Origin: Porphyromonadaceae bacterium
GTDB taxonomy: Bacteria > Bacteroidota > Bacteroidia > Bacteroidales > UBA12481
DNA: 35,541 bases
Reading direction: 5' to 3'
Assembly (NCBI GenBank): GCA_007280905.1
Contig: QYQM01000153.1
Coordinates: forward strand, 1 to 35,541
The notes beneath the pieces are model-generated. The model made no database searches. It had not been told where the DNA came from and saw nothing but the letters and a program-made list of their open reading frames with translations. The translations under genes were made by a program, and so were the position numbers. Positions 1-35,541 of the stretch are shown piece after piece (position 1 is the stretch's first letter; each line of letters opens with the position of its first letter).

Positions 1-29
1 ATATTAAATAGAAACAAAATCAGGAAAAA

Positions 30-497
30 ATGAAAAGGAAACAATTTTTATTAATTAGTCTAATTGTTGTATTCATTGGATTGGCCGGAATCTTTCAATC
101 ATTTAGGCCAGGTCCATCTGCCCCACCAGAGCCTGCTTATTCAACGTATAAGTTCATTGCTGATCATTGGTATAATGCTGTTACTCAACAATGGGAAGAC
201 TACTATGCTCTAAAGTATAGCGTTTATCAAATTTGTCATGATGGATTTGGTTATTATAATGAAGGACCATTCTACCCAAATTCGACCAACAATGCAGTCA
301 CTTATGAGACAAGTCAATGGAATGTAACCTATACAACAGGCACTTATGCACGAATTTGGTATAAAAAGCATTCTAATGATGATTGGACTCTCGACGGTGA
401 CATTTATATGGATACCTCTTATAATACAACACTTAAGCAAGGAACGTCTATTGTTTATACGTTCACAATTGATCAGCAGTTTGTCCCGGAAGAATAA
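30..497 (+). CDS. Small signal-anchored hypothetical protein
   Basis: I do not recognise this 155-residue protein. It starts MKRKQFLLISLIVVFIGLAG, a lysine-rich N-terminus followed by a hydrophobic segment (about residues 6-22), so it is probably exported or anchored in the inner membrane. No lipobox cysteine is seen. A proline-rich linker (about 26-36) leads to a region rich in Tyr, Trp, Asn and Thr with alternating polar and aromatic residues, which suggests a beta-rich extracytoplasmic domain. The ATG at 30 follows an A-rich leader with a weak AGGA. A strong hairpin plus T-run lies directly downstream, so the gene probably ends its own transcript. The upstream neighbour lies outside the window. 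Confidence 0.6.
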   Translation: MKRKQFLLISLIVVFIGLAGIFQSFRPGPSAPPEPAYSTYKFIADHWYNAVTQQWEDYYALKYSVYQICHDGFGYYNEGPFYPNSTNNAVTYETSQWNVTYTTGTYARIWYKKHSNDDWTLDGDIYMDTSYNTTLKQGTSIVYTFTIDQQFVPEE

Positions 498-515
498 TAA
501 ATAATCTAGAAAAAG

Positions 516-547
516 AGAGGCTGTCTCAAAAGGGCAGCCTCTTTTTT
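516..547 (+). terminator. Rho-independent terminator after the first gene
   Basis: A 10-bp stem (516-525 with 533-542, one G-U pair) has a 7-nt loop and runs into six T residues. It sits 19 bp after the stop codon of the small hypothetical gene. Stems with a GAGGCTGTCTC core also occur at some Bacteroidota insertion-sequence ends, so a relic of that kind is a less likely reading. Confidence 0.75.
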
Positions 548-570
548 GTTGACTCCCAGGGTTTTGTTAT

Positions 571-2050
571 TAATTAGTTGATCCTTATAAACATTAACAC
601 ATTGATTGTTAATAACTTATAATAATTATTTTAATTATATTTTGCGGAAAATGATTAAATTGGGTCAAAATCCTGCAAATAATGATAAAGAAATTACCAA
701 AGGCACCGCAACTTGAGATGTATAAAACCGTCCTGGTGAACTTTATTCATCCCGATCACGAACTGTGTCAGCTGGCCAGAAAAATTGATTGGGATAAGCT
801 GGAGAAAGACCTGGCTCCCTACTATGCCGAGGTAGGCCGACCAGCTGTTCCCGTCAGGACGATTGTAGGCTTATTACTGTTGAAACAGATCTATAATCTT
901 GGAGATGAGACCGTAATGGAACGATGGCTGGAAAACCCCTACTGGCAGCACTTCTGCGGGGAGATCTACTTCCAGTACCGGTTCCCGTTTGACCCGAGCG
1001 ATTTTGTTCATTTCCGCAAACGGATTGGTGAAGAAGGAATGAAGAGGATCTTCCAGGAGAGTATCCACCTGTTTTCCAAGGAGGAATTAAAGCAAGAAGT
1101 GAAGGAAGTCCGCATAGACACTACTGTTCAGGAGAAAAATATCACGTTCCCAACAGACCGGAAGTTGTACGAAAAGGTGATCGCCTACTGTCTTCGCATC
1201 GCAGAAAAAGAAGGACTTCAGATAAAACGCACCTATCCAAGGGAGGTTCGCAAGTTGCTCGCTGCCCTCCGGTTTAGCCATCATCCCAGACGGCACAAAA
1301 AGAAGGTTAAACTGGAGAAGCGGTTTTACAATATCACGGTTAAGATTTACAACGATGTGGTGGACAAGCTTGAACCGCTGACAGAAGCCCATGATGAGAT
1401 TTTGGATCGGATGTACCGGATCCTGACACAGCAAAGGAATGACAGCAACAAGGTTTACAGCATGCATGAACCTGGAGTTCATTGTATTGCCAAGGGTAAA
1501 GAACACAAGAAGTATGAATTTGGAAATAAAAGCAGTTTTGCCTACACCCGACAGGGTGGGATTATTGTTGGAGCCTTAGCGTTTGAAAATAACCCTTTTG
1601 ATGGGCACACTTTATTGCCACAGGTGGAACAGGTGGAAGAGCTTACCGGACTGAAACCGAGATATGCCATCGTTGACCGGGGCTATCGGGGGCAGAACCA
1701 GATAGGCAGTACCAACGTGGTTATGCCGAAGAACCTGAAACGGGAGAGTCGGTACCTGAAAAAGAAACGAGAGGAGCGATGCCGGTCACGTTCCGGTATC
1801 GAAGGATTGATCTCGCACTTGAAACTGGACCACCGGATGCTCCGGAATTACCTGAAAGGCACGCAGGGAGATAAAATCAATACCTTATTGGCAGCTGCAG
1901 CCTTTAATATGAAGAAATGGATGGCCCGGCACCGCCATTTAATTTTCGTCTTCCTCAGATTTTTGTTTTTCCGGACTCAAGGTTTGTCTCCAGTTTGCAT
2001 TGAAATCTCTGGAAGGTGAAAAATGGGTATTAATAAGGATCAACTAATTA
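571..2050 (+). mobile_element. Complete IS5/IS1182-type insertion sequence
   Basis: The ends are inverted repeats. taattagttgatccttat at 571-588 recurs in reverse complement at 2033-2050, identical over 18 bp, and position 20 also matches after one mismatch at 19. The pair encloses one DDE transposase gene, giving an element of about 1.48 kb. The outermost bases are AT-rich and palindromic (AATT, TTAA), so the exact boundary and target duplication cannot be fixed by eye; a 4-bp AATT duplication around a slightly shorter repeat is one option. Nothing in the element looks broken. It sits between two surface-protein genes and does not obviously interrupt either. Confidence 0.8.
682..2019 (+). 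CDS. IS5/IS1182-type DDE transposase
   Basis: This 445-residue protein catalyses cut-and-paste movement of the surrounding element. The N-terminal part (about residues 35-130) has the DUF772-like pattern of IS5-type enzymes: a GLLLLKQIYNLGDE helix, then FCGEIYFQ and PFDPSDFVHFRKRIGEEG. The catalytic triad is visible as D146 in VRIDTTV, D332 in AIVDRGYRG and E374 in RSGIEGLISHLK, followed by the usual HRMLRNYLKG helix. Length and spacing fit an intact long-form IS5/IS1182 transposase. The ATG at 682 lies about 90 bp inside the left inverted repeat. The last 20 residues are hydrophobic and poorly conserved in look, but the frame stays open to the stop, 12 bp before the right repeat. Confidence 0.88.
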   Translation: MIKKLPKAPQLEMYKTVLVNFIHPDHELCQLARKIDWDKLEKDLAPYYAEVGRPAVPVRTIVGLLLLKQIYNLGDETVMERWLENPYWQHFCGEIYFQYRFPFDPSDFVHFRKRIGEEGMKRIFQESIHLFSKEELKQEVKEVRIDTTVQEKNITFPTDRKLYEKVIAYCLRIAEKEGLQIKRTYPREVRKLLAALRFSHHPRRHKKKVKLEKRFYNITVKIYNDVVDKLEPLTEAHDEILDRMYRILTQQRNDSNKVYSMHEPGVHCIAKGKEHKKYEFGNKSSFAYTRQGGIIVGALAFENNPFDGHTLLPQVEQVEELTGLKPRYAIVDRGYRGQNQIGSTNVVMPKNLKRESRYLKKKREERCRSRSGIEGLISHLKLDHRMLRNYLKGTQGDKINTLLAAAAFNMKKWMARHRHLIFVFLRFLFFRTQGLSPVCIEISGR

Positions 2051-2320
2051 TTGTGTTGCTTTCATAATTAACCGTGTAAAGGTAAATAGTTCACGGTTAT
2101 CGAACAATATCGATTCAAATTTAATCTTCACGATACGAAGAACTGATATTCTTCTCAACACATAGGTAAACTGATTTGGCCGATTCATCCGGTCCATGTC
2201 AAGTCTTTCCAACTAAGGGAAGGCTACGCGTGTACCGTGTAGACCTTGATCAATTGCAAGCAATTATTATAGTGCATTTCGAGTAATAGACAGTGGTTGC
2301 CTCTCAAGATTCAAATGCAT

Positions 2321-3289
2321 TCACCATTTTACGAATTTAAATTGTGATAATGAAGTATCCTGCGCAATATTTTCTTTTGTAGGATAGTCTAGCTCAAGGT
2401 TAGCAAGTTTGTTCGTAGCAATGGTACCTCCAAAAACAAATAACTCAGGAACCCATGGGGAACCTGGTAAAGTAAAATCGATAAAGGCGAAGTTTTCTTT
2501 CTCAGGGATTAATCCAGGAAAATTTCCATCACCGGTCCAGATTTCTATCCCTAATTTTCCAAATTGGCTATATTCAACATCAGGGTGATTTTTTACCTGT
2601 AGATTGATTGCAGAAAGCAAATTACCATAACTGAAAGATACCGGGCTTCCAATGTTAACTTTTCTGATGGAAATTGTATCAGAGAATAGCTCTGTCGGTG
2701 TCTTAGTGATGATTTCACAAAACAACCGTACTTCAGTTTGGGTGGTTGCAGAATATTTAACAGTTAAATTTTGCTTCGGTAAAATAGTAATTAACATACC
2801 ATCATTGTTCGGTGAATAGAACACTGGTTTGGGAAGCAAATTATAATTTAATACAATTGTGTTATATCCCTGGATACTTATATGGCAAATGATAGCGTCA
2901 AAATTCTCAAGGTTATAACGAAGTGCGAAAACCGGGTAATCGGGATACATAAAAATTCCTGGCTTTTTATCATGCCTCCAGATAAATTCCGGATCAACAT
3001 GAACGGTGTCAGGTACATGCTGTATAATAGAATTGACGTTTTGGATTAAATCTATTGTGACAGCAACATTTCTGAAATAGATCGAATCCGGGTTTTTTGC
3101 AGTCACAAGCGAACCGCCGTTATCTCCTGACCATGTTTTTGTGATATATAAGTAATTAACAGTGTCATATTTATTGAACATACTGTAAATCACGGGAATA
3201 GGTTTTCGTTCAAGGGTAATATCAGGTTCTTCATTGCAAGAACATAAACAACAAACAATAAGCCACATCAACAGTACGTTGATTTTCAT
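2321..3289 (-). CDS. DUF4249-family surface lipoprotein (orphan)
   Basis: DUF4249 proteins are Bacteroidota lipoproteins usually encoded beside a TonB-dependent receptor; their exact role is not established. I chose the ATG at 3289 because it yields a clean lipoprotein signal: MKINVLLMWLIVCCLCSCNE, with the acylated Cys in the CLCSC stretch. An upstream in-frame ATG at 3355 would place 22 extra residues before it. After the signal comes the family pattern PVIYSMFNKYDTVNYLYITKTW, then beta-rich sequence ending in a W-containing C-terminus. Length (322 residues) is close to the other DUF4249 protein in this window. No receptor gene is adjacent: downstream is the insertion sequence and upstream is divergent, so a partner may have been lost. 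Confidence 0.72.
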   Translation of the reverse strand: MKINVLLMWLIVCCLCSCNEEPDITLERKPIPVIYSMFNKYDTVNYLYITKTWSGDNGGSLVTAKNPDSIYFRNVAVTIDLIQNVNSIIQHVPDTVHVDPEFIWRHDKKPGIFMYPDYPVFALRYNLENFDAIICHISIQGYNTIVLNYNLLPKPVFYSPNNDGMLITILPKQNLTVKYSATTQTEVRLFCEIITKTPTELFSDTISIRKVNIGSPVSFSYGNLLSAINLQVKNHPDVEYSQFGKLGIEIWTGDGNFPGLIPEKENFAFIDFTLPGSPWVPELFVFGGTIATNKLANLELDYPTKENIAQDTSLSQFKFVKW

Positions 3290-3404
3290 AACTTCTATTG
3301 ATTTGCAGGTTTGTCTAAACATATTAGTCAAAGGTACAATAAACCGAAATAGCAAGTATTAAGAACTAAAACAATTTTACACTCTTGGTATTGAAAACTA
3401 GTAA

Positions 3405-3971
3405 GTCAGTTGTGAAGAAAATATCGCAAGTACCGATGTTGAGAATAACAACAAGTTAAGGTCCTTAACTGCTGAAAACTTACCATCTCTAAATGATGAA
3501 AAAATTAAAGTGTTTAATTATAGGATTTCCAACAGGGAGAATCGATTAAAAGACGTTGCCCTTAATTGTGGGACACACAAGGATGACCATGTGGATAATG
3601 GTAACCAGAGAACCCATTATGAGTTGGACATTTATGAAATGGATCAATCAGGGACCATGGTCTATGCTCACTATTTGGTCAGACCATATAATAAAGTTCT
3701 CGGAATTTGGTATTGGTGTCAAAGGACCATTAGTGCAAATATTAAAGTCGCAAATGATTATTATATTTCACCAGTATGGGATCGAATAACCGAAACCTAT
3801 TATAATGCAGGTGAATTGGCCTATAGTCTGTCAGGAGATTTAGGCGTGAGATGGATTTCTGCGCCTAATTCTGTTCCCCATATTTTTCATTTCGGAGGTT
3901 ATTATGTTTGGGCTGATACTCCAAGTACTGACCAAATATCAGGCCAATGTAATGCGGGGTATTTTTGGTAG
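3405..3971 (+). pseudogene. Probable N-terminally truncated lipoprotein-like gene
   Basis: The annotatable part starts with GTG at 3510 and gives a 153-residue protein of unknown family. The same frame stays open back to 3405, where it encodes VSCEENIASTDVENNN directly after tandem stops TAG TAA. A Cys followed by acidic and Asn-rich residues resembles the start of a mature lipoprotein, so the original signal peptide may have been lost or put out of frame. The body is Trp/Tyr-rich (GIWYWCQRTIS, HFGGYYVWADTPS) and probably beta-structured. Three cysteines lie in the C-terminal two thirds. It sits between two divergent DUF4249 genes. If the GTG is genuinely used, the product would be a cytoplasmic 153-residue protein, which fits its composition less well. 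Confidence 0.45.
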
Positions 3972-4285
3972 AAGAGATTCAAAGGCTATTAAAATGCAGG
4001 AGTTGTTTTAGCCCCCTAAATTGTTGGACACAGAATTGAAAAGAGATAAGTTCAACTAAATTTTGGACCTCGACAACACAAAGAACATTTATTGATGAAG
4101 AATACTGGCTCTGCTTCAGGTAGCAGAGCCAGCATTTTTCAACCGGAAATGCAGCATTCCCAGAGCTGAATGATTTGCACCTACAATAGATCTTTGTATG
4201 TTTATATTAGATTTGACAATCTCCATCGAAGTGAGTTAATTGATTCCTTAGGTTGAAACATATAGTAACAAATTCTAAAAAACTT
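3972..4285. other. Intergenic gap with one hairpin
   Basis: The 314 bp between the truncated lipoprotein-like gene and the next lipoprotein gene hold no convincing reading frame. The only clear structure is the terminator-like hairpin at 4105-4139. A short TTGTTGGACACAGA near 4020 loosely resembles an insertion-sequence end but has no partner. Confidence 0.5.
4105..4139 (+). terminator. Rho-independent terminator hairpin
   Basis: A perfect 11-bp stem (ctggctctgct at 4105-4115 with agcagagccag at 4122-4132), a 6-nt loop and a T5 run at 4135-4139. It lies 130 bp after the previous gene and upstream of the lipoprotein-receptor operon, so it insulates the operon from read-through. Confidence 0.7.
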
Positions 4286-5194
4286 ATGGGTGACCGAATA
4301 TTAAGGTATCCACTTGTTACCGGACTTCTTGTCCTTCTGATGTTTAGCAGCTGTCACAAACTCGTTCAGGATGAATTCCCCGATTTCACCCCGGTGCCAA
4401 CAGTGAACAGCTACCTCATTGCCGACAGTGCCATTAAAGTAAAGATTTCCCTGGCGGCTAAGATGGATTCTTTACCCTTGAAAACTGTGGATCAGGCAGA
4501 AGTGCAACTATTTATCGATGGAACATTTAATGAAACCCTTTTTACCAAAGGGAATGGTTTGTATTCTTCAGTCAGTATCGTTAAACCCGGCAAAACGTAT
4601 CGATGCCAGATCAGCATTCCCGGATATGATATGGTAACCTGCTCTGATTCCATACCGCTGCCCAATCCCATCATGAAAATCGAGCACATCCTGACAGCTG
4701 GAATTGATGAAGAAGGGTTTACCTATCCAGGCATTAAATTCACTTTTTCAAATAATCCGCAGGAACACCGGTATTACCAGGCTATCATTTGGAAATATAC
4801 TGAATCTGAATGGAGATCTTCCCCCTGGACAGCAGCCGGGCTGAAAGAGATAGTGGATCCGGTACTTCTAGCTGAAGGACTTCCCATGGCTGTTTTTAGT
4901 AATGACCAGATCAATGGTGATACTTATACCATGCAAATCAATTACCAATCCGGAATTTATTACGCCGGTCCCAATAATGAGAATCCCAGGTTGTATCCCT
5001 TTATGCTTGAATTACGGTCGATATCCTACCATTATTATCAATATCTAAGGCAGGTTTATTTATATGACCTTGGGCGATATCCCGAATTCCTTTCAGGTGT
5101 AGGCAGCGTCTTTCCTTTACATTCGAATGTTCAAAACGGGTACGGCATTTTTGCAGGGTATTCAACATATTTATCGGAGATCATTCAACCTTAA
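4286..5194 (+). CDS. DUF4249-family lipoprotein, partner of the TonB receptor
   Basis: A 302-residue outer-membrane lipoprotein of the DUF4249 family. The ATG at 4286 gives a signal peptide ending in the lipobox LLMFSSC (Cys at about residue 23). A TTG 33 bp upstream in frame is possible but unnecessary. The mature protein begins with PTVNSYLIADSAIKVKISLA, the typical N-terminal beta pattern of the family, and continues with beta-rich sequence. The receptor gene follows immediately, with only 10 bp between stop and the preferred receptor start. In Bacteroidota such pairs commonly act together at the outer membrane, so this protein is inferred to be an accessory surface lipoprotein of that receptor. 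The substrate is unknown. Confidence 0.78.
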   Translation: MGDRILRYPLVTGLLVLLMFSSCHKLVQDEFPDFTPVPTVNSYLIADSAIKVKISLAAKMDSLPLKTVDQAEVQLFIDGTFNETLFTKGNGLYSSVSIVKPGKTYRCQISIPGYDMVTCSDSIPLPNPIMKIEHILTAGIDEEGFTYPGIKFTFSNNPQEHRYYQAIIWKYTESEWRSSPWTAAGLKEIVDPVLLAEGLPMAVFSNDQINGDTYTMQINYQSGIYYAGPNNENPRLYPFMLELRSISYHYYQYLRQVYLYDLGRYPEFLSGVGSVFPLHSNVQNGYGIFAGYSTYLSEIIQP

Positions 5195-5204
5195 TTTAGC
5201 CTCT

Positions 5205-7634
5205 GTGAATACCCATATTTTCAAACATTTGGCATCGTTGCTATTTTTCCTGCTAATGTCATGCAGCCTGATGATTCAGGGCCAGATACGGATTTCGGGC
5301 TTCGTAAGAGATAAGAATACCAGTGAGCGGCTAATTGGTGCCAATATTTATATAAAAGGCACCCAAACTGGGACAGTTACAGATAATAACGGCTATTTTT
5401 CACTGGTTTCAGCGGTCCCGTGTTCTCTCAGTTTTTCTTATGTCGGGTATAGTAGTAGCTCACTGGATATCTTTTCACACCGGGACACATTATTCGAAGT
5501 ACCTTTAGAACCGGGAAAACAACTTGGAACAGTTGAGGTCAGGGGAATTCGTGCTCCACGGGCAAATGTTGCGTCATTAAAAATCAGCGAATTACAGCAA
5601 ATGCCCTCCCTGGGTGCGAAGCCGGATATCCTGAAAAGCATGCAAATGTTACCTGGAATCCAGTCGCAAAACGAAGGAACGAGCCGACTGTTAGTACGAG
5701 GCGGAGATCCCGGCCAGAACTTATATCTATTTGATAATGTTCCCATTATCTATGTAAACCATTTGGGTGGATTTATGTCGGTGTTTAATCCGGATATTAT
5801 TAATAACATAGATATTTACAAGGGTGGTTTCCCTGCCCGGTTTGGCGGACGATTATCATCGGTGGTTGATATTGCGCAGCGTGAGGGAGATCGATCAGCC
5901 CTGAAAGGTTCTTTCAGCATAGGGGTAACCGATGCTTCATTTACTGTTGAGGGCCCGTTGAAATTGAGGAATGCGAATTTTATTGTTACCGGACGTAAAA
6001 CTCTTTATGATGCTTATTTCTTGCTCGGAACCATATTATCCGGACAGAATAATCTGCTGGCTTCTAATGGATTTCATGATTTGAACGGCAAGTTTTCCTG
6101 GAAGCCGGATGATCGGAATAGTTTTCACCTGAATCTCTATCAGGGTGATGATTACCTTAATGCCTGGTCCTTTCTGAAAGAATCGGGTGAAACTCAAAAA
6201 ATTCATATTGGCAATGTTTGGGGTAACTGGCTGGCGTCCGGACGATGGAACCGGGTAGTCTCTCCACGGATATTCATGACCAATAGTCTATCGTACGCTC
6301 GCTACCGATTGAAAAATGACCTGTTATATACCGTGACCGATACGGTGGTGAATTATAGCTATAGCCGGAAGTACTTATCCTCGGTTCAGGATTTCTCATT
6401 TCGCACCAATACGAAATTCCTGGTATTTAAAAACTGGTCGGCCGATGCAGGACTTCAATTATCACTGTTTACCCATGTACCAAACAATACCTATCAGTCC
6501 AATCAATTGATACAAACGGCCAATGAACAGCTGAAGACGTTGGAATCGGCACTCTATCTGGATAACAAAATTGTACTTCTCAAAAGGGTCGAGGCAAACC
6601 TTGGACTGCGGCTGGTCAATTATTCAACATCAGGATATTCGGGTTTCTCGATGGAACCCAGAGTCAATATTACTCTTGATGTTACCGAAAAACATAAGCT
6701 GAATCTGAGTTACATGAGTGTAACCCAAAACTCACATCTATTGGTCACTACCGGCAATATTTTCAGTAATGAGGTTTGGGTCCCGTCGGATAGTCGCATT
6801 CCACCGGCACGGAGCGACCAGTTCTCGTTTGGATGGAATGGTTCTTTTCATCAGGATATGTTCCAGACTGAACTGTCTATCTATTATAAGACAATGGAAA
6901 AACTGACCACCTATAAGGAAGGGTTTACTAACCTGATGGGTGATGCCGACTGGAGGTCGAAGATCATTTCCGGGGGCTTCGGCAAATCGATGGGCGTTGA
7001 GTTCCTCGTGAGAAAAACTTTCGGCGACTGGACCGGTTTTGCCAGTTATTCATGGTCACATACCACTAGGCAATACCCGGAACTAAATGGAGGCCACGAA
7101 TATGTGTTTGAGTTTAATCGGCCCCATACAGCATCACTGAACTTAAACCATAAAATCAATGAAAAGTGGGCGGTTAACCTGACCTGGGTGTATCAGACCG
7201 GGCTTCCTTATACTCCCATTCTGGGTCGTCAACTGACACAAAATACGATGCCTGATGAAAACGGGAATTACGGATATTACGAGGTTTTGCTATATGGGGA
7301 GCGCAACAGTGCGCATATGAGAGATTATCATCGCCTGGATGTCGGTGCAACTTTAAACACAACCACACGACATAATCACAAAGCAACCTGGACATTTTCT
7401 ATTTGCAACCTTTACAACAGGCGAAATCCCTACTATTATTATTATAATTCGGAACCTTTAAGAGGACTCCAAACGCCGAGCGAATCGGCAGAGTTTAAGC
7501 CAATGAATCTATATCAGATGAGTTTCTTTCCGATCATTCCATCGGTTTCCTATAAGGTTTACTTTGATAAAAGTGATCCTAAGAGGATTAAGAAGCCTGT
7601 CAATCAACGATTAAAAAAATGGCTATATCAATAA
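5205..7634 (+). CDS. TonB-dependent receptor with carboxypeptidase-like N-terminal domain
   Basis: An outer-membrane receptor that imports a ligand using energy from TonB; the ligand cannot be told. GTG at 5205 gives a good signal peptide (hydrophobic ASLLFFLLMSCSLMIQGQ) just after the lipoprotein stop. An ATG at 5127 would overlap that gene by 68 bp. Order of domains: signal (about 1-26); carboxypeptidase-D-like beta domain (about 28-110) with GANIYIKGTQTGTVTDNNG; plug domain with QMLPGIQSQNEGTSRLLVRG, PGQNLYLFDNVPI and IYKGGFPARFGGRLSS; then a beta-barrel to the end. About 810 residues is normal for the DUF4249-paired type, which is shorter than SusC proteins. A small barrel gene follows 14 bp downstream, completing a three-gene operon. 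Confidence 0.88.
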   Translation: MNTHIFKHLASLLFFLLMSCSLMIQGQIRISGFVRDKNTSERLIGANIYIKGTQTGTVTDNNGYFSLVSAVPCSLSFSYVGYSSSSLDIFSHRDTLFEVPLEPGKQLGTVEVRGIRAPRANVASLKISELQQMPSLGAKPDILKSMQMLPGIQSQNEGTSRLLVRGGDPGQNLYLFDNVPIIYVNHLGGFMSVFNPDIINNIDIYKGGFPARFGGRLSSVVDIAQREGDRSALKGSFSIGVTDASFTVEGPLKLRNANFIVTGRKTLYDAYFLLGTILSGQNNLLASNGFHDLNGKFSWKPDDRNSFHLNLYQGDDYLNAWSFLKESGETQKIHIGNVWGNWLASGRWNRVVSPRIFMTNSLSYARYRLKNDLLYTVTDTVVNYSYSRKYLSSVQDFSFRTNTKFLVFKNWSADAGLQLSLFTHVPNNTYQSNQLIQTANEQLKTLESALYLDNKIVLLKRVEANLGLRLVNYSTSGYSGFSMEPRVNITLDVTEKHKLNLSYMSVTQNSHLLVTTGNIFSNEVWVPSDSRIPPARSDQFSFGWNGSFHQDMFQTELSIYYKTMEKLTTYKEGFTNLMGDADWRSKIISGGFGKSMGVEFLVRKTFGDWTGFASYSWSHTTRQYPELNGGHEYVFEFNRPHTASLNLNHKINEKWAVNLTWVYQTGLPYTPILGRQLTQNTMPDENGNYGYYEVLLYGERNSAHMRDYHRLDVGATLNTTTRHNHKATWTFSICNLYNRRNPYYYYYNSEPLRGLQTPSESAEFKPMNLYQMSFFPIIPSVSYKVYFDKSDPKRIKKPVNQRLKKWLYQ

Positions 7635-7648
7635 AAATAAACAAACCA

Positions 7649-8218
7649 ATGAAAAAACAAAGCATTATTTTATTAGCACTCTTATTCTTGTCTCTTTCCC
7701 TTGAGGCACAGGATTCTTTCATTAAAAACCGATGGAACTTCAAGGCAGGTTATGCATCTTATCAAGGATTCTTTGTCTCCAATCATGGAATAAACCAATC
7801 ATTTGGTAATTATCGTCTCGAAGCGAACTACGGAATACTAAACTTCCTGGAAACGGGATTATATCTGGGTTACAGCCGGACCACTTCTCAACCTGTTCCC
7901 GTAGTTGGCCAGGGGCTGATTTATCAAAATCTGAATACACCCTTTTTCGGGGTTTGTCTCAATTTTCATCCATTAACCTTTCTCATTAAGAAACCCGATT
8001 TCAGGTTTGACTTTTATCTGCTCGGCCGTTACGGGGGTATTTATTACTCCTCGCCTAAGGATTATATACCGGCCAAAGGATTAAAGTTCCAGAATTCGCA
8101 AGGTGCAGGATTAGCTTTTTACTTTACAAAACATATCGGAATATTCACCGAGTATAGTTTTTCCGAACTTCATCTGAAATCTGGGAATTTCCGATTTGGG
8201 TTGAGTGTGAAGTTTTAA
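7649..8218 (+). CDS. Small outer-membrane beta-barrel protein
   Basis: A 189-residue protein with a clear signal peptide (MKKQSIILLALLFLSLSLEA, cleavage before QDS). The mature part alternates hydrophobic and polar residues with many aromatics (NWNFKAGYASY-like strands, TGLYLGYSR, FRFDFYLLGRYGGIYY) and ends in a strand with C-terminal Phe (RFGLSVKF), the usual sign of a barrel assembled by BamA. I chose ATG 7649 over one 30 bp upstream that overlaps the receptor gene, because it starts the signal peptide cleanly and lies 14 bp after the receptor stop. Its place as last gene of the operon suggests it works with the receptor. The precise role is unknown. Confidence 0.7.
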   Translation: MKKQSIILLALLFLSLSLEAQDSFIKNRWNFKAGYASYQGFFVSNHGINQSFGNYRLEANYGILNFLETGLYLGYSRTTSQPVPVVGQGLIYQNLNTPFFGVCLNFHPLTFLIKKPDFRFDFYLLGRYGGIYYSSPKDYIPAKGLKFQNSQGAGLAFYFTKHIGIFTEYSFSELHLKSGNFRFGLSVKF

Positions 8219-8351
8219 CAAGAATCAGGGGGGAAAGTTACTTCCGGTTGTACCAAGAAACAAATATAGCTAACCCGGCAATAGACGTCGAACTTTGGTT
8301 TACTTGAATATTAGCTCGTTGAGGGTCGAATGGAACATTGGATTCTGTACT

Positions 8352-8741
8352 TTAAACAGTTGGAATCTTGGTGATTAGCCGGATTGCTTCAATCCCCGGG
8401 ATCGCCTGCTCAAGATGTCCAGAATATCTTGGGTAATGCTTCAGATCTGATAGACTTCTTGCTGGGTTTTACCCATGTTGGCTCGTTCCTGCTCTAATGC
8501 TTCAGCCAATGGGATAGGCTTCAATGGCGATTATCAAATTACAAAGAGTCAGTAAATCAAGTTTGTCAATCTTTGATAAGTCTGCCTTTACCAATTCCTG
8601 GTCTTTATCCCAACCGGGCCAGTCAAGATCTATGACTAAGCCTAATTTATAGCATAGCTTGGACGCGCCGATAAAAGTTACAGGCTCTGCCGACCGGGAA
8701 ATAAATTGGTCATTATTTGTACTCTTATATAAATTAGAGCT
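8352..8741 (-). pseudogene. Frameshifted remnant, first part DUF6508-like
   Basis: Three open blocks follow one another on the minus strand in different frames. The first (8741 to 8502) has no Met start and reads SKLCYKLGLVIDLDWPGWDK, then KLDLLTLCNLIIAIEAYPIG before a stop. The DWPGW and LLTLCNLIIAI segments resemble the core of DUF6508 proteins. The second block (about 8533 to 8447) reads AEALEQERANMGKTQQEVYQ. The third (about 8447 to 8352) reads LEQAIPGIEAIRLITKIPTV. Protein-like composition in successive frames indicates a degraded gene or two, not chance. The DUF6508 assignment is from memory of the family pattern and is tentative. Nothing recognisable lies between 8219 and 8351. Confidence 0.4.
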
Positions 8742-8881
8742 TTACAGTTAAAAATAGTTGTTCTAACCGGCAGCGGTTGTAATTTTTATTGCCACGTCCA
8801 GTTACTGAGGCTGACCAGTTTTTCGCTTTTCCAGGCGATTCATGACTAGGGAAATCATTTAGGTTACTGTGAGTTGTTTTG

Positions 8882-8911
8882 TTTGATTGTAGATCAATTC
8901 CATTACATTTG
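8882..8911 (+). promoter_or_regulatory. Bacteroidota-type promoter
   Basis: TTTG at 8882-8885 is followed after 18 bp by TACATTTG at 8904-8911, close to the Bacteroidota consensus (TTTG, about 19-21 bp, TAnnTTTG). It lies about 45 bp before the ATG at 8956 and would start a short leader for the two-gene unit downstream. Confidence 0.5.
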
Positions 8912-8955
8912 GAGAAATACAATGATGCGAGGTAACCACTTAACCGCTGATCCCC

Positions 8956-9729
8956 ATGTTCAAAGGAAAATCTGTCTTCATTCCCTGTAAACCTTACGTC
9001 AGGCAATTTCTCATTCAGCAGTTTTGTGAACCGGTCAACCTTTATCCGGCCGCCAATCCCTACCTGACATTCTTTCGCAGCTGTCTTACCGATCCAACCC
9101 CAAAATACCAACAGCGTTTACCCTGCAGCAATTGCGATATGTTGGTTAAACGGGAAAAGCAGGTACACGTGCCTAAAGCAAGATTTTACCAGCGCGAGCA
9201 TGAGAAAATGCGAGTAGTCAATAAGAGTAGAACCGATATCGTGGAATTTGTTGTTTCCGAAGCGGATTTTTATGAGGTTGGCTGGTTCATCAAGCCACTT
9301 CAGGTGGCAGCACTGAATGCCTGTTTCGAGCAAAACATCAAAGCGTTCATGAGGACCTCCATCATGGTGGATGTATCCGTTACCGGTAACCTGGCCGACA
9401 GCATCCACCGGTTTCAGAACAATTACAACTTCCCGGAGGAGATCTGGTCGTATGAGGCCATTAAAAAGGATTTATACCGGCACACCAAGAAATCAAAGAT
9501 TTCATTCAAAAAGGAAATTTATAGCAAAATCCAGCAAATAGTTATAGTTCACTTGTCTGATCTGGGGACAATCTCAAAAACCAACCAATTACTCAATGGA
9601 AAAATTAAGAAAAGAACAAAACAACCTGGGCGGAATCTCAAAACTTTGGGCGATCCCCTCCAACTTACTCTATACGCTAACCGGGAGCGAAACTCCGGGA
9701 ATGTTCTCGCTTCCGATCGGATGCCTTGA
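8956..9729 (+). CDS. Conserved-looking island protein of unknown function
   Basis: A 257-residue protein starting MFKGKSVFIPCKPYVRQFLI. I have an impression of similar proteins with the same opening in Bacteroidota mobile or prophage-like regions, but I cannot name a family. Visible traits: a charged, mostly helical sequence without signal peptide or membrane segment; NNYNFPEEIWSYEAIKKD in the second half; a Lys/Arg-rich tail. It overlaps the next gene by 134 bp in another frame. The last 45 residues look less protein-like, so a natural stop near 9600 may have been lost by mutation. The upstream promoter and its tight link to the next gene suggest both are expressed together. Confidence 0.5.
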   Translation: MFKGKSVFIPCKPYVRQFLIQQFCEPVNLYPAANPYLTFFRSCLTDPTPKYQQRLPCSNCDMLVKREKQVHVPKARFYQREHEKMRVVNKSRTDIVEFVVSEADFYEVGWFIKPLQVAALNACFEQNIKAFMRTSIMVDVSVTGNLADSIHRFQNNYNFPEEIWSYEAIKKDLYRHTKKSKISFKKEIYSKIQQIVIVHLSDLGTISKTNQLLNGKIKKRTKQPGRNLKTLGDPLQLTLYANRERNSGNVLASDRMP

Positions 9730-10048
9730 AAACGCCTTTGAATTCTGGCCCACCTTTCAATCTGCCGCCTTCGAGGAAGAACAGTTGGTACATGCTGCCG
9801 GTGATTATTACAATCAGACGGTTGTATTTACCGTTCCCAAACACACTTTCCGAAACCTTGCCTACCTGAACCTCCTCGCTGGCCGAACCTGGGGGATACT
9901 CTTCATGGATCAGAACAGACAATATATACTCGTAGGCAACCGGGATTATCCATTGCGCCTGGGAGCGGGTATTAAAACAGGAGGGGAAATCTCGGACCTG
10001 AACCACGCATCTTTAAAGTTCACTGGCCAGTCTCCTTTTCGGTTTTAA
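9596..10048 (+). CDS. Island protein of unknown function, second gene of pair
   Basis: A 150-residue protein with the N-terminal pattern MEKLRKEQNNLGGISKLWAI and a later AGDYYNQTVVFTVPK. I loosely recall similar small proteins from prophage-like clusters in Bacteroidota, possibly structural, but cannot confirm this. It is predicted to be soluble and beta-rich in its centre (RTWGILFMDQNRQYILVGN). It overlaps the end of the preceding gene by 134 bp. Its stop codon lies inside the first bases of the left 54-bp inverted repeat of the neighbouring element, so the element sits exactly at its 3' end, and the last residues may be supplied by the inserted DNA. Confidence 0.5.
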   Translation: MEKLRKEQNNLGGISKLWAIPSNLLYTLTGSETPGMFSLPIGCLENAFEFWPTFQSAAFEEEQLVHAAGDYYNQTVVFTVPKHTFRNLAYLNLLAGRTWGILFMDQNRQYILVGNRDYPLRLGAGIKTGGEISDLNHASLKFTGQSPFRF

Positions 10049-10096
10049 CAAGGGTCTAAACTGATACCACCCACCGGCGAAAAACGATACCACCTT
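10043..10096 (+). repeat. Left 54-bp terminal inverted repeat
   Basis: It matches the reverse complement of 10947-11000 with one mismatch (A at 10087 against C). It contains two copies of GATACCACC. Its first bases overlap the stop codon of the gene ending at 10048. Confidence 0.85.
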
Positions 10097-10145
10097 ATTA
10101 ATTTTAAAGAAATTGTAATTTTTCGCATCCCGAAAGATTACAGTC

Positions 10146-10481
10146 ATGATTTCAACCCTCACCTGTCAACATTGTGGCCTCACGATAGAAAGTAATCCCC
10201 GAATCAAAAAACAGAAATATTGCTCTTCCCGGGCATGTCAAAATGCTCGTCGATTTTCAACCCATAAGGTAAGAGTCAAGAAAAGCTCAGCGAGTCGTTC
10301 CATGCGATGTGCCCGCAATATGCGTTGGCGTTATACCCGCCCTGCATACGCGTATCAGAAGGACTACCGTGAGAACCACCCGGAGTATGTGAAGCGCAAT
10401 CGTGATTTACAAAGGGAGCGTAACGAAAAGCGTCAAAAGGAATCTGTATCAATGATTGTAAAGACGTACGCGTTCGTTTAA
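10146..10481 (+). CDS. Zinc-ribbon protein, left copy
   Basis: A 111-residue basic protein. Cysteines C7, C10, C26 and C31 in TCQHCG and KQKYCSSRACQ form a probable zinc-binding ribbon. NPRIKKQKYC is the family signature between them. A second part, RPAYAYQKDYRENHPEYVKR, is a basic helical repeat followed by an Arg-rich tail, which suggests nucleic-acid binding. Small proteins of this build accompany insertion sequences in Bacteroidota and other phyla; this is from memory. The right copy in this element has all four cysteines at the same positions and the same 32-residue distance between the CQ after the last cysteine and RPAY, but the middle section here has quite different residues. No transposase is linked. 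Confidence 0.6.
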   Translation: MISTLTCQHCGLTIESNPRIKKQKYCSSRACQNARRFSTHKVRVKKSSASRSMRCARNMRWRYTRPAYAYQKDYRENHPEYVKRNRDLQRERNEKRQKESVSMIVKTYAFV

Positions 10482-10497
10482 GAAAAACCGCCCCTCT

Positions 10498-10533
10498 ACA
10501 TTTACCGGCACTAATAAAAGTACCGGTAAATGT
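10498..10533. repeat. 11-bp perfect hairpin at the centre of the element
   Basis: acatttaccgg (10498-10508) pairs with ccggtaaatgt (10523-10533) around a 14-nt loop. Its centre lies about 6 bp from the exact midpoint of the 958-bp element and between the two convergent genes. It has no T-run, so it is a weak terminator candidate for both genes or a scar of the inverted arrangement. Confidence 0.6.
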
Positions 10534-10606
10534 AACCGGCTGAAAAAACCGGTGCAATCGCGTTCCTATTTACAATCTTTGGAGCGGGTGCTCTTGACTG
10601 GGATTT

Positions 10607-10897
10607 TTATCGCTTTGCCCTACGCTGACCCTGTAGCTCACGATTACGCGCTACATACCCGGGATGCCGCTCACGGTATTCCCTCTGGTATTGGTAGGCT
10701 GGTCGTTTCTTCCGCCACAGATCCTGATGATCCAGACATTTCTGGCGGTAGCTTGGGTTATCTGCATATCGTTCCCGCTTCCACAAGCTCACTCTCGATC
10801 GCTGGCATACCTTCTCTGTACAATACTGCTGCTCTTTTATTCGGGGATTCCGTGGTAGCTCTTTACCACAATGACGGCAAATAAAGGTGGTGATCAT
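10607..10897 (-). CDS. Zinc-ribbon protein, right copy
   Basis: A 96-residue homologue of the left zinc-ribbon protein in opposite orientation. C7, C10, C26 and C31 are conserved (ICRHCG, EQQYCTEKVCQ), as is NPRIKEQQYC. The RPAYQYQREYRERHPGYVAR motif and a basic tail follow. The middle (SLWKRERYADNPSYRQKCLD) looks like normal family sequence, so this copy appears the better preserved of the two. It stops about 15 residues earlier than the left copy. In the DNA just past the stop, GATTGTAAA and ACGCG in the inverted direction still match the 3' end of the left gene. Its ATG is 49 bp from the right inverted repeat, the same distance as in the left copy. Confidence 0.65.
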   Translation of the reverse strand: MITTFICRHCGKELPRNPRIKEQQYCTEKVCQRSRVSLWKRERYADNPSYRQKCLDHQDLWRKKRPAYQYQREYRERHPGYVARNRELQGQRRAKR

Positions 10898-10946
10898 GAT
10901 CGTAATCCTTCAAGATGCGAAAGATCACTGTTTAATCATAGGTAAA

Positions 10947-11000
10947 AAGGTGGTAGCGTTTTTCGCCGGTGGGTGGTATCAGTTTAGACCCTTGTTAAAA
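10947..11000 (-). repeat. Right 54-bp terminal inverted repeat
   Basis: Inverted partner of the left repeat at 53 of 54 positions. The IS3-type transposase fragment begins directly beyond it, so the element or a later rearrangement cut that gene. Confidence 0.85.
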
Positions 11001-11541
11001 GTTAAATACCTTGTTTCCGAATTTGAGTGCAGTGTCCGGCAGGCGGAACAATTGGTTGACTTATCCCCTGGCTTTTATAACTATCAGCCTCGAGAGAAGG
11101 ATGAGAACCTAATCAGCAAGCAGCTACTGCGAATTGCCGGATTGCACCCAGAATTTGGTTTTGAACGGCTGCATGAGATTCTTATGCTTGAAGGATTTGT
11201 AGATCGCAAAAACAGGTTTACCGGGCGTATAAAATACTTGATCTGAAAACGCGGAGGCGGAATTTCCTGCTGCAGATCAGGCTGGCAGCGAATCCCCGAT
11301 GGAAACCTCGGCGGCGTGGTCTGTCATGGGTTATACAAGAGGCTGTTACGTTCTCCAAGGAAAATAGGGTTATTCGGAATCCGGTTTTGGTCATCTACCG
11401 AAGTGCTGGTGGTGAAAAGCTTGCTGAAATTCCGAGAACCAGAAGCGCAGTAACGTTAATCAAGTCACTGGAATCCCTGTTTGGTGACAACGGTAAGCCT
11501 TACCGGATCCGGGTTTGGTGGGAACCAAACCAGTTTCGATG
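11001..11541 (+). pseudogene. Degraded IS3-family OrfB transposase
   Basis: Bases 11001-11246 encode KYLVSEFECSVRQAEQLVDL, then a stretch ending HPEFGFERLHEILMLEGF. This is the HTH_21 region that precedes the integrase core of IS3-family OrfB proteins. After a frameshift near 11220 the sequence continues as VYKILDLKTRRR, the expected next segment. The central catalytic part is missing or unrecognisable. Near the end (about 11490-11530) NGKPYRIRVWWEPNQF resembles the IS3 motif with GKP-x-x-IRVDNGPEF, with the catalytic Asp and neighbours replaced. No start codon or OrfA is present, and the 5' side abuts the right 54-bp repeat. The gene is dead. Confidence 0.6.
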
Positions 11542-11559
11542 ATTTATTTTAGGACATCT

Positions 11560-12068
11560 CTAAAGGTTTTCTTGAATTTTTCTGATCACCTCAGTGATGA
11601 TCATATCCGGGGAATCAGCAGCATGGATATTTATCTGATGTGCAATACTGGATTGCCATGCTTTATGAACCGTTTTTAAAGACGTCTCATGGATTAGTTG
11701 CTGAGGACCAGTGTATTGAAAACCTTTGTGGTTCATTTTTTCGATAAATAGTGGCTTTATTATTTGCCAGTCTTTGCTGGCAAACTCATGAGTGAGATGA
11801 AAAAGGTCGTAAAAATCGCGCGGAGCCGTGTAAGCTAATATGAGGTTTCTATGATTTGCATTATTGCTGCTTCTGTCATATTCATACGCAGCATCCAGGC
11901 TGAATTAAAAATACCACAGTCTTCTCCACCGGGTTCAAAGAGCGTGTATTTCTTACCAAGGTTTTGTTTTGCAAAATCAATAAATGGATCCAGTTCTTTC
12001 TTTTTCAGCAATTCGGCCAGATAACCCATTCGCTTGATCAAAGAAGCGTTGTCGTAGAGTTTTGCCAT
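11560..12068 (-). pseudogene. Ghost of an AbiEi/AbiEii toxin-antitoxin pair
   Basis: Reading on the minus strand, 12068 to 11835 encodes YDNASLIKRMGYLAELLKKK, then KKYTLFEPGG and FNSAWMLRMNM. This resembles the C-terminal end of AbiEi-type antitoxins (a RLGYLLE-like helix, then a strand and a RW-x-L-x-IN ending). The frame opens upstream as FNVTRLAMAKL without a proper N-terminal winged-helix domain. After a stop, a second frame reads AYTAPRDFYDLFHLTHEFAS to a stop at 11560, resembling the C-terminal RDFYDLY region of AbiEii nucleotidyltransferase toxins. The toxin catalytic core is absent. An internal deletion seems to have fused the two 3' ends. The family call rests on remembered patterns. 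Confidence 0.45.
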
Positions 12069-12157
12069 TGCTAAACGAGTAACGTTAAACCCTAATTAAT
12101 GGGGTCTTCAGATACATGAATAGCAAAAGTATGGTTTTTATTCCATTTCGCCATAAT

Positions 12158-12430
12158 CTATTCAATATTCAGATGTTCACTGGCTACACTCAGAACATCA
12201 TTGCCGAACGCTTTCAGGTAGATCTCTGTGGTCTGTTCGTTGGCATGACCCATCATTTCTTTAATTACAGAAGCCGGAACTTCCTTGCTTTTCAGGGTTG
12301 AGGCAAATGTATGTCGTGCGACATAGGTTGTTAATGAGGTTAAAATTCCAAGGTGAACACCCATCTTATCCATAGAACCTGGCATCCTGTTCATTTGATA
12401 ATTCAGCAGGCTGGTAGTCTTGTATTTTTT
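12158..12430 (-). pseudogene. C-terminal fragment of a tyrosine recombinase (integrase)
   Basis: The frame encodes LTTYVARHTFASTLKSKEVP, then MMGHANEQTTEIYLKAFG. These are the last boxes of a phage-type integrase: Arg in ARH, the GH dipeptide, and the Tyr nucleophile in EIYLKAF. The TTYVARHTFAS form is typical of Bacteroidota integrases. The N-terminal arm-binding and core domains and the first catalytic Arg are absent. In this frame a stop lies near 12430, beside a run of seven A on this strand that may have caused a frameshift. The fragment ends 32 bp before a tRNA 3' half, the usual position of an integrase next to its attachment site. It is not expected to be active. Confidence 0.7.
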
Positions 12431-12461
12431 TCAAATCTGCCATGGTGATTGCCCGTTTTAC

Positions 12462-12503
12462 CTTACAAGCAGAGGGTCACTGGTTCGAATCCAGTAGCGC
12501 CCA
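12462..12503 (+). other. 3' half of tRNA-Val(UAC), probable attachment-site remnant
   Basis: The sequence starts in the anticodon loop (CTTACAA, anticodon TAC), then has the 3' side of the anticodon stem (GCAGA), a short variable loop, a perfect T-arm (actgg TTCGAAT ccagt, 12479-12495) and the acceptor 3' strand with discriminator A at 12503. No D-arm or 5' acceptor strand (expected gggcgct) precedes it. Integrative elements commonly recombine inside tRNA genes from the anticodon loop to the 3' end, and an integrase fragment is adjacent, so this is most simply one end (att) of an old insertion. The matching intact tRNA would be outside the window. Confidence 0.7.
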
Positions 12504-12509
12504 CGGTGA

Positions 12510-12539
12510 AAAGCCTTCCACTTCGGGAGGCTTTTTTTT
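12510..12539 (+). terminator. Terminator of the tRNA fragment
   Basis: A 10-bp stem (12510-12519 with 12525-12534, one G-U pair) followed by eight T residues. It lies 6 bp after the tRNA 3' end, so it was the native tRNA terminator and belongs to the host side of the junction. Confidence 0.75.
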
Positions 12540-12721
12540 GCCCTCCTTTGAATGATTTTCCGTAAAAAAGCGACTTGGTTTTTTCATTCAAACCAAGGTT
12601 GCGCATCTATATAGGTATGTTCTGTGTTTACATACTCTATTCGGAAATATTGGACCGATACTAGGTTGGACAAACCGAGGACATCGCCGCACGATTACCA
12701 CACTGTTCCGATCCATTCAAT

Positions 12722-15085
12722 TTAACCCCTCTGGATCACTTCGGCCGGACTCATTCGTGAAACACTGTATGTCTGGATACTTATAGCCAGAAACGTTAGA
12801 AGTGCCACCAAGCCTCCAGCCAATAAAAATGAGGGCCACTCCTGGAGGATCTGGATTCTGTATGCAAAGCGATTCAACCAATTCCCGGCTACCACATACG
12901 CAAGTGGCCAGGCAATCAGATTAGAGAGAATCACCCATTTTATCATCCTGTTGATCAACAGAAAAAATACACTGGCTCCTGAAGCTCCGAAAACTTTCCG
13001 GATCCCGATCTCTTTTCTTTGCTTTTGCAAACTCAATACCATCAGGCTTATCAACCCCATGATCGACAGAATGATTCCAACAATAGCCGCGGAAAAAATC
13101 AATTGAACCTGGTTTTCCTCGCGCTGGTAAAAACCGCGGTACATATCCTCAACAAAGAATGAAACAGGCTGATAACCAGGATCGGTCCCTGTTAGTATCG
13201 ATTCAATGTTTTGTAAATCCTGCATTCCATATCCCGGCTTTAAACGGATAGAAAGGAAATTAAAACGGTCACTCTGCATAGTGAGAATTTCCTTGTCGAA
13301 GTCAGAATAGAGCGGCTTGGTCCTGAAATTGTTAACTACTCCTATCACTTTCCCTTTAACACCCCTCAATACAATTTCTTCACCCACCGGATTTTCTAGT
13401 CCGAGCTGCTTAACTGCCTCCTGATTGATCAGGAAGCTTGATGAGTCGCGGAGGTGCAATTTCGAAAAATCATCGCCCTGAATAAGCTGAATCCCATACG
13501 TTTTAAGGTAATCATGCTGAACACGATTAACATTAATAAGTATGCCACTGGACTCGGAACTGCCATACTTATAAACCACCGAATTAGCAATCCGGTATTT
13601 CCCCGGAATAGAAAAGGAAGCAGTCACACTGGCTACTGATGGATATTGCAATATCCTGCTTTTTAAGAAAGCATAGCTGGCAATAACCTGATCGGTAAGA
13701 TTCTCATAAACAATAACCTGTTTCAGATCAAATCCAAGATCGGCTTTTGAAACATATTTCAATTGGGCGGAGAACAAGAGCATCAGGCAGATAATAAAAA
13801 CTGAGAGACCATATTGGATTAAAACAAGCATTTTTGCCAGACCAAATTTCCGGGAACGGTTGATGGATTCTTCTTTTAGTATAGTGCCCGGATTCATCCT
13901 GGAGAGGTACCAATTTGGATAAGCACTTGACAAAATGATAATTACGACGGTCCCAACAACCAGCCATCCTGTCCAAATCACATCCGTTTTATAAAACAAT
14001 GGGAGATTGAGAGCCCACCTACTTTCCACCAATCCATCAAGTAATTCACACATTAACAAGGCGATAAGAAGAGCAGCTACTACCAAAACAGAGGTCTCCT
14101 GCATAGTCTGCCAAAACAATTGTGAACGGGTGGCACCTAAGACTTTCTTAATTCCGATTTCCTTCGATCTTTGTTCGTATAATGCCGTAGTCAGGTTAAT
14201 GAAGTTGATAACCCCAACCAATAGAATGAAAATCGCCATTGCCGTAAAGAGGATCAAAGTACTTTTCGGGGTGGTTTTTGCATAATCTGTTGCCTGAAGT
14301 TGAGTTGTATGAATGGTTGACAGTGGCTGAAGGAATAAATCACCGGTAATACCGGCTTTCCCGTATCTCTGTTGAACTATACGGTCAAACACCTGATTCA
14401 GCTGGGGTAGAACTGTTTGGGGATTAATACCCTCCCTGAGTAGAAAATAGGTAGGAAAAGTGAAGCCCTCTCTCTCGACAATATTGTCATCACTATGGGT
14501 AAGGGATGATAATGAGGCGAGCAGATCAAAGGCTATATGAGAATTGTCGGGCAGATCATCTAATATGCCGGTTACTCTGTATGGCGAATCATTGATTAGC
14601 AATGTCTGGCCAACCGGATCTGAATCTCCGAAAAACTTCCTGGCGGTATGTTTGGTTAGTGCTACCGAGAAGGGTGCTTTCAGTGCCTCCTTTGGATTTC
14701 CGCTGGCTAATTTGAAAGAGAAGACATCAAAAAAAGTTGAATCAGCATAATAGAGTTTCTGGTCAGTGTATTTCTTATCGCCACAGAGAATCTCGTATCG
14801 CAAGTTTGAATTAAGCCTCACAGAAGATTCAATACCCGGGACTTCAAGCTTAGCTGCTTCACCCAATAAACCAGGCATATGAATTGTCGTGTTTTCTTTT
14901 CCGGCCAGTTGAATAACAGCCCGGCCCCTGTATATCCGATCCTTCTTTACGTGAAAAGAATCAAATTCGGTCTGATACTTCAGATAGGAAATCATCATCA
15001 GACAAGCAGCCAATCCTGTAGCAAAGCCGATCAGGTTTATTATTACATATCCCTTATGTCTTTTAAGGAAACGAAAGCTATGCAT
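12722..15085 (-). CDS. FtsX/MacB-type ABC transporter permease
   Basis: A 787-residue inner-membrane permease of the large Bacteroidota FtsX-like family. The first membrane helix is at about residues 14-33 (YVIINLIGFATGLAACLMMI), followed by a MacB-type periplasmic domain. The first FtsX domain is marked by EIGIKKVLGATRSQLFWQ (about 310-330) and the second near the C-terminus by RKEIGIRKVFGASGASVFFL, with the usual four helices after each marker taken together. Such permeases need an ATPase and often work in export or signalling at the envelope. No ATPase gene is adjacent, so the partner must be elsewhere. Its ATG overlaps the folC stop by 8 bp, so the two are probably translated as one operon. 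Substrate unknown. Confidence 0.85.
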   Translation of the reverse strand: MHSFRFLKRHKGYVIINLIGFATGLAACLMMISYLKYQTEFDSFHVKKDRIYRGRAVIQLAGKENTTIHMPGLLGEAAKLEVPGIESSVRLNSNLRYEILCGDKKYTDQKLYYADSTFFDVFSFKLASGNPKEALKAPFSVALTKHTARKFFGDSDPVGQTLLINDSPYRVTGILDDLPDNSHIAFDLLASLSSLTHSDDNIVEREGFTFPTYFLLREGINPQTVLPQLNQVFDRIVQQRYGKAGITGDLFLQPLSTIHTTQLQATDYAKTTPKSTLILFTAMAIFILLVGVINFINLTTALYEQRSKEIGIKKVLGATRSQLFWQTMQETSVLVVAALLIALLMCELLDGLVESRWALNLPLFYKTDVIWTGWLVVGTVVIIILSSAYPNWYLSRMNPGTILKEESINRSRKFGLAKMLVLIQYGLSVFIICLMLLFSAQLKYVSKADLGFDLKQVIVYENLTDQVIASYAFLKSRILQYPSVASVTASFSIPGKYRIANSVVYKYGSSESSGILINVNRVQHDYLKTYGIQLIQGDDFSKLHLRDSSSFLINQEAVKQLGLENPVGEEIVLRGVKGKVIGVVNNFRTKPLYSDFDKEILTMQSDRFNFLSIRLKPGYGMQDLQNIESILTGTDPGYQPVSFFVEDMYRGFYQREENQVQLIFSAAIVGIILSIMGLISLMVLSLQKQRKEIGIRKVFGASGASVFFLLINRMIKWVILSNLIAWPLAYVVAGNWLNRFAYRIQILQEWPSFLLAGGLVALLTFLAISIQTYSVSRMSPAEVIQRG

Positions 15086-16385
15086 TGCCTAGCGCCTCCG
15101 CCACCACATAAGTGCTCCCGGTAACCAATACAAGATCGCCAGTCACAGCCGACTTTCTTGCAGCAGCAAGCGCTTTAGGCACGGTTTCATGTATTGATCC
15201 CTGAAGTCCGTAAAATGCAGCCTTAGCTGCCAGTACCTTCACATCCAGCGCCCGCGGAATTGAAGCCATGGTGAAGTAATACCTGGCAGATGTCGGCAAA
15301 ACCTGAAGGATTTTATCGATCTCCTTATCGTTTACAGCACCGTAAACGATATGCAGATTATTGAACCGGGTATTTTCTATCTGGAAAACAACCTGTTTGA
15401 TCCCATCGATATTATGCCCGGTATCAATAACGGTTTTCGGATTCTGGCCTATGATTTCCCACCGGCCGCTGAATCCGGTTAATGCCTTAACTTTGGATAA
15501 TCCCTCATAGATATTTACATCGGTAATATTCCAGTCCCTGAGTTTTAACAATACCAGAACCTCAAGAACCACCGGCAGGTTCTTGCGCTGAACAAATCCA
15601 AGAAGATCGCTGTACAGTTCAGGATAGACACTTTTCCGGCCCTTCATCACCTGAAAATATTGCCTGTTCTCATTCGAAAGAATTGAATAAGGTACCTGGA
15701 AAAAATCATTGGCGAAGAAAACCGGCGATCCAAGTTCTGCGGCCTTATCTTCAAATACCTTCCGGGTTTCCTTGTCCTTTTCACCAACCACTATCGGGAT
15801 TCCCGGCTTGATAATTCCAGCTTTTTCCAAAGCGATTTTTTCAAGGGTATCTCCCAGAAGATCCATGTGATCAAAGCTGATATTGGTTATTACAGATAAA
15901 ACCGGATCAATAATATTGGTCGAATCGAGTCGGCCTCCGAGTCCGACCTCGATAACCGCCACCTGGATATCCTGTTTTGAGAAATAGTCAAATGCCAGGG
16001 CAACTGTCATTTCAAAAAACGAGGGTTTTAACTCCTCAAAAAGAGATTTGTTTTTTTCAATGAAAGCAATAACCTCCTTTTTAGGGATCATCTCCCCGTT
16101 AATCCGGATTCTTTCCCGGAAGTCGATCAGGTGCGGAGAGGTATATAAACCGACCCGGTAACCCGATTGCTGCAAAACTGCCGCCAGCATGTTGGAAACC
16201 GAACCTTTCCCATTGGTTCCGGCAATATGGATGCTATGAAAGTTCCTGTGGGGAAAACCAAAGTGTTTATCCAGCACTTGAGAGGTTTCGAGATCAGCTT
16301 TGTAAGCCGATTTGCCGATGCGTTGATACATCGGAAGTTGGGAAAAAAGCCAATCTGTTGTTTCTTTATACTTCATCGAATGCAA
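15078..16385 (-). CDS. folC: Bifunctional folylpolyglutamate/dihydrofolate synthase
   Basis: A cytoplasmic Mur-ligase-type enzyme that adds glutamate to folates (and to dihydropteroate when bifunctional). The 435-residue length is normal. The P-loop GTNGKGSVS is at residues 56-64, followed by the family hallmark GLYTSPHLIDFRERIRING. VIEVGLGGRLDSTNI marks the central domain and VIDTGHNIDGIKQ the C-terminal ligase domain. The stop overlaps the permease start by 8 bp. The start at 16385 could also be the Met three codons later. The gene is divergent from the PhoH gene with only about 35 bp between starts, so their promoters share that short AT-rich space. Confidence 0.93.
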   Translation of the reverse strand: MHSMKYKETTDWLFSQLPMYQRIGKSAYKADLETSQVLDKHFGFPHRNFHSIHIAGTNGKGSVSNMLAAVLQQSGYRVGLYTSPHLIDFRERIRINGEMIPKKEVIAFIEKNKSLFEELKPSFFEMTVALAFDYFSKQDIQVAVIEVGLGGRLDSTNIIDPVLSVITNISFDHMDLLGDTLEKIALEKAGIIKPGIPIVVGEKDKETRKVFEDKAAELGSPVFFANDFFQVPYSILSNENRQYFQVMKGRKSVYPELYSDLLGFVQRKNLPVVLEVLVLLKLRDWNITDVNIYEGLSKVKALTGFSGRWEIIGQNPKTVIDTGHNIDGIKQVVFQIENTRFNNLHIVYGAVNDKEIDKILQVLPTSARYYFTMASIPRALDVKVLAAKAAFYGLQGSIHETVPKALAAARKSAVTGDLVLVTGSTYVVAEALGNA

Positions 16386-16420
16386 TTTTACTATATTTAA
16401 CGTAAAAGTTGGACAAAATA

Positions 16421-17749
16421 ATGATGAATCAGAAGAAAATCTTTGTGCTGGATACTAATGTGTTGCTGCACGATTACAAGTGTATATATCAGTTTGAGGA
16501 ACACGATATTATTCTGCCGATAACGGTTCTGGAGGAACTTGACAAATTTAAGAAGGGGAATGACCAGATTAATTTCCAGGCAAGAGAATTTGTTCGTGAA
16601 CTCGATGAATTGTCTGGTGAGATGCTGTTTACCGAGGGGATCAGCCTTGGCAAGGGCCTAGGTAGGCTGTTTATAGAAACAGGTAAACCATTTTCCAGGG
16701 AGCTGGAGGAATCCTTCGAGGAAAAAATTGCTGATCACAGGATTCTTGCTATTGCAGATTATACCAGGAATAAAAATCCGGACAAACAAGTCATTCTCGT
16801 TACCAAGGATATCAATCTCAGAATCAAAGCAAAAGCACTCGGTTTAACTGCCCAGGATTATAAAGCAGGACAGGTGACCAATATCGAATACCTCCATGAA
16901 GGGATACCTACTATCGAAAATCAGGATGATGAGGTGATTGCTAAATTGTACAATTCCCCGGAAGGAGTTTCGGTTGAAGAGTTTAACCTGGGAATGGATC
17001 CCCTGTCAAACCAGTATATGGTATTGAAGGGCAATCAATCAACAGCTCTGGCCATTTTTGATATCCGGACCAGTGCACTACATGTGGTTCAAAAACAAAA
17101 ATGCTATGGCATCGAACCCAGAAACGCCGAGCAGACTATAACTCTTGATGCATTATTAAGGCCTGATATTAATTTAGTGAGCCTAACAGGGAAAGCCGGC
17201 ACCGGGAAAACATTGCTTGCCCTGGCTGCGGCATTACAGCAACGGCGTGATTACCTTCAGATCTATCTTGCCCGCCCGATTATCCCGCTGGGAAACCGGG
17301 AAATCGGGTATTTGCCGGGCGATGCCCAGGAAAAGATTGAACCTTTTATGCAGCCACTGTTTGATAATCTTTCTGTCATACGTCATCAGTTTGATGCCAG
17401 GAGCAAAGAATTTCTGAAAATAGACCAATTGCTGCAGGAAGAAAAGCTGATAATCACCCCTTTAGCATATATCCGCGGACGAAGCCTCAGTAAAGTTTTC
17501 TTTATTGTTGACGAAGCACAGAACCTGACCCCGCATGAAGTTAAAACCATTATTACCAGAGCCGGCGAGGGAACAAAAATAGTTTTCACGGGAGATATTC
17601 ACCAGATCGACTCTCCATATCTTGACCTGAAATCCAACGGACTATCGTATCTGACTGACAAATTAAGAGGTCAGGATGTCTTTGCTCATGTGAATTTGGT
17701 TCATGGCGAGAGGAGCCATCTGGCAGAACTGGCCAGCAACCTGCTTTAA
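16421..17749 (+). CDS. PIN-PhoH fusion ATPase (YlaK type)
   Basis: A cytoplasmic protein joining an N-terminal PIN nuclease domain (FVLDTNVLLHD at the start, ELDKFK, VTKDINLRIKAKALGL around residues 125-140) to a C-terminal PhoH-type P-loop ATPase. Walker A is GKAGTGKT at residues 257-264 and the Walker B-like motif is IVDEAQN with D364. ARPIIPLGNREIGYLPGD and VFTGDIHQID are the family's other motifs. Proteins of this build are linked to RNA metabolism. About 442 residues is full length. An in-frame TTG 12 bp upstream exists, but tandem ATGs at 16421/16424 are more likely starts. mtaB follows 18 bp after the stop in the same direction, probably co-transcribed. Confidence 0.9.
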   Translation: MMNQKKIFVLDTNVLLHDYKCIYQFEEHDIILPITVLEELDKFKKGNDQINFQAREFVRELDELSGEMLFTEGISLGKGLGRLFIETGKPFSRELEESFEEKIADHRILAIADYTRNKNPDKQVILVTKDINLRIKAKALGLTAQDYKAGQVTNIEYLHEGIPTIENQDDEVIAKLYNSPEGVSVEEFNLGMDPLSNQYMVLKGNQSTALAIFDIRTSALHVVQKQKCYGIEPRNAEQTITLDALLRPDINLVSLTGKAGTGKTLLALAAALQQRRDYLQIYLARPIIPLGNREIGYLPGDAQEKIEPFMQPLFDNLSVIRHQFDARSKEFLKIDQLLQEEKLIITPLAYIRGRSLSKVFFIVDEAQNLTPHEVKTIITRAGEGTKIVFTGDIHQIDSPYLDLKSNGLSYLTDKLRGQDVFAHVNLVHGERSHLAELASNLL

Positions 17750-17767
17750 CTATTTACAATTGATGAT

Positions 17768-19072
17768 TTGAAAAAGGTAGCATTTCATACCCTGGGGTGT
17801 AAACTGAATTTTTCCGAAACCAGTGAAATCGGCCGTCATCTGGAAGAATCCGGATTTCAAAGGGTTCCTTTCGGCAGTCATGCTGATATTACAGTCATAC
17901 ACACCTGCAGTGTGACCGGTTCGGCTGAACGGAAAACCAAGCAGGCTATTCACAAAGCGATACAGGTTTCTCCAGATAGCTATATAGTAGCGATGGGTTG
18001 TTATGCCCAATTAAATCCCGATGAGATTGCATCCTGGAAGGGCGTGGACCTGGTTCTTGGGACCAACGACAAGTTTGACCTGATCAAATATCTCACCGAT
18101 ACCCGGAAGAAGGGTCATGCAGAGGTGCACAGCTGTGAAATCACCGAAGATCAGAAATTCTTTCCGGCACATTCCACAGCTGAGAGAACCCGTGCATTTC
18201 TTAAGGTACAGGATGGGTGTGATTACCCTTGCACTTATTGCACCATCCCAAAGGCCCGGGGGAAAAGCCGGAATCCTGAAATCAGCAGTATCGTTGAGCA
18301 GGCCAAAGAATTAGTTGACAAGGGATTGAGGGAAATTGTTCTTACGGGTGTTAATATCGGGGACTTTGGGAAAAGTACCGGAGAAACCTTTACCCAATTA
18401 GCCAAAGAACTTGATGAAGTAAATGGCATACTCAGGTTCCGGATCTCTTCGATTGAGCCCAATCTGATAACAGATGAACTCATCCAATTTGTTGCCGGAT
18501 CCAAACGGTTTGCTCCTCACTTTCATATCCCGCTGCAATCAGGATCGGATAAAATCCTGAAACTGATGAAAAGACGCTACCTCGCTGCTGTTTTCGCCGA
18601 CCGTGTATTAAAAATCAAGACACAGATGCCCAACGCATGCATCGGTGCAGATGTTATCGTCGGATTCCCTGGTGAAACTGATGAGGATTTCAATGAAGTT
18701 TGCCGGTTTATAAATAGCCTTCCCCTCTCCTATCTGCATGTTTTCACCTTTTCAGAACGTCCAGGAACACCCGCAGCCAGCATGGCCGGGAAAATCCCGA
18801 ACCGGATCCGGGACGAGAGAAGTCATGCCCTGCATATAATTGGGAACAACCTTAAACAGGAATTCTGCATAAGCCAGATCGGACAGAATAAAACGGTCAT
18901 CTTTGAACAGCAAAAGTTTGATGGGACAATGACCGGATTCACAGATAATTATGTCGAAATTGTCACAAAGGCTCAAACTGATTTTCTCCATCATCCCGGT
19001 ATTGTACAACTTACCGGTCCCGAACACAATGGCGTAATGGATGCCAAATTGATCAGCACGAATCCGCTTTAA
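17768..19072 (+). CDS. mtaB: tRNA (N6-threonylcarbamoyladenosine-C2)-methylthiotransferase
   Basis: A radical-SAM enzyme that converts t6A37 to ms2t6A37 in ANN-decoding tRNAs. Two iron-sulfur clusters are predicted. The N-terminal UPF0004 domain has Cys in TLGCKLN, HTCSVT and AMGCYAQ. The radical-SAM triad is C151, C155 and C158 in GCDYPCTYCTIP. LTGVNIGDFG, IPLQSGSDKILKLMKRRY and IGADVIVGFPGETDEDF are typical of the MtaB/YqeV subgroup, as distinct from MiaB or RimO. A short TRAM-like C-terminal domain follows. The start is TTG; no in-frame ATG would keep the first conserved Cys. Length 434 residues is normal. It follows the PhoH gene by 18 bp. Confidence 0.92.
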   Translation: MKKVAFHTLGCKLNFSETSEIGRHLEESGFQRVPFGSHADITVIHTCSVTGSAERKTKQAIHKAIQVSPDSYIVAMGCYAQLNPDEIASWKGVDLVLGTNDKFDLIKYLTDTRKKGHAEVHSCEITEDQKFFPAHSTAERTRAFLKVQDGCDYPCTYCTIPKARGKSRNPEISSIVEQAKELVDKGLREIVLTGVNIGDFGKSTGETFTQLAKELDEVNGILRFRISSIEPNLITDELIQFVAGSKRFAPHFHIPLQSGSDKILKLMKRRYLAAVFADRVLKIKTQMPNACIGADVIVGFPGETDEDFNEVCRFINSLPLSYLHVFTFSERPGTPAASMAGKIPNRIRDERSHALHIIGNNLKQEFCISQIGQNKTVIFEQQKFDGTMTGFTDNYVEIVTKAQTDFLHHPGIVQLTGPEHNGVMDAKLISTNPL

Positions 19073-19140
19073 ACAAGGTTGGATTTTCATTTCAAATGGA
19101 TTTCTCCGGTTCAACATAAAGCTGTACTTTTATTATCTTT

Positions 19141-19246
19141 TTAACCACATAGACACAATAGGTCACAATAGAAGTTCATTAACGAACTTTTTTGCATATT
19201 ACCAAAAAGATACTAATATGATCTAATGTGCCTATTGTGGTTGTTG
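19141..19246. repeat. Imperfect palindromic intergenic repeat
   Basis: Left arm AACCACATAGACACAATAGG (from 19143) and right arm ATGTGCCTATTGTGGTTG (19226-19243) are approximate inverted copies that differ by a short extra ATAGAC in the left arm. A smaller inner stem, aagttc/gaactt, lies around 19173-19190. Similar ACCACATAG...CTATGTGGT palindromes recur between genes in many Bacteroidota from memory; copy number cannot be judged here. The gap 19073-19256 holds nothing else visible. Confidence 0.5.
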
Positions 19247-19256
19247 TTTTACTTAT

Positions 19257-20066
19257 ATGAAGCAGATAGACAATTTTATGAATTATTCCGACCTCACTGA
19301 ATCCGTTATTGTATTGACAAAAAAAACGGGTCTCTTTCTTAAGAGCATGATTGGCAAGCTTAATGAGGGCATGATCGAGACTAAAGGGCAAATGGATTTT
19401 GTTACAGATGTAGACAAGCAATCAGAAAAACAATTGCTCGATGGATTGGCCTTGATCCTTCCCGAGGCCGGTTTTATTGCCGAAGAAGGCACTTATACCC
19501 ATCGCGGTGCTGTTTATAACTGGATTGTAGATCCTTTAGATGGAACAACCAATTTTATTCACGGAGTAATACCCTTTTCCATCAGCATTGCTTTGATGGA
19601 AAATGAGGAATTGGTTATCGGAGTTATCTATGACCCGATACAGGATGAATGTTTTTCAGCCTGGAAGAAAGGTCCTGCGCAATTAAACGGAAAAACCATC
19701 CGCACAAGCTCCCGAAGCAGTTTAAGCCAGGCACTTGTTTCGACCGGTTTTCCCTATACCGATTTTTCCTTAGTCGATGCCTACATAGGATCTCTCAGGG
19801 AATTAATGGAATGCACGCACGGAATCAGGCGGCTGGGATCAGCAGCAATGGACCTGGCCTATATTGCATGCGGGCGATATGATGCTTTTTGGGAATATCA
19901 CCTGAAGCCTTGGGATGTTGCAGCGGGGACATTAATTATCCAACAAGCCGGCGGACAGGTCACCGATTTTTACGGAGGGCAGAATTACCTCTTCGGAAAA
20001 ACCTTTGTTGCCACTAATGGCTTGATACAGATTGAATTTCTGAATGTATTAAAGAAGTATTTCTGA
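19257..20066 (+). CDS. Inositol-1-monophosphatase family protein
   Basis: A Mg-dependent sugar/nucleotide phosphatase of the SuhB/IMPase family, cytoplasmic. Metal-site motifs are complete: FIAEEGTY (first Glu), WIVDPLDGTTNFIHG with D92 and D95, and KPWDVAAGTLIIQQAGG with D220. The 269-residue length is normal. In this family inositol monophosphate, histidinol phosphate and 3'-phosphoadenosine phosphate are all possible substrates, and the sequence alone does not decide. A Met 21 bp downstream (MNYSD) is an alternative start. The ECF sigma gene starts 6 bp after the stop, so the phosphatase probably shares a transcript with the sigma/anti-sigma genes. Confidence 0.88.
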   Translation: MKQIDNFMNYSDLTESVIVLTKKTGLFLKSMIGKLNEGMIETKGQMDFVTDVDKQSEKQLLDGLALILPEAGFIAEEGTYTHRGAVYNWIVDPLDGTTNFIHGVIPFSISIALMENEELVIGVIYDPIQDECFSAWKKGPAQLNGKTIRTSSRSSLSQALVSTGFPYTDFSLVDAYIGSLRELMECTHGIRRLGSAAMDLAYIACGRYDAFWEYHLKPWDVAAGTLIIQQAGGQVTDFYGGQNYLFGKTFVATNGLIQIEFLNVLKKYF

Positions 20067-20072
20067 TTTCTG

Positions 20073-20615
20073 TTGAACCCGGATGATTCAAACCTGAAGA
20101 AAGGCCTGCGGAATGGCGACAAGGAGGTGTTTAAACACCTCTTCATGTTGTATTCGCCCGGGTTGATCCGGTATGGATCCTCACTGATTCATGATACCGA
20201 AACAGCCAGAGAACTCGTTCAGGACCTTTTTCTCGAACTCTGGGATAAGAGAGAATCCCTCCATATTCAAGGATCAATCAAGCCCTATCTCTTTTCGTCG
20301 ATGTATCACAAGGGACTGAATTGGCTGAGAGCTCAGAAAATCAGGGAAATATATATTAACAACCCGATAAAAATATGGAATTGGTTTGCCTATCCTTCCA
20401 GCCCGGATAGGTTAGACCCGCTCATGCTCGAAATAATTGAAAAGCAAATCCGCCTGCTTCCCGGCCAGTGCCGCGAGGTGTTTACCAGATCCGCAATTTT
20501 AGGTGAAAAACACGGTGAAATCGCCGGACACCTTGGATTGAGCATTAAAACGATTGAGAACCATCTGGCAAGGGCCAGAAAGATTTTAAGGGGAAAATTG
20601 AAAAAAATTCTCTGA
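20073..20615 (+). CDS. ECF RNA polymerase sigma-70 factor
   Basis: A 180-residue alternative sigma factor of the Bacteroidota FecI-like group. Region 2 (about residues 20-88) shows HLFMLYSPGLIRYGSSLI, then ARELVQDLFLELWDKRE, for -10 binding and core contact. Region 4 (about 120-175) ends with a helix-turn-helix EIAGHLGLSIKTIENHLARA for the -35 element. The start is TTG. A FecR-like gene follows after 53 bp, its probable anti-sigma partner. Usually such pairs sit next to a SusC/SusD pair with a signalling extension. Here there is none, which suggests a different input, perhaps envelope-related given the downstream genes. Confidence 0.9.
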   Translation: MNPDDSNLKKGLRNGDKEVFKHLFMLYSPGLIRYGSSLIHDTETARELVQDLFLELWDKRESLHIQGSIKPYLFSSMYHKGLNWLRAQKIREIYINNPIKIWNWFAYPSSPDRLDPLMLEIIEKQIRLLPGQCREVFTRSAILGEKHGEIAGHLGLSIKTIENHLARARKILRGKLKKIL

Positions 20616-20668
20616 ACCATTAGGGGATTTTATGAAGTTCAGGTGTCATAGAAGAAAACACAGAATCT

Positions 20669-21412
20669 ATGATAACGGACAAATTATTATTCCGGTTCTT
20701 AAACCAGGAAACCAGTAACAAGGAAAACCGCATAATCAAAGATTGGTTATCCGGCAATCCGGATCAGGCGAACCGTTTGAATCACCTTAAAGAGATATTG
20801 GAATCAGCAGACCAGATCATTAACCAAGAAGAAATCACAAACGATTGGAATACAATCGAGTCTAAATTACAGATAAAACAACCTGCCTTGCATATCCACC
20901 CTGCCCTGTCGGTCCGACTGGCAGGCATTGCAGCAGTTTTATTGATACTGGTCGGTTCCGGACTTCTTTGGTTTTACCGGATGAATACGCACATCGTTCG
21001 CAATGAGGATCAGTATACCAAATCCGTTTTTCTGCCGGATGGAACACAGGTTGACCTTGGGCCTGGTTCGAAATTGGTATATGACAGTGAATTTTCTGAA
21101 GGTATCCGTGTGATCAGGTTAACCGGTGAGGCTTGTTTTGATGTAACCTCCGACCCGGTCCATCCATTCACTGTAATTGCCGGACTGGCTAAGATTAAGG
21201 TCACCGGTACCAGGTTTGTAGTCAATGCCTCCCCCCGGAGTAAAGAAGTAGAAGTTTCCGTTAAGTCAGGAAATGTTTTGTTTTATAACAGTGATACCAT
21301 GAATAAAAATTCATTCCGGATGGGCCTCGTAGCGGGAGAAAAAGGCATTTTTTACCCCGCTTTGAACCGGATGGATAAAACCAGTGACCCCTATTTCCAC
21401 AGCACACCATAA
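20669..21412 (+). CDS. FecR-family anti-sigma factor, short form
   Basis: An inner-membrane sigma regulator. Residues 1-60 form the cytoplasmic helical part that would bind the sigma factor (LLFRFLNQETSNKENRIIKD). One membrane helix spans about 83-103 (RLAGIAAVLLILVGSGLLWF). The periplasmic FecR domain (about 115-210) has KSVFLPDGTQVDLGPGSKLV and KIKVTGTRFVVNAS. At 247 residues it lacks the C-terminal DUF4974 domain that normally contacts the signalling domain of a TonB-dependent transducer. This agrees with the absence of a transducer gene nearby. It lies between the sigma gene and the GWxTD gene (27 bp). Confidence 0.88.
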   Translation: MITDKLLFRFLNQETSNKENRIIKDWLSGNPDQANRLNHLKEILESADQIINQEEITNDWNTIESKLQIKQPALHIHPALSVRLAGIAAVLLILVGSGLLWFYRMNTHIVRNEDQYTKSVFLPDGTQVDLGPGSKLVYDSEFSEGIRVIRLTGEACFDVTSDPVHPFTVIAGLAKIKVTGTRFVVNASPRSKEVEVSVKSGNVLFYNSDTMNKNSFRMGLVAGEKGIFYPALNRMDKTSDPYFHSTP

Positions 21413-21439
21413 CGTTTTAACGCATCCAACTCACAGACC

Positions 21440-22900
21440 ATGAAAAAAGCAATATTCCTTTGGGCTTGTCTCACATTCCTGATGATAACCCAGGTAAACG
21501 CAAAAGAGCTGCAGGCATTATTCTATCATGCAAGCTTTTTTAGTCCGGTAGAAGGACCCTATGTCGAGACCTATCTTAAGGTTTTCGGACCGTCGGCAGA
21601 ATATGTAAAAACCGCCCGTGGTGCTTACCAGGCCTCACTGGAAGTTACAATCCTGTTTAAAAAGAATGATAAGATAATTGATTTCAGGAAGTACAATCTG
21701 CTCAGCGCAGAGCTGGAAGATACGGCGAAAGGGCAACCGCACTTTATCGATCAGCAAAGGATTCCCCTTCCTTTTGGAGTCTATCAGCTTGAACTGATTT
21801 TAAAAGATAACCATTCAAAAGAAACTCCTATAGAAAATGCCTATGTTTTGGCAATGGAATTCAATAAAACCGACCTTAAATATAGTGATTTTCAATTCAT
21901 TGAATCTTTTCAAACCACCAAGCAAGACAATATATTATCGAAAAGCGGCTTTGATCTGATTCCTTATGTGGGAGATTTTTTCCCGTCCTCCGTAAAAACC
22001 CTGACTTTCTATACTGAATTATACAATCTGGATAAGAAGATCGGTGCCAATCAGGATTTTATATACAGGTATTATTTAGAATCCTTTGAAACCAATTTCT
22101 CTTTGGGAGATTTTTCGAATTATCAACGTCAGAAAGCTTCGACAGTCAACCCTATCCTGGCAACTTTGCAAATTAGCGACCTTCCAAGCGGGAACTATAA
22201 CCTGGCGGTAGAAGCCCGGGATCGTAATAATGAACTTATCTCCCTGAATAAGATCTTCTTCCAGCGCAGTAACCCCGGAATGCAACTCAATCTGTCTGAT
22301 ATTCAAAGTGTTGACATCACTTCAACATTTGCTGAAAAGATAACTTCATTAGATTCACTGAAATTTTACCTCCAGAGTCTTACTCCGGTATCCACGATGA
22401 TGGAAATTCAGTTTGCGAAAAACATGATGCAAACGACTGAAATCAAGCAGATGCAGAAATTTCTTTATAATTTCTGGAAAACCCGGAATGATAAAAATCC
22501 CGAAGCAGAATGGAACAGGTATAAAGAACAGGTGCTCATGATCGAAGACGCCTATAAAACAAAGATCAAACACGGGTTTGAAACCGACATGGGACGCACC
22601 TGGCTGAAATACGGAGCTCCTGATCAGGTTGAGGAGAACAAGCACGAGCCGAATGCCTATCCGTACATAATCTGGCAATTCTATCATTTGGGGGTTCAGA
22701 ACAACAAGCGTTTCCTTTTCTATAACCCTCACCTTGCCGGTACTGAATATATCCTCTTGCACTCGGATGCCAGAGGCGAAATTTACAATCCATACTGGAT
22801 GTATGAACTTTCCGGACGAACCACCAATCTCAGGAATTACGATGAGGTTAATTTTGAAGGCGGATATGGCTCAAGAGCCTGGGAGCTCTTTAAAAAATAG
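21440..22900 (+). CDS. GWxTD-domain secreted protein
   Basis: A 486-residue exported protein with signal peptide MKKAIFLWACLTFLMITQVNA. The C-terminal third carries the GWxTD-domain pattern: FETDMGRTWLKYGAPDQVEE, with the name motif present as GFETD at residues 379-383 (Phe for Trp), then PYIIWQFYH and RFLFYNPHLAGTEYILLHSD. The middle is beta-rich (TLQISDLPSGNYNLAVEARD), like an Ig-type domain. The function of this family is not established; it is common in Bacteroidota and Acidobacteria. It starts 27 bp after fecR, and the acyltransferase gene follows 14 bp after it, so all appear to be one operon. Confidence 0.8.
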   Translation: MKKAIFLWACLTFLMITQVNAKELQALFYHASFFSPVEGPYVETYLKVFGPSAEYVKTARGAYQASLEVTILFKKNDKIIDFRKYNLLSAELEDTAKGQPHFIDQQRIPLPFGVYQLELILKDNHSKETPIENAYVLAMEFNKTDLKYSDFQFIESFQTTKQDNILSKSGFDLIPYVGDFFPSSVKTLTFYTELYNLDKKIGANQDFIYRYYLESFETNFSLGDFSNYQRQKASTVNPILATLQISDLPSGNYNLAVEARDRNNELISLNKIFFQRSNPGMQLNLSDIQSVDITSTFAEKITSLDSLKFYLQSLTPVSTMMEIQFAKNMMQTTEIKQMQKFLYNFWKTRNDKNPEAEWNRYKEQVLMIEDAYKTKIKHGFETDMGRTWLKYGAPDQVEENKHEPNAYPYIIWQFYHLGVQNNKRFLFYNPHLAGTEYILLHSDARGEIYNPYWMYELSGRTTNLRNYDEVNFEGGYGSRAWELFKK

Positions 22901-22914
22901 TAGACTTCAACAAG

Positions 22915-23808
22915 ATGAATCGAATTATTCCCAGGTTAATCTGGCTGATTCTATGGATATTATCCTGGTTACCCGGGTTTATTATGCGATTCCTGTCCTA
23001 TCTGATTAATGCAGTTGTTTTTGTGTTTTTCCGGTACCGGTCAGAAGTAGTTAAAGCCAATCTCAGCCGTTCATTGCCGGAAATTCCCCTATCGGAACGA
23101 AATAAAATTGCAGATAAGTTTTACCAGCATTTTTCCGAGCTTTTCCTGGAAATGATTATGATGATCCGGCTAAAGCCGGGTAAGAATTCACGCCGGATCC
23201 GGTTTTCAAACCCGGAAATTATCTCCCGGGCTTATGAGCAGAAGCAGAATATCATCATTATTACAGGTCATTACGGCAATTGGGAATGGAACGTGTTACC
23301 TATTCTGGCATCCGGTTTTCGTATTTTAGGTGTGTATAAACCGCAGTCAAGCAAGTTAGCCGATCAACTTATGAAGAATATCCGGCAAAAACCCGGAATT
23401 CTTTTAGTGCCGATGAAGGATACTCTTCGGGTAATTTCCCGGGAAATAAAAGAAAACAATTCTCCGTTTGCGTTGCTTTTAATTGCCGATCAGATTCCGG
23501 CACGCGGCGATGTCCGCTTCTGGACCCCGTTTCTTAATCAGGAAACTGCATTTTTTACCGGCGGTGAAAAGCTTTCAAAACGATTCGGTTTTCCTGTTTA
23601 CTATGTCGATCAGGCAAAGCGCAGATTTGCGTGCTATACGGCAAAAATAACATCCGTTTATGATGGAGTGAGCGTAACGGAGGAAGGGGTTATAACCACA
23701 GCATTTGCAGAATTGCTGGAGACTTCTATCCGGCAGGAACCATACTTATGGCTATGGTCGCACAGGCGATGGAAATATCGTAGGGAGGAATTACCTTTGC
23801 GGGTATGA
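22915..23808 (+). CDS. LpxL/HtrB-like lipid A acyltransferase
   Basis: A 297-residue membrane-bound acyltransferase of the lysophospholipid/lauroyl acyltransferase family, which adds secondary acyl chains to lipid A. An N-terminal membrane segment (about 4-38) is followed by FFRYRSEVVKANLSRSLPE. The catalytic HX4E is H119-E124 in TGHYGNWEWN. LLIADQIPARGD and TAFFTGGEKLSKRFGFPVYY follow, then a C-terminal YLWLWSHRRWKY, typical of the family. The stop overlaps the start of the next gene by 4 bp (ATGA), so the two are translationally coupled. Confidence 0.88.
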   Translation: MNRIIPRLIWLILWILSWLPGFIMRFLSYLINAVVFVFFRYRSEVVKANLSRSLPEIPLSERNKIADKFYQHFSELFLEMIMMIRLKPGKNSRRIRFSNPEIISRAYEQKQNIIIITGHYGNWEWNVLPILASGFRILGVYKPQSSKLADQLMKNIRQKPGILLVPMKDTLRVISREIKENNSPFALLLIADQIPARGDVRFWTPFLNQETAFFTGGEKLSKRFGFPVYYVDQAKRRFACYTAKITSVYDGVSVTEEGVITTAFAELLETSIRQEPYLWLWSHRRWKYRREELPLRV

Positions 23809-24830
23809 ATCAGGTATCTGTAATCATACTTTGCTGGAATAGTCTATCCTATCTCCAAAAATTTTTACCATCACTGAAAACCAATACACCAGCTGAAATT
23901 GCAGATATCGTGGTGGTCGATAACGGCAGTTCCGATGGAACCGGTGATTGGCTTTCGGCTGAATATCCGGAAATTATTTTAAAAATTCTGGACCGGAATT
24001 ACGGATATGCAGGAGGATATAAATTAGCTATTGATGGAATCAAATCTCAATATGTTGTTTTATTGAATTCGGATGTGGAAGTCACCCCGGGTTGGATCGG
24101 GCAATTGGTTTCATTTATGGATCAGCATCCGCTGGCAGGGGCGGTGGCACCAAAAATCAGGAGTTTTACTGACCGCAGTTTTTTCGAGTATTCCGGTGCG
24201 GCCGGTGGATGGATTGACCGGTATGGTTACCCTTTCTGCCGTGGTCGGGTATTTAATTCCATCGAACAAGACAAGGGACAATTTGAGCAGCCAACCAGAA
24301 TATTTTGGGCGTCAGGCGCCTGTATGATGGTCCGGACCGACGCCTATCGGAATTCCGGTGAACTTGATCCGTTGTTCTTTGCACATATGGAGGAGATCGA
24401 CCTGTGCTGGAGATTGCATTCCCAAGGGTACGAAGTTTGGTATACCCCGGATTCGTTGATCTTTCATGTGGGAGGTGGGACTTTGCCCAATGAGAGTCCT
24501 AAAAAGCTTTATCTGAATTTCAGGAACAACCTTCTTCTACTTCGAAAAAACCTTCCCTCGGATATGCGAGCCAGAATACTTCTGGTTCGAAAAATTCTGG
24601 ATGGAATCGCAGCCATACAATATTTATTAAAAGGCAAACCGGCATTTTTTATAGCTGTATTAAAAGCTTATCGGGATTTTAACCGGTTATGGAAAAAGGA
24701 ATACAGCCATTATTCCGGTCCGGCCCACCCTGCTCCGTTTCAATTAGACGGATGGTATAACCGCAGTATTGTTGCCGCGTTTTTTATCGCCCACAAAAAA
24801 AAATTCAATGACTTATCGCATCACAGGTAA
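23805..24830 (+). CDS. Family 2 glycosyltransferase
   Basis: A 341-residue GT-A fold sugar transferase. The start VSVIILCWNSLSYLQKFLPS, then VVVDNGSSDGTGDWL and the metal-binding LLNSDVEVTPGW mark the GT2 core. FFAHMEEIDLCWRLHSQGYE is the acceptor/catalytic segment of the rhamnosyltransferase-like group. A C-terminal amphipathic segment (about 245-285) may bind the membrane. Coupling with the LpxL-like gene suggests a role in surface glycan or lipopolysaccharide, but the sugar is unknown. It is convergent with murF and the two coding regions overlap by 10 bp at their 3' ends, with no separate terminator visible. Confidence 0.87.
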   Translation: MNQVSVIILCWNSLSYLQKFLPSLKTNTPAEIADIVVVDNGSSDGTGDWLSAEYPEIILKILDRNYGYAGGYKLAIDGIKSQYVVLLNSDVEVTPGWIGQLVSFMDQHPLAGAVAPKIRSFTDRSFFEYSGAAGGWIDRYGYPFCRGRVFNSIEQDKGQFEQPTRIFWASGACMMVRTDAYRNSGELDPLFFAHMEEIDLCWRLHSQGYEVWYTPDSLIFHVGGGTLPNESPKKLYLNFRNNLLLLRKNLPSDMRARILLVRKILDGIAAIQYLLKGKPAFFIAVLKAYRDFNRLWKKEYSHYSGPAHPAPFQLDGWYNRSIVAAFFIAHKKKFNDLSHHR

Positions 24831-26116
24831 CCAACCAGCTGCTCGAGCTGCATGCCGCGTGATCCTTTAATCAAAACATTGCTCCCTTTGAGCTGGTTCT
24901 GAGCCAGATAATCCTTCAGATTGTTCAGATTTTCAAAAAAGAGGTGCGGAAAATCGGGAGCAAACTGGTAAAACTGTTGGCCGGCAAACATTACTTTTTC
25001 AAAACCTGACTGATCCGTTCGTTGGATTATTTTTAGGTGCTCATCGGCAGAATATGAACCCAATTCGAACATATCACCAAGAATAGCTACCGAATGAGGC
25101 AGACTGAGTGAAGCAAAATGGTCAATAACTAACGCCATGTTTGATGGATTAGCATTATATGCATCAAGAAAAAGAACATTGTCTCTTGTCTGAATCCATT
25201 GAGACCGCATATTATCAGGAACATAGGATTCAATTCCGGACCTGATCTGGTCTATACTCAAGCCAAAATGGGTACCGATTGAGATGGCAGCTAGAATGTT
25301 ATAGAGATTATAACCTCCTGTCAGATGGCTGTTGATATTGTTAAAATCATCGGACTCACGGGTCTTCCATCTTATCGACAGGTATCGTTCCTGGTTTGCA
25401 GCCAATCCGCAAATATCTGCATATCCGCTGGTTCCATAGGTAAAACAGGGGTAATCTTCAACCAGTTTTTTTAACAGCTGATCATCCTCGTTGACAAACA
25501 GCCTACCCTTGTTGTGTTTAATCCAGGTATATAATTCATTCTTTGTTTGAATAACGCCTTCAAAAGAACCAAAACCTTCGAGATGCGCTCTTCCGATATT
25601 GGTAATCAACCCGATCGTTGGTTTGGCAATGTTGCAAAGGAAAGTAATTTCACCAGGGTGGTTGGCGCCCATTTCCACAATGAGAATTTCCGTTGCCGGA
25701 TCACTGGAAAGCAGAGTGATCGGTACACCGATATGATTATTTAGATTCCCTGAGGTAGCAACCGCTTTATATTTCTGCTTCAGAACAGAATGGATAAGCT
25801 CTTTGGTGGTGGTTTTTCCGTTTGTCCCTGTGAGTCCGATCACCGGAATCGAAAGTTTACTCCGGTGGAAAGAGGCAAGATCCTGCAGAAATCCGAGTAC
25901 ATCCGGCACCAGGATATACCGATTGCCAACTACAACGGATGGATCATCTACAACTGCATAGACGCTACCTTTGGCAAGAGCTTCAGCTGCAAAACAGTTG
26001 CCATCAAAATGATCGCCTTTCAGGGAAAAATACAGACAGCCGGGTTTGACCTTCCGGCTGTCGGTAAAGATCTGCGGATATTGCAGATAAGTTTTATAAA
26101 AATCTTCGGATTTCAC
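24821..26116 (-). CDS. murF: UDP-N-acetylmuramoyl-tripeptide--D-alanyl-D-alanine ligase
   Basis: A cytoplasmic peptidoglycan precursor enzyme that adds D-Ala-D-Ala to UDP-MurNAc-tripeptide using ATP. FTDSRKVKPGCLYFSLKGDHFDG at the N-terminus binds UDP (quoted here in part: TDSRKVKPG). The ATP loop GLTGTNGKTTTKELI is at about 94-108. EMGANHPGEI and TNIGRAHLEGFGS are the carbamoyl-lysine region. DAYNANPSNM and AILGDMFELG mark the third domain. Length 431 is normal. The ATG lies 3 bp after the gldJ stop, so it is co-transcribed with gldJ. No dcw cluster genes are near; murF beside gldJ is a known arrangement in gliding Bacteroidota from memory. Confidence 0.93.
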   Translation of the reverse strand: MKSEDFYKTYLQYPQIFTDSRKVKPGCLYFSLKGDHFDGNCFAAEALAKGSVYAVVDDPSVVVGNRYILVPDVLGFLQDLASFHRSKLSIPVIGLTGTNGKTTTKELIHSVLKQKYKAVATSGNLNNHIGVPITLLSSDPATEILIVEMGANHPGEITFLCNIAKPTIGLITNIGRAHLEGFGSFEGVIQTKNELYTWIKHNKGRLFVNEDDQLLKKLVEDYPCFTYGTSGYADICGLAANQERYLSIRWKTRESDDFNNINSHLTGGYNLYNILAAISIGTHFGLSIDQIRSGIESYVPDNMRSQWIQTRDNVLFLDAYNANPSNMALVIDHFASLSLPHSVAILGDMFELGSYSADEHLKIIQRTDQSGFEKVMFAGQQFYQFAPDFPHLFFENLNNLKDYLAQNQLKGSNVLIKGSRGMQLEQLVGYL

Positions 26117-26119
26117 ATC

Positions 26120-27598
26120 CTATTTGCCATCGGCTCTACCGAGACGCGACATAGCACAGCGGAAGCCAAGATCATCGGTGGCTTTATCTTCATCCATATA
26201 CCGGCGGGTACCCGGAACCATCCAATAGGCTCTGTCACGCCAGGAACCACCTTTATAAACACGCGCCCGGTCAGAAATGCTGCTGGTGACACCCAGTTTA
26301 TTTGCGCCTGTTCCCTGGAAATACATCTGGGCAGTATTTTTAGCATTATCCTCCTCACCATAGGTAAATCCTATACTGGATTGTGCATCTCCATCGCGAA
26401 AATTCCGGTTGTCCGACCGTTTGTAGTTCATTCGTTTCTTATTTTCCTCAGCGGTCATAGTCCTTCTGGGAATCTTCCCGAGTGAATCTTTTTCTGCGAT
26501 GTTACCTTCGGCATCCCGTTGCTGAACGGTAAAAACGTTACCGCGGTATGGACTGAGTTCGTCCACCTCCACCGAAGATAAAGGACGGTAAACGTCCAAA
26601 ACCCATTCATTCACATTACCGGCCATGTCATAAAGACCGTAATCATTAGGCAAATAGGTTTTGACCGGTGAAGTAAAAGGGTATCCATCATTCAGGGAAC
26701 CAGAAACTCCCATATAATCACCTCTGCCACGAACGAAGTTGGCCATGAGATCACCTCTTTTGGATTTTTCTTCATTTCTGGCATAATTACCGCGCCATGG
26801 ATACATACGTTTATTTTCAATCAGTTCATCCTTTGCAATCAGGCCCATAGCTGCGAATTCCCATTCAGCTTCGGTTGGGAGGCGGTACTTTGGATAGAAG
26901 AAACCGTCTTCCATTCGTGCTTTGCGAACCGTTTTGTTAGGATCCAGGTTAGGCAGATCCTGGCGAACCACACCTTCGTATTGTCCGGCGAGATAAGCAT
27001 CGGTATTAAAGTTTTTAGCGCTGGTCTGATTAGGATCCTGCATAAGGATACCCTCCTTGATCAATATACTTTCATTCACGCGATCCGTTCTCCAGTCGCA
27101 GTATTGAGTTGCCTGTATCCAGGTCACTCCGACAACAGGGTAATCATTATAGGAAGGATGGCGCAGATAATACTCGGTCATTGGTTCATTGAAGGCCAGT
27201 GCGCCTCTCCAAACCAGCGTATCCGGCAAGGCCTGCTGATAGACCAGGGGATAATCGGTATAAACACGCTTCAACCAATAAAGGTATTCGCGATAGTCTG
27301 CATTTGTGACTTCGGTTTCATCCATATAAAAGGAAGACACGGTTACCCGACGCGGAATGTTATTCCAGTCATACCTGACATCATCGGCCACACGGCCCAG
27401 GGTAAATGTTCCTCCTTCAACGAAAACCAATCCGGGTCCTGTGGGCTGGTTAAAACCGGATATATAATCATATCCTCCGTTCTTTATGTCATTGTATGCC
27501 CAGCCGGTTTTAGAAGATTTCATGCTGCTTTTGCAACCTCCCAAAGACAAGACCAAACCAAAAGTGATCAGAAAAAAACTAAACAATCTGATTTTCAT
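26120..27598 (-). CDS. gldJ: Gliding-motility/type IX secretion lipoprotein GldJ
   Basis: An outer-membrane lipoprotein with a formylglycine-generating-enzyme-like (SUMF1) fold, associated with the type IX secretion and gliding machinery. ATG at 27598 gives the signal MKIRLFSFFLITFGLVLSLG with lipobox LGGC (Cys 23); a TTG 9 bp upstream is unlikely. GldJ hallmarks: TGPGLVFVEGGTFTLGRVAD, FYMDETEVTNADYREYLYWL, YPVVGVTWIQATQYCDWRTD, YRLPTEAEWEFAAMG, and the C-terminal VYKGGSWRDRAYW. These differ from GldK in wording and spacing. The catalytic Cys pair of true sulfatase activators is not conserved in the C-terminal region as far as I can see, so an assembly role is expected. It is divergent from porU. 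Confidence 0.88.
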   Translation of the reverse strand: MKIRLFSFFLITFGLVLSLGGCKSSMKSSKTGWAYNDIKNGGYDYISGFNQPTGPGLVFVEGGTFTLGRVADDVRYDWNNIPRRVTVSSFYMDETEVTNADYREYLYWLKRVYTDYPLVYQQALPDTLVWRGALAFNEPMTEYYLRHPSYNDYPVVGVTWIQATQYCDWRTDRVNESILIKEGILMQDPNQTSAKNFNTDAYLAGQYEGVVRQDLPNLDPNKTVRKARMEDGFFYPKYRLPTEAEWEFAAMGLIAKDELIENKRMYPWRGNYARNEEKSKRGDLMANFVRGRGDYMGVSGSLNDGYPFTSPVKTYLPNDYGLYDMAGNVNEWVLDVYRPLSSVEVDELSPYRGNVFTVQQRDAEGNIAEKDSLGKIPRRTMTAEENKKRMNYKRSDNRNFRDGDAQSSIGFTYGEEDNAKNTAQMYFQGTGANKLGVTSSISDRARVYKGGSWRDRAYWMVPGTRRYMDEDKATDDLGFRCAMSRLGRADGK

Positions 27599-27625
27599 GA
27601 CGTTCAAAGGGTATTAATCAATGTA

Positions 27626-27633
27626 CAAAATTA
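27626..27633 (-). promoter_or_regulatory. TAnnTTTG box upstream of gldJ
   Basis: On the minus strand TAATTTTG matches the Bacteroidota -7 consensus. It lies about 28 bp before the gldJ ATG, leaving a leader of about 20 nt. I see no clear -33 TTTG at the ideal distance. Confidence 0.35.
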
Positions 27634-27830
27634 ACTATTTTTATCACTTACACTGACTTTCAGTATCAAAAGCGGCCGAAATTATGAAAATTTCACCGAA
27701 AGCCAGAGTAATAACGCAGTTCGTTTCCGTTTATTTTTCAGATGGTATTGTTAATATTTTTTCCCGCTTCGTTCTCTTTGAGTACAATACCGCTTCAAAA
27801 AAGACGTTTTTTCCGTAATATTACCCCGAA

Positions 27831-30800
27831 ATGGTTAGAACAATCTTTAATAACAGTAAGCATTTAGCCTTGCTGTTTATTTATACAGGGCTCTCATTTT
27901 CAATTAGTTTTGGACAAAATTCCAAGCCAAGACAGATACATTGGGTGTCAACTGCTCAATTTGACAGAGCAATTTATCCCGGCGGATCAGGAAGCCTTCC
28001 TTATTATTCCGAGCGTTTACCCTGGAGCGAAAGTCAAAATAGTAAACCAGAGGTTTTTTTTACCAACGTTCAATTTGAACCGGTAAACACCTCAGATCCG
28101 GAATGGAAGAATATCAGGGAAAACAACCTCCGGGATGTAATTGAAATCAGAACCACTGTTCAAATCGAACGTAAGAAGCCGTTTGCCGTTTTTAGTTTTA
28201 TCCCATTCAGGAAAAATCCAACCACCGGCCAGATTGAACGATTGGTTAGCTTTATTCCTGAATTAAAACAAATCGACCGTCCTGTCTCCGACCTTAAAAC
28301 CAAAGGCAATACGCATCTGTATGTTGCACAGTCTGTATTGGCCAGTGGCAAGTGGTATAAAATTCAGGTGAACACCGGTGGTATTCAGAAACTAACCTAT
28401 GCGGACCTGAAGAAAATGGGAATACAGAATCCCGATAATGTTCGGATCTATGGTAACGGAGGATTGCAACTGCCTTATGATTCCAGTATTGACCGACCCG
28501 ATGATCTGCTCGAGAACCCGGTTTATTTCGATAAAGGAGCCGATGGCCTATTCGGTGATGGTGATTATATTGTTTTTTATGCTTCAGGAACAACGACCTG
28601 GAAATATGATGCCAGCAAAAAGATATTCAACCACAGACTCCATCTTTATTCAGATTATTCGTATTATTTCATAACTGAAGACCTTGGTCCGGGGAAAAGA
28701 GTCATCGGATTGAGTGCCAGCACTCTGATACCTCAAACTACAGTAACATCTTACAATGCAATTGATTATCGTGAAAAAGATTCAATTAACCTTTTAAAAT
28801 CCGGCCGCCTGTGGTGCTGGAAACAATTTTCAAATGAACTCCAGTGGGGATTCAGCTTTAATTTTCCGCACCGAATTATTGATGAACCAGTGAAAGTAAC
28901 AACTTCATTATGGGCCCGGTCTGCCAAAACGAGCTCAAATTCGAGGTTTTACCTTTTGCATGATGAAACGCCGTTTGAAACGGTAGAACTTGCAGGAGTA
29001 TATACCGATAACACCGAAGCCCTTTATGCTTCTACAGCATTGTCTAACAGTTCTTTTAACCATGCCACGGAATCCTTCAGGATAAATTTTCAGTTCGTTC
29101 CCGGCAATCCGGCTGCAGATGGATGGCTCGATTATTTAACACTAAACACACGATGCAATCTGATCTTCGATGGCGGACAATTATCCTTCCGGGATGCCAA
29201 AGAAACCGGAAACGGTAAAGTGGTCAAATTTCAGATCGGTCAGGCATCGGTGAATGATCTGGTATGGGATGTAACCGATGGTAATGAGATCAGGCAACAA
29301 GCCGTCCAGGTATATACCGGCGGAATTGAATTCGTTGCAGCTGCCGATGGGATCAGGGAATATATTGTTTTCGATCCCCGATCGGCTGTTCTTCCGGTGC
29401 CCACCTACTCTGGCGACGGGCTCGGACTGATTCCGGATCAGAATCTTCATGGGTTGGAGTGCCCGGATATAATCATCCTGGTTCATGATGACCTGAAAGC
29501 GTATGCACAGCAGCTCGCGGATTTTCATAAAACTCATGATGGATTGACAACCCTTTTGGTTTCACCTGGCCAGGTTTACAATGAGTTTTCATCCGGAATG
29601 TCCGATGTTACCGCGATCAGAGACTTTCTGAAGATGTTTTATGATCGGTCCTCTGCGGGGTCCTTCCGTCTCAAGTACTTTTTATTTTTCGGGGATGGCT
29701 CATACGACAACAAGAATTCAATCAAGGATTTCCGCACTTACCTACCAACCTATCAATCACTTGAATCTTTGTATCCCACCAGCTCCTATCTAACTGATGA
29801 TTTCTTCGGACTGCTCGACACCGGTGAAGATATTGAAGCGGGCTTGCTTGAGCTTGGTATCGGAAGGTTCCCCGTGATCAATGAATTCGAGTCATCGGTG
29901 ATGATTGAAAAAATCAAGCAATACTATTCGCCATCCGCATTGGGTGACTGGCGAAATCTTGTCTGTTTTATCGGCGATGATGAAGATGGGAATATTCATA
30001 TGCGCGACGCCAATACCTTAGCTGATCTCTTGAAAGTTGAACATCCTGCATTCAATATTGATAAAATTTTTCTGGATGCCTACCAACAGGTTACTTTACC
30101 TACCGGTGACAGGTATCCTGAAGTGAACCGGGCTATTGGTGACCGTATAAAAAAAGGTGCACTGATCATGAACTATATTGGTCACGGCAGCGCGAGAGGA
30201 TTGGCCCATGAAGAAATTCTTACCATATCAGATATCAAGAATTGGGAAAACCCGGAAAAACTTACCCTAATCATAACTGCAACCTGCGAATTCAGCCGTT
30301 TCGACAATCCGGCACTGGTATCAGCCGGGGAATGGGTACTTCTAAATGCAAACGGTGGTGGTATCGCACTGTTTTCAACTACCCGATTGGTTTATTCCTC
30401 GCCAAATTTCATTCTGAACAAAGAATTCTATAATTACGCATTCAACCGGGATGACCAGGGAAAACGAATGACACTGGGGGATATAATGAGACTCACAAAA
30501 AATGCTGTCGGCGATGAGCAGAACAAACTAAATTTCACTCTGCTGGGAGATCCGGCATTGACACTGAGCTACCCCGAATACGGAATTACGATGACGCAGA
30601 TCAACGGAAAACCGGTTGGGGAATTCCGGGATACATTGAAAGCCCTGACCGCTGCCAGCATCAACGGTTTTGTTAATGATTTGAATGGTAATAAGTTAAT
30701 CGACTTTTCCGGAGTGGTTCTTCCAACCGTTTATGACAAGGAAATTACCCTGACCAATTTAGCTAATGATGGCGGTCCGATCATGGAATTTACGGTACGG

Positions 30801-31673
30801 AACAGTATCCTTTTCCGGGGGAAAGCCAGCGTAAAGAATGGAGATTTCGCCTTTAATTTTATAGTGCCAAAGGATATTTCCTATCAAATCGGAACCGGAA
30901 AATTGAGTTTTTATGGCAATAACGAGCTGACCGATGCCGCAGGAGTTAATCTTGGAGTATTAATCGGAGGATCATCCCAAAGTGGCATAGTGGATAAAGA
31001 TGGCCCTGAACTGGGCATTTTTATGAATGACACCACATTCGTGAGCGGTGGCCTTACCAATGAAAATCCCATCCTTCTGGCCAAAATCAAAGATGCCAGC
31101 GGAGTCAATACAACCAGCAATGGGATTGGTCATGATATTACTGCCATTCTCGATGGGAACCAGCAAAATCCGATTTTATTGAATGATTATTATGAAAGCG
31201 ATCTCGACCAGTATCGTTCAGGCAGCCTGAAGTACCCTATGAGCAAACTGGAGCCCGGTGATCACACCCTTCGGATCAAAGTCTGGGATATCCTCAATAA
31301 TTCCAGCGAAACCGAAATTTCATTCACGGTAAAAAGTTCGCAGGATCTGATAATCGACCATTTATTAAATTATCCCAATCCTTTTACCACTCATACTGAT
31401 TTTTACTTTGAACATAACCAGGGACAGGAGTCGCTCGATGTCCTTCTGCAGGTTTATACCCTCAGTGGAAAATTGGTCAAGAGTTTTGAATTTCTTTCGG
31501 CCGATCAGACTCAGATTAAGCCCGGTTCATTCAGGGTGGGGCCTATTCCATGGGATGGACTGGATGATTTTGGAGACCGGATCGGCAGAGGCACCTACTT
31601 TTATCGGGTAAAAGTCAGAACCTCTGACGGCAAGTCAAAAGAAGCCTTTCAAAAGCTGGTCATATTCAGATAA
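27831..31673 (+). CDS. porU: Type IX secretion sortase PorU
   Basis: A 1280-residue cell-surface cysteine protease that removes the C-terminal signal from type IX cargo and helps attach it to lipopolysaccharide. A signal peptide ends near residue 29 (SFSISFGQ). The N-terminal half is beta-rich. The gingipain-like C25 domain begins at about residue 540 (GLECPDIIILVHDDLKAYAQ). Catalytic H785 lies in MNYIGHGSARGL and C819 in ITATCEFSRFDNP, followed by AGEWVLLNANGGGIALFSTT. The C-terminus has Ig-like/FlgD-like sequence with NYPNPFTTHTDF and GRGTYFYRVKVRTSDG, resembling a sorting domain. Length is normal for PorU. porV follows 105 bp downstream, its known partner. Confidence 0.93.
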   Translation: MVRTIFNNSKHLALLFIYTGLSFSISFGQNSKPRQIHWVSTAQFDRAIYPGGSGSLPYYSERLPWSESQNSKPEVFFTNVQFEPVNTSDPEWKNIRENNLRDVIEIRTTVQIERKKPFAVFSFIPFRKNPTTGQIERLVSFIPELKQIDRPVSDLKTKGNTHLYVAQSVLASGKWYKIQVNTGGIQKLTYADLKKMGIQNPDNVRIYGNGGLQLPYDSSIDRPDDLLENPVYFDKGADGLFGDGDYIVFYASGTTTWKYDASKKIFNHRLHLYSDYSYYFITEDLGPGKRVIGLSASTLIPQTTVTSYNAIDYREKDSINLLKSGRLWCWKQFSNELQWGFSFNFPHRIIDEPVKVTTSLWARSAKTSSNSRFYLLHDETPFETVELAGVYTDNTEALYASTALSNSSFNHATESFRINFQFVPGNPAADGWLDYLTLNTRCNLIFDGGQLSFRDAKETGNGKVVKFQIGQASVNDLVWDVTDGNEIRQQAVQVYTGGIEFVAAADGIREYIVFDPRSAVLPVPTYSGDGLGLIPDQNLHGLECPDIIILVHDDLKAYAQQLADFHKTHDGLTTLLVSPGQVYNEFSSGMSDVTAIRDFLKMFYDRSSAGSFRLKYFLFFGDGSYDNKNSIKDFRTYLPTYQSLESLYPTSSYLTDDFFGLLDTGEDIEAGLLELGIGRFPVINEFESSVMIEKIKQYYSPSALGDWRNLVCFIGDDEDGNIHMRDANTLADLLKVEHPAFNIDKIFLDAYQQVTLPTGDRYPEVNRAIGDRIKKGALIMNYIGHGSARGLAHEEILTISDIKNWENPEKLTLIITATCEFSRFDNPALVSAGEWVLLNANGGGIALFSTTRLVYSSPNFILNKEFYNYAFNRDDQGKRMTLGDIMRLTKNAVGDEQNKLNFTLLGDPALTLSYPEYGITMTQINGKPVGEFRDTLKALTAASINGFVNDLNGNKLIDFSGVVLPTVYDKEITLTNLANDGGPIMEFTVRNSILFRGKASVKNGDFAFNFIVPKDISYQIGTGKLSFYGNNELTDAAGVNLGVLIGGSSQSGIVDKDGPELGIFMNDTTFVSGGLTNENPILLAKIKDASGVNTTSNGIGHDITAILDGNQQNPILLNDYYESDLDQYRSGSLKYPMSKLEPGDHTLRIKVWDILNNSSETEISFTVKSSQDLIIDHLLNYPNPFTTHTDFYFEHNQGQESLDVLLQVYTLSGKLVKSFEFLSADQTQIKPGSFRVGPIPWDGLDDFGDRIGRGTYFYRVKVRTSDGKSKEAFQKLVIFR

Positions 31674-31725
31674 TAACACTTTCAAATACAATAAATTCCC
31701 GAACTCGTTGTTTTTGAATACGGGA

Positions 31726-31745
31726 TATCCGGTTGAAGCCGGATA
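31726..31745. repeat. 7-bp inverted repeat upstream of porV
   Basis: tatccgg (31726-31732) and ccggata (31739-31745) flank six bases. The repeat ends 6 bp before the -7-like box of porV and covers the place of a -33 element. It has no T-run, so it is an operator candidate more than a terminator. Confidence 0.4.
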
Positions 31746-31751
31746 AATCTA

Positions 31752-31759
31752 TATATTTG
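31752..31759 (+). promoter_or_regulatory. TAnnTTTG promoter box of porV
   Basis: TATATTTG matches the Bacteroidota -7 consensus and lies 19 bp before the porV ATG. A TTG 16 bp upstream (31733-31735) could serve as a weak -33. It would allow porV-ispF to be transcribed separately from porU. Confidence 0.45.
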
Positions 31760-31778
31760 CAGCTAAAAATTACAGTAC

Positions 31779-32981
31779 ATGAAAGTTGTGAGAAACTTCA
31801 TTCTGATTATTCTGGGGTTAACAGCCCTGATAAAGCCCTCTTTTGGCCAGATTACCTCTGGAGAATTGTCGGGAAAAGAAATCAATACGGTCACCACGGC
31901 AGTCCCGTTTTTGACCATCGCTCCTGACTCAAGATCAGGAGGCATGGGAGATGTGGGAGTTGCTTTGTCGCCTGATGCAAACTCCATGCATTGGAATCCT
32001 GCCAAATATGCTTTTGCCCCAAATGACATGGGACTGTCCATTTCATATACTCCCTGGTTAAGGAAATTAATTCCTGATATCAACCTGGCGTACCTTTCAG
32101 GCTACAAGCGCATTGACAAGCAACAGGTTATTGGTTTATCCCTGCTGTATTTCTCCCTTGGGAACATAACCTTCACCGATGTCGTTGGAAATATAACTAA
32201 CACCTTTAATCCTAACGAATTTGCTGTGGATGCTGCCTATGCACGTTCATTTTCCGACAGATTCTCAGGCAGCCTCGCCTTCCGCTTTATCTATTCCAAC
32301 CTTACAGGAGGTTATTATGTAGGTGGAATCGAATCGCATCCCGGAATGGCCTTTTCATCGGATGTTTCTGTTTACTACAGAAATAATGAATTGAGACTAC
32401 GCGATTATGATGCTACTTTTGCTTTTGGAGCCAATATTTCCAATATCGGATCAAAAATCTCCTATACACCGAGTTCAGACAAAGATTTTATTCCCATCAA
32501 TCTCCGGTTGGGAACAGCATTTACAGTTGATTTTGATGACTATAACAGTCTGACCGCAGCATTTGACGTAAATAAGCTTCTGGTCCCTACCCCACCAAAT
32601 TATTATAAAGATTCAGTGGATATTAAAAATGATCCTGTTATAGAATACGGTTTTGATCCAAACGTTTCAGTTGCCGTTGGAATGTTCCATTCCTTTTATG
32701 ATGCCCCCGGTGGATTTTCAGAGGAACTTCGTGAAATCACCTACTCTGTTGGAATGGAATACTGGTATGCTAAACAATTTGCCATCAGGGGCGGCTTCTT
32801 TTACGAGGATGGTACTAAGGGCAACCGTAAATTTTTTACTGTGGGTATTGGATTGCGCCTGAACGTTTTCGGTTTGGATTTCGCTTACCTGGTTCCTGTC
32901 AATAACCAAAACAGCCCTTTGGCTAATACGCTGAGGTTTAGTTTACTGTTTGATTTTGCAGGGTTAAATAGTAAAAAATAA
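31779..32981 (+). CDS. porV: Type IX secretion outer-membrane protein PorV (LptO)
   Basis: A 400-residue outer-membrane beta-barrel that collects cargo from the Sov/SprA translocon and presents it to the PorU sortase. The signal peptide is MKVVRNFILIILGLTALIKP plus SFGQ. The family start follows: TVTTAVPFLTIAPDSRSGGM, then GDVGVALSPDANSMHWNPAK. The barrel has strands throughout and ends in TLRFSLLFDF, with a short tail. Length and motifs match PorV and not the related PorP or PorQ. The stop overlaps the ispF start by one base (TAATG), a sign of translational coupling. Confidence 0.93.
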   Translation: MKVVRNFILIILGLTALIKPSFGQITSGELSGKEINTVTTAVPFLTIAPDSRSGGMGDVGVALSPDANSMHWNPAKYAFAPNDMGLSISYTPWLRKLIPDINLAYLSGYKRIDKQQVIGLSLLYFSLGNITFTDVVGNITNTFNPNEFAVDAAYARSFSDRFSGSLAFRFIYSNLTGGYYVGGIESHPGMAFSSDVSVYYRNNELRLRDYDATFAFGANISNIGSKISYTPSSDKDFIPINLRLGTAFTVDFDDYNSLTAAFDVNKLLVPTPPNYYKDSVDIKNDPVIEYGFDPNVSVAVGMFHSFYDAPGGFSEELREITYSVGMEYWYAKQFAIRGGFFYEDGTKGNRKFFTVGIGLRLNVFGLDFAYLVPVNNQNSPLANTLRFSLLFDFAGLNSKK

Positions 32982-33460
32982 TGTTCAGGATCGGCTTCGG
33001 TTATGATGTCCATAAACTGGTCGAAAACCGGAAGCTCATTTTAGGTGGTATCGAAATTCCCTTTTCCAAAGGCACTCTTGGCCATTCTGATGGTGATGCG
33101 TTGATCCATGCCATTTGCGATGCTTTACTTGGTGCATTAGCCTTACGCGACATAGGGTTTCATTTCCCTGATTCATCTGAAGAGTTTAAAGACATTGACA
33201 GTAAAATCATCCTGCGGAAAACCATTGAAATGATTAGGGCGAAGGGTTGGGAAATCGGAAATATTGATACGACCATCTGTCTTGAAAAGCCCAAACTGAA
33301 AGATCACATTTCACTGATGCAGAGCACTCTGGCAAATATTATGGGTATCAGTCCGGACCAGATTTCGGTTAAAGTAACAACTGCCGAAACCATGGGGTTC
33401 GTGGGAACCGGCGAAGGTGTTGCAGTTTATGCGGTTGCCCTGCTGCACCATCTTCATTAG
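32981..33460 (+). CDS. ispF: 2-C-methyl-D-erythritol 2,4-cyclodiphosphate synthase
   Basis: A cytoplasmic zinc enzyme of the non-mevalonate isoprenoid pathway that cyclises CDP-ME-2-phosphate and releases CMP. Zinc ligands are D9 and H11 in FGYDVHKL and H43 in DALIHAICDALLGA. GHSDGDAL and HFPDSSEEFKDIDS are also typical. VKVTTAETMGFVGTGEGVAV is the CDP-binding end. At 159 residues it is full length. It begins on the porV stop (TAATG), which points to co-translation although the functions are unrelated. It ends one base before the convergent hutU stop. Confidence 0.95.
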   Translation: MFRIGFGYDVHKLVENRKLILGGIEIPFSKGTLGHSDGDALIHAICDALLGALALRDIGFHFPDSSEEFKDIDSKIILRKTIEMIRAKGWEIGNIDTTICLEKPKLKDHISLMQSTLANIMGISPDQISVKVTTAETMGFVGTGEGVAVYAVALLHHLH

Positions 33461-33461
33461 A

Positions 33462-35468
33462 TTACAGGTTATCAATTATATTATCATCTACAAGATTTGG
33501 CATAGTGACCACAAGCAATGGATTTGTTTTTACAGCACGATTTATGGTCGACATGGCAGCGGGGTTTCTGGCCCAGCTCCTGCGCGCAATTCCATTATTG
33601 ACATCCCAGTGGAGCATCATTTTCAGACGCCGGCCGGAATCCTCACTGCCATCCAAAACCATTCCGAACCCGCCATTAATCACTTCACCCCAGCCAACAC
33701 CACCTCCATTATGCAAGGATATCCAGGTAGCACCCCTGAAACTATCGCCGATGGCATTTTGAACAGCCATATCGGCTGTAAATGCCGATCCGTCGTAAAT
33801 ATTTGATGTTTCGCGGAATGGGGAATCGGTTCCGGATACATCATGATGATCGCGTCCGAGGACAATCGGTGCACTGATAATTCCGGCTGCAATTGCTTTG
33901 TTGAATGCCTCAGCAATCCTAATACGGCCTGTAGCATCTGCATAAAGAATTCTGGCCTGCGATCCAACCACCATATTGTTGGCTCCGGCTTGCCGGATCC
34001 AATGCAGGTTATAGGCCATCTGGGGCCGTATCTCTTCAGGAGACTCTTTCATCAGTTCCTCCAGAATGTCAGCGGCAATCCGGTCCGTTTTAGCCAGATC
34101 TTCAGTATCGTCGGAGCAGCATACCCACCTGAATGGCCCAAAACCAAAATCAAAAAATAGTGGCCCCATAATATCCTGAACATAAGAAGGATACCGATAA
34201 GAACCTTTCCCGGATAAAACATCTGCACCTGCCCTGCCCGATTCCAGCAAAAAGGCATTTCCATAGTCCCAGAAATACATACCACCTGCGGCAAGTGAAT
34301 TAATCGCTTTCACCTGCCTTCTAAGTGATCCCTGGACCAAAGCTTTGAAACGAACAGGATCATTGGATATCAGCTCGTTTGATTGATCGAAACTGATGCC
34401 TGCCGGATAGTATCCGCCGGCCCAGGGATTGTGCAGTGATGTCTGATCTGAACCCAGATCAATGTCAACCTCCCTTTTGGCCAGCTCCTCCCACAGATCG
34501 ACGATATTTCCCTGATAAGCCAAAGAGACAGCTTCCTTCGACTGTTTTGCCCGGTTCATCCGGACCAGTAACTTGTCTGTATCTGAATAAACTTCATCAA
34601 CCCAGCCCTGCTGATGGCGAATCCGGGTGGCTTTCGGATTAATTTCAGCTACCAGGCAAATTCCTCCTGCTATCACGGTTGCTTTTGGTTGAGCACCGGA
34701 CATCCCGCCGAGGCCTGACGTAACGAAAACCTTGCCCCGCAGGTCCTGTAAAGGAGATTTTGCTTTTATCCTTCCTGCATGCAGAAGAGTAATCGTTGTG
34801 CCGTGAACAATCCCCTGCGGACCGATATACATAAATGATCCTGCAGTCATTTGTCCATATTGCGAAACCCCGAGGGCATTCATCCTCTCCCAGTCGTCCG
34901 GCGATGAATAGTTGGGAATAACCATACCGTTGGTAACCACTGCCCGTGGGGCCTCTTTATGCGAAGGGAATAAACCCAGCGGATGACCCGAGTACATGAC
35001 CAGAGTTTGTTCATCCGACATCTCAGCCAGATACTTCATCGTTAACCGATATTGCGCCCAGTTCTGAAAAACAGCCCCATTGCCGCCGTAAGTGATTAAT
35101 TCATACGGATGCTGAGCTACCCGTTTATCCAGATTATTACTGATCATCAGCATGATAGCCGCAGCCTGAATCGAACGATGCGGAAATTCGTCCAAATGCC
35201 TGGCCCGGATCTCATAATCCGGCCGGAACCGATACATATAAATTCGGCCGTACGTTAACAATTCATCCAGAAATTCACGGGCCAAAACCGGATGATGTTT
35301 AGGATCAAAATATCGTAAGGCATTTCTGACAGCAAGTATCTTTTCATCAGAATTCAGAATATCCTTACGCTTTGGAGCGTGGTTAATATCTGGATTATAG
35401 GGTTTCGGATCAGGTAGCGCCTCAGGGATACCCTCGAGAATTGACTTTTTAAAGTTGGAGCCGGTCAT
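33462..35468 (-). CDS. hutU: Urocanate hydratase
   Basis: A cytoplasmic NAD-dependent enzyme of histidine breakdown that converts urocanate to imidazolone propionate. The N-terminal third shows YELITYGGNGAVFQNWAQYR and LVMYSGHPLGLFPS. NAD binding is at about residues 250-263 (SGLGGMSGAQPKA). FRWVCCSDDTEDL carries C450/C451, equivalent to the active-site region of known urocanases. SLHNGGGVGWGEVINGGFGM closes the protein. At 668 residues it is the longer type common in Bacteroidota and some eukaryotes, not the 550-residue proteobacterial type. Other hut genes would lie outside the right edge. It is convergent with ispF and separated by one base. Confidence 0.94.
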   Translation of the reverse strand: MTGSNFKKSILEGIPEALPDPKPYNPDINHAPKRKDILNSDEKILAVRNALRYFDPKHHPVLAREFLDELLTYGRIYMYRFRPDYEIRARHLDEFPHRSIQAAAIMLMISNNLDKRVAQHPYELITYGGNGAVFQNWAQYRLTMKYLAEMSDEQTLVMYSGHPLGLFPSHKEAPRAVVTNGMVIPNYSSPDDWERMNALGVSQYGQMTAGSFMYIGPQGIVHGTTITLLHAGRIKAKSPLQDLRGKVFVTSGLGGMSGAQPKATVIAGGICLVAEINPKATRIRHQQGWVDEVYSDTDKLLVRMNRAKQSKEAVSLAYQGNIVDLWEELAKREVDIDLGSDQTSLHNPWAGGYYPAGISFDQSNELISNDPVRFKALVQGSLRRQVKAINSLAAGGMYFWDYGNAFLLESGRAGADVLSGKGSYRYPSYVQDIMGPLFFDFGFGPFRWVCCSDDTEDLAKTDRIAADILEELMKESPEEIRPQMAYNLHWIRQAGANNMVVGSQARILYADATGRIRIAEAFNKAIAAGIISAPIVLGRDHHDVSGTDSPFRETSNIYDGSAFTADMAVQNAIGDSFRGATWISLHNGGGVGWGEVINGGFGMVLDGSEDSGRRLKMMLHWDVNNGIARRSWARNPAAMSTINRAVKTNPLLVVTMPNLVDDNIIDNL

Positions 35469-35541
35469 AATTTTTCTTTCAAAATTAAGGTTTCTTTCTG
35501 TTATGTAGAGACGCTTAAGGTAAAATCAGCAGGCAGCCTGC

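Follow-up and report, generated by a model that had tools for sequence, protein, structure and literature searches.

Insertion sequences of the IS21 family, as represented by the prototypes IS21 and IS5376, encode the two proteins IstA and IstB, and the ends of these prototypes contain repeats designated L1/L2 and R1/R2. Members of this family duplicate about 4-8 bp of target DNA. For IS5376, a published study gives a target duplication of 5 bp, and indicates that purified IstA can integrate isolated left ends in vitro, albeit about 2-fold less well (PMC10122671). For other systems, a second study indicates that Tn7 does not work with donors that have two left ends, and that a CRISPR transposon works poorly with them (PMC10201428). 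In the window, by which we mean the whole stretch of 35,541 nucleotides that was analysed, a locus is present that carries two such left ends facing each other, with neither istA nor istB between them. We consider it probable that this locus is a chimeric, head-to-head remnant of two four-gene IS21-family elements that were joined by a deletion.

Layout of the locus and its two flanks

The locus is a near-palindrome whose inverted arms meet at a central hairpin (Table 1). When aligned, the two left ends (LEs) are identical at 53 of 54 positions, and the spacers immediately inside them (10097-10145 and 10898-10946) agree at 33 of 49. The inverted arms of 180 nt are 76% complementary, and given a self-match E of 1.9e-31, the near-palindrome cannot be attributed to chance. 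The proteins encoded by the two zinc-ribbon (ZR) genes align without gaps (43 of 96 residues identical, E 2e-28), such that their four cysteines and an RPAY motif are in register. An earlier note on this sequence had reported the identities of ends and spacers, the equal layout of both sides with their shared Cys and RPAY motifs, and the lack of an internal transposase, and each of these observations was reproduced. According to the ORF list, the DNA between the ends holds ZR1, ZR2 and small overlapping ORFs, none of which was recognised as transposase-like (ZR1 and ZR2 were those included in family scans). The hairpin, the single iteron in each arm and the paired ACCACC repeats in each end go beyond the earlier description. 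The LE terminus of arm 1 is the same as that of a full element in a related genome (L036, described below), and the outer bases of both window ends correspond to the terminus fixed by the target duplication of that element.

Table 1. Positions of the features that make up the near-palindromic locus and its flanks in the window.
Feature	Positions	Strand	Remarks
Left flank, two phage-type genes	8956..10042	+	second gene cut by left LE
LE of arm 1	10043..10096	+	TTTTAAC terminus, two ...ACCACC repeats 23 bp apart
ZR1, Cys4 zinc-ribbon gene, 111 aa	10146..10481	+	C-terminal part lost; corresponds to gene 1 of IS21-type element
Iteron of arm 1	10454..10474	+	core GACGTAC
Central hairpin, meeting point of the arms	10497..10534	.	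palindrome arms 16 nt at 94%
Iteron of arm 2	10557..10577	-	core TAGGAAC
ZR2, Cys4 zinc-ribbon gene, 96 aa	10607..10897	-	second element lineage; C-terminal part lost
LE of arm 2	10947..11000	-	LE type, two ACCACC repeats 23 bp apart
Right flank, 3' part of IS3 OrfB-like gene (presumed)	11001..11546	+	5' side cut by right LE; frameshifted

The ZR protein is a Cys4 zinc ribbon with two knuckles and predicted metal binding, given that C7, C10, C26 and C31 are invariant in all 13 aligned ZR proteins. No convincing family was found for the ZR proteins in scans of Pfam, NCBIfam and PHROGs, where Pfam gave three weak matches, each to one member (best E 0.0039). A search of solved structures with a ZR profile returned three matches (best E 0.15), and a two-sequence structure prediction (111 residues) reached a pLDDT of 81.8 but a pTM of 0.38, which is too weak for a fold search. 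All 20 conserved positions located outside the truncated tail are kept in both window ZR cores. Thus, the cores do not have the look of decay, a characteristic that counts against considering the locus to be a remnant.

The flanking sequences come from two unrelated loci. On the left, homology with contig C7 of genome G004 (83%) extends to base 10041 and homology with contig C89 of genome G000 (78%) extends to base 10042, and in these intact counterparts the interrupted gene runs 8 codons past the point where it is cut in the window. The next gene in G000:C89, which encodes a head maturation protease of phage type, is the source of the phage label of this flank; neither of the two genes in the window has a PHROG match. 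On the right, homology with G000:C42 (85%) and G006:C138 (84%) starts at base 11001, and both counterparts have a longer gene that includes the 5' part. We take this gene to be IS3 OrfB-like, and neither Pfam nor NCBIfam yielded a match for the piece present in the window. On each side, homology of the flank stops within 1 bp of the element boundary.

No target duplication is evident at the locus, where the flanks read CTTTTCGG and GTTAAATA. The earlier note had proposed a search for an empty site, and none was found: among 12 genomes of the family, 4 of which gave a match to the query, no case has the left flank next to the right one. Given that the flanks derive from two loci that are intact elsewhere, and that there is no target duplication, the two left ends appear to mark two separate insertions. 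Consequently, the DNA that once resided between them would have been lost or moved.

Four-gene IS21-type relatives and their iterons

Full elements that carry both a transposase and the same ends, which the earlier note had suggested looking for, were found in related genomes, and these have the order LE, ZR, ParB-like, IstA, IstB and right end. Genes for ZR, a ParB-like protein, an IS21-type transposase and an IstB-type protein follow each other in G006 (three copies) and G005, and the same order recurs in G197, G135, G312, G1137 and G1121, the last of which is cut in istB by a contig end. For the G056 copy, the contig stops inside the transposase gene, and the G049 copy is missing the genes downstream of ZR. 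Family scans took in L036 plus the IstA and ParB proteins of L039, and other copies were assigned by ORF order and likeness. The clearest copy is L036 of G006, which spans 4165 bp from TTTTAAC to GTTATAA, is bounded by an 8-bp target duplication (GCAGTACT), and carries ACCACC repeats spaced 23 bp apart, with three in the LE and two in the right end. A 5-bp duplication, TGCAA, is present in L081, and none was seen for L080, L078 and L079 with ends as set there.

These elements resemble the IS21 family in their repeated ends, in the target duplications of 8 bp (L036) and 5 bp (L081), and in IstA and IstB proteins that score above curated cut-offs. Specifically, IstA matches the IS21 transposase model NF033546 with 213.4 bits (L036) and 212.6 bits (L039) against a cut-off of 160, and the IstB of L036 matches NF038214 with 215.5 bits (cut-off 200) and Pfam IstB_IS21 with an E of 1.8e-62. 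They differ from the two-gene prototype in that ZR and ParB-like genes are added upstream, resulting in four genes, and in that three iterons are present. Complete ZR proteins in these relatives have about 153-176 amino acids.

Gene 2 of the elements is reminiscent of centromere-binding proteins of the ParB, Noc and KorB type, in that its product has HTH_ParB or parB_part matches and its gene adjoins repeated DNA sites. The L036 protein scores 52.2 bits against Pfam HTH_ParB (cut-off 22.6), and the parB_part model (cut-off 58.45) is passed by the L039 protein (64.0) but missed by that of L036 (53.2). Scores of 76.0 and 80.6 bits for the L036 and L039 proteins against nucleoid_noc are far below the cut-off of 315. 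In contrast to the ParB, Noc and KorB systems, the iterons are direct rather than palindromic, the module resides inside a transposon, and none of the listed neighbours was recognised as a ParA gene.

Three direct iterons, each roughly of the form (G)ATTGTAAA followed by a 7-bp core, are present in all 12 elements that have a complete ZR 3' region (L036-L040, L078-L082, L117 and L118). The independent cases are fewer than 12, as L078 nearly duplicates L079, and L081, L082 and L117 resemble one another closely. The count of 12 leaves aside L041 (no downstream genes, one iteron), L084 (cut by a contig end, one iteron), the degenerate L120 (two iterons with at most 1 mismatch, in register), and the relatives from outside the order (L044-L047 and L119). 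Copies 2 and 3 are spaced exactly 80 bp apart in all 12 elements, and the spacing between copies 1 and 2 varies from 78 to 102 bp. Both L117 and L118 were obtained after this pattern was set, and both fit the 80-bp register. The register is absent from the relatives outside the order, where L044, L045, L046 and L119 show two iterons and L047 has a third iteron 71 bp on.

Copies 1 and 2 of the iteron are located inside the ZR gene, and copy 3 overlaps or follows its stop codon. Copy 3 is in another frame in eight of the ten elements compared. In L081 and L082 the reading frame of copy 2 differs from that of copy 1, which argues that the constraint acts on DNA. Among nine non-duplicate elements, the 8-bp iteron cores are identical within every element and average 63% identity between elements (permutation p 5e-5, computed without correction for relatedness, with certain related elements having a core in common). 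Compared without gaps, the 59-bp stretch that separates copy 2 from copy 3 is on average 38% identical from one element to another (24-85%). Regulation of the element is the most likely role of the ZR and ParB-like proteins, which would exert it through the iterons.

A fourth, solitary iteron is located upstream of ZR in L082 (8527-8547, between LE and ZR) and in L117 (121-141). Its cores, GACGTAC in L082 and TACGGAC in L117, are unlike those of the three other copies of the same element, and GACGTAC is also the core of window arm 1.

We judged this family to be of greater importance than the window locus, as it is a candidate case of a transposon that uses a partition-type DNA-binding module. 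No description of IS21 elements that have a ParB-like gene and three such repeats was found in the open-access papers searched. It is conceivable, but distinctly doubtful, that the parents form an undescribed IS21 branch with partition-like control, wherein ZR and ParB-like proteins would read three phased iterons for synapsis, copy number or target choice, and that the window locus is a stripped, trans-mobilised satellite with two left ends that retains an LE, a ZR core and a single iteron in each arm, the two arms belonging to different specificity groups.

Origin of the paired left halves

Each window arm can be matched to the LE, the ZR core, one iteron and the segment up to the hairpin of L036, with the ZR tail and iterons 1 and 2 absent. 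The 35 bp that follow the iteron are informative regarding the source of each arm. In arm 2 this segment matches L036, an element of a congener, at 34 of 35 positions, and in arm 1 it matches L118, an element of another family (G1121), at 28 of 35, whereas the two arms agree with each other at only 17 of 35. Thus, the arms stem from different element lineages. In a ZR tree of 14 rows, both fall within one subgroup, in which they form the longest branches (0.89 and 0.82) and are not resolved, the latter counting against the proposed chimeric origin.

A palindrome could alternatively form by fold-back duplication, wherein a single left half was doubled perfectly at the hairpin, after which the arms diverged and the ends stayed alike. 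The symmetry about the hairpin and the long, unresolved branches of both arms within one subgroup are compatible with such an origin. However, the flanks from two loci, the missing target duplication and the lineage-specific matches of the post-iteron segments make it so improbable that we rejected this candidate, with the post-iteron segments being decisive.

The meeting point of the arms has a counterpart at the predicted start of the ParB-like gene, as identified by folding in L036 and L082 and by sequence in L117 and L118. Among nine folded full elements, the hairpin is degenerate in L080 and L081, and no sequence counterpart is present in five (L037-L040 and L078), which speaks against the history preferred here. 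We propose that two elements belonging to separate lineages of one subgroup would have inserted in opposite orientations, the first within a phage-type gene and the other within the presumed IS3-like gene. A deletion could then have joined both copies at the palindromic hairpin, a short feature that some of these elements have where the ParB-like gene begins. Since the sequence of a palindrome is unchanged by inversion, two inverted copies still share homology in direct orientation there. Such a deletion would have taken both halves that contain ParB, IstA, IstB and the right end, along with all DNA between them, to leave the product LE-ZR1-iteron-hairpin-iteron-ZR2-LE. If so, the locus may record a deletion between inverted transposon copies by way of a short native palindrome. 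The missing right halves of the two parents were not found; the source genome is a draft of 185 contigs. Moreover, the reduction is parallel, as iterons 1 and 2 are gone from both arms and one iteron plus the ZR core is left in each, which counts against a chance remnant.

The ends call for additional explanation. In an ungapped comparison of eight LEs across a shared set of 52 columns (with neither the LE of C108 nor the incomplete one of L082 among the eight), the window pair is identical at 51 of 52 positions and the other 27 pairs at 32-48 of 52, where the lowest values involve the lone LE of G006:C240 and understate identity due to a 1-bp gap. In a gapped alignment that includes L082, 14 other pairs span 0.71 to 0.90. 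Even L081 and L082, which share 75 of 96 positions in ZR, agree at 35 of 41 in the LE, the L082 LE being cut by a contig end. Because the window ends exceed what two different elements should show, a second event must be assumed. The ends are more alike than common descent within the element family predicts, and they were probably homogenised after the fusion, the route being either gene conversion or a template switch from one inverted end to the other. In this respect, the proposal of the earlier note that the ends are kept alike or were homogenised holds.

The similarity of the ends, the equal length of the arms and the intact ZR cores would also be expected of a true non-autonomous element with two left ends that is mobilised in trans by an IS21 transposase. 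Such an element would have landed as a unit and later experienced an adjacent deletion, driven by the transposase from one of the ends, that took away the opposite side of the target together with the duplication. Given that the IstA protein of IS5376 uses isolated left ends, the fused unit might indeed remain movable in trans. Nevertheless, we regard this history as unlikely, since it requires more events than one deletion, there is no target duplication, no second copy was found among the genomes searched, and no matching IstA was found in the source assembly, where three partial matches have 26-30% identity (although a draft may lack repeats).

ZR matches were obtained in 5 of 60 relatives, 3 of 12 genomes of the family, 8 of 393 of the order, 1 of 395 of the class and 2 of 395 of the phylum, where these overlapping sets all include the source genome (the only match in the class) and scoring for order, class and phylum was limited to nine first-look candidates per genome. 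The family of G312 gave matches in 4 of 28 genomes, the source genome not being among them. ZR matches come from 13 distinct genomes, of which the source genome alone has a convergent ZR pair, although the lack of a second pair in the genomes searched is weak evidence given that drafts lose repeats. The match in G302 has no ParB- or IstAB-like ORF listed alongside. A viral collection gave no matches to the LE pattern and no relatives in scans with ZR and IstA proteins, and a scan of genome contigs gave one weak relative (L009). A plasmid search with ZR returned four records, of which three have gene annotation and two of these a recombinase-family gene; with the ZR of L036, three of the same records were returned.

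Searches with the ends and ZR genes, as the earlier note had advised, uncovered the parent family of the single left halves and no second pair. The new class of non-autonomous element with paired cargo that it had envisaged is disfavoured by this result, by the flanks from two loci and by the absence of a target duplication, and the locus is most likely a chance remnant. That note had named a unique head-to-head remnant as the finding that would speak against its own idea, and this is largely what we observe, with the near-identical ends still in need of explanation. Its alternative, in which two left ends of a single IS were fused, is correct as regards the fusion of left ends, but the sources are four-gene IS21-type elements of two lineages. 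A MITE-like non-autonomous element is likewise disfavoured, as there is no target duplication, and neither a contiguous empty site nor a second copy was found in the genomes searched (drafts can lose repeats).

The join could have been created during assembly, if two contigs ending in left halves were misjoined through short repeated ends or the hairpin. The draft state of the genome, the flanks from unrelated loci and a further contig, C108, that also ends exactly at an LE fit such an error. Yet the longest exact repeat common to both ends is 44 bp, the palindrome arms are short and imperfect (Table 1), and the arms differ throughout, hence no long overlap is available. Assemblers usually use final k-mers longer than 44 bp. 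We consider a misassembly very unlikely, and retain the joining of two elements by deletion as our preferred reading.

Neighbouring and distant relatives

Downstream of the locus, positions 12460-12500 contain what we take to be the 3' part of a tRNA-like gene (GGTCACTGGTTCGAATCCAGT), beside remnants at 12158-12394 (minus strand) that are presumably of a tyrosine integrase. ARAGORN reported no whole tRNA in the window, and thus a decayed prophage or integrative element may have left one of its attachment sites in the form of the tRNA-like piece.

In contig C108 of G000 (L008), 821 bp at 3431-4251 are bounded by one right and one left end of the parent-element family. This stretch has no ORF recognisable as ZR, ParB, IstA or IstB, it cuts a transposase gene that we presume to be IS630-like, and the contig ends exactly at the LE terminus. 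Lone ends with no partner in the scanned stretches were observed in G000 at C39 (L072, 1992), C19 (L073, 15614) and C180 (L075, 3344), and in G006 at C240 (L076, 12685). Lone left or right ends suggest frequent rearrangement of these elements in the genus.

More distant relatives reside on plasmids. In Desulforapulum pHRM2a (L047, 5980-10200), genes for ZR, a ParB/KorB-like protein, an HTH protein and IstB are followed by a CHC2 zinc-finger gene, which is the same operon order as in the parents but in another phylum. The IstB of this plasmid passes the Pfam cut-off, its IstA-like gene has weak matches, and its ParB-like protein is just below the KorB cut-off. Elements of Methylibium RPME01 and Variovorax RA8 plasmid 2 resemble the parents in having a related ZR gene with two GATTGCAAAG-type repeats in its 3' part, where no third repeat was found. 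Unlike the parents, they have two ParB-like genes and a recombinase-family protein in place of IstA and IstB. On betaproteobacterial plasmids, ZR is followed by recombinase-family and two ParB-like genes at L045 (5986-9945), L046 (6001-9857) and L044 (5833-9928), the order in L044 being taken from ORFs alone as the record has no annotation. The L045 recombinase is of the serine type by matches below cut-off, and the 3' part of ZR in all three plasmids contains repeats of the type noted above.
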